This document shows, piece by piece, positions 1 to 64,000 of a stretch of DNA of 64,000 bases. Where the stretch lies: contig NZ_CP040671.1 of assembly GCF_008386235.1 (NCBI RefSeq), forward strand, positions 496,001 to 560,000, given 5' to 3'. How positions within the stretch are numbered: position 1 is the first letter of the stretch; each line of letters opens with the position of its first letter. The position numbers and the translations under genes were made by a program. This DNA is from Thermosynechococcus sp. CL-1. GTDB lineage: Bacteria; Cyanobacteriota; Cyanobacteriia; Thermosynechococcales; Thermosynechococcaceae. The notes beneath the pieces are model-generated. The model had not been told where the DNA came from, searched no databases, and saw only the letters and a list, made by a program, of their open reading frames with translations.

Positions 1-302
1 ACACTGTTGTAATAGACGGTGCCCGCCTTTTCAAAAAAGGACACTGGAATCACCACCTCCAGTTCCCGCGCCAAAGCCTCAAAGTGGGCAATTGTTGGGT
101 GGTTTTTCACGGGGTGTGCCCGCCGAAAGTGACTCTCCCGCTCTTCCTTACAAAAATAGTGACCTTCAAATAGCTCTGGCAGGACAATGACCTGTGCCCC
201 CTGCTGATGCGCCTGCCGCACTAGATCACTGAGGTGCAGAATATTGGTCTCAACATCATCGGTCAGTTGAGCTTGAATGGCAGCAACGGTCAGTGTTCTC
301 AT
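1..302 (-). CDS. aguB: N-carbamoylputrescine amidase, partial (3' end outside window)
   Basis: Hydrolyses N-carbamoylputrescine to putrescine, ammonia and CO2, the last step of the agmatine route to polyamines; cytosolic nitrilase-family enzyme. The minus strand reads about 100 residues from an ATG at 302, with the nitrilase-type VLPELFEGHYF segment whose Glu43 is the expected catalytic glutamate. The start overlaps the aguA stop (ATGA at 302-299), so the two genes are translationally coupled. The C-terminal two thirds, including the catalytic Lys and Cys, lie beyond base 1. Other nitrilase-family amidases are possible in principle, but the pairing with aguA makes this assignment firm. Confidence 0.9.
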   Translation of the reverse strand, partial: MRTLTVAAIQAQLTDDVETNILHLSDLVRQAHQQGAQVIVLPELFEGHYFCKEERESHFRRAHPVKNHPTIAHFEALARELEVVIPVSFFEKAGTVYYNS

Positions 303-1324
303 AGTTCCTGCTGAGTAATGCAATGGAAGGCGCCTCCCCCTTCTAAAATCGTCCGTGCGGGAAGGCCAACGGTTTTGCGACTGGGAAAGAGCTTAGCGAT
401 CGCCTCAACCGCTTTGGCATCGGCTTCGACACCATAGGTGGGGACGACAACAGTGGTATTGGCGATATAAAAATTGACATAGCTAGCGGGTAAAATCTCC
501 CCCTTTCGACTCGTCACCCGCCCCGGCGAAGGCACTGGGATTACCTCTAGGGAGCGCCCCTTGGCATCCGTTAGCGTTTGCAACTGCTCATAAATCGTCA
601 GCAGGACATCGTAGTTCGGATCCTCAGGGCTGTCGGGCAGCATACAAACCACGGTTGCCGGAGCCACAAAACGCACCAGCGTATCGATGTGACCATCGGT
701 GTGATCGTTGGCCAGTCCCGATTCAATCCAGAGGATTTTGCTCACGCCAAGGGCGGGCTTGAGGCGGGCTTCCACTTCTTCGCTGTCTAAATAGGGATTG
801 CGGTTGGGGTTGAGGAGACACTGGCGGGTGGTAAGGCAGGTTCCTTCGCCATCCACTTCGATCGCCCCCCCCTCCAAGAATAACGGCACCGCCTCATAGG
901 GAAGGCCGATGGCTAGAGCAAGGCGCACAGCCAAGTCACTATCGCCGGGAAGTTGATACTTCTTGCCCCAACCATTAAAGGGTAAACAGAGGAGTCGGCG
1001 CTCCCCTGCCTCATTGATTAAGCCCACAGGAGCGGTATCCCGCAGCCAAATGTCACCAAAGGGGAGCTGATAAAACTGTGGATTCAGATCCCCGAGATAA
1101 GAACGAGCAGTGGCTTCTCCCACCTCGTCCAGCACCAGAATCTTCAGTTGCTCCCCGCGGCACTGACCTGTTACGGGATCGGGGTCAGCGATCGCCCGAC
1201 ACAGGGCTGCAAACTCTGAGCGTACTTGAGGTAAGAGATCGCCCCACAAATCCTCGTGACTGGGGAAAGCTAACCAACAGGCGCGATGCGGCAGCCACTC
1301 AGCGGGCTGAAAAAAGGGGGACAT
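299..1324 (-). CDS. aguA: agmatine deiminase
   Basis: Converts agmatine to N-carbamoylputrescine and ammonia. The 341-residue protein is the normal length for the Porphyromonas-type peptidyl-arginine deiminase family. Visible motifs are WLRDTAP near residue 93, LEGGAIEVDGEG, NDHTDGHID (active-site Asp/His region) and the C-terminal GGGAFHC loop with the catalytic cysteine at about residue 335. It lies directly upstream of aguB with a 4-base stop/start overlap, so one transcript makes both enzymes of the two-step putrescine pathway. It begins only 9 bases after rpmE ends and could be read through from the ribosomal operon. Confidence 0.95.
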   Translation of the reverse strand: MSPFFQPAEWLPHRACWLAFPSHEDLWGDLLPQVRSEFAALCRAIADPDPVTGQCRGEQLKILVLDEVGEATARSYLGDLNPQFYQLPFGDIWLRDTAPVGLINEAGERRLLCLPFNGWGKKYQLPGDSDLAVRLALAIGLPYEAVPLFLEGGAIEVDGEGTCLTTRQCLLNPNRNPYLDSEEVEARLKPALGVSKILWIESGLANDHTDGHIDTLVRFVAPATVVCMLPDSPEDPNYDVLLTIYEQLQTLTDAKGRSLEVIPVPSPGRVTSRKGEILPASYVNFYIANTTVVVPTYGVEADAKAVEAIAKLFPSRKTVGLPARTILEGGGAFHCITQQEL

Positions 1325-1333
1325 GAAGAGCGA

Positions 1334-1609
1334 TTAGCCCTTTTTGTTGGTTTTGGGTGCAGGTTTAGCGGCGGCTTTTTTCCCTTTAGCAGTTTGCTGG
1401 GGCTTGGCACCGCTGTATTTGCGGCGGAAGCGTTCCACCCGCCCTTCAGCGTCAACGATTTTCTGAGTACCCGTGAAGAAGGGATGGTTGCCTGACCAGA
1501 TATCCACGTGTAGTTCGGGTTTCGTGGAACCCACGGTCATCACCACTTCACCGTCACAATAAACTTTGGCTTCGGGATACCACTGGGGATGAATGTTCGG
1601 TTTTGGCAT
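1334..1609 (-). CDS. rpmE: 50S ribosomal protein L31
   Basis: Large-subunit protein at the central protuberance bridge. The core MPKPNIHPQWYPEAKVYCDG followed by the WSGNHPFFTGTQ segment is L31. The CxxC zinc ligands of the C+ paralogues are absent, only one Cys being seen, so this is a zinc-independent form. At 91 residues it is longer than the usual 70-80 because of a Lys/Ala/Pro-rich basic tail (about residues 66-91), common in cyanobacterial and plastid L31. It is the last ribosomal gene of the leftward superoperon, 39 bases after rpsI. Confidence 0.95.
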   Translation of the reverse strand: MPKPNIHPQWYPEAKVYCDGEVVMTVGSTKPELHVDIWSGNHPFFTGTQKIVDAEGRVERFRRKYSGAKPQQTAKGKKAAAKPAPKTNKKG

Positions 1610-1648
1610 AGGAGTCTCACCACAAACGAGAAGTAAAAAACAAACATC

Positions 1649-2062
1649 TTAGCGTTTTGAGTATTGGGGGGCTTTGCGGGCTTTGCGCAGACCGTATTTA
1701 CGCCGCTCCTTGGCACGGGGATCGCGGGTGAGATAGCCTTCCGTTTTCAGAGGCTTGCGGTTTTCGATGTCCAGTTGACACAGGGCGCGGGCAATCCCTA
1801 AACGAATGGCATCTGCTTGCCCCGTCAAACCACCCCCCGTGGCATTGACATAAATATCATAGCTACTTTCAAGGCCAAGGGTTTCAAGGGGGGCTTTCAC
1901 CAAGTTGAGATAGGTGGGGTTGTTTTGCAGGTAGTCAGCCCCATTGCGGCCATTGATCAACAGTTGACCGCTACCAGGGATCAGGCGCACCCGTGCCACC
2001 GCCGACTTACGGCGACCGGTTCCCAAATAAACTACCCGCTTAGACTGATCAGCAATCTGCAT
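1649..2062 (-). CDS. rpsI: 30S ribosomal protein S9
   Basis: Small-subunit head protein whose C-terminal tail contacts P-site tRNA. The 137-residue product has the S9 hallmarks [14 protein letters not shown] near the N-terminus, [19 protein letters not shown] in the middle and the basic tail ending in [17 protein letters not shown]. It follows rplM after one base, the conserved L13-S9 pair. Confidence 0.97.
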
Positions 2063-2063
2063 G

Positions 2064-2522
2064 TTAGGCTCCCGGAATCGTGTTAATGGTCAAAGGCTGG
2101 GGTTTTTGCGCTTGGTGGGGATGCTCTGGCCCAGCATAAACTTTCAGCTTGGTAAAGAGTTTACGGCCAAGGGAATTTTTCGGCAGCATCCCTTTGACAG
2201 CATGCTCAATAATCCGCTCGGGAATGCGGGCTTGCAGTTGATCAAAGGTTTCAATTTTCATGCCGCCGGGGCGTCCCGAGTGACGACGGTAGAGTTTTTG
2301 GGAGCGTTTTCTGCCAGTGATGGTGACTTTCTCGGCATTGATGACAATCACAAAGTCACCTGTGTCCATGTGGGGGGTGTAAATGGCTTTGTTTTTGCCC
2401 CTGAGAATACGGGCAATTTCTGCAGCTAGCCGACCCAAGCGTTGATCAGCGGCATCAATGACATACCACTGGGGAGCAAGGTCATCCACGGCGGGCAGTG
2501 GTGTCTTTACGGTACTGGTCAT
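2064..2522 (-). CDS. rplM: 50S ribosomal protein L13
   Basis: Early-assembling 23S rRNA-binding protein, 152 residues from the chosen start. The segments [27 protein letters not shown] and [10 protein letters not shown] are diagnostic. Two in-frame ATGs lie 12 and 24 bases further upstream (2534 and 2546), but the ATG at 2522 has a GGAG seven bases before it and gives the [11 protein letters not shown]-terminus expected in cyanobacteria. With this start the gene begins 17 bases after the truA stop. Confidence 0.93.
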
Positions 2523-2538
2523 CACAAACTCCATGATT

Positions 2539-3393
2539 CTATGCAATGGACAATTCAGGGGTAATGGAGGCTAACTGAAACTGGGGCATCGCCTCGGTGC
2601 ACAGGGCAAGGGGGAAAGGCGATTCAGGATAACCCACCCCCAATAGACAAAGGCCTACAGGGGGGGCAGCATACTTGACGAGGTGGCGTTGCTCCTGCTG
2701 CCAAATTTCCGTAAAACTGGCGGGCGATCGCTGGCCTTGCCCCACCTGTACCAAGAGTCCCACCAACAGGCGCATCATGCCGTAGAGAAACCCCGAAGCT
2801 TGCACCTCAATTTCCACAAGGGCACCGCGCCGCTGGCAGCTCACCGCCTGCACCTCCACCCAAGAATGGGCACGATTCGAGCCAGAACGGTGAAAGGCAC
2901 TGAGGTGATGCCGCCCCAACAATGGCTGAAGCACGGCTGCCATTTTTTCCACATCTAAGGGGGCATAGTAGTAGTGCCATGTCCAAGGGCGCAGAAAGAT
3001 ATTGGGGCAGGGATCGGTATAGAGGGTATAGCGATAGCGACGCCACAGCGCGGAGAAACGGGCATGCCAGTGATCGGGCACCACCGCCGCCGCACGAATC
3101 ACCACATCGGCGGGCAAGCGAGCATTGAGAATCCCCGGCCAACGATGAACGGGAATGGGCGAGTTGACCGTGACGTGAGCCACTTGACCAGCAGCATGAA
3201 CCCCTGTATCGGTACGACCTGCTGCGACAACAGAGACGGGATGGTTGACAACACTGGCGATCGCCTGCTCAATCACCTCCTGTACCGTGCGCTGTCCCAC
3301 CTGCCGTTGCCAGCCGTGGAAATGGGTGCCCTGGTACTGAATAAGCAGTGCCAAGCGTTGGCCACTCTGAGGAGGTGCGATCGCCGTCATCAT
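2539..3393 (-). CDS. truA: tRNA pseudouridine(38-40) synthase TruA
   Basis: Isomerises U38-U40 in the anticodon arm of many tRNAs. The 284-residue protein starts with the TruA fold ([18 protein letters not shown]) and carries the catalytic Asp62 in [15 protein letters not shown]; the C-terminal half has the [13 protein letters not shown] segment typical of the family. It sits between rplQ and rplM, a placement common in cyanobacteria and plastid ancestors, so tRNA modification is co-transcribed with ribosomal proteins. Two adjacent ATG codons (3393 and 3390) make the exact start uncertain by one residue. Confidence 0.95.
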
Positions 3394-3399
3394 TGCCTG

Positions 3400-3750
3400 C
3401 TACACCAGTTCAATGACTGCCAATTCGGCATTATCACCCCGCCGCCGCACACTGCGGATAATGCGGGTATAGCCCCCCTGGCGATCGCCATAGCGCTCTG
3501 GGGCTTGGGCAAACAGAGCATGCACCAGTTGCTTATCGTAGAGATAGCCAAGGGCACGCCGCCGTGCCGCCAAGGAGCCATCCTTTGCCAAGGTGATCAT
3601 CCGCTCCGCCTCTGCGCGTACCGCCTTTGCCCGCGCTTTGGTGGTGGTAATGCGGCCATGGCGAATCAATTCAGTGGTCAGTGCCCGCAGCAGTGCTTTT
3701 CGTTGATCGGCTGGCAGTCCTAGCTGGGGAACCCGACGTTGGTGACGCAT
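3400..3750 (-). CDS. rplQ: 50S ribosomal protein L17
   Basis: Large-subunit protein near the exit tunnel. The 116-residue form from ATG 3750 begins [11 protein letters not shown] and continues [22 protein letters not shown], the L17 signature. A TTG six bases upstream (3756) is in frame, but the ATG has a GAGG seven bases before it. It lies between rpoA and truA with short gaps. Confidence 0.95.
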
Positions 3751-3772
3751 AGACAAACCTCATTCAATCTCT

Positions 3773-4738
3773 CTAATTACGGGCAGCTTTTTGGGGCGGT
3801 AGCGTAATTCCCAAGTGTTTTTGCAGTGCCTCGATCACTTCCTCAGCAGACTTTTGACCGAAGTTTTTGATCTCCAGTAGCTCTTCTTGGGAATACTCAA
3901 GGAGGTCAGCGACCGTATTGACTTGGGCACGCTTGAGACAGTTGTAGGCACGCACCGACAAATTGAGTTGCTCAATGGGAATTTGTCCCGTTTCATCATG
4001 CTCGTCAGTGGTGGTGGCCTCGGAGGTGTGCAGGGGCACTTCCTTCAAGGGGCTAAAGAGATCCACGAGGATTGTTGCCGCCTGATTGAGGGCATCTTGG
4101 GGGGTCAAGCTGCCATTCGTCCAGATTTCCAGCTTTAGATAGTCTTGGAGTTGGCGATCGCCCTCTGTACCGGCACTGCGCACCGAATCAACGGTATAGT
4201 TCACCCGCCGCACGGGCATAAAGACCGCATCCAATTGCAGATAGTCCAAGGCAAGGCGATCGTCCCGTACCCGCTCCACCGAGCGATAGCCGCGATCCTG
4301 TTCAATCTTGAATTCCATCTCCAAGGTTGCCCCCGGCATCAGCGTGGCAATATAGTGGTTGGGGTTGACCACTTCCACTTCAGAGCCAAGTTGCACCATG
4401 CCAGCAGTAACCGTCAATGGCTCATTCTCAGGGGCTTGGGCAAAAAGGCGACCCATTTGGGGTTCTGAGGTGTGGCTGCGAATCACCAACTGCTTCATTT
4501 GCAGCAAAATGTCCATGACATCTTCGCGCACACCGGGAATTGTTGAAAACTCATGATTCACACCGGCAATGCGCACCGCTGTCACGGCACTACCGGGTAA
4601 GTTGGCAAGAAGAACCCGCCGCAGGGCATTCCCCACCGTAATCCCTTGACCGGGGGCGAGGGGGTGCAGCGCAAATTGGCCGTACTGCCCTTGATCCTCC
4701 TCAACCCGTGTTTCCAAACATTCAATTTGATATGCCAT
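3773..4738 (-). CDS. rpoA: DNA-directed RNA polymerase subunit alpha
   Basis: Assembles the RNA polymerase core and contacts promoters and activators through its C-terminal domain. The reading frame is open further upstream to 4798, but the ATG at 4738 (MAYQIECLETR) has a GGGAG before it, avoids a 31-base overlap with rpsK and gives 321 residues. The N-terminal dimerisation domain shows GITVGNALRRVLLANLPG and GVREDVMDILLQ; the helix-hairpin-helix CTD shows LNLSVRAYNCLKRA and IKNFGQKSAEEVIEAL. It sits in the conserved rpsM-rpsK-rpoA-rplQ order. Confidence 0.96.
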   Translation of the reverse strand: MAYQIECLETRVEEDQGQYGQFALHPLAPGQGITVGNALRRVLLANLPGSAVTAVRIAGVNHEFSTIPGVREDVMDILLQMKQLVIRSHTSEPQMGRLFAQAPENEPLTVTAGMVQLGSEVEVVNPNHYIATLMPGATLEMEFKIEQDRGYRSVERVRDDRLALDYLQLDAVFMPVRRVNYTVDSVRSAGTEGDRQLQDYLKLEIWTNGSLTPQDALNQAATILVDLFSPLKEVPLHTSEATTTDEHDETGQIPIEQLNLSVRAYNCLKRAQVNTVADLLEYSQEELLEIKNFGQKSAEEVIEALQKHLGITLPPQKAARN

Positions 4739-4767
4739 AGCTGTGCTCCCAAGTGACCCAAACCAAC

Positions 4768-5160
4768 CTAAACCCGCCGCCGTTTGGGGGGACGGCAACC
4801 ATTGTGGGGAATGGGGGTCACATCCCGAATGAGGGTAATTTCTAGACCTGCGGCTTGCAACGCCCGAATCGCTGTCTCGCGACCGGAACCGGGACCACTC
4901 ACCATGACCTCAATTTGCCGCATCCCCTGATCAATGGCACGGCGAGCTGCATTATCAGCAGCAGTTTGAGCCGCAAAGGGTGTGCCTTTTTTGGCACCTT
5001 TGAAACCACTGGAGCCAGCGGAGGCCCAAGCAATCACCTCACCATTGGGGTCGGTAATTGAGACAATCGTGTTATTAAATGTGGACTGAATGTGGGCAAC
5101 GCCACTGGGGACATTGCGCTTTTGCTTACGAGGGCCAGAGCGTTTTGCAGAGGGTGCCAT
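4768..5160 (-). CDS. rpsK: 30S ribosomal protein S11
   Basis: Platform protein of the small subunit lining the E-site mRNA path. The 130-residue protein has [38 protein letters not shown] and the C-terminal [18 protein letters not shown], all diagnostic of S11. It follows rpsM and precedes rpoA by about 30 bases. Confidence 0.97.
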
Positions 5161-5202
5161 AATCTATCCAAACCGTGAATCAGGTAGCAGGAGCGGAAAA
5201 AT

Positions 5203-5583
5203 TTATTTCTTAGCAGCGGGTTTTTTCTTACCCGCCACAGTGCGGCGACCACCACGACGGGTGCGAGCATTGGTACGGGTACGCTGACCACGAACCGGCA
5301 ATCCAAGGCGATGCCGCCGCCCGCGGTAGCAGCCAATGTCCATGAGCCGCTTGATATTCATGGCCTCGAGACGGCGCAGATCCCCTTCCACTTGGTACTC
5401 GTCAATCGCAGCCCGCAGTGCCGCAATATCGGCATCCGTCAAATCGCGAGTGCGGGTATCTGGGTTAACACCCGTTTTTGCCAAAATTTCTTTGGAGCGG
5501 GTCAAGCCGATGCCATAGATGTAGGTGAGGGCAATTTCAATGCGTTTGTCGCGGGGTAAATCAACACCAGCAATACGAGCCAT
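5203..5583 (-). CDS. rpsM: 30S ribosomal protein S13
   Basis: Head protein contacting P-site tRNA and L5 (bridge B1b). The 126-residue sequence begins [21 protein letters not shown] and has [25 protein letters not shown] near its end, followed by a long basic tail. It follows rpmJ in the usual order. Confidence 0.97.
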
Positions 5584-5616
5584 GAATCTAGTTCCTATGT
5601 GTGCAACAACAGTGGG

Positions 5617-5730
5617 TTACCCTTGGCGCTGCTTGTGCTTCGGATTGGTGCAGATCACCATGACCCGACCACGTCGCCGAATGACGCGGCATTTTTCACA
5701 AATACGCCGTACCGATGCTCTTACTTTCAT
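5617..5730 (-). CDS. rpmJ: 50S ribosomal protein L36
   Basis: A 37-residue zinc-ribbon protein read by translating the gap between infA and rpsM. It starts [17 protein letters not shown] and ends NPKHKQRQG. The metal ligands Cys11, Cys14, Cys27 and His32 are all present, so this is the zinc-binding form. The infA-rpmJ-rpsM-rpsK order is conserved in bacteria. Confidence 0.95.
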
Positions 5731-5790
5731 ATCAGTTGCTCATGTAGTCGCAAATTTTATATCTTAGCAGAGTGGCCAACAAAGATCAAA

Positions 5791-6015
5791 CTACTTTTTG
5801 CGCAGGCGATAGGTAATCCGCCCCTTGGTCAGGTCATAGGGGGTCAATTCCACCTTCACGCGATCGCCCGGCAAAATTTTGATGTAGTTGCGGCGAATCT
5901 TACCGGAAATATGGGCAAGGACATTAAAGCCATTGTCCAGATCCACCCGAAACATGGCGTTGGGCAATGACTCGGTCACTGTCCCTTCAATTTCAATAGC
6001 ATCCTGTTTAGACAC
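5791..6015 (-). CDS. infA: translation initiation factor IF-1
   Basis: Occupies the ribosomal A site during initiation. The 74-residue OB-fold protein has [44 protein letters not shown] and [10 protein letters not shown], essentially the full family consensus. The start is a GTG at 6015, which overlaps the adk stop by 8 bases and so implies coupling to adk translation. Confidence 0.96.
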
Positions 6016-6595
6016 GGTTCACCTCCCCAATACGTGCTTGAATGGCAGCAGTTACCTCTTCGATCGTACGTGTTCCATCAATGTGTACAAACTTGGGATG
6101 ACTCATGTACTGTCGAATCATTGGTAGGGTTTCCCGCTCATAGACCTGTACCCGCTTGAGGATGGTTTCAGGAGTATCATCGGAGCGCTGCTGACCATTG
6201 GCCGCTTGCTTGGCGCGATTGAGGGCGCGTTCTTGGAGAATCGCAGCAGGCACATCTAAGAAGAGCAAGTAATCATAGTCTTGGTGAATGCTTTTGAGCA
6301 TCTCCTCAAAGACTGCCGCCTGTGCCCCATTGCGGGGAAAACCGTCCAAAAGCCAACCCGCAGCCGTATCTGGCTGTTGCAAGCGATTGGCCACCATATC
6401 CACAATCACCTGATCCGGTACCAGTTCACCGCGATCCATGTAGTTTTGAGCCTGTTGACCGAGGGGGGTGCCCGCAGCTCGCTCTGCCCGCAGAATATCC
6501 CCTGTGGAAATATGGGGAATCCCCAAAAGCGTGGTCAGAATTGCTGCCTGTGTCCCCTTGCCCGAACCGGGACCGCCAAACAAAATTAAGCGCAT
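6008..6595 (-). CDS. adk: adenylate kinase
   Basis: Interconverts ATP plus AMP and two ADP. The 195-residue protein has the P-loop [11 protein letters not shown] at residues 6-16, the AMP-site [11 protein letters not shown] and the LLDGFPRN motif. The LID (about residues 125-150) is the short form without the four-Cys zinc site of some bacterial enzymes, common in cyanobacteria. Its ATG overlaps the secY stop by one base (TAATG), a tight coupling that belongs to the secY-adk-infA block of the spc operon. Confidence 0.96.
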
Positions 6596-7905
6596 TACTG
6601 CTTCACCATCCCCTCATAACGTTGTGAAATCACATAGGTTTGAATCTGTTTTGAGGTGTCAATGGCCACCCCCACCAAGATCAACAGGGAGGTCGCCCCC
6701 AGCCCTTGAAATGTTGTTACTTTGGTTGCACTTTCGACTGCCGTGGGAATAATCGCCACCAGACCCAAAAAGATCGCCCCTAGGAATGTCAGGCGGTTGA
6801 GAACCCGCTCTAGGTAATCAGAGGTGGCTTTCCCCGGTCGGATTCCCGGAATACTGGCGCCCATTTTTTTCAGGTTTTGGGACATATCCACAGGGTTGAC
6901 CACTAAGGAGGAGTAAAAGTAGCTAAAGAAGAGAATCAACAGTAAATAGAAAATCACATATAGCCACGGCGTCGGCCCTGCTGGAGAAACATAACTCGCA
7001 AATCGCGCCACGAGTTCATTGCGGGTAAACTGCGCTAAGGTCGAAGGCAGAATCAGTACTGCTGAGGCGAAAATGATTGGCATCACCCCCCCTTGGTTTA
7101 AGCGCAGGGGCAGGTAACTGGTTTGCTCGCGGTAGAGTTTGCGCCCCACTTGGCGACGTGCCGAAACAATAGGGATGCGGCGGGTACCCTCTTGCACAAA
7201 GACAATGCCAACAATCATGGCCAAAAAGACGGCCACCAGAATAACAATGCCGCCAATATTGCCACCACTTTCGGCGAGGGCGATCGTCTGACCCACTGAG
7301 GCAGGCAAGTAGGCAACAATGCTCAAAAAGATCAAGAGTGAGGCTCCATTACCCACGCCCCGCTCAGTAATCAATTCCGAAATCCACATCACCACCATTG
7401 AGCCAGCGGTCAGGCCAAGGACAATTTCAGCCACAAACCACGCCCCCGGATGCAAAGCCGCACCGGGAATGGAACTCACAAAAATGGCAATGCCAAAACT
7501 TTGCAGAACTGCCCAGCCCACAGCCACGTAGCGAGTAATTTGGGAAATTTTGCGGCGGCCGGCTTCTCCCTCATCCTTTTGCAGCCGCTCCAAGGAGGGG
7601 AGAGCAGCAGTCAGCAATTGCATGATGATGGAGGCGTTAATATAGGGCAGGATGCCGAGGGCAAAAATCCCAAGGGCAGAGAGGCCACCGCCTGAAAAGA
7701 TGTCGAGGAAGCGAATCACGGCATTATCTTGGACGCTCTGGGCAAAAACGGCGCGATCGATCCCCGGAATGGGTAGATAAATCCCCAGCCGTACCAAGAT
7801 CAATAGCCCAATGGTGATCAGGAGTCGCCCCCGCAGACCAGCCGCTTGAGCCATCTGCATAAAGGTTTCTTGGGCAGTGGGTGCCTTGCCGCGATTCACA
7901 ATCAT
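6595..7905 (-). CDS. secY: protein translocase subunit SecY
   Basis: Channel subunit of the SecYEG translocon, in cyanobacteria serving both plasma and thylakoid membranes. The 436-residue protein shows ten hydrophobic segments beginning at about residue 28 and the SecY signatures ALGILPYINASIIMQLLTAALPSLERLQKDEGE and the cytosolic loop IPIVSARRQVGRKLYREQ. It follows rplO and is coupled to adk by a TAATG overlap. Confidence 0.96.
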   Translation of the reverse strand: MIVNRGKAPTAQETFMQMAQAAGLRGRLLITIGLLILVRLGIYLPIPGIDRAVFAQSVQDNAVIRFLDIFSGGGLSALGIFALGILPYINASIIMQLLTAALPSLERLQKDEGEAGRRKISQITRYVAVGWAVLQSFGIAIFVSSIPGAALHPGAWFVAEIVLGLTAGSMVVMWISELITERGVGNGASLLIFLSIVAYLPASVGQTIALAESGGNIGGIVILVAVFLAMIVGIVFVQEGTRRIPIVSARRQVGRKLYREQTSYLPLRLNQGGVMPIIFASAVLILPSTLAQFTRNELVARFASYVSPAGPTPWLYVIFYLLLILFFSYFYSSLVVNPVDMSQNLKKMGASIPGIRPGKATSDYLERVLNRLTFLGAIFLGLVAIIPTAVESATKVTTFQGLGATSLLILVGVAIDTSKQIQTYVISQRYEGMVKQ

Positions 7906-7917
7906 ATTGGGGTTCCT

Positions 7918-8382
7918 CTATTCACTGTCGGCAGCAACGCAGGTCTCCACACATACCCCACCAGCAGCTTCAATCTTGCTGCGGGCACTGCCACTAAAGG
8001 CAGCGGCATGAACCTCTAGCTTGACGTTTAGCTCACCATCCCCCAGCACTTTGAGGGGATATTTGGCGGTGGTGAGAATGCCAGCCTCAAGGAGAGACTC
8101 AACCGTCACTACACTATTGGCGGGTAGGGTATTGAGACGACCCACGTTGATCGTAGTGTAAACCTTCCGGTTGACGAGGGGAAAGTGCTTGAGTTTGGGG
8201 AGACGACGGTAGAGGGGGTTTTGACCGCCTTCAAAGCCGGGACGGGTGGGGCGACCAGAACGGGATTTTTGCCCGCGCATCCCAAAGCCACCACTTGCCC
8301 CTTGACCTGCGGCAATGCCCCGACCAATCCGCCGTTTGCGTCGTCGCGATCCCGCTTGGGGGTGCAGATCTTGAAACCGCAT
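7918..8382 (-). CDS. rplO: 50S ribosomal protein L15
   Basis: Large-subunit protein, 154 residues. The N-terminal half is the Gly/Arg-rich extension typical of L15 ([40 protein letters not shown]). A TTG at 8388 is in frame, but the ATG at 8382 has AGGAG six bases before it. No rpmD (L30) is present between rpsE and rplO, as expected for cyanobacteria. Confidence 0.95.
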
Positions 8383-8395
8383 GGACAACTCCTAC

Positions 8396-8920
8396 CTATT
8401 TGCTATAGAGGTTTTCAATGGGGATTTCCCGCTCCTCGGCAACTTCTTGGAAGGTGCGCAAGGCTGCAAGGGCTTCGAGGGCGGCGCGGGCATTGTTGAG
8501 GGGGTTACTGGAGCCTAGTTGTTTGGCCAGCACGTTGCGTACCCCTGCTAGTTCCAGAACGGTGCGCACAGAACCACCAGCAATTACCCCGGTTCCCGGT
8601 GCAGCGGGGCGAATCATGACGCGGGCAGCACCGCCTTCGCCAAAAGTGGGGTGGGGAATAGAGTTGGATTTGGTGATCGGGACATCAATCAGGTGCTTTT
8701 TGCCATCGGCCACACCTTTGCGCACCGCACCAATGACATCGGCAGCTTTACCGACGCCCACACCCACTTGGCCACGCTCATTGCCAACAACCACAATGGC
8801 GCGGAAGCTTAGTTTCTTACCGCCTTTGACTACTTTGGAGACGCGGCGGATCTGGACGACCCGCTCTTGCCAGTCGGTTTCTTTTTCAACTTTGCGGGGG
8901 TTTTTACGACGATTTGCCAT
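8396..8920 (-). CDS. rpsE: 30S ribosomal protein S5
   Basis: Decoding-fidelity and mRNA-helicase protein of the small subunit. The 174-residue sequence has [37 protein letters not shown] and [16 protein letters not shown](Q)LGSSNP, the double-stranded RNA-binding and C-terminal motifs of S5. It lies between rplR and rplO. Confidence 0.97.
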
Positions 8921-8931
8921 CGGGTCATCCT

Positions 8932-9294
8932 CTAAAAGTCTAGTCCAGCTTCACGGGCGGCATCCGCCAAGGCCTTGACACGACCATGGTAGATATTGCC
9001 ACCGCGATCAAAGACAACGCGCTCAATGCCAGCGGCTTTGGCACGCTCTGCAATTAGTCGCCCCACTTCAATAGAGGCGGCACAGGTGCTCCCTTTTCCT
9101 AGTTTTTGCCGCAGTTCTGGCTCAACACTGGAAGCGGCCACAAGGGTATGGTGCCGGGTGTCATCAATCACCTGGGCATAGATATGCTGATGGGAACGAA
9201 AGACAGCGAGGCGGGGGCGATCGCTGGTACCTTTGACTTTGCGGCGAATGCGCTGATGCCGACTTTGGCGAGCCGCAGTACGAGTTTGTTTCAT
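8932..9294 (-). CDS. rplR: 50S ribosomal protein L18
   Basis: Binds 5S rRNA in the central protuberance. The 120-residue protein has [40 protein letters not shown] and [17 protein letters not shown]. Its ATG directly abuts the rplF stop (TAG then ATG), so ribosomes can reinitiate. Confidence 0.97.
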
Positions 9295-9858
9295 CTATTT
9301 CTTCCCTGTCTTACCAACTTTACGACGCACAAATTCACCCATATAGCGAATGCCCTTGCCCTTGTAGGGTTCAGGGGGACGTACGGCGCGAATACGGGCA
9401 GAGGTGTTGCCGACTAGTTCTTTATCAATGCCACTGACAAGGACAATCGTGCCCTGCTGCACTTTTTTACCTTGGTTGTCCTCAATTTCTAGGGTAATGC
9501 CCTCGGGTGGCACAATCTCAACGGGGTGGCTGTAGCCCATACTGAGGACAAGGGTTTTGCCTTGGAGTTGGGCGCGGTAACCGACCCCTTGAATCTCCAG
9601 CTTTTTCGTAAACCCTTGGGAGACGCCTTCCACCATGTTAGCCAGTAGCGTGCGGCAGAGGCCGTGGCGTTCTTTAGCAGGTCGAGAATCATCGCGGCGT
9701 TTGACAACAATACTTTCGCCCTCTTGGGCAACATTCACCTCGGGCGGCAAAACCCGACTCAGTTGACCCTTGGGGCCTTTGACCGTGACCTGCTGCCCGT
9801 CTAGGGTGAGGGTAACATTCTTTGGCAGGGGGATGGGACGCTTGCCAATACGAGACAT
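9295..9858 (-). CDS. rplF: 50S ribosomal protein L6
   Basis: Large-subunit protein near the sarcin-ricin loop. The 187-residue sequence begins [17 protein letters not shown], contains [26 protein letters not shown] and ends with the conserved [17 protein letters not shown] segment and a basic tail. It follows rpsH by 18 bases. Confidence 0.97.
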
Positions 9859-9876
9859 GTGGGACTTCCTCCGAGC

Positions 9877-10278
9877 TTACCAAACGTAACAGAGTACTTC
9901 GCCGCCAATGCCCTGCTTCCGTGCCTCGCGATCAGTCATGATGCCGCTAGAGGTGGAGATGATGGCAATGCCGATGCCACCGAGCACCCGGGGCAACTCA
10001 CGGGAATTGGCATAGACGCGCAGACCGGGTTTGCTCACCCGCTTGAGCGCAGTAATAATCGGCTGGCGCTGCTTGCCGCGATATTTTAGGGAAACCACAA
10101 GATGCCGTTTGATGCCGTCCCCTTGCTCTTCAAAATCGCGAATAAACCCTTCCGCTTTCAGCACCTGCGCAATACTGCGGGTCATGCGCGTGGCCGGAAT
10201 GGTGGTGGTTTGATGACGCGCAAGGTTTGCGTTGCGGATGCGAGTTAGCATATCGCCAATCGTGTCATTTACTGCCAT
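9877..10278 (-). CDS. rpsH: 30S ribosomal protein S8
   Basis: Central 16S-binding protein; in E. coli also the translational repressor of the spc operon. The 133-residue sequence has [40 protein letters not shown] and the C-terminal [31 protein letters not shown]. rpsN (S14), found between rplE and rpsH in many bacteria, is absent here; the gap to rplE is only 29 bases. Confidence 0.97.
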
Positions 10279-10307
10279 AGTTGCTCCTTAAAAATCTGCC
10301 TCCGGCG

Positions 10308-10853
10308 TTAGTTCTCACGGAACGGCATGCCCATTGCTTTGAGCAGGGCGCGTCCTTCTTCATCAGTATTGGCAGTGGTGATGATTGAGACATCCATGCC
10401 GCGAATTTGATCAATGTCGTCGTAGTTGACTTCGGGGAAAATCAGTTGCTCGCGCAAACCTAGGGTGTAGTTGCCCCGGCCATCAAAGCTTTTGGGGTTG
10501 ACACCGCGAAAGTCACGGATCCGTGGCAGTGCCAAGTTAATCAAGCGATCCAAAAAGGCATACATGCGATCGGATCGCAGCGTCACGGCCACACCAACGG
10601 GCATGCCTTTGCGAATTTTGAAGCCAGCGATCGCCTTCTTGGCGCGGGTAACGACGGGCTTTTGGCCGGTAATCGTGGCAATTTCTGCCAGTGTGGCTTC
10701 AAGGGCTTTGGCATTTTGCGCCGCTTCACCCAGACCGCGGTTGACAGTCACTTTGACAATCTTGGGGACTTGGTGAATGTTTTTGTACTGGAATTGCTGC
10801 ATGAGCTGCGGCACAACGGTTTTGTTGTAGTGATCTTTAAGGCGTTGGGACAT
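10308..10853 (-). CDS. rplE: 50S ribosomal protein L5
   Basis: 5S rRNA-binding protein forming bridge B1b with S13. The 181-residue product has [42 protein letters not shown] and [20 protein letters not shown], all L5 signatures. It follows rplX with a gap of about 58 bases. Confidence 0.97.
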
Positions 10854-10911
10854 GGGGCTTCTCCTAGGGGCATTCTCTGGGCTGGGTCAGAGAGGGGAAA
10901 ACGGGTTAGAC

Positions 10912-11265
10912 CTAATCAATGATTTCGCCAGTTTTCTTGAGCATCCGCACCTTACGGCCATCTTCGGTGTAGGTGTAGCAGATGCGACTGGCCACGTTTT
11001 GCTTGGTGGAGTAGAGCATCACCTTACAACTGTGAATCGGGGCTTCTTTGGTGATGATTTGCCCAGATTCGCCCTCTTGGCGGGGCTTGACGTGTTTGGT
11101 TTTTAGGTTCACCCCTTTGACAATCACCTGACTGGTCTTGGGGAAAACGGCGAGGACTTCACCGACTTTGGCTTTGTCACTGCCAGCGATGACTTGAACC
11201 GTGTCCCCTTTTTTCACGTGCATGCGATAGCGCACTGGCTTTTTGTTTGCTTTCTTGGCCGCCAT
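10912..11265 (-). CDS. rplX: 50S ribosomal protein L24
   Basis: Assembly initiator protein near the exit tunnel. The 117-residue protein has a KOW motif ([22 protein letters not shown]) and [20 protein letters not shown]. Its ATG overlaps the rplN stop by one base (TAATG). Confidence 0.97.
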
Positions 11266-11633
11266 TAGAGTACCTCCGGTGCCAATGAAACAATTTTCGT
11301 AAAGTTTTTATCCCGCAGTTCACGAGCCACAGGACCAAAGACACGGGTACCGCGAGGGTTACCCTCTTGGTTGATCAAGACAGCGGCATTGTCATCAAAG
11401 CGAATGCTCATGCCACTTTCACGGCGGATGGTTTTGCGGGTGCGCACAATGACAGCGCGAACCACATCGGATTTTTTCACTGCCATATTGGGGGTGGCAT
11501 CTTTGACGGTGGCAATGATCACATCGCCGACACTGCCGTAGCGACGGTTACCGCCGCCGAGCACACGGATGCAGAGGAGCTTTTTGGCGCCGCTATTGTC
11601 GGCGACGTTGAGATAGGTTTCCTGTTGAATCAT
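11265..11633 (-). CDS. rplN: 50S ribosomal protein L14
   Basis: Interface protein that binds the silencing factor RsfS. The 122-residue sequence begins [24 protein letters not shown] and contains [20 protein letters not shown] and [20 protein letters not shown]. It sits between rpsQ and rplX in canonical order. Confidence 0.98.
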
Positions 11634-11645
11634 GGCTGGCTCTCC

Positions 11646-11894
11646 TTAGGCAGTGCGAGGACTGAGAATCTCGGCAATGACCCAACGCTTGGTGCGACTC
11701 AGGGGACGGGTTTCCCGAATGCGCACGCGATCGCCCACTTTGGCTTCGTTATTTTCATCATGGGCTTTGTAGCGGCGGGTTTTGACGACAATTTTGCCGT
11801 ACTTGGGGTGGGGGGCGCGGTTTTCGACGGCAACGACGACGGTTTTTTGCATTTTGTCGCTGACGACGACGCCAACACGTTCTTTAACTGCCAT
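11646..11894 (-). CDS. rpsQ: 30S ribosomal protein S17
   Basis: OB-fold small-subunit protein of 82 residues with [39 protein letters not shown] and [18 protein letters not shown]. Its ATG overlaps the rpmC stop by one base (TAATG), so the two are coupled. Confidence 0.97.
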
Positions 11895-12106
11895 TAGTCT
11901 TGGCCTCCACTGCGGCGACGTTCATTCTCAAGGGTTAAAAGCTGTGCCAACTCATGGCGCAGATGCTTAAATTGATGGGGCTTGACCTCTTGGCGGGTGG
12001 CTTTTTTGAAGCGCAGATCAAAGAGTTCTTTCTTAATGGCGGCAATGCGATCGCTCACCTGTTGATCACTCAGTTCCCGCAGGTCTTTCATTTTTGTCAG
12101 TGCCAT
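11894..12106 (-). CDS. rpmC: 50S ribosomal protein L29
   Basis: Two-helix protein at the tunnel exit where SRP and trigger factor dock. The 70-residue sequence has [20 protein letters not shown] and [11 protein letters not shown], with the C-terminal helix rich in Glu/Arg. It lies two bases after the rplP stop. Confidence 0.95.
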
Positions 12107-12108
12107 TC

Positions 12109-12540
12109 TTAACCCTCCTGTTGTTCCTCTTCTTGATTGCGCACCAGAAAACGGGTCTTGATCGGCATTTTGTAGGCAGCAAGGCGCATGGCTTCGCGGG
12201 CAACTGCCTCCGGCACACCGGCAATTTCATACATAATGCGACCGGGTTTGACCACTGCCACCCAGTATTCCGGTGAGCCTTTCCCTGACCCCATCCGCGT
12301 TTCGGCAGGCCGCATCGTCACGGGCTTATCGGGGAAAATGCGAATCCAGATTTTGCCACCGCGGCGGATATAGCGGGTCATGGCACGACGGCCAGCCTCA
12401 ATTTGCCGTGAGGTGATCCAAGCGGGTTCAAGGGCTTGAAGGGCATAGTCGCCAAAGTGGATAGAGTTACCGCGACTGGCAACCCCCGTCATGCGACCCC
12501 GCTGCTGTTTGCGAAATTTTGTACGCTTTGGACTTAACAT
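12109..12540 (-). CDS. rplP: 50S ribosomal protein L16
   Basis: Near the peptidyl-transferase and A-site tRNA path. The 143-residue protein begins [19 protein letters not shown] and has [31 protein letters not shown] split over its centre, then [20 protein letters not shown]. It follows rpsC in canonical order. Confidence 0.98.
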
Positions 12541-12554
12541 CGCTGGCTTCCCTG

Positions 12555-13271
12555 TTAGTTAGAGCGATTTTCAAATTGGGGTAGGCGGCGTTGGGGACTG
12601 CGGCGACTGGGTTCCCGTGTTACGGCTTCGGTTTGTCCCGGCAGTACCTCACCTTTGAAGATCCACACTTTCACGCCCAAAATGCCGTAGATTGTGCGGG
12701 CGGTGCGGTAGGCATAGTCAATGTCTGCCCGTAGGGTATGCAGAGGAACGCGACCCTCTCGTGTCCACTCGGTACGGGCAATTTCCGCCCCATTCAGGCG
12801 ACCCGCCACTTGGACTTTGATCCCCTCAATGCCTGCTCGCTGTGCCCGCTGAATGGCTTGGCGCACGGCGCGTCGGAAGGCCACCCGTCGCTCTAGTTGC
12901 TGGGTGATGTATTCCGCCAAGAGACTGGCCTCAGCATCGACACGGTTGACTTCCACCACGTTCACTTTGATCGTGCGGTTGCTAGGGAGCATCTGCCGCA
13001 GTTGCTTGCGCAGTTCCTCAATCCCTTGGCCGCCTTTACCAACGACGACGCCGGGACGAGCGGTGCGAATTTGCAGCTCCACTTGATCCGCTTTGCGCTC
13101 AATGCGCACTTCCGCAATGCCAGCGTTGGCCAGTTGCTTGTTAATAAACGTGCGGATGCGGTGATCCTCCTGTAATAGCTCAGGATAGCGATCGCTATCG
13201 GCGTACCAGCGGGAGCGATGTTCTTGTGTAATGCCGAGGCGAAAGCCAATTGGGTGAATCTTCTGTCCCAC
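12555..13271 (-). CDS. rpsC: 30S ribosomal protein S3
   Basis: mRNA-entry-channel protein with a KH domain. The 238-residue product begins [20 protein letters not shown] and has [20 protein letters not shown] (KH GxxG loop) and [20 protein letters not shown]. The start is a GTG at 13271 preceded by AAGGA, giving the expected N-terminus. A basic C-terminal tail follows residue 215. Confidence 0.97.
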
Positions 13272-13283
13272 GGTGGTATCCTT

Positions 13284-13652
13284 CTACGATTCGTCAGCAG
13301 TGTTTTGGGGCGCCACAGCAATCGTGATGTGGCAGGTGGGCTTGCGAATTTGGTAAGCGCGGCCCTGGGCGCGAGGGCGAAACCGCTTCAGGCAAGGCCC
13401 TTGATCGGCATAGGCTTGACTAATTACCAAGGTGGCGGGATCCAAGCCTAAATTGTGGGTGGCATTGGCTGCCGCCGATCGCAAGACCTTTGTAATCGGC
13501 TCACAGGCACGATAGGGCATAAAGCGCAGCATAATCAGGGCATCGCGGTAGGTGCGACCCCGCAGTTGATCCAGTACCCGCCGCACCTTGTGGGGTGACA
13601 TGCGGACATACTTGGCGCAGGCACGGGCAGTAGGAGAAGAGGTAGAAACCAT
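13284..13652 (-). CDS. rplV: 50S ribosomal protein L22
   Basis: Its beta-hairpin lines the exit tunnel and is a macrolide-resistance site. The 122-residue sequence has [38 protein letters not shown] and the hairpin region [20 protein letters not shown] followed by HITIAV. It lies between rpsS and rpsC. Confidence 0.97.
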
Positions 13653-13682
13653 AGACGGCTATCCCAGACGCGAACAAGAGAA

Positions 13683-13961
13683 TCAATGGCGGGCTTTTTT
13701 ATCGCCCTTAACATGACTGCGGAAGTTGCGGGTGGGGGCAAATTCCCCCAGTTTGTGACCCACCATCTGCTCAGTGATGTACACGGGCACGTGCTGCTTG
13801 CCGTTGTGGACGGCAATCGTGTGGCCAATCATTTCTGGCACAATCGTTGAGGCACGCGACCACGTTTTGATCACTTCCTTGGCATTGCGCTCATTGAGGG
13901 CTTCAATCTTGCGTAAGAGATGATCCGCCACAAAGGGGCCTTTTTTTAATGAACGTCCCAT
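13683..13961 (-). CDS. rpsS: 30S ribosomal protein S19
   Basis: Head protein of 92 residues: [43 protein letters not shown] and [22 protein letters not shown]. It lies between rplB and rplV in canonical order. Confidence 0.98.
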
Positions 13962-13983
13962 AACCTAACTTCTCCGCAAAAAC

Positions 13984-14850
13984 CTAAGACTGACGACCAC
14001 CGCGACCCCGCTTGGAAGACTTCTTACGACGCCGCACGATGAGAGCATCGCTGAGTTTTTTCTTCTTGCGAGTTTTGTAGCCAAGGGTGGGTTTACCCCA
14101 AGGCGTGACAGGCCCGGGACGACCAATGGGGGCGCGCCCTTCACCACCACCGTGGGGGTGATCCACCGGGTTCATGACCGAACCGCGCACCTTCGGACGA
14201 CGACCTTTCCAGCGATTGCGACCCGCTTTCCCTAAGCTGATGTTGTTGGCTTCAACATTCCCCACTTGGCCAATGGTGGCATAGCACTCCTTGCGGAAGA
14301 GCCGCACTTCACCCGAGGGAAGCTTGAGGGTGACCATATCCCCCTCTTTGGCCACTACTTGTGCCATCGCGCCGGCAGCTCGCACCATTTGCGCACCCCG
14401 ACCGGGGGTAATTTCCACATTGTGCACACTAGTACCCAAGGGAATTTTGCCCAGAGGAAGGGAGTTACCCACTTCAATAGGGGCATCGGGACTGGCAATA
14501 ACCTCGGTGCCGGGGGTCAAATCTCGAGGATGGATGATGTAGCGTTTCTCGCCATCGCGATAGTGGAGCAGGGCAATGCGGGCATTGCGGTTGGGATCGT
14601 ACTCCACAGTTGCCACTTTGGCGGGGACATTGAGCTTGCTGCTGCGGCGAAAATCAACAATGCGATAGCGACGCTTGTGGCCACCCCCCCGCCGCCGACT
14701 GGTAATGACACCGCGATTGTTGCGGCCTTTGTCGCGCTTGAAGCCACGGGTCAGCGACTTTTCGGGCTTGTCGGTGGTAATTTCAGCAAAGTCAGAAACA
14801 GTTTTTTGGCGAACGCCGGGGGTGTAGGGTCGGTAAACGCGAATGCCCAT
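13984..14850 (-). CDS. rplB: 50S ribosomal protein L2
   Basis: Essential for subunit association and peptidyl transfer. The 288-residue protein starts [21 protein letters not shown], has the [19 protein letters not shown] region, and the catalytic-centre segment [20 protein letters not shown] with the conserved histidine (HPHGGG). Length and order (rplW-rplB-rpsS) are canonical. Confidence 0.98.
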
Positions 14851-14861
14851 GATCTACTCCG

Positions 14862-15164
14862 TTAAACTTCGGGGAAGAGAACGATCTTGCTGTCGGGGGC
14901 AAGGGTGACGATCGCCCGCTTGTAGCGAGGACGATGGCCAACAAACCGACCCACGCGGCGCTCTTTAGGAGGCAGATGATAGGTATTCACTGCCGTAACT
15001 TTGACGTTAAAGAGTTCTTCAATCGCAGCCTTGATTTGCGGTTTGGTGGCGCGCCGATCCACATCAAAGGTGTATTGATTGTTTTCCAGTAAAATTGTGG
15101 CCTTCTCTGTGATGATGGGGCGCTTGATGAGATCCGCAAGGGCGCGGGGTTGGACTTTAGTCAC
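14862..15164 (-). CDS. rplW: 50S ribosomal protein L23
   Basis: Tunnel-exit docking site for SRP and trigger factor. The frame is open upstream to 15239, which would overlap rplD by 83 bases and add a non-homologous N-terminus. A GTG at 15164 is preceded by a perfect AGGAGGT and yields a 100-residue protein starting [22 protein letters not shown], the proper L23 N-terminus. This start overlaps the rplD stop by 8 bases, implying coupling. The C-terminus has [21 protein letters not shown] split around residue 75. Confidence 0.93.
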
Positions 15165-15789
15165 CGTACACCTCCTGAATTTTGGCGATCGCGCCAGTGG
15201 TGGCAACAATGCGATCGGCATAGAGTAAATCAAAAACATTCAATTGATCGGCACGCAGGAGTTTCAGGGTGGGCACATTTCGCGCCGAGAGTGCCACCAT
15301 TTCGGCAATGTCTTCCACCAGTAGCAGCACCTTTTGCTCTGGCTCAATGCCCCAGCGTTGCAGCGCCGTCACCAGTTCCTTGGTTTTGGGACGGGGCAAG
15401 TGATCGGCAAAGTCCTGAACCACAATCAAGTCTTCAACGCGGCTCATCAGGGCTGTGCGCAGGGCAAGTCGCCGCTCCTTACGATTCATTTTTTGGCTGT
15501 AGTCGCGGGGCTTAGGACCAAAGATCACACCGCCACCCCGCCAGAGGGGAGAACGGATCGAACCAGCGCGGGCACGCCCTGTTCCTTTTTGCCGCCAAGG
15601 TTTGCGACCGCCGCCACGCACCTCAGCACGGGTTTTGGTAGATGCCGTTCCCTGACGCGCATTGGCTAACTGCCGCACAAGGGCACGATGAACAATATGA
15701 CTGGCGGTTTCAGGTTTTGCTGTCGCCAGATCAAGGGTGGCTTCACCACTGTCGGCACCCTGCCAGTCTTTAACCACACATGCAACCAT
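15157..15789 (-). CDS. rplD: 50S ribosomal protein L4
   Basis: Tunnel-constriction protein; in E. coli also the autogenous repressor of the S10 operon. From the ATG at 15789, which has a GGAG before it, the protein is 210 residues ([15 protein letters not shown]). It contains [20 protein letters not shown] and [19 protein letters not shown], the extended tunnel loop. The longer open frame (to 15822) would overlap rplC and is unlikely. Confidence 0.95.
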
Positions 15790-15805
15790 AACTACTCTCC
15801 AGCCC

Positions 15806-16444
15806 CTATTTGCGACCGACACCCTTGGCGGGGGTAATGCTCACTAGTGCCCCCGGTTTACCCGGTAGTGCCCCTTTGATCAGGATTAAGTTGCGCTCAG
15901 CATCAACGCGCACCACCTGCAACTTGCGAATGGTGACTGCCGTATTGCCCATGCGACCGGCCATCCGCTTGCCGGGGAAAACCCGACCCGGGGTGGTTCC
16001 TGCCCCAGTGGAACCGGGCAGACGGTGGTTTTTTGAGCCATGCGCCATTGGACCGCGCTTAAAATTGTGGCGTTTTTGATAGCCCGCAAAGCCTCGGCCA
16101 ATGCTGGTGCCGTGGACATCCACAAGCTGCCCCGGACTAAAAATGTCAACAGTGATGGCCTGACCCAATTGATAGGCAGAGGCATCTTCAAGGCGAAATT
16201 CCCGCAGATGACGCATGGGGGGCGTTTGCGATTTGTTGAGGTGGCCGCGCTCGGGGCGACTCAGGTTTTTCTGCCGCACTTCGCCGTAGGCCACTTGAAT
16301 TGCCGTGTAGCCGTCGGTTTGGGGGGTTTTGATTTGTGTGATCGGACACGGCCCCGCTTGTACCACCGTAATGGGGACAGATCGACCCGCCTCGTCAAAG
16401 ATTTGGGTCATGCCCAACTTTGTCCCTAAAATACCAACTGTCAC
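15806..16444 (-). CDS. rplC: 50S ribosomal protein L3
   Basis: Core assembly protein near the peptidyl-transferase centre and first gene of this ribosomal operon. The 212-residue product begins [20 protein letters not shown] and has [22 protein letters not shown] with [20 protein letters not shown]. The GTG start at 16444 has AAGGA eight bases upstream. rpsJ (S10) does not precede it; in cyanobacteria rpsJ is normally in the str operon, so this absence is expected. Confidence 0.97.
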
Positions 16445-18405
<1,961 letters not shown>

Positions 18406-18408
18406 TCA

Positions 18409-19380
18409 ATGACTATCTCCATTCATTACGTTGATCCCAAGACGAAAGCACCACTTAGAAAGGATCATACTGCGTACTATAGTGAGACGGGTTCTGTTTA
18501 TCCAATTGTTAATCAGATTCCTAGATTTGTAGATTCAAGCCAAAACTACACCCAAAGTTTTGGTCTGCAATGGAATAAGTTCTCAAAAACACAAATAGAT
18601 GATACAGATCAAAAACAATCTGAAACTCGATTCTTTGCAACAACAAACTGGCAGCCTGAGGAGCTTGCTGGCAAAAGTATTTTAGAAGCCGGTTCTGGTG
18701 CAGGTAGATTTACACGGGTTATCTTGGAAAAAACGTCTGCTTATCTTTGGAGTTTTGATTATTCAGAGGCGGTTGAGGCAAATTGGCAAAATAATTCTGA
18801 TATTGCTGGCGGAAGATTACACCTATTTCAGGCGAGCATCTATGACATCCCTTTGCCTGAAGCCTCTTTTGATAAGGTGTTTTGTTTTGGGGTTCTACAA
18901 CATACACCTGACTTTGAAGAATCTGTAAAAAATCTGATTAAATACGCAAAAATCGGTGCTGAGATTGTGGTTGATTTCTATCCGATTAAAGGTTTTTGGA
19001 CAAAAATACACGCAAAATATCTTTTAAGACCCTTGACAAAAAAGATGTCACACCAAGCTCTGTTGAATTTGATTGAGAAGAATATCGATGGTTTAATTAC
19101 GTTATTTGATTTTTTAGTGAAAGTTAAACTAGGCGTACTGACTCGATTTTTACCAATTGTTGATCTACGAACAATTCCTAGTACTGTGGATCAGCAAAAA
19201 CGCCGTGAATGGGCAATTTTAGACACCTTTGATATGTTCTCGCCGGAGTATGACAATCCCCAAAGAATAAAAGATGTTGCTGCTATGTTTGAACGTCACG
19301 GAGCTAAGGTTACTTTTGCCGGATTTGTCAAATCAAGTGCTGGCACTAGCGCAGTGGTCAGAGGCGTTCGCGAAACTTAA
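18409..19380 (+). CDS. class I SAM-dependent methyltransferase, probably horizontally acquired
   Basis: The 323-residue protein has a methyltransferase motif I (ILEAGSGAGRFTRVI, about residues 88-102), an acidic post-I position (WSFDYSEAV) and FDKVFCFGVLQHT as motif IV. The N-terminal 50 residues look like a Trm112-type lead-in without zinc cysteines (DPKTKAPLRKD..VYPIVNQIPRF). Such enzymes often occur in sugar or lipopolysaccharide decoration clusters; the substrate cannot be inferred here. Base composition is unlike its neighbours: rows 18421-18480 and 19021-19080 are 40% and 37% GC by count, while row 17581-17640 in tgt is 57%. It lacks HIP1 sites. AGGAG stands eight bases before the ATG. 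Confidence 0.85.
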   Translation: MTISIHYVDPKTKAPLRKDHTAYYSETGSVYPIVNQIPRFVDSSQNYTQSFGLQWNKFSKTQIDDTDQKQSETRFFATTNWQPEELAGKSILEAGSGAGRFTRVILEKTSAYLWSFDYSEAVEANWQNNSDIAGGRLHLFQASIYDIPLPEASFDKVFCFGVLQHTPDFEESVKNLIKYAKIGAEIVVDFYPIKGFWTKIHAKYLLRPLTKKMSHQALLNLIEKNIDGLITLFDFLVKVKLGVLTRFLPIVDLRTIPSTVDQQKRREWAILDTFDMFSPEYDNPQRIKDVAAMFERHGAKVTFAGFVKSSAGTSAVVRGVRET

Positions 19381-19466
19381 AGTAAAGATCACGGGAGTCG
19401 TCTTTAGCAAGGGTCCCTTTCATGGGATATTGAAATCGGTTGTGTGCGATCGAGAACCGGAGACCC

Positions 19467-19898
19467 ATGAGATTACATCGCTTGCTTTATCTCAGTTGTG
19501 CCACAGATGGCCTGTCCTACCCGGATCTGCGGGATATTATGGCCAAGTCAGAGGTGAACAATCTCCGCGATGGCATTACGGGAATACTGTGCTACGGCAA
19601 CGGCATGTTTCTGCAAACCCTAGAGGGCGATCGCCAGAAAATCAGTGAAACCTACGCCCGCATCCTCAAGGATCCCCGCCACCACAGCGCCGAACTCATT
19701 GAATTCAAGGCCATCGCAGAGCGCACCTTCATCAATTGGTCAATGCGTCTGGTGCAGTTGGGCGAGATGGACAGTGATAAAATTCGGCACCTGCGGTTAA
19801 AATACTCACCAGCAGCAACCTTTCAGCCCACCTCAATGACGGCTGAGCAATGTTTTCACTTCCTCAAAGAACTCTATGAAATGAGCCAAGGAACTTAG
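19467..19898 (+). CDS. pixD: BLUF-domain blue-light photoreceptor PixD (TePixD-like)
   Basis: FAD-binding blue-light sensor of 143 residues. The BLUF residues are all present: Tyr8, Asn31/Asn32, Gln50 (MFLQTLEGD), Trp91 and Met93 (NWSMRL). The sequence and length agree with my memory of T. elongatus Tll0078 (TePixD), apart from a few changes in the second half; that is recall, not a search. PixD decamers bind the response regulator PixE to control phototaxis in Synechocystis. No pixE-like response regulator lies beside it here. The ATG at 19467 has GGAG close upstream; an in-frame TTG at 19440 is rejected. DUF177 follows one base after its stop. Confidence 0.95.
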   Translation: MRLHRLLYLSCATDGLSYPDLRDIMAKSEVNNLRDGITGILCYGNGMFLQTLEGDRQKISETYARILKDPRHHSAELIEFKAIAERTFINWSMRLVQLGEMDSDKIRHLRLKYSPAATFQPTSMTAEQCFHFLKELYEMSQGT

Positions 19899-19899
19899 T

Positions 19900-20397
19900 G
19901 TGAGCGATGCCCACTGGCTAAGTATTCCCGATCTACTGCGGCTGCCCGCCCAGACCTATGAGTGGCGGGTGGATACCGGTTTTCCAGACTTGGCAACGCT
20001 AACTCCCGTGCAAGGAATGGTGACTGCCAGTCACCGCTACACCTATTTAGAAGTTAGTGCCAGTGTGAGTACGATCGTTACCCTCTGTTGCGATCGCTGT
20101 TTGCAGTACTATAACCATCGCTTGGTGTGTACGACTACGGAACTCATTTGGCTTGCAGAAACGCCGGCGAGTCAACCGGACGATGATCTGGTGGAAACCT
20201 TGCCCGCCAACGGTCGCATTGATCTTGCGGATTGGCTCTACCAGCAACTCTGCCTTGCTCTACCCTACCCCCAATACTGTGACCCCAATTGTGGCGGTAT
20301 TCACCCCCCTGTCCCTGCGGAACCCCCCATTGATCACCGCTGGGCAATGCTTGCGCAACTACAATCGGTTCTGGAGCGTTCGGAACCATCGCCGTGA
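19900..20397 (+). CDS. YceD/DUF177 family protein
   Basis: A 165-residue member of the DUF177 family, implicated in 23S rRNA accumulation and usually found beside rpmF in other bacteria. Two paired-cysteine motifs are visible, TLCCDRCLQ (about residues 61-69) and QYCDPNCGG (about 124-132), as in the family consensus CxRCL...C.....CxG. The GTG start follows the pixD stop by one base. Its stop overlaps the GTG of the next gene (GTGA), so pixD, this gene and ycf46 appear to form one coupled transcript. rpmF is not adjacent. Confidence 0.8.
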   Translation: MSDAHWLSIPDLLRLPAQTYEWRVDTGFPDLATLTPVQGMVTASHRYTYLEVSASVSTIVTLCCDRCLQYYNHRLVCTTTELIWLAETPASQPDDDLVETLPANGRIDLADWLYQQLCLALPYPQYCDPNCGGIHPPVPAEPPIDHRWAMLAQLQSVLERSEPSP

Positions 20398-21893
20398 GTG
20401 CTCAGTCTGACCTTGAACTGTTGCTGCGGGCACGCTATCCCCTGTTGTATGTGGCCACAACAGAGGAAGAACGCCTTGAGGCAACACTGCACACAATTAG
20501 CAATCGCCTGAATCAGCGCCCCATCTACATTTGGGATTTTGTCGAGGGGTATCAGGGCAATCCCAATGATCTGGGGGTCGCCAAGCGCAATCCCCTCAGT
20601 GCCCTTGAATTTGTTGAAAGACTACCGCCACCGGCAGCGGCGATGATTCTGCTGCGAGATTTTCACCGCTTTATTGAGGACGTGGCCGTCTCTCGCAAAC
20701 TGCGCAACTTGGCGCGGCAGCTCAAGTCCCAGCCCAAAAACCTGATCCTGCTGGCTCCGACGGTGCAGTTGCCCCCGGAACTGCGGGATGTGATTACCGT
20801 TGTGGAGTTCCCTTTGCCCCAACGGGAGGAAATTCGCCTTGAACTGGTGAAGCTCTGTCAAAGCCTCGGCAGGATTCCCCCTGAGCCGATTCTCGATGAG
20901 TTGATCCGCGCCTGTCAGGGCTTGACCCTAGAGCGCATTCGCCGCGTCATTGGTCGGATTATTGCCCTCCACGGCATGCTCGACGGTAGCCATGTGGATT
21001 TGATCTTGGAGGAAAAGCGGCAGATCCTGCGGCAAACCCAAATTCTGGAGTTTTATCCCACCCAAGAAACGATTGCCGACATTGGCGGCCTTGACAATCT
21101 CAAGGAGTGGTTGTTGCGGCGTGGCGGTGCTTTTTCCGAGCGGGCACGGCGCTATGGGCTGCCCTATCCGCGGGGGGTGCTGCTAGTGGGAATTCAGGGC
21201 ACGGGTAAATCCCTAGTGGCAAAGGCGATCGCCCACCAATGGCACTTGCCGCTGTTGCGATTGGATGTGGGGCGACTCTTTGGCGGCCTTGTGGGGGAAT
21301 CCGAAGCGCGAACCCGCGAAATGATTCAAATTGCTGAAGCCCTTGCCCCCTGTGTCCTCTGGATTGATGAAATGGACAAAGCCTTTGCGGGCATTGACGG
21401 CCGAGGCGATGGCGGCACCAGTAGCCGCGTCTTTGGTACGATTATCACTTGGCTGGCTGAGAAAACCTCTGCTGTTTTTGTCGTGGCCACTGCCAACAAT
21501 GTGCAGGTCTTGCCCCCGGAACTGCTGCGTAAGGGTCGCTTTGATGAAATCTTTTTTGTCGGACTACCCAATGTGGATGAGCGGCGAGCGATTTTTGAAG
21601 TGCACCTCAGTCGCGTGCGGCGCGATCGCCTGCAAAACTATGATCTAGAGCGGTTGGCCTATGAAACCATTGACTTTTCTGGGGCTGAAATTGAGCAGTG
21701 TATCATTGAGGCAATGCACCTTGCCTTTAGCCAAGACCGCGACTTTACCACCGAAGATCTGCTGCACGCGGCCAGTGAGATTATCCCCTTGGCACGGACA
21801 GCTCGCGAACAGGTACACCAATTACAAGAATGGGCGGCCTCCGGGCGGGCACGGTTTGCCTCACGGATCCTCTCTCCCCCCACAGGGCGTTAG
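20394..21893 (+). CDS. ycf46: Ycf46-like AAA+ ATPase
   Basis: The 499-residue protein has a degenerate N-terminal AAA region ([21 protein letters not shown]) and a full C-terminal AAA+ module. Walker A is GIQGTGKS at about residue 264, Walker B is [10 protein letters not shown] at about 320, sensor 1 is VATANN and the arginine fingers lie in [13 protein letters not shown]. This matches cyanobacterial and plastid Ycf46, linked by earlier work to photosynthesis regulation and inorganic carbon use, with no settled mechanism. The GTG start overlaps the DUF177 stop by four bases. Confidence 0.88.
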
Positions 21894-21896
21894 ATC

Positions 21897-22364
21897 ATGA
21901 AACCAGTGGTGCGTGTGCTGCAATGGCTCCTAGGAACCTTTTTGGGTTTAGGTCTGATTACCCTTGTGGCCGCTGCTATCATTACACCCCTCGTCTTTAA
22001 CTTGCTCTGGCCACCCCCCCGCCCCAAGGTCGAAGCACAAAATTCGCCACCGCCTACGCCACCAGAGTCGTCACCGAATTCCCCCTCACCCACTCCTGAA
22101 CCAACCCCGACCCCCTCACCGCAGCCAAACTCTGAAGGGCGGGTGATCTATGGCGATGGTTTACGGTTGCGCGATCGCCCCAGTCGCGAGGCAAATGCCC
22201 TAGGCGGTGTGGCCTTTGATGAAGTGGTGACGATCCTAGAGCGCAGTGAGGATGGGGAATGGCTGAAGATTCGCACCGCCAACAATCTTGAAGGCTGGGT
22301 ACTGGCCTTTGGCGTGCAGGAAACAACAGCTCAATCCCCCACCTCCAGTGAGACGCCCCAGTAG
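21897..22364 (+). CDS. membrane-anchored bacterial SH3-domain protein
   Basis: A 155-residue protein in three parts: one transmembrane helix at about residues 8-38, a Pro/Ser/Thr-rich linker at about 40-80, and a bacterial SH3 domain at about 82-140 (GDGLRLRDRPSREANALGG, then GEWLKIRTANNLEGWVLA). Such proteins usually bind peptidoglycan or partner proteins outside the cytoplasm. It starts three bases after ycf46, so is probably co-transcribed. The exact function is unknown. Confidence 0.75.
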   Translation: MKPVVRVLQWLLGTFLGLGLITLVAAAIITPLVFNLLWPPPRPKVEAQNSPPPTPPESSPNSPSPTPEPTPTPSPQPNSEGRVIYGDGLRLRDRPSREANALGGVAFDEVVTILERSEDGEWLKIRTANNLEGWVLAFGVQETTAQSPTSSETPQ

Positions 22365-22367
22365 GCG

Positions 22368-22802
22368 CTATTGGGAAAATTCCTGCATTTGCTGAAACGA
22401 ACGGTACTCGCGATCGCCACTCAGCCATTCCACGAGCGTGATTTTCACCCGCCCCCCCGCATTGGGAGTTGCCAGAAACTCCGCCTCCCCTTCACTATTA
22501 ATCACGGGATTGCGCAACTGGGTGGATCCCGCTTCCAGTAGTCGCTTGCTCGTCGGGTCATAAATCTCGTAGTAGATCTGGACATTGCGCGCTGGTGTCG
22601 CCGTTTCATTGCGCACGCGCCCCGTCAGGCGGTGGTACCAGACACCCGCAATATTCTCGCTCTGCAATTGGACATCGGTGACGCGCACCACTTTGGGCGC
22701 TTCGCGACGGCGGGCGATCGCGGGCATGTCATCAAGAGATACGAACCCGACACTAGTCGTCAACAGCAGACCACAGAGCCAAATTGTGCGTAAGCTAGGC
22801 AT
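22368..22802 (-). CDS. exported protein with an FxLYD-like beta domain
   Basis: A 144-residue protein beginning with a signal peptide (hydrophobic at about 7-25, cleavage possible after the SLDDMPAIA region). The mature part (about 38-144) reads like an immunoglobulin-like FxLYD/DUF3426-type domain: VTDVQLQSENIAGVWYHRLTGRV split by NETATPARNVQIYYEIYD. It is convergent with the SH3 gene, 3 bases apart, and divergent from murD. Function unknown; a similar domain ends the protein at 25484-26161. Confidence 0.6.
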   Translation of the reverse strand: MPSLRTIWLCGLLLTTSVGFVSLDDMPAIARRREAPKVVRVTDVQLQSENIAGVWYHRLTGRVRNETATPARNVQIYYEIYDPTSKRLLEAGSTQLRNPVINSEGEAEFLATPNAGGRVKITLVEWLSGDREYRSFQQMQEFSQ

Positions 22803-22817
22803 TGTTCTCTAACCGGT

Positions 22818-22943
22818 GTGACAATAATAGAGTCTAAGACGCAACATTCAGCGGGAGCGATCGGCCTCATTGGCCTTGAGGATACCACCTTAGTGACCGC
22901 TGCCCCGAGTCTGTACCTGCTGGATTGGATTCACCCCACTTAA
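22818..22943 (+). CDS. possible 41-residue upstream ORF of murD
   Basis: A GTG-initiated ORF of 41 codons fills most of the space before murD and ends in TAA two bases before the murD ATG. The translation (…[18 protein letters not shown]…LLDWIHPT) looks like ordinary protein rather than noise. murD has no clear Shine-Dalgarno, so termination-reinitiation from this ORF could supply its ribosomes. It might equally be the tail of a lost gene or chance. No homologue is recognised. Confidence 0.3.
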
Positions 22944-22945
22944 CT

Positions 22946-24310
22946 ATGCCAACTGTTCATGTGATTGGTCTTGGTCGCTCTGGCATCGCCGCTGCCCGTT
23001 TACTGAAACGTCAAGGCTGGCAAGTGGAGGTGAGTGATAGTCGTCAAACCCCTGCCCTACAATCCCAGCAGCAACTCCTAGAAGCCGAAGGCATTGCTGT
23101 TCAACTCAACTACGACTTTGATTTACAAACCCTCGCCAGTGTGGGTCTGCGTGTCCCGGCGGAAATTGTCATTAGTCCCGGTGTCCCTTGGCAGTCTCCT
23201 GCTCTGATTGCCGCTCGCCAAGCAGGCATCCCCGTTCGGGGGGAAGTGGAAATTGCTTGGCAGACTCTCGCCCATCTGCCGTGGGTATGTATTACGGGCA
23301 CCAATGGCAAAACAACGACCACCGCACTCACTGCCGCCATTTTTCAAGCAGCGGGGTACAATGCTCCCGCCTGTGGCAATATCGGCAATAGTATTTGCGA
23401 AGTGGCTTTGACCGCTAGCGCCCTTGATTGGGTGATTGCTGAGATCAGTAGCTATCAATTAGAGTCTAGCCCCCCCCTGCAACCCCAATTTGCCCTTTGG
23501 ACAACCCTCACACCAGATCACTTGGAACGCCACGGCACCCTCGACGCTTATGTCGAAACCAAAGCTCACCTCATGAATGGTGCGAAACAGGTGATCCTCA
23601 ATGGGGATGATCCCTACCTGCGTCAGCACATGGTGAATCGTTGGCCGCAAGCTTGGTGGATCAGTACCCAAGGGGCGGCAGCCCTACCCAAGGGGATTGA
23701 ACAGGGCATCTATATTGCTGAGGATCAGGTGTGGTTTCAAGATCAACCCCTGCTGCCCACCCATGTCCTGCAAATGCCGGGTCAACACAATCAGCAAAAC
23801 TTTCTTCTAGCCGTGGCAACGGCCCATTTAGCCGGTATTCCTGCCGAAACAATTGCCAAAGCGGTGGCAGGGTTTGCCGGTGTGCCCCATCGTCTAGAGC
23901 GCGTTCGTCAATGGCGACAGGTGGAGTGGATCAACGACAGTAAGGCCACCAATTATGACGCCGCCGAAATTGGGCTGCGTTCGGTGACCGGCCCTGTGAT
24001 CCTGATTGCGGGTGGACAGGCCAAAAAGGGGAACGATCGCGCTTGGCTCAAGCTGATTCAGGAGAAAGCCGCTTGGGTGCTCTTAATTGGTGAAGCGGCA
24101 CCGCAGTTTGCGCAGCGCTTAGAAGCCACGGGCTTTACAAATTATGAGATCATGGAGACACTGGATCGGGCAGTGGCGGCGGCTGCTGAACTGGTGACCC
24201 AGTACCCGATCAAAACCGTTCTCTTTTCCCCTGCCTGTGCCAGCTTTGACCAGTACCAGAATTTTGAAGAACGTGGTGATCACTTTCGTCAACTGTGCTT
24301 AGAGCTATGA
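22946..24310 (+). CDS. murD: UDP-N-acetylmuramoyl-L-alanine--D-glutamate ligase
   Basis: Adds D-glutamate to UDP-MurNAc-L-Ala in peptidoglycan synthesis. From ATG 22946 the protein is 454 residues. The N-terminal Rossmann-like domain begins [17 protein letters not shown], the ATP P-loop is [12 protein letters not shown] at about residues 115-126, and the Mur ligase C-terminal domain contains [15 protein letters not shown] and [11 protein letters not shown]. An upstream in-frame TTG at 22925 is less likely. Its stop overlaps the ATG of the next gene. Confidence 0.96.
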
Positions 24311-25479
24311 GCCAATCTGCGGCCTCGGGTCACTGGTGGAATCGCCTCTCCATTGCCAGTCGGTTTCTGATTATTGGCTTGGCAGGGCCGATTTTGACGC
24401 TCAACTTTTGGGCATTTGCCACCGTTCTTAAGTTTTTTGGACCACTGGTGGCGGTGCTGGTTCTTGCCTCCCTGTTTGCTTTTTTGCTGAACTATCCGGT
24501 GCGTTGGATGGAGGAGCAGGGAAATCCGCGAGGCCCCTCAGCAATTTTGGTCTTTCTTTTGGCACTGGTACTGATTGCCATCATTGCCTTGGTCGTGGTG
24601 CCCAATGTCTTTAATCAGGCACAACAGCTCATTGCCCGCTTGCCCGAATGGTTTAACTCCAGCCAACGGCGACTCTTGGAATTTGGCCAGTGGGTGGACT
24701 CCCTGAACCTGCCGGTGACGGTGGATGTGGATGCCCTTGCCAACCAACTCTTGGAAAAACTCAAGGATCAACTGCAAAGTTTAGCTCGCGAGGCGCTGAA
24801 TTTAATTTTGGGCACCCTCAGCAGTGCGGTGGATGTGCTCATTAATCTGATTTTGACCGTTGTTCTCACGTTCTATTTGCTGCAGCATGGTGACGAATTG
24901 TGGGATGGCCTCCTCAGTTGGTTGCCTGATACGCTGCGCCCCACGGTTTCAGAAACGATACGCCGCAGTTTTGAAAGCTATTTTATTGGTCAGTTGGTGC
25001 TGGGACTGTGCATGGGCATCGGGTTGACCACGATTTTCATTTTCCTCAAGGTGCCCTATGGACTGCTCTTTGGTGTCATTATTGGCGTGATGGCCTTGGT
25101 GCCCTTTGGCGGTACGGTGGGGATTATTTCAATTAGTTTGCTCGTCGCCCTTCAGGATGTGTGGTTGTCCCTCAAGGTAGCGGGATTTGCGTTTCTCTAT
25201 CAGCAGTTTTTGGAGAATGTGGTTGCCCCTCGGATCATCGGTAGCTTTACGGGCTTAAATCCAGTCTGGGTTTTCTTGGCGATCCTGACTGGGGCTAGGG
25301 CTTCGGGGTTAGTCGGGGTTCTCATTGCGGTTCCGATCGCGGTAGTGATTAAAACGTTCTTGGTGAGTGTGCGATCGCGCCTCAATGCCGAGGACGTGGA
25401 TGCCACCGTTGCACTCCCTAGTAATCCGCCCCCCTTATCACCTGTTTCTTCGTCAATGAAGCCATCCTCAGTGGAGTAG
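24307..25479 (+). CDS. AI-2E family transporter (PerM-like)
   Basis: A 390-residue polytopic membrane protein of the AI-2 exporter-like family, which includes permeases and antiporters of varied substrate. Hydrophobic helices occur near residues 20-60, 75-100 and 150-360, with the family region around [17 protein letters not shown], the amphipathic part before it, and the conserved [11 protein letters not shown] and [18 protein letters not shown]. The ATG overlaps the murD stop (ATGA), a standard coupling; a GTG twelve bases upstream is also in frame. Substrate is unknown. Confidence 0.85.
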
Positions 25480-25483
25480 AACA

Positions 25484-26161
25484 ATGCTGCGTGCCCTTCA
25501 ACCCGGAATTCTCACCTCCCTTGTTTTGATCAGTACCACAGCCGCCATTACCCTAGTTACGGCTTTTATTGGCTACCACCTAGGGCGAGAGTCATTGCGC
25601 GGTGTGTCCCAGCCCGTGGTGAATCCCATCCTTGGCAGTGCCGTGAATGCCAATGATCAAACCCAAGGGGAGCGATCGCCCATTCTTGACGAGGCACAGA
25701 TTATTGCCCAAACCAAAGCCCGCATTGCCGAAATGACTGAAGGTGCCAGCGATCGCGAGATTGTGCCTGCCCCCACCACTGCCAATGACCCCCCAGCAGC
25801 GGAACCGGCGACGAGTCGGACACTGCCCATCGTTGCTGAGGATAAGGGGGTGCGTCTAGAAATTAGCCGTGTGGATACCATTGGCCAAGATTTAGCCCTG
25901 CACGTCAGCTTGAAAAACGACAGTAGCCAAGGGGTGCAGTTTATCTACACCTTTCTTGAAATCAAAAATGATAAAGGTACCCTTTTGAGTGCCCTCACCG
26001 AAGGCCTACCCACGGAATTACCCCCCGGTAGTGATCTGGTCAAAGGCACAATTTTGATTCCCAAAAGCCTCCTTGACAATGCAAAAACCTTGACCCTACG
26101 CCTTGCCAGCTATCCGAATCAGGATGTGCAATTGCAGGCTGCCAATATTCCTGTGGAGTAG
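25484..26161 (+). CDS. single-pass membrane protein, unknown function
   Basis: A 225-residue protein with one N-terminal membrane helix (about residues 10-30), a polar Asn/Ala/Pro-rich linker to about residue 115, and a C-terminal beta domain (VRLEISRVDTIGQDLALHVS, QFIYTFLEIKNDKG, GSDLVKGTILIP). The C-terminal domain resembles telomere-repeat-factor-like or FxLYD extracytoplasmic domains that bind partner proteins. It begins 4 bases after the transporter gene and 2 bases before the DUF1838 gene, suggesting one transcript. No family assigned with certainty. Confidence 0.6.
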   Translation: MLRALQPGILTSLVLISTTAAITLVTAFIGYHLGRESLRGVSQPVVNPILGSAVNANDQTQGERSPILDEAQIIAQTKARIAEMTEGASDREIVPAPTTANDPPAAEPATSRTLPIVAEDKGVRLEISRVDTIGQDLALHVSLKNDSSQGVQFIYTFLEIKNDKGTLLSALTEGLPTELPPGSDLVKGTILIPKSLLDNAKTLTLRLASYPNQDVQLQAANIPVE

Positions 26162-26163
26162 CC

Positions 26164-26964
26164 ATGCCCGCCGCTGAATTTGTTCAAAAATGGTTGAGTG
26201 CTCGCGATTGGGTGCGGGTACGGGCAGATTTGACGGGCAAGACCACGTTTATCGCGTGGCAGGGAGCGGTGTATAGTTTTGTTCCCCAAGAGCGTCGCCG
26301 TCACCTCTTCAACATTGTTGGCATGAGTGCCGCTCGCTGTTTGCCCCATCCCGAGGGCGGGTGGTATTTTCTCTCCCGTGAATTGACGTTTTATCTGGAT
26401 CCAGAAAAGCAATCCCTGTGCGATCGCTGGCACAATCCTTGGACAGAGGACGTGGTTCCCGTGATTCCCGTTGCTAATGATCCCGTGCAGGGGCTATTTC
26501 GCCGTGAGGTGCCTGCCCAAGTCAGTGAGCGAACCACTACGTTTCAGTTTGATCTATTTCCCTACTATGACAATCCCCTTGCGGGTGAGGAACGGTTTCA
26601 GGCCTACAGCCCCCAGCCGATCTACCAAGCGGCAGAACTCTTTAAGCTAACGGTGGCCACCGCCGATTTACAACAAGATACGGAGACGATTGCCGCTGTC
26701 CATTTGTGTTGGAGTCGGATTGGGCCTTGGTTGCCTTGGATGAAGATGGGCGATCGCGCCGGTTATCTCATCTACAGTGCGACTGGCTGCAAAGCCCTGA
26801 CCGTCGAAGACTTGCCCTCCCTCCTACAAGACCAATTAGAGCGACTGCCCCAATACCGTGAAGCCCCCACTGAATACCGCGAGGGTGCTGATATGACCTC
26901 TTGGCTGTATTTTCAGGAGCACTTTGAAGCCTATTTGGAGGGTGCACTGTTTCCAGTGACTTGA
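26164..26964 (+). CDS. DUF1838 family protein
   Basis: A 266-residue soluble protein recognised as DUF1838-like from the pattern TTFIAWQGAVYSFVPQERRRHLFNIVGM, GWYFLSRELTFYLDPE.., and WSRIGPWLPWMKMGDRAGYLIYSATGCK (quoted in short parts). The domain covers most of the chain. Family function is unknown; members occur widely in cyanobacteria and proteobacteria. It has no signal peptide. It is the last gene of the rightward murD-led group. Confidence 0.7.
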   Translation: MPAAEFVQKWLSARDWVRVRADLTGKTTFIAWQGAVYSFVPQERRRHLFNIVGMSAARCLPHPEGGWYFLSRELTFYLDPEKQSLCDRWHNPWTEDVVPVIPVANDPVQGLFRREVPAQVSERTTTFQFDLFPYYDNPLAGEERFQAYSPQPIYQAAELFKLTVATADLQQDTETIAAVHLCWSRIGPWLPWMKMGDRAGYLIYSATGCKALTVEDLPSLLQDQLERLPQYREAPTEYREGADMTSWLYFQEHFEAYLEGALFPVT

Positions 26965-27425
26965 TGAATACCAACCTGTCCCTATTCCCGTGGGGGCAGG
27001 CTAAAAAGCGGCAACTCGGTAAACTGTGGTTCTACAGGACGGGGTGAACGGGGGGTTGTTGGCGGAGCATGCGTTGACTGGGAATTTCGACGCGAAAGTG
27101 ATCTCCCTCCAGAGAAATGGGAGCGCCAAAATTGCTCGCTGGCTTACTCATTGGGGATGCTACTGATACACGTCGTCGTGGGAGAGATTCAACCCTAGCT
27201 CTTTGGTAGCCTGCCCGACACCCTTGAGGACGAATGGATTGACAACATCGAGGAACTCGAAGACCTGATGGACAAGTACCTCCACCTACGCCAAGAAGCC
27301 CGCAATGCTTTTGAATTGCGCTATGAACGCCATGTCAGCGACGATCCCGATCAGTGGCGCAACTGTGCGCGGGTATTGGCACAGCAGGACATTCTCAATG
27401 TACTCAGTCAACCGTGGTAAGCTCT
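26965..27425. other. gene-poor gap with degenerate coding remnants
   Basis: This 461-base stretch lacks a convincing full gene. On the minus strand 27151-27032 reads MSKPASNFGAPISLEGDHF… and stops after 39 residues, and the next frame continues protein-like (EPQFTELPLFSLPPRE) to a stop near 26981, as expected for one C-terminus broken by a frameshift. On the plus strand a highly charged 50-70 residue tail ends at 27420. The two remnants are in opposite directions. This looks like the debris of at least two decayed genes; neither is identified. Confidence 0.45.
27268..27420 (+). pseudogene. charged C-terminal gene fragment, unidentified
   Basis: From ATG 27268 the frame gives 50 residues (MDKYLHLRQEARNAFELRYE… ending ILNVLSQPW), and the same frame extends protein-like upstream through ..LPDTLEDEWIDNIEELEDL to a TAG near 27195 without a good start. 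The strong Glu/Asp/Arg bias and a natural-looking end suggest the C-terminus of a former protein whose beginning is lost. It could also be a short real gene starting at 27268. No family recognised. Confidence 0.35.
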
Positions 27426-28448
27426 TTAGAGGAGTCCTTGGGCAATCAGAGATTCAGCAATTTGCACCGCATTCAAGGCTGCCCCCTTGCGAATTTGATC
27501 GCCACACAGCCACAGTTCAAGGGCATTGGGTTCAGAAATATCTTGGCGCAGCCGCCCCACTAGCACTGGGTCTTTACCTGTGGCCTCTAGGGGCATGGGG
27601 AAATAATTGCGCTGCCAATCCTCCACAAACTGGACGCCTGCGGCCTGTTGCAGGCGATCGCGCGCCTCTTGCAGCGGAAAAGGCTCAAAGAACTCAACAT
27701 TCAACGCTTCCGAATGGGCACGCAGCACAGGGACGCGCACACAGGTGGCCGTTAGCCGCAACTCTGGGGCATGGAAAATTTTGCGGGTTTCATTGACCAT
27801 CTTCATCTCCTCTTGGCAGTAGCCCTGCTCATTGAGGGGAGAATTGTGGGGAAAGAGGTTAAAGGCCAAAGGGTAGGGAAAGGCCTCTGTGCGTGGTGGT
27901 TGCCCCTTGAGAATATCGAGGGCTTGATCCTTGAGTTCTTGCATGGCCTTTGCCCCCGCCCCACTGGCAGACTGATAGGTGGCCGCTACAATTCGCCGAA
28001 TCGGTCGCACCTGATGCAAGGGCCATAGCGCAACCGTCATCAAAATCGTCGTGCAGTTGGGATTGGCAATGATGCCTTGGTGGGTTTTTAGATCTTCAGG
28101 GTTGACTTCGGGCACCACTAAGGGGACGTTGGGATCCATGCGATAGGCACTGGAATTATCAATGGCGATCGCTCCTTCCTGAACCGCAATTGGTAGCCAC
28201 TGCCGTGACACACTTGCCCCCGCCGAAGCCAAAATCAAATCCAGTCCCTTGAGGGTCTCCTCACTCACCGCCTGTACGGGCAGCACTGTCTCCGCAAAAG
28301 AGAGGGTTTGACCGGCTGAACGGGGCGAAGCCAACAGCCGCAACTCTGCCACTGGAAACGAGCGTTCCGCCAAAATGGCCAAAATTTCCGTGCCAACCGC
28401 ACCTGTCGCTCCTAAAATGCCAACCCGTAATCCCTGTGCCAAGACCAT
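27426..28448 (-). CDS. asd: aspartate-semialdehyde dehydrogenase
   Basis: Reduces aspartyl phosphate to aspartate semialdehyde for lysine, methionine, threonine and diaminopimelate. The 340-residue protein has the NADPH-binding VGILGATGAVGTEIL at residues 9-23, the catalytic Cys132 in IANPNCTTI, SASGAGAKAMQEL and the substrate-site RVPVLRAHSE. Length and motifs are standard. It is divergent from the CHAT fusion gene and may be transcribed alone. Confidence 0.96.
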   Translation of the reverse strand: MVLAQGLRVGILGATGAVGTEILAILAERSFPVAELRLLASPRSAGQTLSFAETVLPVQAVSEETLKGLDLILASAGASVSRQWLPIAVQEGAIAIDNSSAYRMDPNVPLVVPEVNPEDLKTHQGIIANPNCTTILMTVALWPLHQVRPIRRIVAATYQSASGAGAKAMQELKDQALDILKGQPPRTEAFPYPLAFNLFPHNSPLNEQGYCQEEMKMVNETRKIFHAPELRLTATCVRVPVLRAHSEALNVEFFEPFPLQEARDRLQQAAGVQFVEDWQRNYFPMPLEATGKDPVLVGRLRQDISEPNALELWLCGDQIRKGAALNAVQIAESLIAQGLL

Positions 28449-28513
28449 TACTCCTAGGAAGATAAGCTCATTTTACGATCGTTGCGGATTGAGAAATCGC
28501 AAAGCGTAGCATT

Positions 28514-28630
28514 TTGGAAATTTTACTGCCATATCTATAATGGCTATAGCCAATTTCCACCACAGCCTCTGCACTCCCCCACAAGAGTCGCCAGCGGCAG
28601 GACTCGATAAATCATCTGGAGGCTGGGATC
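28514..28630 (+). promoter_or_regulatory. sigma70-type promoter and RBS of the CHAT fusion gene
   Basis: TTGGAA at 28514-28519 and TATAAT at 28536-28541 are spaced 16 bases, a near-consensus vegetative promoter pointing at the gene starting 28631. GGAGG occurs eight bases before its GTG start. The leader between them is about 80 bases and contains no recognised motif. A minus-strand promoter for asd must also lie in this gap but was not resolved. Confidence 0.6.
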
Positions 28631-31600
28631 GTGAAAACTCTCCAACAGTACCTATTTTCCATCACCTTAGTCTTTTGGGGACTGTTGAGTAGCGCTGCTT
28701 ACAGCCAAATTACCCCAGCCACCAATGGCACTGGTACCACCGTCATCCAAAATGATCAACAAATCGATATTGGCGGTGGCCGCCTATCGGGGAATGGTCA
28801 AAATCTCCTTCACCTCTTCCGTGACTTCAATGTCGGTAACGGCCAAATTGCGAACTTTCTTTCTAACCCGCAAATTCGCAACATTCTTGCAGGGGTCAAT
28901 GGTGGCAACGCCAGTTACATCAATGGCTTGATTCAAGTTACGGGTGGCAACAGTAACCTTTATCTGCTCAACCCTGCGGGAATTGTCTTTGGCCCCAATG
29001 CTCGTTTGAATCTCCCCGCTGCCTTCCATGCTTCTACCGCTCAACGGGTGCTGTTTGAGGGAGGGATCTTTGATGTCAATGGCCAGAATCTCTATCAATC
29101 CCTCAATGGTCAGCCCACAGGTTTTGAATTTCTGAGTAAAGGCCTCATCATCAATGAGGGTGAGCTGAGGGTGGGTCGTGGTCAAACCCTGAGCCTGATG
29201 GCGCACCAAGTGATCAATACGGGTACACTCGCAGCCCCTGCAGGAAATATCCACATTGCGGCTGTACCTGAAACAGGAATGGTGCGCGTCTCCCAAGAGG
29301 GAATGCTGCTCAGCCTTGAGATTCCTCAAGAGCGACTACCGACTGGGGGAGCGATCGCCGCTGTGGACTTACCCAGCTTACTCACTGGCAATGGTTCACA
29401 ACCTGTCAACAGCGTCATTCAAAACCCCGACGGCACAATTCGCCTTGTCCATGACCCCAACAAAATTCCCACCACAACGAACACCGCCGTCATCAGTGGT
29501 AGCCTTTCCGTCGCCAACCCCATCGGTATGGGTGGCCAAATCACGATCACTGGTCAAAATATCGCCCTCATCAATGCCAACTTAACCGCCTCTGGTCAAC
29601 TCGGGGGTGGCACGATTCTCTTGGGGGGCGATTACCTAGGGGGCACCACTGGTACCAACCGGTTGCATAGCAGTTTCAATGCCCAGAATCTCTTTATCAA
29701 CAGCGGCAGTGTGATTGCAGCGGATGCCTTCAATCAAGGCAATGGTGGCACTGTCATTGCATGGGCAGATAACAGCACCCAATTTGCCGGCACGATCAGC
29801 GCACGCGGCGGGCAACTTAGCGGTAATGGCGGCTTTGTGGAAACCTCTGGGCGGGAATTACTCAGCGTTCGGGGAACAGTAGATGTCAGTGCAGTCAAGG
29901 GTCAGCCCGGTACATGGCTCCTTGATCCACGAAATGTCACCATTTCTAACTTCCCTACGAGTGGCGGGAGTTTCTCTGGGAGCAATCCTGATGTCTTTAC
30001 CCCCACCACTGATAATGCCTTTGTTGTGAGCACTGCCATTGAAGCTGCTTTGAATCTCGGCACTAGCGTCATCATCACAACTGGTGATACTGGAACCCAA
30101 GCAGGGGATATTTCTGTACTTGCCTCGATTACCAAAATAGGCGGCGGCGATGCCTCCCTCACCTTGCAAGCTGCAAATGACATTCTTGTTGCCGATGACA
30201 TTCGCTCAGAAGCAGGCCGACTGAATATCATTCTCCATGCTGATGCCGATAACAGTGGTGCAGGAGCAATTAGATTAGACTCAGTTACACTCATTACCAA
30301 TGGTGGCAATATTATTTTGGGGGGTGGCTCTAATCCCTTCACCAGTCCAGCGATCGGTCTCGGCACTGCTGGGGTTCGTATCATAAACTCTACCCTCAAT
30401 GCAGATGGCGGCCATATTAGGATTCATGGCAGCGGTGCAACAATTGATGGCCAAGAAGGGGTGCTGATCGGTGGGAGTTCAATCTTCACCTCAGGGTCTG
30501 GAGAGATCACCATTCTAGGGACAGGTGGTTCTAGTGTTTATAGCCCTGTGGATGGTATCTCGATTCAAAACTCCTCCATCAGCGCCGAAGCTGGCAATCT
30601 GACCTTAACGGGTACTGGGGGCAACGTCTCCGAAGGAGTTTCCAACGTTGGCATCCATCTTGAAGAGTCAGGAATTCGAACCACGACTGGAAATATTACC
30701 CTGACGGGTACTGGTGGTACGGGCTTTGCCTACAACCAAGAAGGTATTCTGAGTAGCTTCACAAGTATTACCAGTCAAAGTGGTGACATTATCCTGAGAG
30801 GTACAGGGGGTGAATTCGGTGCTGGTCTTGGCTTTAGGGCAGCAACTGACACAGAGTACTCTGCTGAGGTCAGAACGGCTGGAAATGGGAAGATTCTCAT
30901 CGAAGGTCGCGGCACTGACGGCAATCCTGGTCTGGTCATGGAAGTCTCTGACGCCCCCCTGACATTAGCTGTTCAAGATGGCATGCTCACATTAGCAGCT
31001 CAGGGGGGGATTGAAGTCTTGGGTGATTTTCCCTCTCTGCTAGATATCCATAGTGCCGGGGCAGGCCGCCTTGTCTTTCAACCGATTGATGCGCATACTC
31101 CCGTCGGCATTGGCGATGGTGCAACGGGTAACTTAATCATTGATCAGTTTCTCCTCAACCAAATCACGGGTGGATTTTCTTTGGTGACCATTGGTCACCC
31201 TAATGGTACTGGTCTCATTGATGTTCGTCCCTTCAGCCTCAACTACAATCTTGCGCTGCAAACCCCCGGCGTAAGTTCCCTAGGTATTCAGTTCAATGGC
31301 TCTGGCACGACGAATCTCTATGGTCGCAATCTCACACTCAATAGCGGTGGCGGCGTTACTCAGGGCAGTCATGTCATTTCTGCGGGAACGCTGCAACTTC
31401 TTGGACAGGGGACTTTCACCCTCAACAATGTCAACAATGAGTTTCAGGCACTCTCAGGCAATGTCAGTGGAAATGTGAACTTGAGTCATCAAGGTGCCCT
31501 AGGTATCGTTAGTTTCAACAATGGTGTCAATGGCCTCACCACTGGCATCAATACCAACGGCAATACCCTAATCCTCAGCTTAAACAGTGGGAACCTAACG

Positions 31601-33574
31601 CAAAGTGCACCAATTCGAGCAGGCAACTTGGGTTTAACTTTACGAAATGGCAGTGCAATCCTAACCAACCCCAATAACCAAGTGGGGATACTAGCTGCTG
31701 AGTTGAACAGTGCGAGTGATTTGCAATTTGTCAATAACAGTACCCTTACCGTTGGCAATGTTAACCCAACAGGCATTACAGGGCGCAACATTTTCCTACA
31801 AACACTAACAGGCGATATTGTTCTCAATGCGCCAATTTCTGCCGTTGGGACTGGGGATGCGATTGTCCTTGCTGCGGAAAATAACTTTGTTAACAACTAT
31901 GGCTCCGGTGTCTTCAGTACCCCCAACGGTCGCTGGCTAGTTTATTCGACTGACCCGAATTTCAATATCAACGGCGGCCTCACGGGTTCAGAGCAATTCA
32001 ACACTACTTATCCTGAGCCTGCCCTATTTTCTGGTTCTGGTTTTCTCTATCGGGTTTCTCAAGCACCGCCAACTCCACCCACGGAGCCATCCACACCCCC
32101 AACTCCACCCACGGAGCCGTCCACACCGCCAACACCACCAGAACCCCAAACTCAAGAGAATCTGGGTCGGATTTTATTGGGAGAGGAGATACAAGGCACT
32201 CAACTGCCCCAGAATACCGCTCAAGTCATTTACTTCCCCGGAGTTGAGATCATTCGTCAGCAAATCAGTACGGCTTTTGATCAGGGAGACTACAACAGTG
32301 CGATCAAACTGCTTCAGCAGCTTTATTCCTTTGAGTTTAGTGAGTACTTTGGTGAATTTTTGAGCACTCCTAGTCAAGAGGGACTACAGTTCCTTGACAT
32401 TGATCAAATCAAAGAATTATTGGGGCGTATGGCTGAAGAAACAGGTCAAAAACCTGCCCTGAGCTATGTCTTTTGGCGACCTGAACAACTAGATATATTT
32501 ATCATCACACTCGAAGGGGAACCCATTTATCAACCCGTTCGAGTGCCCCAAGAAGTAGTGCGCCGCGTCATTTCTGCCTTTAATCGCGAGGTGCGAGATC
32601 CAACGAAAACCAATAGCGAATCCTATCTACCCTTTGCGCAGCAGCTTTACCAATGGATCATGGGCGGCGTTGATGCTGAATTGCAAGCACGAGGCATTAA
32701 TACACTGGTTTTTGCCCTTGATCAGGGGTTGCGGAGTGTGCCGATCGCGGCTTTGCACACGGGGTCAAATCTTATTTCCTCAACGGTCAGTGATAGTCCA
32801 ATCGGTCGTAATGGTCAGTTTCTAGTGGAACGCTATAATCTGGGTCTCATTCCCAGTATCAACTTGGTGGATACCCGCTACCAACCGTTGCAAAATGCTT
32901 CTGTACTGGCAATGGGTGCCTCGCAGTTCACAAAGCAAAGTCCTTTGCCAGCGGTTCCCATCGAGCTACAAACCATTACGCAACTGGTAGGACGAGGGCA
33001 AGTATTCCTCAATGAAGCTTTTACGGTCTCAAACTTGGAAACTCAGCGGCGGCGCAGTCTCTACCCTATCCTACACTTAGCGACCCATGGTGAATTTAAT
33101 GCGGGTAAGCCACAAAATTCCTATATTCAGTTTTGGGATAGCCAGCTTTCAATGGCTCAAGTGCGGCAGTTGCGGTTATTCCAGCCACCCACAGAGCTAA
33201 TGACGCTGAGTGCCTGTCGCACAGCGGTAGGAGATACCAATGCAGAACTTGGGTTTGCTGGACTGTCACTCCAAGCGGGCGTGAAAAGTTCGGTTGCTAG
33301 CCTTTGGTATGTCAGTGATGAAGGGACGCTGGCTTTGATGACGGCATTTTATGGACAGTTGAGAATCGCTCCCATTAAAGCAGAGGCCTTGCGACAGGCG
33401 CAGCTTGCCCTGATCCATCAGCAGGTTGTGATTGAGGAGAATCATCTGCGTAGTGCTGGGGTGCAGGGAGGGCTTTCAATTCCTTTGCCCCCAGAAGTTC
33501 AAACTGGGGGTGGGCGTCAACTTTCCCATCCGTACTTTTGGGCGGGATTTACGATGATTGGCAGCCCTTGGTAG
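28631..33574 (+). CDS. secreted two-partner-secretion exoprotein fused to a CHAT protease
   Basis: A 1647-residue protein. Residues 1-25 are a signal peptide (hydrophobic core SITLVFWGLLSSAAYS). Residues about 26-280 are a filamentous-hemagglutinin TPS domain with SNLYLLNPAGIVFGPNARL. Residues about 280-1140 are Gly/Asn/Thr-rich beta-helix repeats (many LTGTGG-type turns). About 1144-1178 is a Pro/Thr linker with a 10-residue repeat (PTPPTEPSTP). The C-terminal 460 residues end in a CHAT caspase-like domain with His1486 (LHLATHGEF) and Cys1529 (LSACRTAVGD), both catalytic residues intact. It would be exported by Sec and a TpsB pore. No tpsB is adjacent. Such fusions are known in cyanobacteria; targets are unknown. 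Confidence 0.88.
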   Translation: MKTLQQYLFSITLVFWGLLSSAAYSQITPATNGTGTTVIQNDQQIDIGGGRLSGNGQNLLHLFRDFNVGNGQIANFLSNPQIRNILAGVNGGNASYINGLIQVTGGNSNLYLLNPAGIVFGPNARLNLPAAFHASTAQRVLFEGGIFDVNGQNLYQSLNGQPTGFEFLSKGLIINEGELRVGRGQTLSLMAHQVINTGTLAAPAGNIHIAAVPETGMVRVSQEGMLLSLEIPQERLPTGGAIAAVDLPSLLTGNGSQPVNSVIQNPDGTIRLVHDPNKIPTTTNTAVISGSLSVANPIGMGGQITITGQNIALINANLTASGQLGGGTILLGGDYLGGTTGTNRLHSSFNAQNLFINSGSVIAADAFNQGNGGTVIAWADNSTQFAGTISARGGQLSGNGGFVETSGRELLSVRGTVDVSAVKGQPGTWLLDPRNVTISNFPTSGGSFSGSNPDVFTPTTDNAFVVSTAIEAALNLGTSVIITTGDTGTQAGDISVLASITKIGGGDASLTLQAANDILVADDIRSEAGRLNIILHADADNSGAGAIRLDSVTLITNGGNIILGGGSNPFTSPAIGLGTAGVRIINSTLNADGGHIRIHGSGATIDGQEGVLIGGSSIFTSGSGEITILGTGGSSVYSPVDGISIQNSSISAEAGNLTLTGTGGNVSEGVSNVGIHLEESGIRTTTGNITLTGTGGTGFAYNQEGILSSFTSITSQSGDIILRGTGGEFGAGLGFRAATDTEYSAEVRTAGNGKILIEGRGTDGNPGLVMEVSDAPLTLAVQDGMLTLAAQGGIEVLGDFPSLLDIHSAGAGRLVFQPIDAHTPVGIGDGATGNLIIDQFLLNQITGGFSLVTIGHPNGTGLIDVRPFSLNYNLALQTPGVSSLGIQFNGSGTTNLYGRNLTLNSGGGVTQGSHVISAGTLQLLGQGTFTLNNVNNEFQALSGNVSGNVNLSHQGALGIVSFNNGVNGLTTGINTNGNTLILSLNSGNLTQSAPIRAGNLGLTLRNGSAILTNPNNQVGILAAELNSASDLQFVNNSTLTVGNVNPTGITGRNIFLQTLTGDIVLNAPISAVGTGDAIVLAAENNFVNNYGSGVFSTPNGRWLVYSTDPNFNINGGLTGSEQFNTTYPEPALFSGSGFLYRVSQAPPTPPTEPSTPPTPPTEPSTPPTPPEPQTQENLGRILLGEEIQGTQLPQNTAQVIYFPGVEIIRQQISTAFDQGDYNSAIKLLQQLYSFEFSEYFGEFLSTPSQEGLQFLDIDQIKELLGRMAEETGQKPALSYVFWRPEQLDIFIITLEGEPIYQPVRVPQEVVRRVISAFNREVRDPTKTNSESYLPFAQQLYQWIMGGVDAELQARGINTLVFALDQGLRSVPIAALHTGSNLISSTVSDSPIGRNGQFLVERYNLGLIPSINLVDTRYQPLQNASVLAMGASQFTKQSPLPAVPIELQTITQLVGRGQVFLNEAFTVSNLETQRRRSLYPILHLATHGEFNAGKPQNSYIQFWDSQLSMAQVRQLRLFQPPTELMTLSACRTAVGDTNAELGFAGLSLQAGVKSSVASLWYVSDEGTLALMTAFYGQLRIAPIKAEALRQAQLALIHQQVVIEENHLRSAGVQGGLSIPLPPEVQTGGGRQLSHPYFWAGFTMIGSPW

Positions 33575-33608
33575 CCTTAGGAAGAAATTTCTACTTCACC
33601 GTTTGGGA

Positions 33609-34145
33609 TTACCCATCAGCGAGAACAGGGGTACTGGGGCTGAGTTTGGCTGTGGGTGGATTGATGCTGCTGGGGAGGGTTTGCATCAGGTTTGCCATTT
33701 CGAGGGCATTGAGGGCATATTCCCAACCTTTATTGCTTTTAATGCCAGCGCGCTCAAGGGCCTGTTGCATCGTGTCGGTAGTGAGAATGCCGTAGATAAT
33801 CGGCACACCCGTTTGCATGGAGGCCGTGGCAATGCCTTTGGTGACTTCAGCAGCCACATAGTCAAAGTGGGGGGTTTGGCCACGGATGACTGCCCCGAGA
33901 CAAATAATGGCAGCATAGCGACGACTGGCCGCCAGTTGAGCCGCCACAAGGGGAATTTCAAAACTACCGGGCACCCAAGCATAGTCTACTTGAGAACCGT
34001 GGGGATTGGGATCAACGCCATGACGACGCAGGCAATCTTGGCAACCCTCTAGCAGCTTGGTTGTAATCAGGTCATTGAAGCGGGAAATCACAATGCCAAA
34101 GCGAGGCGTTCCCAGAACGTGATAGGTGCCTTCAAAAACAGCCAT
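33609..34145 (-). CDS. ribH: 6,7-dimethyl-8-ribityllumazine synthase
   Basis: Penultimate step of riboflavin synthesis, forming lumazine from a butanone phosphate and a pyrimidine. From ATG 34145 the protein is 178 residues ([21 protein letters not shown]). Substrate-site segments are [29 protein letters not shown] and [18 protein letters not shown]. The C-terminal 25 residues are a Pro/Ser-rich tail longer than usual. A TTG at 34160 is in frame; neither start has a clear Shine-Dalgarno. It is convergent with the CHAT gene, 34 bases apart. Confidence 0.95.
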
Positions 34146-34192
34146 AGGTGGAGGTGCCAAATCTTACTCAAAAGAGTATAACCTGCAACGGC

Positions 34193-34645
34193 CTAGGAGG
34201 AGCGATCGCCCTGCTCCACGAGGACGTCTTGGGGCTGCCACTGCCGCACAATACTAGTTAACTTGGTAACAAATGGGTCAGACGCTAAATCAGGGTGAAA
34301 TTCACTAATTTTTGTATTGCTAGGTGTCTCTGAAAGGCGAGAGGGAGTAGGTTCGGGCACACTAATGGGCAATGACTGGCAGATAATGGCTTCAAACTCA
34401 CTGTTGAAGTGATAAATCGGTTGCTCACGCCGTTGCCATAGCTCTAAAATTTGCTCTACGGAAATGGCTTTATAGCGCCCTAGATAAAGAGCTTCAATGA
34501 GGGCGAGGCGAATCCAACGGGGAGGAAAATGGCGCAACCAACGATCTAGGATGACCTCAACTGAGGAGCCATCCAAATCAAAGCCATATTGACGTAGCAG
34601 GCGATCGGCAGCCTGAATGGCGGCATTGTTGCCAATATGTGCCAT
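34193..34645 (-). CDS. conserved cyanobacterial hypothetical protein
   Basis: A 150-residue soluble protein. The N-terminal 95 residues look helical (IQAADRLLRQYGFDLDG, WIRLALIEALYLGRYKAISVEQILELWQRR, HFNSEFEAII), a pattern familiar from uncharacterised cyanobacterial proteins; the rest is polar and probably disordered. No catalytic motif is visible. It is 47 bases upstream of ribH on the same strand and divergent from thiG. I do not recognise a function. Confidence 0.65.
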   Translation of the reverse strand: MAHIGNNAAIQAADRLLRQYGFDLDGSSVEVILDRWLRHFPPRWIRLALIEALYLGRYKAISVEQILELWQRREQPIYHFNSEFEAIICQSLPISVPEPTPSRLSETPSNTKISEFHPDLASDPFVTKLTSIVRQWQPQDVLVEQGDRSS

Positions 34646-34779
34646 GCACCAACTGTTGCACTCCCAAAGTTATGGTGCCTCTATGATGCCACAAGTTTTC
34701 CAAGGTCGCAGCAGTGAAGAGCGTAACCCTGATATCGTAGAAAGGCAAACCCTAGTGCTTTTCACGTCACAAGTGCATC

Positions 34780-35613
34780 ATGGTAACTGCGCCTCCTCCT
34801 GAGCTGCTAATTGAAGATGCCCCGCTAACAATCGCTGGGCGTCAGTTCCGCTCACGCCTGATGACCGGTACGGGCAAATATCGTTCTATTGCGGATCTCC
34901 AAGCCAGTGTTGCCGCGAGTGGCTGCGAAATTGTCACAGTAGCCGTACGTCGCGTTCAAACCAATGCCCCCGGTCACGAAGGCCTCGTGGATGCTCTTGA
35001 CTGGAGTAAAATCTGGCTGCTGCCCAACACCGCTGGCTGTCAAACCGCTGAGGAGGCGATTCGCGTTGCCCGTTTAGGCCGCGAAATGGCCAAGCTCTTG
35101 GGTCAAGAGGACAACAACTTTGTCAAGTTAGAGGTGATTCCCGACCCGAAATACTTGCTGCCCGATCCCTTCGGCACACTGGCAGCTGCAGAACAACTGG
35201 TCAAAGAAGGATTTGCGGTTCTTCCCTACATCAATGCAGATCCCCTGCTGGCCAAACGCCTTGAGGAAGTGGGCTGTGTTACTGTGATGCCTTTGGCCTC
35301 CCCCATTGGGTCGGGGCAAGGTCTGCGTAATGCCGCCAATATTCAAATCATTATTGATCAAGCTAGTGTTCCTGTTGTGGTTGATGCGGGCATTGGCACG
35401 CCCAGTGAGGCGGCCGCCGCGATGGAGTTAGGGGCAGATGCACTCTTGATTAATACCGCGATCGCCCAAGCGGGAAACGCCCCAGCAATGGCCAAAGCCA
35501 TGGCACTGGCAACCACGGCGGGTCGTCTTGCCTACTTGGCGGGTCGAATTCCCGTCAAAGCCTATGCCAGTGCCAGTTCCCCCCTGACGGGAACAATTAC
35601 GACAGCACCATGA
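34780..35613 (+). CDS. thiG: thiazole synthase ThiG
   Basis: Forms the thiazole phosphate of thiamine from deoxyxylulose phosphate, dehydroglycine and ThiS-thiocarboxylate. The 277-residue TIM barrel has [17 protein letters not shown], the Schiff-base Lys116 in NFVKLEVI, and the phosphate loops [10 protein letters not shown] and [11 protein letters not shown] with LINTAIA. No thiS or thiO neighbours are present. A thiamine riboswitch was looked for upstream and not found. Its stop overlaps the next ATG (ATGATGG). Confidence 0.95.
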
Positions 35614-36764
35614 TGGTTGTCCTCCTTCTCCTGAGCCTGCTGAGTATCACGGGAAGCCTGTTCTACATTGTTGCCGCTGCCCTCACCTATCAATTTTTCA
35701 CCACCCAGCGGACGACTCGCCTAGAGTCCTTACCGGCGGTCTCGATCTTGGTTCCTGTCTGCGGCTTAGAAGCAAGGGCTTGGCAAAACTGGTCTTCACT
35801 GTGCGAGCAAGATTACCCCCTCTATGAAGTCCTCTTTGGGGTTCAAGACCCCAGTGATCCAGCCATACCGCTGTTAAAGGCCATTTGCCAGACCTATCCC
35901 CACCGGGCTCGCTGGTATCTTTGTCAGCGGATTTGCGGGCTGAACCGTAAGGCCAGCAATGTCGCCCAATTGTTTACCCATGCGCGCTATGGGGTAATTG
36001 TTGAAACCGATAGTGATGTGCAAGTTAGACCCCATTACTTAGCCACTTTGGTGCAACCCTTGGCGGATCCCCAAGTGGGGGTCGTTACCTGTGGTTACAT
36101 TGATCACCATCCCCGCCGCTTAGGAGCTGCGTTTCTGGCCATGGGGCGATGCCTTGACTTTATCCCCAGTGTGCTTGTTGCCCGCTGCCTTGATCGGGGA
36201 CTGCGTTTTGCCATTGGGCCAACCGTGCTGCTGCGGCGGGAAGTCCTAGAAAAAATTGGTGGCTTTGAGATTGCGCTCAATCGCATTGGTGAGGACTACC
36301 AACTGGGGTATGCAGCGTGGCGTGCTGGGTATCGCGTGGAGTTATCGTCCTATATTCTTGACAATGACTGCGCTGATGAGTCCTTTTTGAAGGCGGTGCA
36401 ACGGGAACTGCGCTGGTCTCGCAGTATTCGTGCCAATCGCGGCAATCAGTATTTTGGCATGGTGTTGATGTTTGGCACCGTCTATAGTGCCCTGCTGTGG
36501 GGACTGTTTCCAACCCCATGGACCCTCAGCGTCTTTCTGGGGGTTCAGGGCCTTCGCTGGTTGCAGGCGATCATGAGCATGGTCTTGATGGGCACCCCTC
36601 GGCTGCTGTTGTGGCTCTGGCTATTGCCCCTGCGGGATGTGATGAGCTTCCTGATTTGGCTGGGGGGCTGTTTTGGCAATCGCATCTACTGGCGCGGTCG
36701 CTGGTTGCGGGTCTATCGCCACGGTCAATTGCAAGAAATTGTTAAGGATTCTCAAGAGTCGTAA
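35610..36764 (+). CDS. membrane glycosyltransferase, ceramide-glucosyltransferase/HpnI type
   Basis: A 384-residue enzyme with an N-terminal membrane helix (about 1-28), a GT2/GT21 catalytic domain and C-terminal membrane helices (about 285-360). Catalytic features are VSILVPVCG, the DxD-like [17 protein letters not shown] and the RELRWSRS motif, equivalent to the (Q/R)xxRW of processive or lipid glycosyltransferases. Relatives glycosylate ceramide or hopanoid tetrol lipids; hpnJ and hpnK are not nearby, so the acceptor lipid is open. Translationally coupled to thiG through a 4-base overlap, although the pathways are unrelated. Confidence 0.8.
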
Positions 36765-36775
36765 AGTTTGCTTGT

Positions 36776-36816
36776 TAGAATAGCTGCACTGTAACGCTGA
36801 ATTGAGGTTTGTTTCG
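36776..36816 (+). promoter_or_regulatory. probable psb34 promoter and RBS
   Basis: TAGAAT at 36776-36781 preceded by TTGT resembles an extended -10, with no clear -35. GAGG lies about nine bases before the ATG of psb34 at 36817. The predicted leader would be only about 30 bases. Confidence 0.4.
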
Positions 36817-36987
36817 ATGCGCTATACCACCGATGAGGGCGGTCGCCTCAACAACTTTGCTATTGAGCCTAGGGTCTATCAAGCACAGCCTTGGACACCC
36901 CAGCAAAAAGTACGGGCAGCCCTGTTGGTTGTGGGCGGATTGCTCTTAGTGGCTGGCTTGGTGGCGATCGCCGTCGGAGTGAGCTAA
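36817..36987 (+). CDS. psb34: photosystem II assembly protein Psb34
   Basis: A 56-residue protein with a soluble N-terminal half (MRYTTDEGGRLNNFAIEPRV) and one membrane helix at about residues 34-54 rich in Leu/Val/Gly. The N-terminal EP.VY.AQPWTP-like segment resembles the start of high-light-inducible proteins. I recall the nearly identical T. elongatus Tsl0063, found bound to CP47 in a PSII assembly intermediate with Psb27 and Psb28. The start is the ATG at 36817, not the in-frame TTG at 36802. Its final codons contain the ribosome-binding site for tsaB. Confidence 0.92.
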   Translation: MRYTTDEGGRLNNFAIEPRVYQAQPWTPQQKVRAALLVVGGLLLVAGLVAIAVGVS

Positions 36988-36988
36988 T

Positions 36989-37606
36989 CTGCTTTGTCTT
37001 GGTTTTGATACCAGCGATGCCCCACTGGTGGCCGGTCTCTATGATTTAGAGGCAGATCAACTGCTAGAGGTGAAAACATGGCCCTTGGGTCGAGAACTGG
37101 CCAGCCAACTTCACCCTTGCCTTGGGGAACTGATGGGTCGCTACACTTGGGGTGAACTAGGGGCGATCGCTATTGGCTGTGGCCCGGGCAGCTTTACGGG
37201 AACGCGCTTGGGGGTCGTGACTGCCCGCATCCTAGCCCAGCAACTGGAAGTTCCCCTTTTGGGTCTGTCTAGCCTTGGCACAATGGCGTGGCACTATCGT
37301 GATGAACTCATAGAACAGGATGGGGTGGTGTCGCGTCGTGCCCAGCAGGGGCATCAGTACCTTGGCATTTACCGTTATCAGGGGGGAAGTCTTAATTCTC
37401 TTTGGGGCGATCGCCTGCTGGCCGACCACGAAGCAGCAACACTTTTAGCTACTTGGCCTCACCCCTACAAACCCCTGAGTCCCCCCAACCCCACTGACTA
37501 TGGCCGCGCTCTGCTCACATGGGCAGCCCAACAGTGGCACGATACACTAAGGGCAGGGGAAAAACTCCCCCATTGGTCAAGCGTGGTGCCCCTCTATGGC
37601 AAATAA
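36989..37606 (+). CDS. tsaB: tRNA threonylcarbamoyladenosine synthesis protein TsaB (CTG start)
   Basis: Partner of TsaD in making t6A37 of ANN-decoding tRNAs. The conserved ASKHA first strand (LCLGFDTSDAPLVAGLYDLE) and the loop GCGPGSFTGTRLGVVTAR identify TsaB. A GTG at 37028 would remove this strand and its LGFDTSD loop. The frame upstream is closed by TGA at 36980, and no ATG, GTG or TTG lies between, so initiation at CTG 36989 is the likely solution; GGAGTGA, nine bases before it, is a good Shine-Dalgarno inside psb34. This gives 205 residues. The stop overlaps the next gene by 11 bases. Confidence 0.85.
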   Translation: MLCLGFDTSDAPLVAGLYDLEADQLLEVKTWPLGRELASQLHPCLGELMGRYTWGELGAIAIGCGPGSFTGTRLGVVTARILAQQLEVPLLGLSSLGTMAWHYRDELIEQDGVVSRRAQQGHQYLGIYRYQGGSLNSLWGDRLLADHEAATLLATWPHPYKPLSPPNPTDYGRALLTWAAQQWHDTLRAGEKLPHWSSVVPLYGK

Positions 37607-39050
37607 CTGGGAACTTGGTCGCTTTCTCGATACACTGCGCTTTTTTCAAGCCCTCCCCTTTGTGGGAACACTGGAGCCCCTCCGCCCTGTGCTGTCACCC
37701 CTTTTACCGGATCTCTTTAAGCCGCCCGCCTATCGGGGCAGTGGTCTTGTTGTGGTGATGGGGGCAACGGGTCGAACCGGTCAAGCAGTGGTGAAAACCC
37801 TCTTGGCTCAAGGCTATGCGGTGCGGGCAGGGGTGCGCGATCGCGCCAAAGCTGAGAATGTACTTCCCTCAGACCCTTTTTTAGACATTGTCGTTGCCGA
37901 CGTGACTCAACCCTTGCCTGCCGATCTCTTGCAGGGCAGTCGGGCGGTGATCAACTGTGTTGGGGCAAAGGTACAGCCCAATCCCAACGCGCCACCCCCC
38001 GGCCTTGAAATTGTCGGTGCGAGTCCAGAGGCGGTTGAATTTGAGGGCATGCGGCATTTGTTGGAACGTGCCCAACCCTATTTTCAAAGTCAACCCAACA
38101 CCTATCCCCTCTTTGACTATCGCTATCCCACGCCCCCCCTGAAGGAAGTTTGGGGTGCCCTCGATGATGTGGTCATGGGCGGCGTCAGTGCCAGCCAGTT
38201 TTACCTCAAGGATCACAGCGCCCTCTTCACGGGGCTGGTTTCTACGGAAAATTCTGGGGGGTTTGTCTCGATTCGCACCCGCAACCTCACCCCAGCCCTC
38301 AATCTCCAAGGCTACACGGGCATTCAACTGCGGGTTCGCGGCGATGGCCAGCGCTATAAATTTTTCCTACGCAGTGACCCCGCTTGGGATGGCGTCGGCT
38401 ATGCCATGTCCTTTGATACGGTGGCCGATCAGTGGATCACGGTTGAATTGCCCTTTAGCCACTTTATTCCGGTGTTTCGGGCCCGCACTGCCACCAATGC
38501 GCCGCCTCTAAATGTGGGGCAAATTTACTCGCTGCAACTGATGCTCAGCAAATTTGAGTATGACGGTGCCCTCAACCCCCACTTCCGCCCCGGCACCCTC
38601 AGCCTTGAGATTGAGTCGATTCAAGCCTATGGAGGGTTGCCCTTGCCCCGCATGATTCAGGTGAGTTCTGCGGGGGTGACCCGTCCGCAACAAGCGGATC
38701 TTGACCTGAAGGGGCAGCCCTTGGCAGTTCAATACAACGACCAACTGGGGGGCATCCTCACTTGGAAACTGGCGGCAGAAAATATGCTGCGCCAAAGTGG
38801 CCTACCCTATACGATTGTCCGCCCCTGTGGTCTGACGGATCAGCCCGGTGGCAAAGAGCTGCGCCTTGATCAGGGCGATCGCCTGACGGGTTCTCTGAGT
38901 CGCGAAGATTTAGCGGCGTTTCTGGTCAGCTTACTGAATTTGCCCGTGGCCTGCTATCGCACCGTAGAAGTGGTAGCCACAGATCAAGCCGCCGAGGCCT
39001 ATCCCAATTGGGCAGCACGCCTTGCCCAAATCCCTAGCGATCGCCCCTAG
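37596..39050 (+). CDS. atypical SDR with inserted CIA30 domain (HCF173-like)
   Basis: A 484-residue protein. After an N-terminal segment comes a Rossmann fold with the nucleotide loop VVMGATGRTGQAVV at residues 53-66. Residues about 180-345 are a CIA30-type beta domain (WGALDDVVMGGVSASQF, FSHFIPVF). The SDR fold then resumes (MIQVSSAGVT, LRQSGLPYTIVRPCGLTD). This SDR-CIA30-SDR layout is that of plant HCF173, a psbA translation factor; cyanobacterial homologues are less studied. Proximity to psb34 fits a role in photosystem II biogenesis, which is inference. A typical SDR catalytic YxxxK is not evident. Confidence 0.82.
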   Translation: MANNWELGRFLDTLRFFQALPFVGTLEPLRPVLSPLLPDLFKPPAYRGSGLVVVMGATGRTGQAVVKTLLAQGYAVRAGVRDRAKAENVLPSDPFLDIVVADVTQPLPADLLQGSRAVINCVGAKVQPNPNAPPPGLEIVGASPEAVEFEGMRHLLERAQPYFQSQPNTYPLFDYRYPTPPLKEVWGALDDVVMGGVSASQFYLKDHSALFTGLVSTENSGGFVSIRTRNLTPALNLQGYTGIQLRVRGDGQRYKFFLRSDPAWDGVGYAMSFDTVADQWITVELPFSHFIPVFRARTATNAPPLNVGQIYSLQLMLSKFEYDGALNPHFRPGTLSLEIESIQAYGGLPLPRMIQVSSAGVTRPQQADLDLKGQPLAVQYNDQLGGILTWKLAAENMLRQSGLPYTIVRPCGLTDQPGGKELRLDQGDRLTGSLSREDLAAFLVSLLNLPVACYRTVEVVATDQAAEAYPNWAARLAQIPSDRP

Positions 39051-39063
39051 GAGACAGTGGGAA

Positions 39064-40320
39064 ATGGTGCGTTTCCTCCATGTTGCCGATGTCCACCTTG
39101 GCTTTAATAAGTACCGTCAAGAGAATCCCAATCGCACGTTTGATTTTTTCACCGCCTTTGACAGTGCCCTGCAAACCTACGCCATCGAGGCACAGGTGGA
39201 TTTTGTCCTGATTGCCGGCGATCTCTTTGAGGAGCGGCTGATTACCCCCGGCATTCTCAATCAAGCGGAATACGTCCTCGACAAGGTGCGATCGGCGGGG
39301 ATTCCCGTGCTGGCGATCGAGGGCAACCACGATAACTGCCCCTACGGTGTCAAGTCCAACTGGCTCCGCTACCTCTGTGAAAAAGACTATCTCTATCTAC
39401 TGGAACCTGACGAAAGTGGCCAATTACAGCCGTGGGACGCCGAGGCAGCGCGGGGTGGCTATATGGATCTCCCCTGTGGCGTGCGCGTCATTGGTTCCCA
39501 GTGGTATGGTGCCAGTGCCCCCCGTGCCATTCAACAGCTTGCCAGTCAAATTCAGGCACTACCGCCCGCTGCTGGTGCGACGATTTTGCTCTTTCACCAC
39601 GGCCTTGAGGGGCAAGTCTCCCGTTACCAAGGGGCATTGCGCTACAACGAACTCCTACCCCTGCGCCAAGCGGGTGTAGATTACCTTGCCCTAGGGCATA
39701 TTCATCGCCATTACGCCGTTGAGGATTGGATCTTTAATCCTGGCTCCGTTGAGGCCAATTCGATTCAGGAAAATCAGCAGCAAAATCCGCGGGGGGTGCT
39801 GTTGGTCACCCTTGAGAAGGGGTCACCCCAAGCGGAACTCAAGCGCGACTATTGGCAGCGTCCCATCCATCGCTACACCCTTACCCTCACCCCCAGTAAC
39901 ACCGTGAGCCATGTGGAGAGCCAACTCCAGCAACTGGTGCAGCGGCATCGCTCAGACATGGCAGAGGCGATTGTCGAAGTCACCCTAAAAGGCGAAGTGG
40001 GGTTTGAGCGCGGCGATTTATCTGTGCGATCGCTCCAAGAGCAACTGCAAGAGGCAGCCAATGCTTTTATCTTTCGATTGGGGTTTGCCGCAACCCCTGT
40101 GGCCTATCAAACCTACCGTGATGCGACGGCTGAACCACCCCCCCGCGCCCAGATCGAAGAACAGGTGTTTACGGATCTGCTGGCCAGTGTTGCTGAGTAC
40201 CGCGATCGCGCCGAACCCTTGGCCAAGGTGCTGATGCACATCAAAGAAGATCTGCTACAACCCAATGCCAATATTCCTGACCTCTACCAGTGGCTGGCAG
40301 ACCTCTCCCTAGAAAGTTAG
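39064..40320 (+). CDS. sbcD: SbcD-like DNA repair exonuclease
   Basis: Mre11-type metallophosphoesterase of the SbcCD complex that trims hairpins and blocked ends. From ATG 39064 (GGAG upstream) the protein is 418 residues. The phosphodiesterase motifs are FLHVADVHLGF, LIAGDLFEE, IEGNHDNCP, LLFHHGLEG and LGHIHRHYAVEDW, covering all metal ligands. A capping region follows. sbcC is not in the window. The annotated longer frame (from 39022) overlaps the previous gene and is not needed. The gene ends in a 4-base convergent overlap with the DUF928 gene. Confidence 0.9.
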   Translation: MVRFLHVADVHLGFNKYRQENPNRTFDFFTAFDSALQTYAIEAQVDFVLIAGDLFEERLITPGILNQAEYVLDKVRSAGIPVLAIEGNHDNCPYGVKSNWLRYLCEKDYLYLLEPDESGQLQPWDAEAARGGYMDLPCGVRVIGSQWYGASAPRAIQQLASQIQALPPAAGATILLFHHGLEGQVSRYQGALRYNELLPLRQAGVDYLALGHIHRHYAVEDWIFNPGSVEANSIQENQQQNPRGVLLVTLEKGSPQAELKRDYWQRPIHRYTLTLTPSNTVSHVESQLQQLVQRHRSDMAEAIVEVTLKGEVGFERGDLSVRSLQEQLQEAANAFIFRLGFAATPVAYQTYRDATAEPPPRAQIEEQVFTDLLASVAEYRDRAEPLAKVLMHIKEDLLQPNANIPDLYQWLADLSLES

Positions 40321-41060
40321 GGCTGGGGTGGTAATGGGATGAGGGGTTGATTCGCCACATTGGCCAACTGGACAGCGGGAGACTGCAACAGGGCTTGCCA
40401 TTTTTGCTGGAGCTGGGCATTCCGCGGCTGCGCTAGGCGTTGTTTGGCCAGTTGATTGAGGGTGTCGTACCAGTAGCCCGCCATGGCAAAGGCATCCGCC
40501 ACATCCTTAGCTTGCACGATTCGCTGCTGTTGGCTTGGCGATAAGGGCATCGGTCGGAACCAACTGACGGTTTTGACGGCTGTGGTGCCATTGGTACAGG
40601 TGAGGGTGAGTTGCCACTGGTAATCCACCCCATTTTTGAGGGCAACATTCTCCACAGGCCAGCCAATAATACCCGCTTCCGTGGGGGCAGGACGCTCTTG
40701 GCGATAGACTTCTGTGCCTTGGGGATCCCGCAGCGTCAGGGTTAGGGTTGCGCCCTTGTTGGCGGGAATGAAGCTATAGAGGGTAGGGGTGGGGGTGCTG
40801 CTAAGGCCATTGTTATCCTTGGGCACAAGGGCAACCACAGTTTGTTTTGGCTCAGTTAGACAGCTTTCGATGCCACCGGTACTTTCCCGCAGTAGCATGG
40901 GACGGGCAATCCGCGTTGCAGCTCCCTCACGGTTACCGGGGCGGCCAATATTAGCGGGTGGACGATAACTTGCCCAAGAGGCATGGGCGATCGCCCCAAT
41001 CATGACCACTGCCAAACTTAGGGGAACGGCAATGGGGCGGATCCCAAATTGAATAGCCAT
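40317..41060 (-). CDS. DUF928 domain exported protein
   Basis: A 247-residue protein starting with a signal peptide (MAIQFGIRPIAVPLSLAVVM, cleaved near HASWA). The mature part matches the cyanobacterial DUF928 pattern: ESCLTEPKQTVVALVPK, TPTLYSFIPANKGATLTLTL, VDYQWQLTLTCTNGT with a Cys pair, and a C-terminal helical end with DAFAMAGYWYDTLNQLA. In other cyanobacteria DUF928 genes often neighbour TPS-CHAT exoproteins (recalled, not checked); here one lies about 7 kb away. Function unknown. Start taken as ATG 41060 rather than the longer frame from 41090. Confidence 0.75.
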   Translation of the reverse strand: MAIQFGIRPIAVPLSLAVVMIGAIAHASWASYRPPANIGRPGNREGAATRIARPMLLRESTGGIESCLTEPKQTVVALVPKDNNGLSSTPTPTLYSFIPANKGATLTLTLRDPQGTEVYRQERPAPTEAGIIGWPVENVALKNGVDYQWQLTLTCTNGTTAVKTVSWFRPMPLSPSQQQRIVQAKDVADAFAMAGYWYDTLNQLAKQRLAQPRNAQLQQKWQALLQSPAVQLANVANQPLIPLPPQP

Positions 41061-41129
41061 ATCACTCAATCCTCGCAATTGAACAGGCAATGAACCGGGA
41101 CTCAGTTCAACAGGTCATTGGAATTCTTT

Positions 41130-42038
41130 CTAAAAACTAAAGATGTTGCGAATGACGCTGACACCCGTATTGACGGTATTCAAAATTGAATTGATGTTCT
41201 CAATGCGATCGCGACTATCGGGTTGACTCGGTGCGGTCACAACCACAGGCGCAGTGCCACTGGCGATCGCCTGATTATCTACTTGCAGAGAGAGAAACAC
41301 ACCCGCCGCTGGCGCACCCGTCAGAAAGGTGTTAATCGGAATCGCGTAATTAAACCCCGGCTTAATCAAGCTGGCAATGCTCGCTGCCGCCTCTGGACTC
41401 AAGCCTTGGCGCTCAAGGGAGCGGGGGTCTTCTGTATCACCGAGACCATGAACCCCGACCACACGCCCTGCACTATCCAAAACAGGGCCACCACTCATGC
41501 CGCGACGGGTAACATTGGTGTAGATCATTTTATAGCCATCAATGGGTTCAATCAAAAAGCCGGAGATACGGCCATCGGTAAACTGCCGCACTAACTGACC
41601 ACTGCCCCCCGGCTGCGGCCACCCCGAGATAAAGACCTGCGACCCTTCCTTGGCAAAGTCAGAGTTTGTCAGCGTAGCCACCTGATAGTCTTTTTTCTCG
41701 CTTGTGAATTCCACAATAGCTAAATCTGTATTCGGCAAAAATTTAATCTTACTGAAATCAACGGCGTAGGCCTGCTGATCAATGGGAATCACGCGGTAAT
41801 TATCCTTACGATTGACAACGTGCTTTGCCGTAAGCACATAGTAGGTCGAACCGGAGCGGGAAATAATGGCACCAGAACCGTGGGAATCTTTCCCCACAAT
41901 CAAGACTGTGATGTTGCGGGCAATCTCGTTAATTTGCTCACCACTCAGGGGTTGGACTTGACCCACTGCGGGTAAAGCCATTGCCACTAACCCCGTTGCT
42001 CCGAGCATCGCACCCCTCACCCCTGCGTAGTTCATCAT
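41130..42038 (-). CDS. exported trypsin-like serine protease
   Basis: A 302-residue protein. Residues 1-26 are a signal peptide (ATGLVAMALPAVG). The S1/S46-like chymotrypsin fold has the catalytic triad His73 (LTAKHVVN), Asp105 (LPNTDLAIV) and Ser182 (RRGMSGGPVLD). There is no PDZ domain, so it differs from the HtrA enzyme at 51064. The C-terminal 60 residues are low complexity and then end in a hydrophobic-aromatic tail (VIRNIFSF). It probably acts in the periplasm. Monocistronic by layout, 69 bases from the DUF928 gene on the same strand. Confidence 0.85.
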   Translation of the reverse strand: MMNYAGVRGAMLGATGLVAMALPAVGQVQPLSGEQINEIARNITVLIVGKDSHGSGAIISRSGSTYYVLTAKHVVNRKDNYRVIPIDQQAYAVDFSKIKFLPNTDLAIVEFTSEKKDYQVATLTNSDFAKEGSQVFISGWPQPGGSGQLVRQFTDGRISGFLIEPIDGYKMIYTNVTRRGMSGGPVLDSAGRVVGVHGLGDTEDPRSLERQGLSPEAAASIASLIKPGFNYAIPINTFLTGAPAAGVFLSLQVDNQAIASGTAPVVVTAPSQPDSRDRIENINSILNTVNTGVSVIRNIFSF

Positions 42039-42150
42039 ACTTCCTACCTGACGACACCGATAGGACGATTCTAAGGGGCAAATTGTTGCCGTGCCAGTGA
42101 TGGTGATCAGTGATTTTTTGTGCGTTGGGTCAACTTCCGTACCATCCTGT

Positions 42151-42641
42151 TTAGGCTGCTAAATGGGATGTGAGAAAGGCAATCACCTGATCTAGCCCAA
42201 GGCCAGTTTTCAAGTTCGTCATCACATAGGGGCGATCGCCCCGCATTTTCGGGGTGTCCCGTTTCATTACCTCTAAATCAGCACCCCCATAGGGGGCAAG
42301 ATCAATTTTATTAATCACCAATAAATCCGACTTGGTAATCCCCGGCCCGCCTTTACGGGGAATTTTATCGCCAGCAGCCACATCAATCACGTAAATCGTT
42401 AAATCCACCAGCTCTGGGCTAAAGGTCGCAGCCAAGCGGTGTGGGGACATCCCCCCGTTTCAACGCCGAGAATTCGCTCGGGGGGAAGAGCTTGGGAGCG
42501 CACCAAAAACTGGGCATCCTCTTGGGTGTAAATATCATTAGTGACGACCGCTAGGCGATAGCGATCGCCCAAAGCTTTTCAAAGGGCATCCCCAAGGGCG
42601 GTTTTACCTGACCCCACAGGCCCTGCCACACCCACTCGCAA
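42151..42641 (-). pseudogene. ureG: decayed urease accessory GTPase gene ureG
   Basis: UreG delivers nickel to urease. The minus strand just after era encodes LRVGVAGPVGSGKTALGDAL (P-loop intact), then an in-frame TGA at 42579-42581, then [18 protein letters not shown] and [16 protein letters not shown]. Near 42440 the frame shifts and resumes at [20 protein letters not shown]…[20 protein letters not shown]. Compared with UreG of other bacteria, about 35 residues (from CPHTAIRED to GGDNLSATFSPE) are missing. There is thus a nonsense codon plus a frame-shifting deletion. No other urease genes occur in the window, so the pathway is lost or its remains lie elsewhere. Confidence 0.9.
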
Positions 42642-42657
42642 TGCTGTCTCCCTCGGC

Positions 42658-43581
42658 TTAATCCTTCTCAATGCGATAGCCCAACTCCGCCAAGCGCAAC
42701 CGATCCTGTCGCCAGCGGGGGCGTACCTTGACAAACAGTTCTAAGTAAATCTTGCCCCCAATGAGGGTTTCAATTTCTTGGCGGGCAGCGGTGCCCATTT
42801 GTTTGAGCAACTGACCTCCTTGGCCAATAATAATCGCCTTTTGCGTTGGACGCTCCACATAAATCACGGCGTGGACACGGGTGAGCTTGCGATCCTGCTG
42901 CACCTGTTCAATGGTCACGGCCACCGAATGGGGGACTTCCTCGCGGGTGTGGTGCAAAATTTGCTCACGGATCAATTCCGCCATGATGAAGCGCTCTGGC
43001 TGATCGGTGACCATCTCTGGCGGATAGTAATAGGGGCCAAGGGGCAACTGCGCTGCGATCGCCGATTGCAGCAAACCCACTCCCTCTCCCGTGAGCGCCG
43101 AGCAGGGATAGGTTGGCCAAGGGCCAAGGGTTTGATAATCCTGTTGCCGCTGTGGACGCTCCCCTTCTGGCAGCAGGTCAATTTTATTGATGGCCACCAG
43201 CACAGGAGATTGGGTTGTGGTCAGGAGATCCGCTACGTAGCGATCGCCTCCACCGGGAGGACTGGCAGCATCCACCACAAAGACAATCGCATCTACCCGA
43301 TTGAGAACGCCCTTGGCATTATGCACCAGCACTTCTCCGAGCCGATGGTGGGGCTTATGGATACCCGGTGTATCCACAAAGATCAATTGCGCCGTTGCCG
43401 TGGTCAGGATGCCCCGCAAGCGATTGCGCGTGGTTTGCGCCACCGGTGAGGTAATGGCCACCTTCTGACCCAAGAGATGGTTAAAGAGGGTAGACTTGCC
43501 TACATTGGGACGACCCACTAAGGCGACAAAGCCAGAGCGAAAGCCCTCTGGGGCAACAGGAATACTGGAAATGGGTTCCAC
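42658..43581 (-). CDS. era: GTPase Era
   Basis: Ribosome-assembly GTPase that binds the 3' end of 16S rRNA. The 307-residue protein has G1 GRPNVGKSTL, G3 FVDTPGIHKPHHRLG, G4 AINKIDLL, G5 CSALTGEG and a KH domain with VIIGQGGQLLKQMGTAARQEIE (short parts). The start is a GTG at 43581. It lies 9 bases after exbD on the same strand, and the ureG remnant follows 16 bases after its stop. Confidence 0.96.
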   Translation of the reverse strand: MEPISSIPVAPEGFRSGFVALVGRPNVGKSTLFNHLLGQKVAITSPVAQTTRNRLRGILTTATAQLIFVDTPGIHKPHHRLGEVLVHNAKGVLNRVDAIVFVVDAASPPGGGDRYVADLLTTTQSPVLVAINKIDLLPEGERPQRQQDYQTLGPWPTYPCSALTGEGVGLLQSAIAAQLPLGPYYYPPEMVTDQPERFIMAELIREQILHHTREEVPHSVAVTIEQVQQDRKLTRVHAVIYVERPTQKAIIIGQGGQLLKQMGTAARQEIETLIGGKIYLELFVKVRPRWRQDRLRLAELGYRIEKD

Positions 43582-43590
43582 CGTGAGTCC

Positions 43591-44085
43591 CTATGGATTG
43601 GAGGGCGTGGGTTGATCGTTGGCTGGTGGCGAGGGGAGAGGGTTAGGACGGGTCTCCGTCCTCAGCACCGGTTGTTCTACCGGTTGAGTCGCCAAGGCCA
43701 CACGATTGCCTCCTACTGAGCGCAGCAGATCCAAAACTTGAATAACTTCGTTGTAGCTCACCACCTGGGATGCCCGCAAAATCACCACCCCTTGCGGATT
43801 CGTTTTCAAGTAGGTGGCCAAGCGTTCATAGAGTTCACTGCGGTTGACGGGGTCTTTATCCACAAAGAGTTGCCCCGCCGGATCAATGCTCACCACCAAC
43901 ATCTTTTGCGACTGCGCTTGACTGGTGCTGGCTTGGGGCAGATTCAAGGTAATCGCCTGCTGCCGCGTCAGACTCACCGCCGCCAAAATAAAGAACGTGA
44001 GGATACAAAAGACCACATCAATCAGCGGCAGCATTTCAATGCGAGCATTTTCACTTTCACTGGGCAAATGAATCTTCACGGCCAT
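43591..44085 (-). CDS. exbD: ExbD/TolR-family biopolymer transport protein, without exbB neighbour
   Basis: Converts proton-motive force, with ExbB, to energise TonB-dependent or Tol systems. The 164-residue protein has the single TM helix at about residues 20-42 ([17 protein letters not shown]) with the functional Asp in LIDVVF, and a periplasmic domain ([40 protein letters not shown]). The C-terminus is Pro-rich. exbB, normally directly upstream, is not there: the upstream gene is gmk on the other strand. Confidence 0.88.
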
Positions 44086-44161
44086 TCCTCAACCACGCTG
44101 CCTCAATGATAAAACTCTGAGCAAACACAGTAGGATCAAAAAGTTTCCCACCCGTGCAGTT

Positions 44162-44737
44162 ATGACCAGTGCAACGCCCCAGCCCGGACAACTCATTGTG
44201 ATTACTGGCCCTAGTGGGGTCGGCAAAGGGACGCTCCTACGGCAACTGCGACAGCGACATCCCGAACTGGCACTTTCGGTTTCAGCAACGACCCGTCCGC
44301 CACGCCCCACGGAGGTTGAAGGGGTGGATTACTATTTTGTCTCTGTAGAAGAATTCAAGGGAATGATTGCTGCTGGGCAACTCTTGGAATGGGCAGAGTT
44401 TGCCGGCCACTACTACGGTACCCCACGCGATCCGTTGCTGCAACTCATTGCCCAAGGAAAAACCGTCATCCTTGAAATTGAACTGCAAGGGGCACGCCAA
44501 GTTCGCCAGTCCTATCCTCAAGCGCGTCACATTTTTATTCTGCCGCCATCTTTAGCGGAACTTGAACACCGTCTGCGTAGCCGTGGCCAAGATAGTGAGG
44601 AGGCGATCGCCCGCCGTTTAGCTCAAGCGGAAACCGAAATTGCTGCGGCCCCAGAATTTGATGTTCAAATTGTCAATGATGATTTAGAAAAAAGCCTGAT
44701 TGCTCTCGAAACAGCAATTTTTAGCCCTGTGCCCTAA
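44162..44737 (+). CDS. gmk: guanylate kinase
   Basis: Phosphorylates GMP to GDP. The 191-residue protein has the P-loop [13 protein letters not shown] at about residues 14-26, [24 protein letters not shown], the GMP-binding site and the lid ([16 protein letters not shown]). It is divergent from exbD and converges, with a 4-base overlap, on the LivF-type ATPase gene. Confidence 0.96.
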
Positions 44738-45456
44738 GGCTCTGCCCGCACAATTCCGAGGTAGAGTTCCCCCACTTTAGGGTCATTGAGTAATTCGCTG
44801 CCCAATCCCTCATAGCGATCTTTGCCCATTTCCAAGACATACCCGCGATCGCTCATGGCAAGAGCTTTCCGTGCATTTTGCTCCACCAAAATAATGGCCG
44901 TCCCTTGGGCATTAATTTCCTTGATTTTGGCAAAGACATCATTGACGAGGGCTGGGGAGAGAGCAGCGGAGGGTTCATCCAAGACCATAATTTGGGGATC
45001 CAACATCATGGCGCGTCCCATGGCCAGCATTTGCCGTTCTCCCCCCGAAAGGGTACCGGCCCGTTGCTGTCGGCGCTCAGCCAAGCGGGGAAAGGTGTCA
45101 TAGACTCGCTCTTTGAGGGCTTTGAGGTTGCCTGTCTTGGTAAAGGCACCCATCTCCAGATTTTCTTCAACCGTCAGGGTACGAAAGACATTGGCAATTT
45201 GCGGCACGTAGCCAATTCCCTTTTTGACGATTTGGTTGGGACGTAAGTAGGTAATATCTTCGCCGGCGAGGGTAATTGTGCCGAGGCGGGGCGTCAGCAA
45301 CCCAGCGATGGTTTTTGCCAAGGTTGATTTTCCAGCCCCATTAGGGCCAATCACCGCTACCAGTTCTCCCGCTTCGAGGCGAAAGTTTACCCCCCGCAAA
45401 ATATCCACATCGGGAATATAACCGGCATAGACATCAGACACTTGGAGCAAGCTCAT
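44734..45456 (-). CDS. branched-chain/neutral amino acid ABC transporter ATPase (LivF/NatE type)
   Basis: A 240-residue ATP-binding subunit. Motifs are Walker [10 protein letters not shown] (about residues 37-45), signature LSGGERQML, Walker [14 protein letters not shown] and the H-loop position occupied by VEQN ([10 protein letters not shown]), the LivF trait. Cyanobacterial natABCDE genes are often scattered, and none of the partners is nearby, so the cognate transporter is unassigned; a urea (UrtE) role is less likely from sequence but not excluded. It ends by overlapping gmk and starts 4 bases after the small gene at 45460. Confidence 0.85.
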
Positions 45457-45459
45457 GGT

Positions 45460-45714
45460 TCAAAAACACATCGCCAGAGGTTCAACATCCTCAGTATAGA
45501 GGTTTCGCCCTGTGTCCCTAATTTTGCTCCTGAAGGCAAGGGATTGCTGTGGTGAATTGAGAGCCTTGAGGGGTTGATCAAGCACCTCTGGACAAAAATA
45601 TCCTCTCAGCTCGGCAATTTTCTCAAACCCAGTCTCCACAACGCTTTGAGCAATTTCTAACAGATTTAGAGGTGCTTGAATTTTCCCGAAATTCAGTTCC
45701 AGAGTGACTTTCAC
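45460..45714 (-). CDS. small hypothetical protein next to the CRISPR leader
   Basis: An 84-codon ORF with a GTG start (MKVTLELNFGKIQAPLNLLEIAQSVVETGF…). The first 50 residues look like a folded beta-alpha protein; the end is less regular. It precedes the LivF-type gene by 3 bases on the same strand and starts about 115 bases from CRISPR repeat 1, transcribed away from the array. It has no Cas-like motif. A similar cyanobacterial family may exist but I cannot name it. Confidence 0.45.
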   Translation of the reverse strand: MKVTLELNFGKIQAPLNLLEIAQSVVETGFEKIAELRGYFCPEVLDQPLKALNSPQQSLAFRSKIRDTGRNLYTEDVEPLAMCF

Positions 45715-45828
45715 GCCCTGTGACCCTGCGGATCTAAAAATTTTACAAAAACAAAAAAATGATCCCGTCTAGGTGCTTGAAAATGACCTGTGCTATAGTA
45801 GTCGTAGAGCGCCTTCTAGGAAGGTGCC
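45715..45828 (+). promoter_or_regulatory. CRISPR leader with extended -10 promoter and hairpin
   Basis: This AT-rich block precedes repeat 1. TGCTATAGT at 45791-45799 is an extended -10; TTGAAA at 45777-45782 is too close to be its -35 but may contribute. Transcription would start at about 45806. Immediately after comes an inverted repeat, 45809-45816 pairing with 45820-45827 (8 bp with one G-T pair, 3-base loop), ending one base before repeat 1. The orientation fits the repeat 3' ends (GGAAAC) and the decayed repeat at the far right end. Confidence 0.65.
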
Positions 45829-48800
45829 GTGCTGGGATTCTTTCCCAGCCGAACTAATGGAAATGATTTACCATAGAAAAACCATGCAGGTGTGCGACGT
45901 GCTGGGATTCTTTCCCAGCCGAACTAATGGAAACCCTCTACCTCTGCCTCTACTGCCTCTGCCTCTACCGTGCTGGGATTCTTTCCCAGCCGAACTAATG
46001 GAAACGTCGCGAACTTTGCTATCAGTATGGCTGCCTTCTAGTGCTGGGATTCTTTCCCAGCCGAACTAATGGAAACGATTAGGGTAATAATAAAATATTG
46101 GGCGTAAATTAAGGTGCTGGGATTCTTTCCCAGCCGAACTAATGGAAACACCTAGCATAACGTTAAACTCCTAAACTCCAGTGTGCTGGGATTCTTTCCC
46201 AGCCGAACTAATGGAAACTGCGTGGGAAAAGCGATTTTTTCTTCCTGCGCGGAAGTGCTGGGATTCTTTCCCAGCCGAACTAATGGAAACGGTTGGGAAG
46301 GCAATTTTTTCTTCGCTTGCGGCGTGCTGGGATTCTTTCCCAGCCGAACTAATGGAAACGGGAGAATGCCGAAGTGGAGCATTTGGGTTACCGCTAGTGC
46401 TGGGATTCTTTCCCAGCCGAACTAATGGAAACATCTGCGGGGGTAACGTGGGTCTGTTTAGCCGAAATGTGCTGGGATTCTTTCCCAGCCGAACTAATGG
46501 AAACTCTTTTGCATCCTCTGAAGATTCAATCTGAGGATGTGCTGGGATTCTTTCCCAGCCGAACTAATGGAAACGCGCTGTAGCTGCTTTAGTTTTGTTT
46601 GCGGGTTTTGCCGTGCTGGGATTCTTTCCCAGCCGAACTAATGGAAACCCCCTAGAAGGCTCAGGAAGGTGGGTCAAAATCGTTTCAAGTGCTGGGATTC
46701 TTTCCCAGCCGAACTAATGGAAACTCGTTTAGTACTGGAACTGTTCTAAACAACGCCAAGTGCTGGGATTCTTTCCCAGCCGAACTAATGGAAACGCTAA
46801 ACTCGATGGGAGTATAGAATACCTGATATTGTGCTGGGATTCTTTCCCAGCCGAACTAATGGAAACCTTAGAAGAGCTAGAAAACTGTTTGAGAATGCCC
46901 AAGTGCTGGGATTCTTTCCCAGCCGAACTAATGGAAACCAGCGGGGACGGGCAAGGACGGCAAAGGCGGAGCGGTGCTGGGATTCTTTCCCAGCCGAACT
47001 AATGGAAACCTTCAATTGCTTTTAGATTTTCATTCAGATAAATGTGCTGGGATTCTTTCCCAGCCGAACTAATGGAAACTAATAAAACTCTAAATTAAGG
47101 TTGATTGTATCTCCGTGCTGGGATTCTTTCCCAGCCGAACTAATGGAAACTTCGATAAGCCAAGACTGCTTAACCCCAGTCTTAAGGGAGTGCTGGGATT
47201 CTTTCCCAGCCGAACTAATGGAAACTACTAAACTCTGCAAGTAACAAATTAGCAAGAGTGCTGGGATTCTTTCCCAGCCGAACTAATGGAAACAAACCCC
47301 CTTAAAAACATCATTGTTTTTCTTGCTTTGTGCTGGGATTCTTTCCCAGCCGAACTAATGGAAACGTCTTAAAATCTGCCACAAGATTATAAACGCCATA
47401 AGTGCTGGGATTCTTTCCCAGCCGAACTAATGGAAACGAGCCGCGTTTAGTTCATCAAAAAAGATTAAGCAAGGGTGCTGGGATTCTTTCCCAGCCGAAC
47501 TAATGGAAACTCTTTCTTGGAAATTATTAAAGGCACACAAAAAACAGTGCTGGGATTCTTTCCCAGCCGAACTAATGGAAACTTTTGGCTTCATCGAAGC
47601 CGAAGTCTCTTGCAAGTGCTGGGATTCTTTCCCAGCCGAACTAATGGAAACACAAGGCGCGAAACAACGTTTCTTCAACCCCCTGTGCTGGGATTCTTTC
47701 CCAGCCGAACTAATGGAAACCAGGCAATTGCTCAACTGGTGGTTCAAATTGCATTTATTGTGCTGGGATTCTTTCCCAGCCGAACTAATGGAAACAGCCT
47801 ATCGCCAATCCTTTTTGCGCGAGCCAATCGGTGCTGGGATTCTTTCCCAGCCGAACTAATGGAAACGCTAATTCAATAGGGGGCAATGAGCGAGGAATCG
47901 TGCTGGGATTCTTTCCCAGCCGAACTAATGGAAACTAAAAGGCCTGAGATAACTCAGTCCCCTATCCAGACGTGCTGGGATTCTTTCCCAGCCGAACTAA
48001 TGGAAACTATTGGTTACTGCCATTAATTTATCTAGCATAATGTGCTGGGATTCTTTCCCAGCCGAACTAATGGAAACTTCTCTTGATTCAAGTCGTTTGT
48101 TACCCTATGTATCAGTGCTGGGATTCTTTCCCAGCCGAACTAATGGAAACTTAAAGGAAAATTTGGAATAGACAACCTGACGGAAGTGTGCTGGGATTCT
48201 TTCCCAGCCGAACTAATGGAAACATCTGTCTTAAATCGAAATGAAGGAGGTAGATTGTGCTGGGATTCTTTCCCAGCCGAACTAATGGAAACTTCTCTTG
48301 ATTCAAGTCGTTTGTTACCCTATGTATCAGTGCTGGGATTCTTTCCCAGCCGAACTAATGGAAACTTAAAGGAAAATTTGGAATAGACAACCTGACGGAA
48401 GTGTGCTGGGATTCTTTCCCAGCCGAACTAATGGAAACATCTGTCTTAAATCGAAATGAAGGAGGTAGATTGTGCTGGGATTCTTTCCCAGCCGAACTAA
48501 TGGAAACAATTTGAACCTGAAATAATTCCAAAAGTAGCCGCTTCGTGCTGGGATTCTTTCCCAGCCGAACTAATGGAAACTTCCCTTCTCAAGGAACGTG
48601 TAAATTTCTGAGTGGGTGCTGGGATTCTTTCCCAGCCGAACTAATGGAAACATCTGTCTTAAATCGAAATGAAGGAGGTAGATTGTGCTGGGATTCTTTC
48701 CCAGCCGAACTAATGGAAACAGATGCCTGCGTTCTGTCTGTTACTCGTGCAATTGGTGCTGGGATTCTTTCCCAGCCGAACTAATGGAAACTCTAGAGAC

Positions 48801-49511
48801 ACTAAAGATGTTGCAGAAGAAATTAGTGCTGGGATTCTTTCCCAGCCGAACTAATGGAAACGCTTCTGTAGGATCGTTAGGTAATTTAGGTAAATTTGTG
48901 CTGGGATTCTTTCCCAGCCGAACTAATGGAAACTGGGGAAAGCAATTTTTTCCTCTTGCGCTGAGGTTGTGCTGGGATTCTTTCCCAGCCGAACTAATGG
49001 AAACCTGAAGGCAATTTAGATATTAAAGGCAAGCCAACTAGTGCTGGGATTCTTTCCCAGCCGAACTAATGGAAACCGACCAGTAAGCGCAAGACCTTTT
49101 GGTAGCTTCATGTGCTGGGATTCTTTCCCAGCCGAACTAATGGAAACACAGAGAAGGAAGCACCGCTAGGTTATGCTCATCCAAGTGCTGGGATTCTTTC
49201 CCAGCCGAACTAATGGAAACAAGCGTTAGTAGCACCTATTGAATAAGCTAGAAAGAGTGCTGGGATTCTTTCCCAGCCGAACTAATGGAAACTCTCCTGA
49301 ATGGGATTACATAACTTCTCTACAGTCAAGTGCTGGGATTCTTTCCCAGCCGAACTAATGGAAACATCTCCTTCTGCAGTAGAAGGAGATCCGAATTAGG
49401 GCACGTGCTGGGATTCTTTCCCAGCCGAACTAATGGAAACAGCCAAATAATTGACTCCTGTAGGGACTTCGGGAGGTGCTGGGATTCTTTCCCAGCCGAA
49501 CTAATGGAAAC
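45829..49511 (+). CRISPR. CRISPR array, 52 repeats and 51 spacers
   Basis: The 36-nt repeat begins GTGCTGGGATTCTTTCCCAG and ends CCGAACTAATGGAAAC. It holds a 7-bp stem GCTGGGA/TCCCAGC with loop TTCTT, and would leave an 8-nt 5' tag ATGGAAAC on crRNAs. I placed 52 copies, the first at 45829-45864 and the last at 49476-49511; spacers are 32-40 nt. Repeat 1 differs at its last base (T for C). The GAAAC-ending repeat resembles those of type I and III systems, but no cas gene is in the window, so the effector must be elsewhere. No spacer matches anything I noticed in the window. Open frames across the array are artefacts. Confidence 0.98.
48078..48507 (+). repeat. tandem duplication of a three-spacer block in the CRISPR array
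   Basis: Spacers 32, 33 and 34 (starting 48078, 48151 and 48224) reappear identically as spacers 35, 36 and 37 (48293, 48366 and 48439). The copy offset is exactly 215 bases. The third spacer of the block occurs a third time as spacer 40 (48652-48684), with unrelated spacers on both sides. The simplest cause is unequal recombination between repeats, with a second event for the extra copy. Confidence 0.95.
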
Positions 49512-49620
49512 CCTTCCTCCTAAGAAGGGGCTGCAGGGGGGAGATCAGTGCCTGAACCTGAGGTGGTAAGCAAGGTCGCGGAACCAGTAACAAGCATCCC
49601 TGACCTTTAGGGCGGGCAGT
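49512..49620 (+). mobile_element. probable TnpB 3' tail of an IS200/IS605-type element
   Basis: Right after the last full repeat, one frame reads GAAGGRSVPEPEVVSKVAEP..SIPDL then stops at TAG near 49607, directly followed by an imperfect palindrome (CCCTGACCTTTAGGG). Cyanobacterial TnpB genes of IS605-type elements commonly end this way (recalled). No upstream tnpB body exists because the array begins immediately before it. It separates the array from a decayed terminal repeat at 49633-49668, so the element probably landed inside the trailer and then was cut down. Confidence 0.5.
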
Positions 49621-49632
49621 GTGTCAAAATTG

Positions 49633-49668
49633 GGGTTAAGTCCTGTACCCAGCGGAGTCAACGGAAAC
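49633..49668 (+). repeat. decayed terminal CRISPR repeat
   Basis: The last 21 bases (49648-49668, CCCAGCGGAGTC then AACGGAAAC) match the repeat 3' half at 16 of 21 positions, including CCCAGC and GGAAAC. The 5' half is barely recognisable. A degenerate repeat is normal at the leader-distal end and supports the left-to-right array orientation. It ends 9 bases before the ATG of the oxidoreductase, so it now serves as its 5' leader. Confidence 0.65.
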
Positions 49669-49677
49669 GCAGCAACA

Positions 49678-50691
49678 ATGAAAGCCGTTGCCATCACAGA
49701 GTTTGGCGAACCCGATGTTTTAGTGCTGCGGGAGATGCCTGAGCCGCAGATTCAAGCTGCCAATGAGGTGAAAATTCAACTGCGGGCGGCCAGTGTGAAC
49801 CCCATTGATACGAAGCTGCGACAGCGGGGAACATTTTTTCCCGATCGCCGGCCCGCCATTCTCGGCTGTGATGGGGCAGGGGTGGTCGTGGCTGTGGGTG
49901 CAGCGGTGCAGCGGTTTCGCGTAGGGGATGAAGTTTATTTTTGCTATGGGGGCTTGGGCGATCGCGGCGGCTGCTATGCCGAATACACCGTTGTTCCTGA
50001 AGTTGCCGTTGCCCACAAGCCCAAAACCCTTTCGTTTATTCAGGCGGCTGCCTTGCCCCTAGCGGTGATTACGGCTTGGGAAGCCTTGGGCGATCGCGGG
50101 GCAGTGCCACCTTTGAATGTCCTCTCCACCGCAAAAACCGTTCTCATCCATGCCGGGGCGGGCGGCGTGGGGCATCTCGCCATTCAACTGGCGCGGCGAT
50201 CGGGGGCAACAGTTGCCACAACGATTAGTTCCGCAGCCAAAGCCCGTTTTGCTGAACGTCTCGGAGCCACCCTTGCCATTAACTACACCACCAGTGATTG
50301 GGTACAGGCAGTCTTGGACTGGACAGGGGGCAAAGGAGTTGATTTTGCTCTTGACACCGTCGGCAGCACAACCTTTAGTGAAACCTTCAAAGCGGTGCGT
50401 CCCTATGGCACCCTCGCCACCCTCTTGGAACCCGCCGCCGATACGCCGTGGAAAATTGCCCGCCAACGCAACCTCTTGATCCAACTCACACTGATGCTGA
50501 CGCCGCAACTCATGGGGTTGAGTGATGCCCTTGCCCATCAGGGAAAAATCCTTGAGCAGGTGGCCACCCTTGTGGATCGCGGCGAACTAGAGGTTGTTGT
50601 CGATAAAACCTTTCCCCTCGGTGCAGCGGCGGATGCCCATCGCTATCTCAGCCAACGCTTGGTGCAGGGTAAGGTGGTACTCGTCCCATAA
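49678..50691 (+). CDS. zinc-independent alcohol dehydrogenase / quinone oxidoreductase family
   Basis: A 337-residue MDR enzyme. The N-terminal GroES-like domain starts MKAVAITEFGEPDVLVLREM with SVNPIDTKLRQRG and the conserved GCDGAGVV. The nucleotide-binding domain has VLIHAGAGGVGHLAIQLARRSGA, and FALDTVGSTTFSE. The zinc ligands of alcohol dehydrogenases are absent, as in zeta-crystallin-like quinone oxidoreductases (NADPH-dependent). The open frame begins at 49621 inside the IS remnant; homology starts at 49678. Substrate unknown. Confidence 0.9.
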   Translation: MKAVAITEFGEPDVLVLREMPEPQIQAANEVKIQLRAASVNPIDTKLRQRGTFFPDRRPAILGCDGAGVVVAVGAAVQRFRVGDEVYFCYGGLGDRGGCYAEYTVVPEVAVAHKPKTLSFIQAAALPLAVITAWEALGDRGAVPPLNVLSTAKTVLIHAGAGGVGHLAIQLARRSGATVATTISSAAKARFAERLGATLAINYTTSDWVQAVLDWTGGKGVDFALDTVGSTTFSETFKAVRPYGTLATLLEPAADTPWKIARQRNLLIQLTLMLTPQLMGLSDALAHQGKILEQVATLVDRGELEVVVDKTFPLGAAADAHRYLSQRLVQGKVVLVP

Positions 50692-50705
50692 TTGGGGATT
50701 TTCTG

Positions 50706-51062
50706 ATGGTTGCTCAGATTCTTGCCGCCCTTCTCATCGGGCTAGAACAGGCTCAAGGGGTGCCGACATGGCTCAGTCAAACGCCCCACAGTGATGTTTA
50801 TCGGGTTTGCCGCATTTTTAACGGACGCCTTAGCTATTGTGGCCGGTGGTTCACAGGGGAAACGGTGCTGTTGCAGAACAACCTCTATCGCACCTGCCGC
50901 ATCTTTAATGGGCGCCTCAGTTATTGTGGCCGGTGGTTCACAGGGGAAACGGTGCTGTTGCAGAACAACCTCTATCGCACCTGCCGCATTTTTAATGGGC
51001 GCCTCAGTTACTGTGGTTGGTGGTTCACGGGGGAAGCAGTACTGTCGGAGCCTCGACGCTAA
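50706..51062 (+). CDS. small exported protein of three 29-residue Cys-containing repeats
   Basis: A 118-residue protein. A short hydrophobic N-terminus (ILAALLIGLEQAQG) resembles a signal peptide. Then three tandem units start at C35, C64 and C93, each of the pattern CRIFNGRLSYCGRWFTGE..LLQNNLYRT, with a Cys pair ten residues apart (C-x9-C) and a conserved W-F-T-G. At the DNA level the period is exactly 87 bases (50808, 50895, 50982) and copies 1-2 are nearly identical, so the expansion is recent. It lies 14 bases after the oxidoreductase gene. No family was recognised; the paired cysteines suggest intra-repeat disulfides. Confidence 0.75.
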   Translation: MVAQILAALLIGLEQAQGVPTWLSQTPHSDVYRVCRIFNGRLSYCGRWFTGETVLLQNNLYRTCRIFNGRLSYCGRWFTGETVLLQNNLYRTCRIFNGRLSYCGWWFTGEAVLSEPRR

Positions 51063-51063
51063 T

Positions 51064-52215
51064 TTATTCTGGCTGCGAGGAGGGATACAATTCTGGTGGC
51101 ATTGGCTCCGGTTGCAGGCTCACGGTTTGCCGGCGATCGCCCCGTTGAATCTCTAAGGTAATGGTCTGCCCTAGCTTTGTTTGCTCAACCACGCTTTGTA
51201 CCTGTTGGGGGCTGGGTTGATTGACATCGTTAATTTTGGCAATCCAATCTCCCACTTGCAGCCCCGCTTTAGCCGCCGGCGAATTGGGGGCAACACCAAC
51301 GATTAGCGTCCCTTGGGTTTGATTCAGTGTCCAGTTGGGCTGATCTTGACGGATTTGGGCAGCCACTTCTGGCGTCAATTGCACCATGCGAATCCCCAGA
51401 TAGAGGTGCTGGGCGCGCCCCGTAGTAATAATCTGTTCAGCAATGCGATAGGCCGTATTAATGGGAATGGCAAAACCAAGACCCTGCGCTTGGGAAATCA
51501 CGGCGGTATTGACGCCCACCACTTGACCAGCAGCATTCAGGAGGGGGCCCCCGGAATTGCCCGGATTAATCGCCGCATCCGTTTGAATGAAGCTCACCCG
51601 CTTATCGGCAGCGCCAATTTCATTACTGGCACGCCCCGTTGCACTAATAATGCCGGCGGTTACGGTGTTACTTAGCCCCAAGGGGTTACCGATGGCGATC
51701 GCCCACTCGCCCGGGACAAGGGTATCGGAATTGCCCAGTTGTACCGTCGGTAAATTCTCAGCCTCAATCTGCACCACCGCCACATCCGTCAGGGAATCAG
51801 CACCCACCACCTTGCCGTCATATTGGCGACCATCGGGGAGCGTGACTCGCACGGCAGTAGCCCCCTCCACCACATGGGCATTGGTCATAATCTTGCCATC
51901 GGGGGTAAATATAAACCCAGAGCCTTGACCTTGGCGCAGCGGCACATCTGGTATTGGAAAAGGATTGAGAAAACTATCCTCTTGACTGCGGCGCAGGCGT
52001 AGGGTATCAATGCTCACCACTGCTGGCCCTGCCTCAGCAACCACCTTGGCAATGAAATTCTCCCCCGCATTGGGTCGCTCCGTGGGGGCAAGGGGAGGCA
52101 AAGATGCCCCCGTATTAGGGGTGGGGGAGTTGCGATCGGGCAAACGCAATGGACAGCCCGTCAGTGCCACAAGGGCGATCGCCATCCCAACGCAACTCAA
52201 CCGTGTGCGAACCAT
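51064..52215 (-). CDS. HtrA-type serine protease, predicted lipoprotein
   Basis: A Deg/HtrA periplasmic protease. From ATG 52215 it has 383 residues. The signal peptide ends in a lipobox (VALTGC, Cys21), so it should be membrane-tethered. The protease domain carries His114 (TNAHVVEG), Asp144 (LTDVAVVQ) and Ser221 (NPGNSGGPLL). A single PDZ domain follows at about residues 265-370 (GTLIVGVAPNSPAAKAGLQVGDWI). This is the architecture of cyanobacterial HhoA/HhoB/HtrA, and which paralogue it is cannot be fixed. It converges on the repeat-protein gene, 1 base apart. Confidence 0.93.
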   Translation of the reverse strand: MVRTRLSCVGMAIALVALTGCPLRLPDRNSPTPNTGASLPPLAPTERPNAGENFIAKVVAEAGPAVVSIDTLRLRRSQEDSFLNPFPIPDVPLRQGQGSGFIFTPDGKIMTNAHVVEGATAVRVTLPDGRQYDGKVVGADSLTDVAVVQIEAENLPTVQLGNSDTLVPGEWAIAIGNPLGLSNTVTAGIISATGRASNEIGAADKRVSFIQTDAAINPGNSGGPLLNAAGQVVGVNTAVISQAQGLGFAIPINTAYRIAEQIITTGRAQHLYLGIRMVQLTPEVAAQIRQDQPNWTLNQTQGTLIVGVAPNSPAAKAGLQVGDWIAKINDVNQPSPQQVQSVVEQTKLGQTITLEIQRGDRRQTVSLQPEPMPPELYPSSQPE

Positions 52216-52289
52216 ACTCAACTCAACTCGGCAGCAGATCCACTCTAGCCTTATCCTGAAAATAGTGAGTTTGTCGAACCTCTGCTGGC

Positions 52290-52484
52290 ATGCTGACTGT
52301 GATTAGCTACCTCGAACAGCCCATGACCTTTGATAGTTTCTTTGGACCTGTGACCCTGCAGCCCGGTCGCAATGAAAATGTCGATGAGCGGCGCTGGCGC
52401 AACTGCAAAACCCACAATGCTGACCTGCAAGCGCTGCTCAAAAAGGGGCTTATTGTGGTCGAAGACGTGGGGGTCAGCTCATAG
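52290..52484 (+). CDS. small conserved hypothetical protein
   Basis: A 64-residue protein with an ordinary composition (MLTVISYLEQPMTFDSFFGP…). The body VTLQPGRNENVDERRWRNCK is basic and the C-terminus VVEDVGVSS acidic. An ATG at 52323 gives a 53-residue alternative. It ends 3 bases before the next ORF and is divergent from the HtrA gene, about 75 bases away. No function recognised. Confidence 0.5.
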   Translation: MLTVISYLEQPMTFDSFFGPVTLQPGRNENVDERRWRNCKTHNADLQALLKKGLIVVEDVGVSS

Positions 52485-52487
52485 GCC

Positions 52488-52982
52488 ATGACGGATGCAG
52501 TCGCTGCCCTCTTTCAGCAAGGGCAACAGGCCTTCGAGCGGGGAAACTACCAACAATCCATTGCCCTTTTAGGACAGGCGGCGGCGCTGGCGGAGGGAAA
52601 TGCGGTGCGATCGGGGGAAATTAGCCTCTGGTTAGTCACGGCCTATAGTGCTGCTGGCGATCAAGGGGCTGCCGTCAGCCTCTGCCGTCAACTCCAACAA
52701 CACCCGGATCATCACACGCGGCAGGAAAGTCGTCGCTTGCTAGCGATTTTGGAGGCTCCCCAACTCAAACGCCGTCCGGAATGGTACAGCGAAATTCCTG
52801 ACCTATCCCATGTGGGCGATCGCGCCTACACGTCCCCCTACAGCCGTTCCCCGAAAAAGCCATCGGCTGCCCCCCCAAAACCCCAAGAACCACCGCCCCC
52901 TGCTACGCCTTTACCGAATGCCTTCATCTGGCTTGCCCTCACGGGCTTGGGCGTGGTCACACTCTTGGCAGCTTGGTTATAG
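52488..52982 (+). CDS. TPR-like protein with a C-terminal membrane anchor
   Basis: A 164-residue protein. Residues 1-90 look like two or three tetratricopeptide-like helical pairs (ALFQQGQQAFERGNYQQSIAL, VTAYSAAGDQGAAVSLCRQL). A Pro-rich stretch at about 120-140 leads to a C-terminal membrane helix (FIWLALTGLGVVTLLAAWL). This is a tail-anchored scaffold-like layout; partners are unknown. It is directly downstream of the small gene at 52290. Confidence 0.7.
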   Translation: MTDAVAALFQQGQQAFERGNYQQSIALLGQAAALAEGNAVRSGEISLWLVTAYSAAGDQGAAVSLCRQLQQHPDHHTRQESRRLLAILEAPQLKRRPEWYSEIPDLSHVGDRAYTSPYSRSPKKPSAAPPKPQEPPPPATPLPNAFIWLALTGLGVVTLLAAWL

Positions 52983-52993
52983 TAAACTTCCCA

Positions 52994-53007
52994 CCGACTA
53001 AAGTCGG
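52994..53007 (+). mobile_element. IS200/IS605-like end palindrome or terminator
   Basis: CCGACTAAAGTCGG is a 6-bp stem with a 2-base loop, just after the stop of the TPR-like gene and followed by GGGGCTTTC. This string is common at the ends of cyanobacterial IS200/IS605 elements (recalled). It lies next to the IS630 fragment. It could also act as a terminator for the preceding gene. Confidence 0.4.
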
Positions 53008-53034
53008 GGGCTTTCAGTATCGGAATTTAGGAAC

Positions 53035-53244
53035 ACATGGGTAGAGAGCCACGGCAAGGAAACGCTGGTGTATATCGATGAAACGGGGTTTGACTCTTGG
53101 GTGGCGTGTGAGTATGGGTGGTCAGCGCGAGGCCAACGAATTGATGGAGAGCGAGCGGGGAAGCGTCAGAAAAGAGAGAGTTGAGTCGCAGGACGGTATA
53201 GACATCAGAAAGACTTCATCGCCCCAATGCTGTTTTCAGGCTAA
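53035..53244 (+). pseudogene. IS630-family transposase fragment
   Basis: One frame reads TLVYIDETGFDSWVACEYGW and SARGQRIDGERAGKRQKRES, the IS630/Tc1-like DDE catalytic region, then an in-frame TGA at 53182-53184, then VAGRYRHQKDFIAPMLFSG to TAA. Only 70 codons remain, with neither end of the protein present and a nonsense codon inside, so it cannot be active. The element boundaries were not found. Confidence 0.8.
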
Positions 53245-53277
53245 AGTCACTAAACAGGGGTATCAGCGCAGACTGGC

Positions 53278-54876
53278 CTAGGCGATCGCTCGCTGCAGAT
53301 GATTTTGCAAGGTTTTAGTGGGCAGGCCACTCTGGAGATGCTGCCACGGTAAGATCGTCTCCTCTGGCCAATGGGCAGTGACGTAGGCTTCAAAGTCGGG
53401 CAACTGTCCGCGCAGTTCCTTAAATGCCCGCCGATAACTGCCCAAGGAAGTGCCATAGTGACGCACCTGCTCAAGCAGGGGAGCAAGCCGGCGATCGCCC
53501 CGCGAAATTAAAGCTTGAATCAGCGAGTCATTATAGGATTCAGGACGAAACTCAATCCCCAATTTGGCCAATTCTTTTTTCAGGAACTTAAGACGTTTTT
53601 CGGCCACGGGTTGCACGCCCCACCACTGAAAAGGAGTATGGGCCTTGGGCACAAAGGTACTACAGCCAAGGGTGAGTCGCAGGCGCGGCGCTGTTTTTTT
53701 CAATTGGCGAAAGAGATCCACCGTAGCTGCAACATCGGCATCGGTTTCTGTGGGCAGTCCCACCATGCCATAAAACTTTAGCCCCTTGAGGCCGCCGGCT
53801 TGGGCATGGCTGGCAGCAGCAAGAATCTCCTCAGTCCCAAGCTTTTTGTTGATCACTTGGCGCAGACGCTCAGACCCCGTTTCGATAGCGATCGTCAGGG
53901 ATTGACTGCCCCGTTGACTCAAGAGTTGGGCAAGGGATTCAGTGACCGTATTTGTGCGCACAGACGCTAAACTCACCCGCACATGGTCAAATTGTGGTTG
54001 GCCTAGATACTCAATCAAGGCGGGAAATTCGGGATGCTGGGTAATCGAGGCACCCAAAAGCCCTAGGCGATCGGTGACCGCTAGCCCCCGCTCAATGGCA
54101 GGAATCAGTGTTTCGAGACTGGGCGTGCGAAAGGGCAAGGTCAAATAACTGGCCAAACAAAAGCGACATAGCTCTGGACAACTACGCACCACCTCCACCA
54201 TGTAAATCTTTTCCCAAGCGGCGAGGGGGGTGACCACCGTTGAGGCAGCAAGGGTATTGCCGCGATGGACTTGTTTGGTCACTGTGGCGGGTACCGTGGG
54301 CTTTCGGGGTTCAATTCCTTGAATCGGGCCTGTGGCACTGGCATAACCGACGGCATAAAGACTGGGGACATAGAGGCCGGGCACTTGGGCAAGGGCTTCC
54401 AACTGTTGCGATCGCGCAGCAGTGCGCACCTGCGCCATTGTCGTCAGAAAGGGATCTAAAAGCGGTTCGGCGTCCCCTAGCAAAATGACATCAAAAAAGT
54501 CGGCAAAGGGTTCGGGATTGGCCGTCAGCACTGGACCACCGCCAAAGATCAAAGGATAGCGATCGTGGCGATCGCGCTGCCAAATGGGAATGCCCAACTG
54601 CTCCAAGAGCGCCAATAGATTGCCGTAGTCCAACTCCCACGAGAAGGAAAAGCCCACTAACTCGGGATCTCGAGGCAGGGGTTCGTGCACATCGGTAAAG
54701 AGGCGACTCACGGCCACATCAGGACGGCTGGCCAGTTGTGCCCACACTAGTTGATACCCTAAGCTGGTAATGCCAACGCTGTAGGTATTGGGAAAGCCAT
54801 AGATGACGCGCAGTGCCTCTGGCCGCGGGCGCGATCGCTCAAAGAGGAGAGTTTCAGCAGCAAAAGGGGAATTCAC
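53278..54876 (-). CDS. B12-binding domain radical SAM protein
   Basis: A 532-residue protein. An N-terminal cobalamin-binding-like region (PNTYSVGITSLGYQLV, GFSFSWELDYGNLLALLEQL, PLIFGGGPVLTANPEP) precedes a radical SAM domain whose cluster cysteines are Cys233, Cys237 and Cys240 (SCPELCRFC). The C-terminal helical part is family-specific. The GTG start at 54876 directly follows the topA stop, so the two are coupled. The substrate of this cyanobacterial family is not known to me. Confidence 0.85.
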   Translation of the reverse strand: MNSPFAAETLLFERSRPRPEALRVIYGFPNTYSVGITSLGYQLVWAQLASRPDVAVSRLFTDVHEPLPRDPELVGFSFSWELDYGNLLALLEQLGIPIWQRDRHDRYPLIFGGGPVLTANPEPFADFFDVILLGDAEPLLDPFLTTMAQVRTAARSQQLEALAQVPGLYVPSLYAVGYASATGPIQGIEPRKPTVPATVTKQVHRGNTLAASTVVTPLAAWEKIYMVEVVRSCPELCRFCLASYLTLPFRTPSLETLIPAIERGLAVTDRLGLLGASITQHPEFPALIEYLGQPQFDHVRVSLASVRTNTVTESLAQLLSQRGSQSLTIAIETGSERLRQVINKKLGTEEILAAASHAQAGGLKGLKFYGMVGLPTETDADVAATVDLFRQLKKTAPRLRLTLGCSTFVPKAHTPFQWWGVQPVAEKRLKFLKKELAKLGIEFRPESYNDSLIQALISRGDRRLAPLLEQVRHYGTSLGSYRRAFKELRGQLPDFEAYVTAHWPEETILPWQHLQSGLPTKTLQNHLQRAIA

Positions 54877-57540
54877 CTAGGTTTCCGTTGACTTACGGCG
54901 GCTGGTTTTTGCGGTCTTGGTGGCCGTCTTTGTACTGGTCTTTTTGGTGGTTGATTTTGGTTTCGGGGCAGTGGCTGTTGCGCTGCGGCGGGTTTTCTTC
55001 GGTGCTTTCTCCGCCAATAGGGGCAGGGCTTGCTCAAGGGTCATGGTCTCTGGACTCACCCCTTCCGGCAGTGAGGCATTCACCTTGCCGTGGTTGACAT
55101 AGGGACCATAGGGACCATCCAAGATCTGCACCGGTTCGCCATCCTCTGGGTGAGTCCCCAACACCGCGAGCACCTGTTTTTTGGCACGGCCACGACTCGC
55201 TTTCGGGGTCGCCAGCAGCTCCAAGGCACGCTCTAGGGTAATCGTATAAACATCATCCTCCCCCCTGAGGGAACGATAGTCCTTTTCCCCCTCAGGGTCA
55301 TGGACAATGTAGGGGCCAAAGCGACCTTGATTGGCTTGAATCAGTTTGCCCGTTTCGGGATGAACCCCCAATATGCGGGGCAGCGACAACAGCGTAATCG
55401 CCAAGTCTAGAGTGACTTCATCGGGACTGACCCCCTTGGGTAACGAGGCTCGTTTGGGTTTTGGATTGGCCGCTGTGGCTTCCCCCAACTGCACATAGGG
55501 ACCAAAGCGCCCCGTTAGCAAGAAGATCGGTTCGCCAGTTTCAGGATGCACACCTAGCTTGTCGGGACCCTCTAGTTTTTGGCGAATTAATTGCTCCACT
55601 TGTTCGCGGGTGAGGCTACCGGGAGTGGCATCTTGGGGCAACGAGGCTTTAATCGGTTCGCTGCCATTGCCATTTTGATAGACGACAAAAGGACCAAAGC
55701 GACCCACCACCACTTCGGCATTCAGTTCTGGCAGGGCGATCGCCCGGGCTTCTGTGGACTCAATTGTGCGCTCCCGCTCTTTGACCTGCTGCTCAAGGCC
55801 GTTTTCACCCAGATAGAAGGATTCAAGGTAGGGTTGCCACTGCACCTCCCCCGTGGAAATCTCATCAAGGGTTTGCTCCATCCGCGCCGTGAAGTTAATG
55901 TCCACTAAGTCGGGGAAGTATTTCTCCAGCAGTGCCGTAACCGCAAAGGCAGTAAAGGTGGGTTCAAGGGCATTGCCCCGCCGAATGGCATACTCGCGGT
56001 CTTGGATCGTGCTGATGATGGTGGCGTAGGTGCTGGGACGCCCAATGCCGGCTTGCTCGAGGGCTTTAACAAGGCTGGCTTCGGTGTAGCGTGGCGGCGG
56101 CTGGGTTTCGTGACCGACACTTTCAAGGGCTTGGCAGCGGAGAATATCGCCCACCTGCATCAGGGGCAGCATCACCTCTTGGCTTTCGAGGGCGGCATCG
56201 GGATCATCCGACCCTTCCACATAGGCACGGAAAAAGCCCGGAAAATCAATGCGTTTACCGTGGGCACGGAAGAGGGCATCCCCCGCCGTAATCGAGACCG
56301 TTAGCAGGGTGACGCGGGCATCAGCCATTTGTGAGGCCACTGTGCGCTTCCAGATCAGTTCGTAGAGTTCCAGTTCCCGATCCTTAAGGCCGGTTTCTTG
56401 GGGGGTGCGAAACTGACTACCCGCAGGGCGAATCGCTTCGTGGGCTTCTTGGGCGCCCTTGGTTTTGGTGGTGTACTGCCGCGGCTGGGGCGACAAAAAG
56501 GCTTTGCCGTACATGGCTTCCACACAACTGCGAGCGGCAGCGATCGCCTGTTCCGACAGATGCACAGAGTCCGTGCGCATATAGGTGATATAGCCCTCTT
56601 CATAGAGCTTTTGGGCAATGCGCATCGTCTCCTGGGCCGAGAGGTGCAGTTTGCGGTTGGCTTCCTGTTGCAGCGTCGAGGTGGTAAAGGGAGGAGCGGG
56701 TTTGCGGGTTTGTTGGCGCTCCTCTTGTTCAGTGACCGTCCATGTTTCCGTCAGCAGGCGATCGCGCAGGGCATTGGCCGCCGCCTCATCCAAGAGCAAG
56801 ACAGCATCAGGGTTGCGCACCTGTCCTGTAGCAGGATCAAAATCATTGCCCGTGGCCAAGCGTTGACCGCCGACACTCACCAAACGGGCTGGAAAGAGGG
56901 TTCCCCGTTGATCCAGCGTGGCCTTGAGATCCCAAAATTGCCCCTTGCGGAAGGCCAGCCGTTCCCGCTCCCGTTGCACCAATAGACGCACTGCCACCGA
57001 CTGCACCCGCCCCGCCGACAGATGGGGAGCAATTTTCCGCCACAGCAGGGGCGACAGGGTATAGCCCACCAAGCGATCGAGGATACGCCGCGTTTCTTGG
57101 GCACGCACGAGTTGTTGATTGACATCGCGGCAATTGCGCAGGGCTTCTCGGATGGCCTCTTCCGTAATTTCATGGAAGACCATGCGCCGCACGGGCACCT
57201 TTGGCTCCAACAGTTGCAGCAAGTGCCAACTAATACTTTCGCCTTCGCGGTCTTCATCGGTCGCAAGCAGGAGTTCATCAGCAGTTTTCAGGGCCGTTTT
57301 CAGGTCTTTGACAACTTTTTGCTTGTCTTTGGGGACAATGTAGAGGGGTTCAAAGCCAGCAGCGACATTCACCCCTAGGGTTGCCCACTCCTCCCCCTTG
57401 AGTTCGGGGGGCACATCAGCAGCGCTGCGGGGCAGATCACGGACATGACCCATCGAGGCTTCAACGCGATAGTCCGGGGGCAGAAATTTGCGAATGGTAT
57501 GGGCTTTTGTCGGGGATTCAACGATAACAAGGGTGGACAT
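54877..57540 (-). CDS. topA: DNA topoisomerase I
   Basis: Relaxes negative supercoils. The 887-residue type IA enzyme begins with a TOPRIM domain ([35 protein letters not shown]), has the active-site Tyr320 ([10 protein letters not shown]), then domains IV and II ([16 protein letters not shown]). Instead of Cys4 zinc fingers, the C-terminus carries four or more 60-residue repeats ending YVQLGE/YIVHD/YVNHGK, and a Lys/Thr-rich tail at about 845-887, as in other cyanobacteria. It is the first gene of a two-gene unit with the radical SAM protein. Confidence 0.96.
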
Positions 57541-57723
57541 AGCAGATGCTGCGGGATGGGTTTTTCGGCACTCTCAAGTTTAGCGATCGATCATAGAATT
57601 GTGTTCTCCCACCGTATCATGGGGAGCAAGGAGAAGCACTTCCTTATATTGATAACCCTAGCCTAACCAATGGGCGATGCGGAGAATCTGTTTAGTCAGC
57701 ATAACGGTTTTTAGGTAGCAGCG
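57541..57723. promoter_or_regulatory. divergent promoter region between topA and an ABC ATPase gene
   Basis: A 183-base gap between divergent genes. No tRNA, hairpin or known motif was recognised. It presumably contains both promoters; a possible -10 for the rightward gene (TAGGTA) near 57714 has no good -35. topA promoters are often supercoiling-sensitive, but nothing in the sequence shows it here. Confidence 0.3.
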
Positions 57724-59093
<1,370 letters not shown>

Positions 59094-59129
59094 CTAAGGT
59101 TTTGGGGAGTCCCTTGTCAGCTTTGCCCT

Positions 59130-60536
59130 ATGTCTCTAAAGCGGTTGGTGCTTGCAGCCCTCAGTGTCATGGTCGCTGCTCTCATGACGGTGTCGTTGCT
59201 GGGCAGTTATTTAGAACCCCAAACCCAAGGGCAAATTAACCTATTTCAGACCAATTTGTCACTACAAGCCCGAGAATGGCAGGGTCTGGGAGATGCCACA
59301 ACCCGCGATCGCCTTGTGGGGAATGTGGAAAGCGCAATCAAAGCCTATGAAGAGGTACTGGCCACACCCACACCACAAAACCAACCGCTGCGTCTTCAAT
59401 TGGGACTGCTCTATGCCGATGCCGGCCAGCACGATCGCGCCCTCAACACATGGCAACTCCTCATTAATGAGGCTCAAGGGGCAACCCGCAGTACCGCAGA
59501 AGTGCTGATGGGATTGTGGACCGATCCCCCGCAATTGCTGCCAGATGCCGAACCATTGATTAAAAATACACTCCAAGGCTGGTTTCGCGATCGCGCCCTC
59601 GAACGCCTCTATGAACTGCAACAGCGATCCGACGCCCTGATGACCTTGACCCGTGCAGAACAAAATCGCGCCCAAGCGGCCTTCTATCGCCTTGCCCTCC
59701 TTGGTGTCACTCCTGTTTTGGGGAGTTTAATTGGGATTGTGCTTTGGATTGTCTGGATCTATCAACACCTGCGCCGCCGCCACCAAGGGAACACTCTGCC
59801 ACCCCTGACCCCCGTGACATGGGGCTGGGAAACCCTGTGGGAAGGCATGGTGATCTGGTTTGCTCTCTTCTTTGCCATTAGTTTGGTATTGATGCCCTTG
59901 GTGCGCTCCCTGATCGGCCTAGGACTGCCACTGGGCTCTGCCATGGCTCAAACGCTGTATGCCTTAATGAGCTACGGCACAACGATGGTTGCTGGCTTGG
60001 GCTGGCTGTGGTACTTTCTGCGTCCCTTTGGTAAGCGCCCTGCGGATTGGTTATGTTGGCAAGGGGGGTTAGGGGGTGCCTTGCGTTGGGGGGTCGGCGG
60101 TTATTTGGCGGCACTGCCCTTAGTCGTGGTCAGTTCCCTGATTAGTCAAGCCCTGCTGAAAAATCAAGGGGGCGGCAATCCCCTACTGGAAATTATTTTA
60201 CAAAGCCGCGATTACACCACCTTTGCCCTACTCTATGTCATGGTGGCAGTGATGGCACCCTTCTTTGAGGAGATTCTCTTTCGAGGATTTTTCTTTCGTT
60301 CGGTGCAATCCTATTTGCCCCTCGGCACTGCCATGGGGGTGACGGGACTCCTCTTTGCCATTGCCCACCTGAATTTGGCCGATCTATTGCCCTTGACGGT
60401 TTTGGGAACCGTGCTCAGCTACATCTACTGGCGATCGCAAAATATCGGTGCAGCCATGATTCTCCACAGCATCTGGAACAGTGGCTCCTTTTTGGGCTTG
60501 CTCCTATTGAGCGGCGGGACGGAAGCGGGGTTCTAA
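59130..60536 (+). CDS. CPBP-family intramembrane protease
   Basis: A 468-residue membrane protein. Residues 1-35 are a membrane helix, followed by a TPR-like soluble region (about 40-185: RLQLGLLYADAGQHDRALNTWQLL) and then a helix-rich CPBP (abi) domain at about 200-468 with the EEILFRGFFFRSVQ motif, AIAHLNLADL and the HSIWNS histidine. CPBP proteases process membrane proteins or prenylated substrates; in cyanobacteria their roles are mostly unknown. ATG 59130 is preferred over the in-frame ATG at 59079. Overlaps the convergent SDR gene by 33 bases. Confidence 0.88.
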   Translation: MSLKRLVLAALSVMVAALMTVSLLGSYLEPQTQGQINLFQTNLSLQAREWQGLGDATTRDRLVGNVESAIKAYEEVLATPTPQNQPLRLQLGLLYADAGQHDRALNTWQLLINEAQGATRSTAEVLMGLWTDPPQLLPDAEPLIKNTLQGWFRDRALERLYELQQRSDALMTLTRAEQNRAQAAFYRLALLGVTPVLGSLIGIVLWIVWIYQHLRRRHQGNTLPPLTPVTWGWETLWEGMVIWFALFFAISLVLMPLVRSLIGLGLPLGSAMAQTLYALMSYGTTMVAGLGWLWYFLRPFGKRPADWLCWQGGLGGALRWGVGGYLAALPLVVVSSLISQALLKNQGGGNPLLEIILQSRDYTTFALLYVMVAVMAPFFEEILFRGFFFRSVQSYLPLGTAMGVTGLLFAIAHLNLADLLPLTVLGTVLSYIYWRSQNIGAAMILHSIWNSGSFLGLLLLSGGTEAGF

Positions 60537-61280
60537 CTGCTGCACCAACCACTGGCGGGGCACCAACCGACCAGCAAGGGCAAGGAAGCGATTGGCGGGC
60601 TGACCGGGAATGACCGTGGCCACATCGGTTTGCAACGCCGCAAGGGTTTCGGCAACCACCTGTTCGGGAGTGTCCTGCCGGGCAATGAGAGCCGAGTTGC
60701 GGGTCATATCGGCACGCTCAAAGAAGTTGGTGGCAGTGGGTCCGGGACAGACGGCAAGTACCCGAATACCCAAGGGTTTAACTTCTGCCCACAGAGCTTC
60801 GCTGAAGTGGCGAACAAAGGCTTTGCTGGCGGCATAGACGGCGAGGTAGGGCAGGGGCTGACAGGCAGCAATGGAGCTAACGTTGATGATCGTACCTTGG
60901 CGGCGGGAGCGCATTTCTTGGAGCACGAGATGGGTGAGTTCTACTAGCGCTGTAATGTTCACTTGGAGCATGGCCGTCAATTGCTGGCGATCGCGATCGC
61001 CAAAGGCACCATAATCCCCAAAGCCGGCATTATTGACTAATACATCCACCGTTAGTCCTAGGGACTGAATCTGTTCATAGAGGCGGAGCGCCGCATTGGG
61101 TTCGCTGAGGTCTTGGGGAATACCTACAACCGGTACCCGTGTGCTGAGCTGGGTCTTTAGCTCTTCTAGGGTGTCGAGGCGGCGACCAGTGAGAATCAAA
61201 GCGTGCTGGCGATCGGCCAAGGCTTGGGCAAAGGCCTGCCCTAATCCCCCCGTTGCCCCCGTAATCAGTGCGGTTGCCAT
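60504..61280 (-). CDS. short-chain dehydrogenase/reductase
   Basis: A 258-residue classical SDR. The NAD(P) loop is ALITGATGGLGQAFAQAL (residues 4-21), then VDVLVNNAGFGDYGAFGD, the catalytic Ser in INVSSIAACQPLPY, the YAASKAF Tyr-Lys pair and CPGPTATNF. Residues after the Rossmann fold (RTG/GRRLD) suggest NADPH preference. The substrate is not predictable. Its 3' end overlaps the CPBP gene by 33 bases in convergent orientation. Confidence 0.92.
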   Translation of the reverse strand: MATALITGATGGLGQAFAQALADRQHALILTGRRLDTLEELKTQLSTRVPVVGIPQDLSEPNAALRLYEQIQSLGLTVDVLVNNAGFGDYGAFGDRDRQQLTAMLQVNITALVELTHLVLQEMRSRRQGTIINVSSIAACQPLPYLAVYAASKAFVRHFSEALWAEVKPLGIRVLAVCPGPTATNFFERADMTRNSALIARQDTPEQVVAETLAALQTDVATVIPGQPANRFLALAGRLVPRQWLVQQLEPRFRPAAQ

Positions 61281-61333
61281 AAAATTGTTACGAAACTTAA
61301 AGATCGCTATTCTAAAAGTAATACATTTCGGGA

Positions 61334-62233
61334 ATGGGCAGAATGACCTCTACGCTTTCAGCCACCGCAGCTTTTCCCACCGCAGATTGGACTTGGCGTG
61401 GCCATCGCATTCGCTACAGCGTCAATGGTAGCGGTGCCCCAGTGGTGTTGGTTCATGGTTTTGGTGCCTCTATTGGTCACTGGCGCAAAAATATCCCTGC
61501 TCTCACCGCCGCAGGTTACCGTGTTTATGCCCTTGATTTACTGGGTTTTGGTGCTTCGGCAAAGCCGGATTTAACCTACAGTTTGGATCTGTGGGCCGAG
61601 CTACTGGCGGACTTTTGGCAAGCCCACATTGGGGAACCCGTGGTTTGGGTAGGGAATTCCATTGGTGGTCTGCTGTGTCTGATGATGGCGGCTCGCTATG
61701 GCCACACCTGCCGTGCGGTGAGTGTTCTCAACTGTGCCGGGGGACTCAACCACCGTCCCAATGAACTGAACTGGACGCAGAGTCTCTTTACAGCTATTTT
61801 TCGCGCCTTAGTAGCCTCTCCTATCATTGGTCACATTATTTTTGATCAAATTCGCCAGCCAGCGCGCATCCGCAAAACCCTGACCCAAGTCTATGCCAAT
61901 CCCGACGCTATTACCGATGAATTGGTGGAACTGCTGCATCGGCCCGCCATGGATGCCGGTGCCAAAGAAGTGTTTACCCGTGTGATTTCAGCACCGCCGG
62001 GACCGAAAATTGTGGATTTGCTGCCAGAGATTCAAGTGCCGATTCTGGTGCTCTGGGGTGAGGTGGATCCTTGGACGCCGGTGTCGGGGACTCAGCACTT
62101 TGCAGCCCATCAAGATCGCTTGCCGATTCGCATTGAGCGACTGCCCAATACTGGCCACTGCCCCCATGACGATCGCCCGGAGCTGGTGAACCCGATCCTC
62201 ATTGAGTGGTTGCAACAGTTGGGGCACGCCTAA
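61334..62233 (+). CDS. alpha/beta hydrolase
   Basis: A 299-residue alpha/beta-hydrolase. The oxyanion segment is VLVHGFGASIGHWRKNI, the nucleophile elbow is VWVGNSIGG (Ser in GNSIGG), the acid is in VLWGEVDPWTPV and the His in PNTGHCPHDD. A cap region lies at about 150-220. Cyanobacterial and plastid homologues in this group have been linked to chlorophyll or lipid metabolism, but nothing here identifies the substrate. It ends with a 4-base convergent overlap with ctaB. Confidence 0.85.
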   Translation: MGRMTSTLSATAAFPTADWTWRGHRIRYSVNGSGAPVVLVHGFGASIGHWRKNIPALTAAGYRVYALDLLGFGASAKPDLTYSLDLWAELLADFWQAHIGEPVVWVGNSIGGLLCLMMAARYGHTCRAVSVLNCAGGLNHRPNELNWTQSLFTAIFRALVASPIIGHIIFDQIRQPARIRKTLTQVYANPDAITDELVELLHRPAMDAGAKEVFTRVISAPPGPKIVDLLPEIQVPILVLWGEVDPWTPVSGTQHFAAHQDRLPIRIERLPNTGHCPHDDRPELVNPILIEWLQQLGHA

Positions 62234-63183
62234 CTCAAGAGGCAAGCAAGGGCATCGAGGCTTTCTGGCAATTGGGGCAGCAGAATGCGATCGCCCACCA
62301 TGGCAGCACACAGCAGCATCATGTAGAGAATCGAGAACTTAAAGAGGCTGCGTGCCTGTTCTTTGTCCTCGGGGGCTTGGGTCAACTGCCACGCGCGGTA
62401 AATAAACCAACTACCAAGGGCGATCGCCACCACACCATAGCCCCAGCCCACGACACCACAGGGGTAGATTAACAGCAGACTGGTGGGCACCAGTGCCAAG
62501 GTGTAGAGAAAAATTTGCCGTGCCGTGACGCGATCGCCATCAACAACGGGCAACATCGGCACCCGCACACGGGCATAGTCCTCTTGAATCAGCATCGCCA
62601 ACGGCCAAAAATGGGGCGGCGTCCAGATAAAGATAATGGCAAACAGCACCCAAGCCGCCCAACTCAGTTCTCCCGTCACCGCTGCCCAACCCACCAAGGG
62701 GGGAATCGCCCCAGCCGCACCGCCAATGACGATATTTTGCGGCGAAGACCGCTTCAGCCAGTGGGTATAGACCCCCACATACACCGCAATTCCCGCCATA
62801 GCAAGGCTCGCACTCAGGAGGTTAGCAAACACTGCCAAGAGGCTAAAGGCCGTTGTTGCCAAGAGCACTGCTAGAAACAGCGCTTCCCAAGGAGCCACCC
62901 GACCCGCTGGCAAAGGGCGACGGCGCGTCCGCTCCATAATGGCATCAATATCGCGGTCATAGAGACAGTTGAGCGTATTCGCTGCCGCCGCTGCACAGGC
63001 ACCACTGACAAGGGTTATCAGGAGTAATTGGGGAGCCACCCGACCTTGGCTTGCCACTTCCATTGCTGCCGCAGTTGTAATCAAAAAAAGCAGAATTAAC
63101 CGCGGTTTGGTGAGTTGGACATAGTCCACTAATTTTGTCGAAAGATCCCCCGTTGAGGAGGAAAGTCTGGCTAAGAATGTCAT
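62230..63183 (-). CDS. ctaB: protoheme IX farnesyltransferase (heme O synthase)
   Basis: UbiA-family membrane prenyltransferase that makes heme O from heme B for cytochrome oxidase. The protein from ATG 63183 is 317 residues with about nine membrane helices. The Mg/prenyl-phosphate motif is NTLNCLYDRDIDAIMERT with RRPLPAG, the family's second loop is around TPPHFWPLAMLIQEDYARVRV. GAGG-like TGAGG stands just before the ATG, and an in-frame TTG at 63204 would overlap ctaA. It follows ctaA by 17 bases. Confidence 0.95.
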   Translation of the reverse strand: MTFLARLSSSTGDLSTKLVDYVQLTKPRLILLFLITTAAAMEVASQGRVAPQLLLITLVSGACAAAAANTLNCLYDRDIDAIMERTRRRPLPAGRVAPWEALFLAVLLATTAFSLLAVFANLLSASLAMAGIAVYVGVYTHWLKRSSPQNIVIGGAAGAIPPLVGWAAVTGELSWAAWVLFAIIFIWTPPHFWPLAMLIQEDYARVRVPMLPVVDGDRVTARQIFLYTLALVPTSLLLIYPCGVVGWGYGVVAIALGSWFIYRAWQLTQAPEDKEQARSLFKFSILYMMLLCAAMVGDRILLPQLPESLDALACLLS

Positions 63184-63200
63184 GCGAGCCTCAAGATCGT

Positions 63201-64000
63201 TCAAAACTTATGCTTCAGGGAACCGGATGGGCAATCGCGCCACGCCAATGTGGAAATGGCAACCAACAACCCCAAGAGGGTGGCGCCAATCATTTGATGG
63301 GCAACGGTGAGAGCCGGCACCTGTAGCTTTAGTTGTAGGGTGCTCCAGCCCAAGGCCACCTGCAGAGCCACCACTGGCAGGAGTGAGAAACTGAGTTGGC
63401 GCAAGAGAGAGGCCAAGGCGGGGCTACGCCAAGCGACAATCACTACCCCTAAAACACTCAGGGTAGCTGGGACAGCACCGATCAGATGGCTATTGAGGAC
63501 TACACACAGGCGATCGCCATAGAGACACTGATGCACTGCCCACTGCGAAGACACCAAGCCCCCTAACAAACTTTGGCCATAGACACATAGCGCGCCAATC
63601 ACTGCGGCAATCCGCAACCAACGGGCGCTCCCCGTACCCCGAAAGGGAGCGAAACCAACGGTGATGGCTGCCAAAAGGCAAAAGAAGAGCAGTCCTGTGC
63701 CCAGGTGAGCGGTAACAATTTCAAAGCGCAGCAACTCAGTCACCGTCAGGCCACCGAGAATCCCCTGCACAATCACAAGGCACAGTGCCGCCGCAGCAGC
63801 AGAGGGCACCCAAGGGGGCAGAGCTTGCCGCCAAGCCACACTCAATCCTACAAAGGCGATCGCCATCAGCCCTAAACTGGTGGCCAGCAGGCGGTGAAAC
63901 CACTCTAGGAAGATCTGCAAATCCATTTGCGGTACCAGCGTGCCAAAGCACAACGGCCAATCGGGACAGGCTAAACCGGCATCCATCACCCGTGTGGCAC
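63201..64000 (-). CDS. ctaA: heme A synthase, partial (5' end outside window)
   Basis: COX15/CtaA-family enzyme that oxidises heme O to heme A for cytochrome oxidase. The last 260-odd residues are in the window, with several membrane helices. MDAGLACPDWPLCFG is the conserved loop with its Cys pair, and His residues in EWFHRLLATSLG, EIVTAHLGTGLLF, CVVLNSHLIGAV and PALTVAHQMIG are candidate heme ligands. The frame stays open through base 64000 (ATRVMDAG), so the true start lies outside. Cytochrome oxidase subunit genes probably precede it there. Confidence 0.93.
   Translation of the reverse strand, partial: ATRVMDAGLACPDWPLCFGTLVPQMDLQIFLEWFHRLLATSLGLMAIAFVGLSVAWRQALPPWVPSAAAAALCLVIVQGILGGLTVTELLRFEIVTAHLGTGLLFFCLLAAITVGFAPFRGTGSARWLRIAAVIGALCVYGQSLLGGLVSSQWAVHQCLYGDRLCVVLNSHLIGAVPATLSVLGVVIVAWRSPALASLLRQLSFSLLPVVALQVALGWSTLQLKLQVPALTVAHQMIGATLLGLLVAISTLAWRDCPSGSLKHKF

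Follow-up and report, generated by a model that had tools for sequence, protein, structure and literature searches.

The window analysed here, a 64,000-nucleotide stretch of the Thermosynechococcus sp. CL-1 genome (contig NZ_CP040671.1, positions 496,001 to 560,000), carries on its forward strand a gene, hereafter tps-chat, that starts with GTG at 28631, ends at 33574 and encodes a protein of 1647 residues. The gene was delineated from its open reading frame, its Pfam matches to TPS and CHAT domains, its orthologues in the genus and the purifying selection acting on it. Since it is about 85% conserved over its full length in two further species of the genus, and is under such selection, it is not a chance ORF. 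It is flanked by genes for a semialdehyde dehydrogenase and ThiG, one on each side, and between them lies a 150-aa ORF that matches no Pfam family. Further along the same strand, at 37596-39050, the window encodes an NAD-binding protein that is interrupted midway by an inserted CIA30 domain.

The tps-chat product starts with a putative Sec signal peptide (residues 1-25, VKTLQQYLFSITLVFWGLLSSAAYS; 28631-28705), which was read by eye from the translation and resembles the N-termini of the orthologues; the predicted cleavage point, also placed by eye, falls between SSAAYS and Q. The TPS secretion domain follows (residues 28-229; 28712-29317), as matched by Pfam PF05860 (E 2e-30) and NCBIfam TIGR01901; it contains an NPAGIVFG motif at residues 114-121, and the NCBIfam match, named adhes_NPXG, covers residues 61-138. 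The long middle part (residues ~271-1140; 29441-32050) is repetitive by eye and presumably beta-helical, and no Pfam family matched this region in a search of the protein. It leads into a Pro/Thr-rich linker (residues ~1145-1172; 32064-32147), recognised from the sequence and from tandem-repeat analysis, in which a 30-bp repeat occurs in 2.5 copies at 32064-32139. Finally, a separase-like module (residues 1203-1647; 32237-33571) comprises, according to the AF2 model and VIA-align comparison described below, a helical hairpin, a pseudo-caspase half and a CHAT half with the dyad. CHAT itself (PF12770) matches residues 1334-1645 with an E-value of 1.2e-69, at 235 bits against a curated cut-off of 24. 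Within it lie the codons of the putative catalytic residues His1486 (33086-33088; context HLATHGEF) and Cys1529 (33215-33217; context LSACRT). The first-pass annotation had read this gene as encoding a secreted TPS exoprotein that ends in an intact CHAT domain; the predicted signal peptide and the two profile matches agree with that reading, and both residues are found where it had placed them. The product is very probably exported and protease-competent.

Fold and catalytic dyad of the CHAT module

We modelled residues 1203-1647 with AF2 from 60 diverse sequences, and the model reached a pLDDT of 90.3 and a pTM of 0.92. Its top match among solved structures by VIA-align was the TPR-CHAT of Craspase (7y84_C, Z 28.6, rmsd 3.0 over 342 residues), followed by separases at Z ~23, SAVED-CHAT, and gingipains at Z 16-18 (gingipain R 17.5). 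The match begins at chain residue 280 of TPR-CHAT (328 in the Desulfonema protein), and the matched region takes in the last part of the TPR region together with the pseudo-caspase and active-caspase halves that have been described for Csx29 (PMC10028731). The earlier comparison with the gRAMP/Craspase protease is thus borne out at the level of the fold. Since a PDB sequence search with CHAT profiles gave no relevant match, the link to Craspase is one of fold comparison only; the Pizza matches returned by that search were due to chance. Indeed, the identity between the tps-chat module and TPR-CHAT/Csx29 is only 12-15%, and the module has a single helical hairpin, with no further TPR superhelix and no match to a TPR family in Pfam. 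Unlike Csx29, the tps-chat product is predicted to be exported and stands without a CRISPR effector or Csx30. No gasdermin or CRISPR partner was seen among the flanking genes read, and PADLOC gave only a weak match, to BovA (E 0.007), over part of the CHAT domain.

His1486 corresponds to model residue 284 in the strand 278-287 and Cys1529 to model residue 327 in the strand 321-329, both near the strand ends. The model therefore places the two residues at the usual caspase-fold positions, and the predicted fold does not set them far apart, which would have told against the first-pass annotation. Their spacing of 43 residues is the same as that of H615 and C658 in Desulfonema Csx29, where the double mutant is inactive (PMC10028731). 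Furthermore, both residues are invariant in 60 of 60 aligned sequences, so that their conservation, too, follows the earlier proposal.

Cys1529 is also the sole cysteine of the 1647-residue product. The catalytic cysteine is present in all 56 TPS-CHAT proteins, in 36 of which it is the only cysteine of the mature chain; 52 of the 56 have an even count of non-catalytic cysteines (0, 2 or 4). This pattern fits transit through an oxidising compartment together with strong selection keeping the nucleophile, and in our view no other sequence evidence speaks as strongly for export and catalysis together. It bears on the idea that the domain is inactive and serves as a structural or sensor element. 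Relatives without the His and Cys motifs do exist, including an 811-aa protein of the same genome and a CHAT-CHASE2 fusion described below, and the anti-sigma factor DdvA has the same fold; however, the invariance of both residues, and the retention of the catalytic cysteine in every TPS-CHAT protein while nearly all other cysteines are absent, make an inactive domain very improbable here.

As to specificity, the invariant D1563 was considered as a separase-type S1 aspartate that would give P1 Arg specificity, and was rejected: in a motif alignment, the position of the separase S1 aspartate presumably corresponds to L1567 and not to D1563, so a separase-type S1 aspartate is probably not conserved in tps-chat. 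The aspartate in question is named as separase D2151, and its equivalent in TPR-CHAT is K670 (PMC9729208). Eukaryotic separase thus shares with the module the fold and the His-Cys dyad, but acts in a securin/cohesin context. The gingipains RgpB and Kgp, likewise exported, are cysteine peptidases of clan CD whose caspase fold, also in two subdomains, is comparable; they match by fold only, have no TPS domain and leave the cell by another route, the T9SS. Among cyanobacterial CHAT proteins, HetF and All2170 belong to the same Pfam family but are not described as TPS proteins; a mutation in All2170 has been linked to heterocyst loss in phage-resistant Nostoc, and HetF is called a divisome component in a title cited there (PMC10811720).

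Secretion partner, distribution and evolution of the parts

The closed 2.65-Mb host genome encodes six CHAT proteins, two TPS-domain proteins and one ShlB-type TpsB, so the pore gene for which the first-pass annotation had proposed a search is indeed present, in a single copy. It lies at C1:733088-734056, and its 574-aa product carries POTRA_2 and ShlB domains; the ORF beside it, named by reading its sequence, we take to be tryptophan-synthase-alpha-like. The distance to tps-chat is ~204 kb, and both tpsA genes of the host are unlinked to tpsB. Since both TPS proteins, that of the window and a 1420-aa paralogue, end in CHAT, the two-partner secretion system detected in the host has CHAT proteases as its sole clients. 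The remaining host CHAT proteins are two TPR-CHATs with signal-like N-termini, a 406-aa signal-peptide CHAT and the 811-aa protein mentioned above (L015, 5942-8377), which lacks the canonical His and Cys motifs and shows a weak HEAT match. In another member of the genus (G200), a 2537-aa TPS frame has no CHAT match.

Scanning 84,980 species genomes, we found 506 relatives; the 78 best loci, which were kept, are all cyanobacterial, mostly of Oscillatoriales type, with Nostoc, Leptolyngbya and Scytolyngbya in addition; our in-depth survey covered Cyanobacteria. Among the kept and later loci, 54 complete ORFs carry both TPS and CHAT, with lengths of 808-2873 aa and 0 residues after the CHAT domain. 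This type of CHAT (E <= 1e-50) occurs in 68 of 194 genomes of the phylum, and all 49 genomes with a best CHAT E-value <= 1e-80 have both TPS and ShlB. Some genomes hold many paralogues of this CHAT type. In eight of the genomes with TPS and ShlB (G103, G113, G139, G181, G145, G110, G014 and G187) the start of tpsB follows immediately on the end of CHAT in the same orientation, which is the classical tpsA-tpsB order of two-partner systems. The TPS-CHAT design is thus common within Cyanobacteria and not unusual there. Both halves are already known families whose domains are annotated in databases, and plasmid-borne relatives are annotated as 'CHAT domain-containing protein' or as TPR protein, while a search of open-access full texts found no study of TPS-CHAT proteins.

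We then compared the parts of the protein. Between close orthologues, dN/dS was 0.07-0.12 for the TPS domain and 0.09-0.11 for CHAT, against 0.17-0.40 for residues 451-800 and ~0.3 for the linker. Residues 451-800 are the fastest-evolving part, with 37-38% identity to the homologues of G200 and G194 compared with 69-79% in the flanking helix parts; CHAT is among the most conserved, at 81-92% identity. The fibre, by contrast, varies greatly in length: the distance from TPS to CHAT falls to ~110 residues in Oscillatoria proteins (for example L031, 6735-9269), and at the locus that in the host holds the 1420-aa paralogue, G201 and L033 retain only an N-terminal hydrophobic segment, the linker and CHAT. 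Related CHATs are exported by a predicted signal peptide or a lipoprotein-like signal alone, and the tree requires nine changes of TPS fusion state. Because this spacing shrinks, the fusion state changes and CHAT stays constrained, CHAT appears as the constant cargo and the fibre as optional, opposite to what is expected of a polymorphic contact toxin. A 1960-aa open frame in G195 (L020/L027) has a much expanded repetitive linker region between TPS and CHAT. In two members of the genus, the TPS-CHAT genes of L021 (G196) and L026 (G198) are in fragments, through decay or assembly error.

These comparisons bear on the contact-dependent cleavage of neighbours or predators that the first-pass annotation suggested, in which a fibre-borne protease would be a weapon against the proteins of competing organisms, predators or grazers. 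The TPS architecture is common to CdiA-type effectors, the protease sits at the C-terminus, and the variable middle region could be a binding region. Indeed, tps-chat shares with FhaB, CdiA and HMW exoproteins the signal peptide, the NPxG-motif TPS domain, the repetitive passenger and a ShlB-type TpsB with POTRA domains. It differs in that its C-terminus is a conserved CHAT peptidase rather than a variable toxin or prodomain, and in that the host tpsB is unlinked and no immunity gene accompanies it. When the neighbours of 78 loci were clustered, no immunity-like partner recurred, and most TPS-CHAT loci had no conserved neighbour; the clusters contained TpsB, DUF928 (in four loci) and generic genes, or arose from shared gene order in close relatives, and the hypothesis of an immunity gene was rejected. 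The CdiA-type hallmark of a polymorphic C-terminal toxin with an adjacent immunity gene is thus absent. Delivered toxins are typically polymorphic, whereas this CHAT is highly conserved, is exported elsewhere by a signal peptide or lipoprotein-like signal alone, occurs as many paralogues of the same type in some genomes and in some TPS-CHATs has almost no fibre to carry it. Taken together, these data do not support contact-dependent cleavage of neighbours or predators, and we consider a weapon improbable.

DUF928, CHASE2 kinases and the proposed function

A second gene of interest, at 40317-41090 on the reverse strand and 6.7 kb downstream of tps-chat, encodes a 257-aa DUF928 protein (PF06051, E 7e-40), which we list tentatively as a candidate TPS/CHAT accessory as DUF928 tracks TPS. 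Directly beside it, at 41130-42038 on the same strand, lies a gene for a trypsin-like serine protease whose N-terminus is signal-like. Taken alone, the proximity of DUF928 to tps-chat could be chance. Among 194 cyanobacterial genomes, 64 have a strong TPS domain, and 62 of these also have DUF928, against 1 of the 130 others, as raw counts that ignore phylogeny; within one family, the same kind of raw counts, again regardless of phylogeny, gives 19/19 with TPS and 0/6 without. In examples hand-picked among the matches listed, three genomes have DUF928 116-225 bp away from TPS genes, and others have it close to ShlB or CHAT. In Roseofilum (L097), the DUF928 gene (4233-5063) ends just before a TPS-CHAT gene (5070-9284) on the same strand.

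The TPS and CHAT parts also occur as separate genes, in clusters that all come from family f7 and were chosen for DUF928 near TPS. In L141, L142 and L146 (from G161, G119 and G024), TPS exoproteins are followed by a signal-peptide TPR-CHAT that has both His and Cys, then by DUF928 and a CHASE2-type gene, which is a CHASE2 histidine kinase by Pfam in L141 and by similarity in L142 and L146. In L140 (G024), the order is TPS, a CHAT-CHASE2 fusion without the dyad motif (6535-8898) and DUF928, and the genes of L143-L145 are similar-looking. From the split and fused arrangements taken together, we suggest a joint action of TPS and CHAT; the distribution of DUF928 suggests a role for it in two-partner secretion or CHAT systems.

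We thus propose that the tps-chat product is a cysteine endopeptidase of the separase/Craspase-CHAT type that leaves the cytoplasm by two-partner secretion. Its architecture, the presence of TpsB, the fold and the strong constraint on the catalytic residues can be taken as established or nearly so. As is usual in two-partner secretion, where the exoprotein crosses the inner membrane by Sec, binds TpsB through its TPS domain and is threaded from N- to C-terminus, the product would be exported by Sec, its N-terminal TPS domain would dock on the single TpsB pore, and the chain would pass through N-terminus first. The variable, presumably beta-helical spacer and the extensible Pro/Thr linker would then tether the C-terminal module, whose pseudo-caspase and active-caspase halves would use His1486 and Cys1529. 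The protease would be active but regulated rather than degradative, with only one envelope or surface protein, or a small number of them, as substrate; relatives of CHAT have to be activated and cut at few sites (PMC9729208, PMC11106740). It would act in the envelope, either at the outer surface or, as with the C-termini of FhaB and CdiA, at the periplasmic face of the outer membrane. We put the probability of a regulated envelope protease that uses His1486/Cys1529 and is exported via TPS/TpsB at about 60%, and favour it because related CHATs carry a signal peptide only and because in Nostocaceae-type genomes exported TPR-CHATs stand beside separate TPS, DUF928 and CHASE2 kinase genes.

Where in the envelope the protease would act is a matter that overlaps this reading and cuts across the others. 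Secretion may stall before CHAT, leaving only the TPS domain and helix exposed at the surface and the protease directed at periplasmic or outer-membrane targets. CdiA and FhaB hold their C-termini in the periplasm, and in the window protein a Pro-rich linker directly precedes CHAT; since signal-peptide-only homologues exist, which would be periplasmic, such a site is plausible. Scoring for a Pro-rich linker, however, picks out only 19 of 54 TPS-CHATs, so a stall at the linker cannot be general, and we give the periplasmic site a real chance, if somewhat below an even one.

The protease may instead act in cis, cleaving its own chain, for example at the linker, or sister TPS exoproteins, and so releasing or trimming a surface fibre. 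FhaB and other TPS exoproteins of other bacteria undergo proteolytic maturation, CHAT always lies at the extreme C-terminus of the complete TPS-CHATs examined, a flexible linker precedes it in the window protein, and in the split clusters CHAT adjoins TPS exoproteins. Against this, TPS-CHATs with ~110 residues between the two domains have no long fibre to release, free signal-peptide CHATs exist, and no conserved cleavage motif stood out on unsystematic inspection; we hold maturation rather unlikely to be the main task.

Returning to the regulated envelope protease, it may belong to a surface-sensing or exoprotein-processing module of cyanobacteria, of which DUF928 could be a further member, as could CHASE2 sensor kinases in Nostocaceae-type genomes. 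As a tentative extension, which we hold possible but not likely, a TPS surface protein, an exported CHAT, a periplasmic-looking DUF928 protein and CHASE2 kinases would constitute an extracytoplasmic caspase/separase-like signalling module that answers events at the surface with proteolysis and kinase signalling. TPS and CHAT would be fused in Thermosynechococcus and Oscillatoriales and split in Nostocaceae-type clusters, and the host two-partner system would serve two such proteases and nothing else. Through its link to DUF928 and CHASE2 kinases, the protease may also give the unexplained DUF928 family a function, and tps-chat itself encodes a directly testable protease in a laboratory-transformable type of cyanobacterium. 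CHAT proteases are best known as intracellular immunity switches triggered by RNA or other signals, and a large family of separase-like CHATs that leave through an outer-membrane pore, often with the catalytic cysteine as their sole remaining cysteine, would bring caspase-like proteolysis to the surface of bacterial cells.

Follow-up and report, generated by a model that had tools for sequence, protein, structure and literature searches.

What does a thermophilic cyanobacterium do with a small protein made of three alike, cysteine-paired units, and to which family does this protein belong? The question is raised by a short chromosomal gene of Thermosynechococcus sp. CL-1, whose 118-residue product is called P0001 in the following. 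The gene lies in a stretch of 64,000 nucleotides that was analysed as a whole (the window), and its surroundings comprise the following features:

49621..50691, forward strand: upstream gene, which we take to be quinone-oxidoreductase-like, ending 14 nt before the repeat gene
50706..51062, forward strand: repeat-protein gene encoding P0001, 118 codons plus stop, with its ATG at 50706
50706..50798, forward strand: N-terminal segment of 31 codons, hydrophobic and signal-like; relatives have classical signal peptides
50799..50885, forward strand: repeat unit 1, 29 codons, starting at Y32
50835..50902, forward strand: 68-nt block with a perfect recurrence 87 nt downstream (50922-50989), a recent local homogenisation
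50886..50972, forward strand: repeat unit 2, 29 codons, starting at Y61
50973..51059, forward strand: repeat unit 3, 29 codons, the last five divergent, starting at Y90
51064..52221, reverse strand: convergent gene, one base from the repeat-gene stop, presumably encoding an HtrA/Deg-type protease (a name taken from a preliminary description of this DNA)

In all three units of P0001 the pattern Y-x-x-C-x9-C is followed by W-F-T-G after the second cysteine. The preliminary description was exact in the coordinates and frame of the gene, its three 87-base units and the C-x9-C modules, and Tandem Repeats Finder assigns to the gene a period of 87 with 2.6 copies, 92% matches and a score of 393. A DNA pattern of two consecutive units matches the window twice, both times within the repeat gene, and never in 100 dinucleotide shuffles; the source genome contains a single copy of the gene. 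The W-F-T-G is invariant across the units of P0001, as had been described, but not in the family, whose members share Y, C, G, C, [FY], G as a conserved core.

Units 1 and 2 share 89.7% DNA identity over 87 nt. The differences are clustered within the first 36 nt, after which comes the 68-nt perfect match at offset 87, a pattern which argues that the near-identity is a local and recent event, caused by gene conversion or unequal exchange. The earlier view of a recent expansion or gene conversion thus stands for the homogenised 68 nt, but not for the three-unit state itself, which is old. As an alternative to a selected protein, the gene could be drifting fast and nearly neutrally, with repeats arising from slippage and with little function in this organism, and the one-unit or broken remnants in 7 of the 11 genomes of the genus would be in line with this. 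The substitution pattern speaks against it. Between the window gene (genome G000) and its nearest intact orthologue (G007), dN is 0.060 and dS 0.523 for the entire gene, and 0.022 and 0.552 for the unit cores, corresponding to dN/dS values of about 0.1 and 0.04, and the cores of G003 and G010 differ with dN 0.032 and dS 1.07; the check on coding constraint proposed in the preliminary description therefore yields a purifying pattern. The units within one protein also differ chiefly at silent sites (dN 0-0.19, dS up to 1.5, for the 10 of 11 genes with computable dS; one unit pair is zero for both). Units 1 and 2 of a gene on a Zymomonas plasmid (L002:3152) show dN 0 and dS 0.73, and in some Zymomonas genes the units are protein-identical although dS reaches 0.5-0.7, so that gene conversion alone does not explain their sameness. 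These comparisons indicate that the repeat gene is a real gene, selected as a protein, and that purifying selection keeps its units alike. Neutral drift is largely refuted by the dN/dS values and the silent divergence of the units, and we regard it as very unlikely. In the proteins of Rahnella prophages and of the phage contig L035 the units have diverged from one another; sameness is therefore not required everywhere.

Homologues in the same frame are present among related genomes, of which 12 out of 58 were matched at E 0.01; the match in G056 (27% identity, five stops) was dropped as a chance match, as was G006:C18 (31%, two stops). Within the genus, 10 of 11 genomes gave a match, and in the eleventh, G002, a degenerate remnant occupies the corresponding position next to the same oxidoreductase gene. 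The count of repeat numbers across strains that had been suggested at the outset gives an intact three-unit gene in four genomes of the genus (G000, G007, G003, G010) and about one unit in the other seven. Reading the single defects of these copies by eye, we found an intact one-unit gene in G001, a changed stop after which the frame runs on in G008, internal stops in G009 and G006, a missing first cysteine in G004, and copies that are out of frame in G005 and G002. As the intact three-unit form is kept in only 4 of the 11 genomes, the gene is dispensable in the genus. A sister genus (G012) has a three-unit copy at another place, beside a gene that is presumably dnaE-like. When 386 cyanobacterial genomes were searched with a profile, credible matches were restricted to G000, G008 and G012, a result that under-counts degraded copies, since the known remnants of G004 and G005 were missed; a fourth, weak and interrupted match in G273 (E 0.007, internal stop) was dropped as a chance match.

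Three units are found not only in the window gene but also in G003, G010, the sister genus, Zymomonas, L035 and Rahnella-type prophages, and must for that reason be the old state. The label of a recently expanded protein, under which the locus was first described, has consequently to be given up, as the relatives show contraction to one unit instead. In trees of two neighbour genes the one-unit genomes fall in several branches, some forks being weakly supported, and this scatter suggests that the contraction has probably occurred more than once. Re-expansion from one unit would be more parsimonious on these weakly forked trees, yet we rejected it by inference from the linker between units: the linker LWHNNS of G007 resembles the linkers IWANNA and LWHQNA of G003 and the sister genus, while the one-unit genes have none.

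No recognisable prophage is found near the cyanobacterial copies, and the neighbours of the window copy are ordinary chromosomal genes. In each of the 11 genomes of the genus an orthologue of the upstream oxidoreductase-like gene adjoins the locus, and no match to it was obtained in the sister genus at E 1e-60; the true start of this gene is probably about 17 codons downstream. The adjacent HtrA gene had been put forward as a clue to function. Of the 11 genomes of the genus, 9 have it within the stretch that was examined, but it is missing from the regions covered in G003 and G010 (14 kb) and in the sister genus (17 kb), and the annotations next to the phage members described below list no HtrA/Deg protease. 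Being convergent and part of an unconserved neighbourhood, it gives no functional clue.

The family extends far beyond cyanobacteria. P0001 shares the profile of PHROG 13161, a phage protein cluster for which neither function nor structure is given (E 6.2e-23, residues 24-115 on positions 15-106 of 108), and this profile matches all 12 rows of our alignment A1 as well as the L035 protein (E 1.4e-18). The window copy is chromosomal and differs in this from the cluster, which is virus-encoded, as are the members from Zymomonas, L035 and Rahnella-type prophages. When 72,556 plasmid records were searched by tblastn, P0001 gave 11 matches and the sister-genus protein 12, on Zymomonas plasmids. There, phage-plasmids carry about eight to nine paralogues in tandem, adjoining P2-type tail genes on the opposite strand; eight genes per plasmid were found by pattern, and a ninth, unannotated, on pZM36. 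The authors of the pZM36 study class 27 of its 47 genes as phage-related (PMC5930841). The 25 Zymomonas genes captured by a regular expression, with one further paralogue outside the pattern, contain three units in 20 cases, two in 2, one in 3 and more than three in none. On pZM36 (L002) the DNA identity of units averages 0.91 within a gene; between paralogues the best-matching pair of units has 0.64, and close paralogues reach at most 0.94.

Some details of these arrays deserve mention. The ninth, unannotated paralogue of pZM36 (L002:2176-2505) has a slightly longer unit (CEGxPFxG), and the central conserved glycine is lost in its units 2 and 3. Orthologous genes vary in unit number between the arrays of L018, L002 and L025 (two versus three, one versus three), which offers a natural series for probing what unit number does. 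A plasmid of Z. mobilis subsp. pomaceae carries a single, unannotated three-unit member (L019:5953-6258), with no annotated tail genes in the stretch shown.

A search of viral contigs returned no relative of P0001 itself, and the two-unit DNA pattern led in viral contigs to a third group, on the phage contig L035, where the gene adjoins endolysin, holin and Rz-like spanin genes. With the L035 protein as query Rahnella plasmid prophages were found, and a Rahnella query in turn gave 17 viral contigs. In 19 of the 20 Rahnella-type contigs compared with L040 the gene is on the plus strand and at least one lysis gene on the minus strand (the exception is L047), and 13 of the 20 have a match to the antitermination gene; these contigs are not independent, because many are near-identical. 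A search of E. coli genomes with the L035 DNA yielded no match. Matches in Pasteurella and Brevundimonas phages (E 0.7) and the cysteine-rich contigs L042-L044, which were picked up by a three-unit DNA pattern, were dropped as chance.

Since such repeats could resemble each other merely through their cysteines and glycines, permuted units served as control. P0001 and the L035 protein align with a score of 166, which none of 500 permutations reached with Y, C, G, C, F and G fixed. Under this strictest control, two Zymomonas proteins were likewise reached by 0 of 500 and a third by 1 of 500, and on these grounds the likeness of P0001 to L035 and Zymomonas exceeds the shared cysteines and glycines. 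The likeness to two Rahnella proteins (4 of 500 each) and to Z. pomaceae (7 of 500) appears weaker, but is still rare in the controls.

The position of the phage members resembles that of the moron or lysogenic-conversion genes of lambdoid phages, for which HK97 gp15 is an example; the likeness is one of gene layout, not of sequence. A single gene on the opposite strand near the lysis genes of a prophage is found in L035, L039-L041 and most of L045-L061, and the window copy does not fit this layout. Of promoter-like sites, L035 has four (one of them, matching in 10 of 12 positions, before the gene) against 1.7 in shuffles, and L040 three against 2.5, hardly in excess. Outside cyanobacteria, the family is borne by temperate phages, probably as accessory, moron-type cargo, and the window copy would be a domesticated chromosomal relative of such phage genes; indeed, the hot-spring cyanobacterial branch looks like a domesticated and partly decaying one.

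The N-terminus of P0001 fits an exported protein only in part. It is hydrophobic, which agrees with the signal-like N-terminus noted before, but it has no K or R ahead of the hydrophobic stretch and no AxA-type site; among the four intact copies of the genus, only G010 has such a site, one weak AxA. Members from the sister genus and from proteobacteria, however, show the classical signal-peptide pattern, and because of these clear signal peptides in relatives the extracytoplasmic location first proposed appears likely and P0001 is probably exported.

The structure prediction that had been suggested for P0001 gave nine strands. AlphaFold2, run on P0001 with 10 sequences, placed residues 30-116 mostly above pLDDT 90 (pTM 0.65), and the mature L035 protein with 14 sequences returned the same nine strands (mean pLDDT 93.5, pTM 0.76), the two runs not being fully independent, as their alignments share most rows. 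The protein is accordingly predicted to be all-beta, with three antiparallel strands per 29-residue unit, and the cysteine pair of every unit lies around an invariant glycine. AlphaFold2 is described as confidently predicting unrealistic beta structures for perfect repeats (PMC11795689); the diverged units of L035 lessen this worry without removing it. Disulphides within the units are conceivable from the conserved cysteine pairs, but an idealised register with two-residue turns suggests that within a unit the cysteines face opposite sides, unlike in a simple hairpin disulphide.

The protein had been introduced as a paired-cysteine repeat without a described fold, and the comparisons agree with this: P0001 has no match above the curated cut-offs of Pfam and NCBIfam and no relative in a PDB sequence search. 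NCBIfam listed argininosuccinate synthase for P0001 (E 8e-4), which is far below the cut-off and was rejected, and nothing for four other members; PADLOC had no match for four members. Four unit-shuffled artificial controls reached E 1.3e-6 and 1.5e-5 with unrelated Pfam families, so that single Pfam matches on these repeats are unreliable. The zf-C3Hc3H lead was discounted after these controls, and zf-RING_13 (sister-genus protein, E 2.4e-8) was set aside because it is a zinc-finger model on a signal-peptide protein, even if it scores better than the best control. Designed Pizza propellers, matched in a PDB profile search at E 0.0014 through many sub-significant pieces, were taken as repeat artefacts. 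Foldseek searches of the PDB and of viral models gave no match below E 0.29, and none of the PDB chains aligned to the two models (989 and 759) reached Z>=2.

It could be argued that P0001 is a short or degenerate beta/gamma-crystallin and acts as a crystallin domain. The [FY]-C-x3-[FY]-x-G-x4-L of the unit resembles the crystallin signature, a local likeness that is found in the Zymomonas paralogues, and one Zymomonas protein passes the PF00030 cut-off (E 2.2e-7), with five others scoring beneath it. The family is, however, not listed for P0001 (E up to 10), L035 or either Rahnella protein, and one of the four shuffled controls lists it too (E 0.033). Unit length and strand count also differ: a Greek-key motif comprises about 40 residues, for which a three-strand unit of 29 residues is too short. 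No crystallin is among the best 50 matches listed in either PDB fold search, and we consider this identity highly improbable. MORN repeats are similar to P0001 as extended beta-hairpin repeats, and chains with MORN repeats come up repeatedly among the weak matches of the fold searches, but these are not significant (best TM 0.32), and MORN units comprise about 23 residues without a cysteine pair, compared with 29 in P0001; Pfam did not list the family for any protein scanned. Pairs of fibronectin type I modules recur in the same way as small cysteine-rich beta modules, but with E 0.6 or worse, and their module length and cysteine pattern differ. DUF3011, raised as a lead for C-x9-C, had no Pfam match for any protein scanned. 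A bolder reading, which we rate as a long shot, is that of a new beta-repeat architecture that is complete with three identical units, where the phage paralogues form a repertoire of threefold binders of which the cyanobacterial family has captured one. That no aligned solved chain resembles the model argues for a new architecture, and completeness at three is suggested by units that drop to two or one and never exceed three, together with the selection for sameness seen in the silent divergence. The targets would then be threefold as well, such as porin trimers or tail spikes.

Taken for itself, the statement that P0001 is an exported beta-repeat protein of a phage-accessory family is probably right. 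Its role is more difficult to assess. An exported three-unit protein would show the same surface three times and could bind an envelope target multivalently, paralogue-specific surfaces being directed to different targets. As a rule, an exported protein that a phage encodes outside its lytic programme benefits the lysogen, and an envelope protein expressed in the lysogen may block a rival phage or its receptor, that is, act in superinfection exclusion. We tentatively prefer this multivalent envelope binder of the phage-accessory kind, directed against competing phages, as the best overall explanation, at somewhat less than even chance; exclusion as the role, judged by itself, is rather doubtful. 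Against this explanation speak the missing PADLOC matches, the lack of a cyanobacterial prophage and of a relative of P0001 itself in the viral contigs, the dispensability in the genus, the weak signal peptide of P0001, the opposite-facing cysteines and the AlphaFold2 caveat.

The lysogenic-conversion cargo might instead benefit the host without being directed against phages, as an envelope protein for surface or glycan binding or for metal or redox handling, with an envelope task in the cyanobacteria. The strong constraint on the intact cyanobacterial copies without a nearby prophage agrees with this, and a pattern of conserved aromatic and glycine residues interspersed with variable positions fits ligand binding. 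The diversity of the Zymomonas paralogues, seen in their unit DNA, is a further point in favour. That 7 of the 11 genomes of the genus show a contracted, lost or decaying gene speaks against a steady envelope role, and a plasmid-free Zymomonas strain without the array is reported to grow like its parent at different temperatures (PMC9816438). We give this host-benefit role a limited chance.

A protein that inhibits or modulates a cell-wall enzyme in the periplasm, and which would guard the lysogen from a lytic enzyme of a rival phage, bacterium or host, or in another form delay lysis by its own phage, is unlikely in both forms together. The Rahnella-type and L035 genes do adjoin holin, lysozyme and Rz genes, in several contigs between these and the antitermination gene, and known lysozyme inhibitors include small exported, cysteine-paired beta proteins of similar size; PliC-St even takes the sixth rank in one Foldseek search, though with E 1.2 and TM 0.18-0.24, which is noise. 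Yet the repeat gene runs opposite to the lysis genes and hence lies outside the late operon, its neighbours are tail genes in Zymomonas and neither kind in cyanobacteria, and neither sequence nor fold connects the protein with an inhibitor family.

Through this gene, an uncharacterised phage cluster becomes tied to a conserved, selected protein of thermophilic cyanobacteria, and PHROG 13161 gains a build (a signal peptide and three alike cysteine-paired units) and a phage-accessory context. The about eight to nine paralogues of the Zymomonas array form a natural panel with a common scaffold and different surfaces. If the members do exclude phages, they would be a new kind of envelope-level defence, and should the fold prove as unusual as the lack of structure matches suggests, a solved structure would reveal a new small beta-repeat.

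Proteogenomics of Zymomonas points to the expression of a probable family member, as peptides are reported from a pZM36 gene not annotated before, pZM36x049, with similarity to WP_012954675.1 (PMC7566282). WP_012954675.1 corresponds to L077:3336-3662, a perfect 3 x 29 member of the family. The frame L002:3152-3475 of pZM36 (to 3478 with stop) is 96% identical to it and unannotated in the record table, and is very probably pZM36x049, judging from this identity. The open-licence literature on pZM36, PHROG 13161, Rahnella and Zymomonas prophages, morons and superinfection exclusion, as far as its available parts go, contains no description of the repeat family.

The window also contains a CRISPR-like array from 45828 to about 49570, with at least 52 repeats of about 36 nt (GTGCTGGGATTCTTTCCCAGCCGAACTAATGGAAAC) at a spacing of about 71 nt, which ends a short distance upstream of the oxidoreductase gene. 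Within the array, 215 nt are perfectly duplicated in tandem (48041-48255 = 48256-48470), so that three repeat-spacer steps have been copied.
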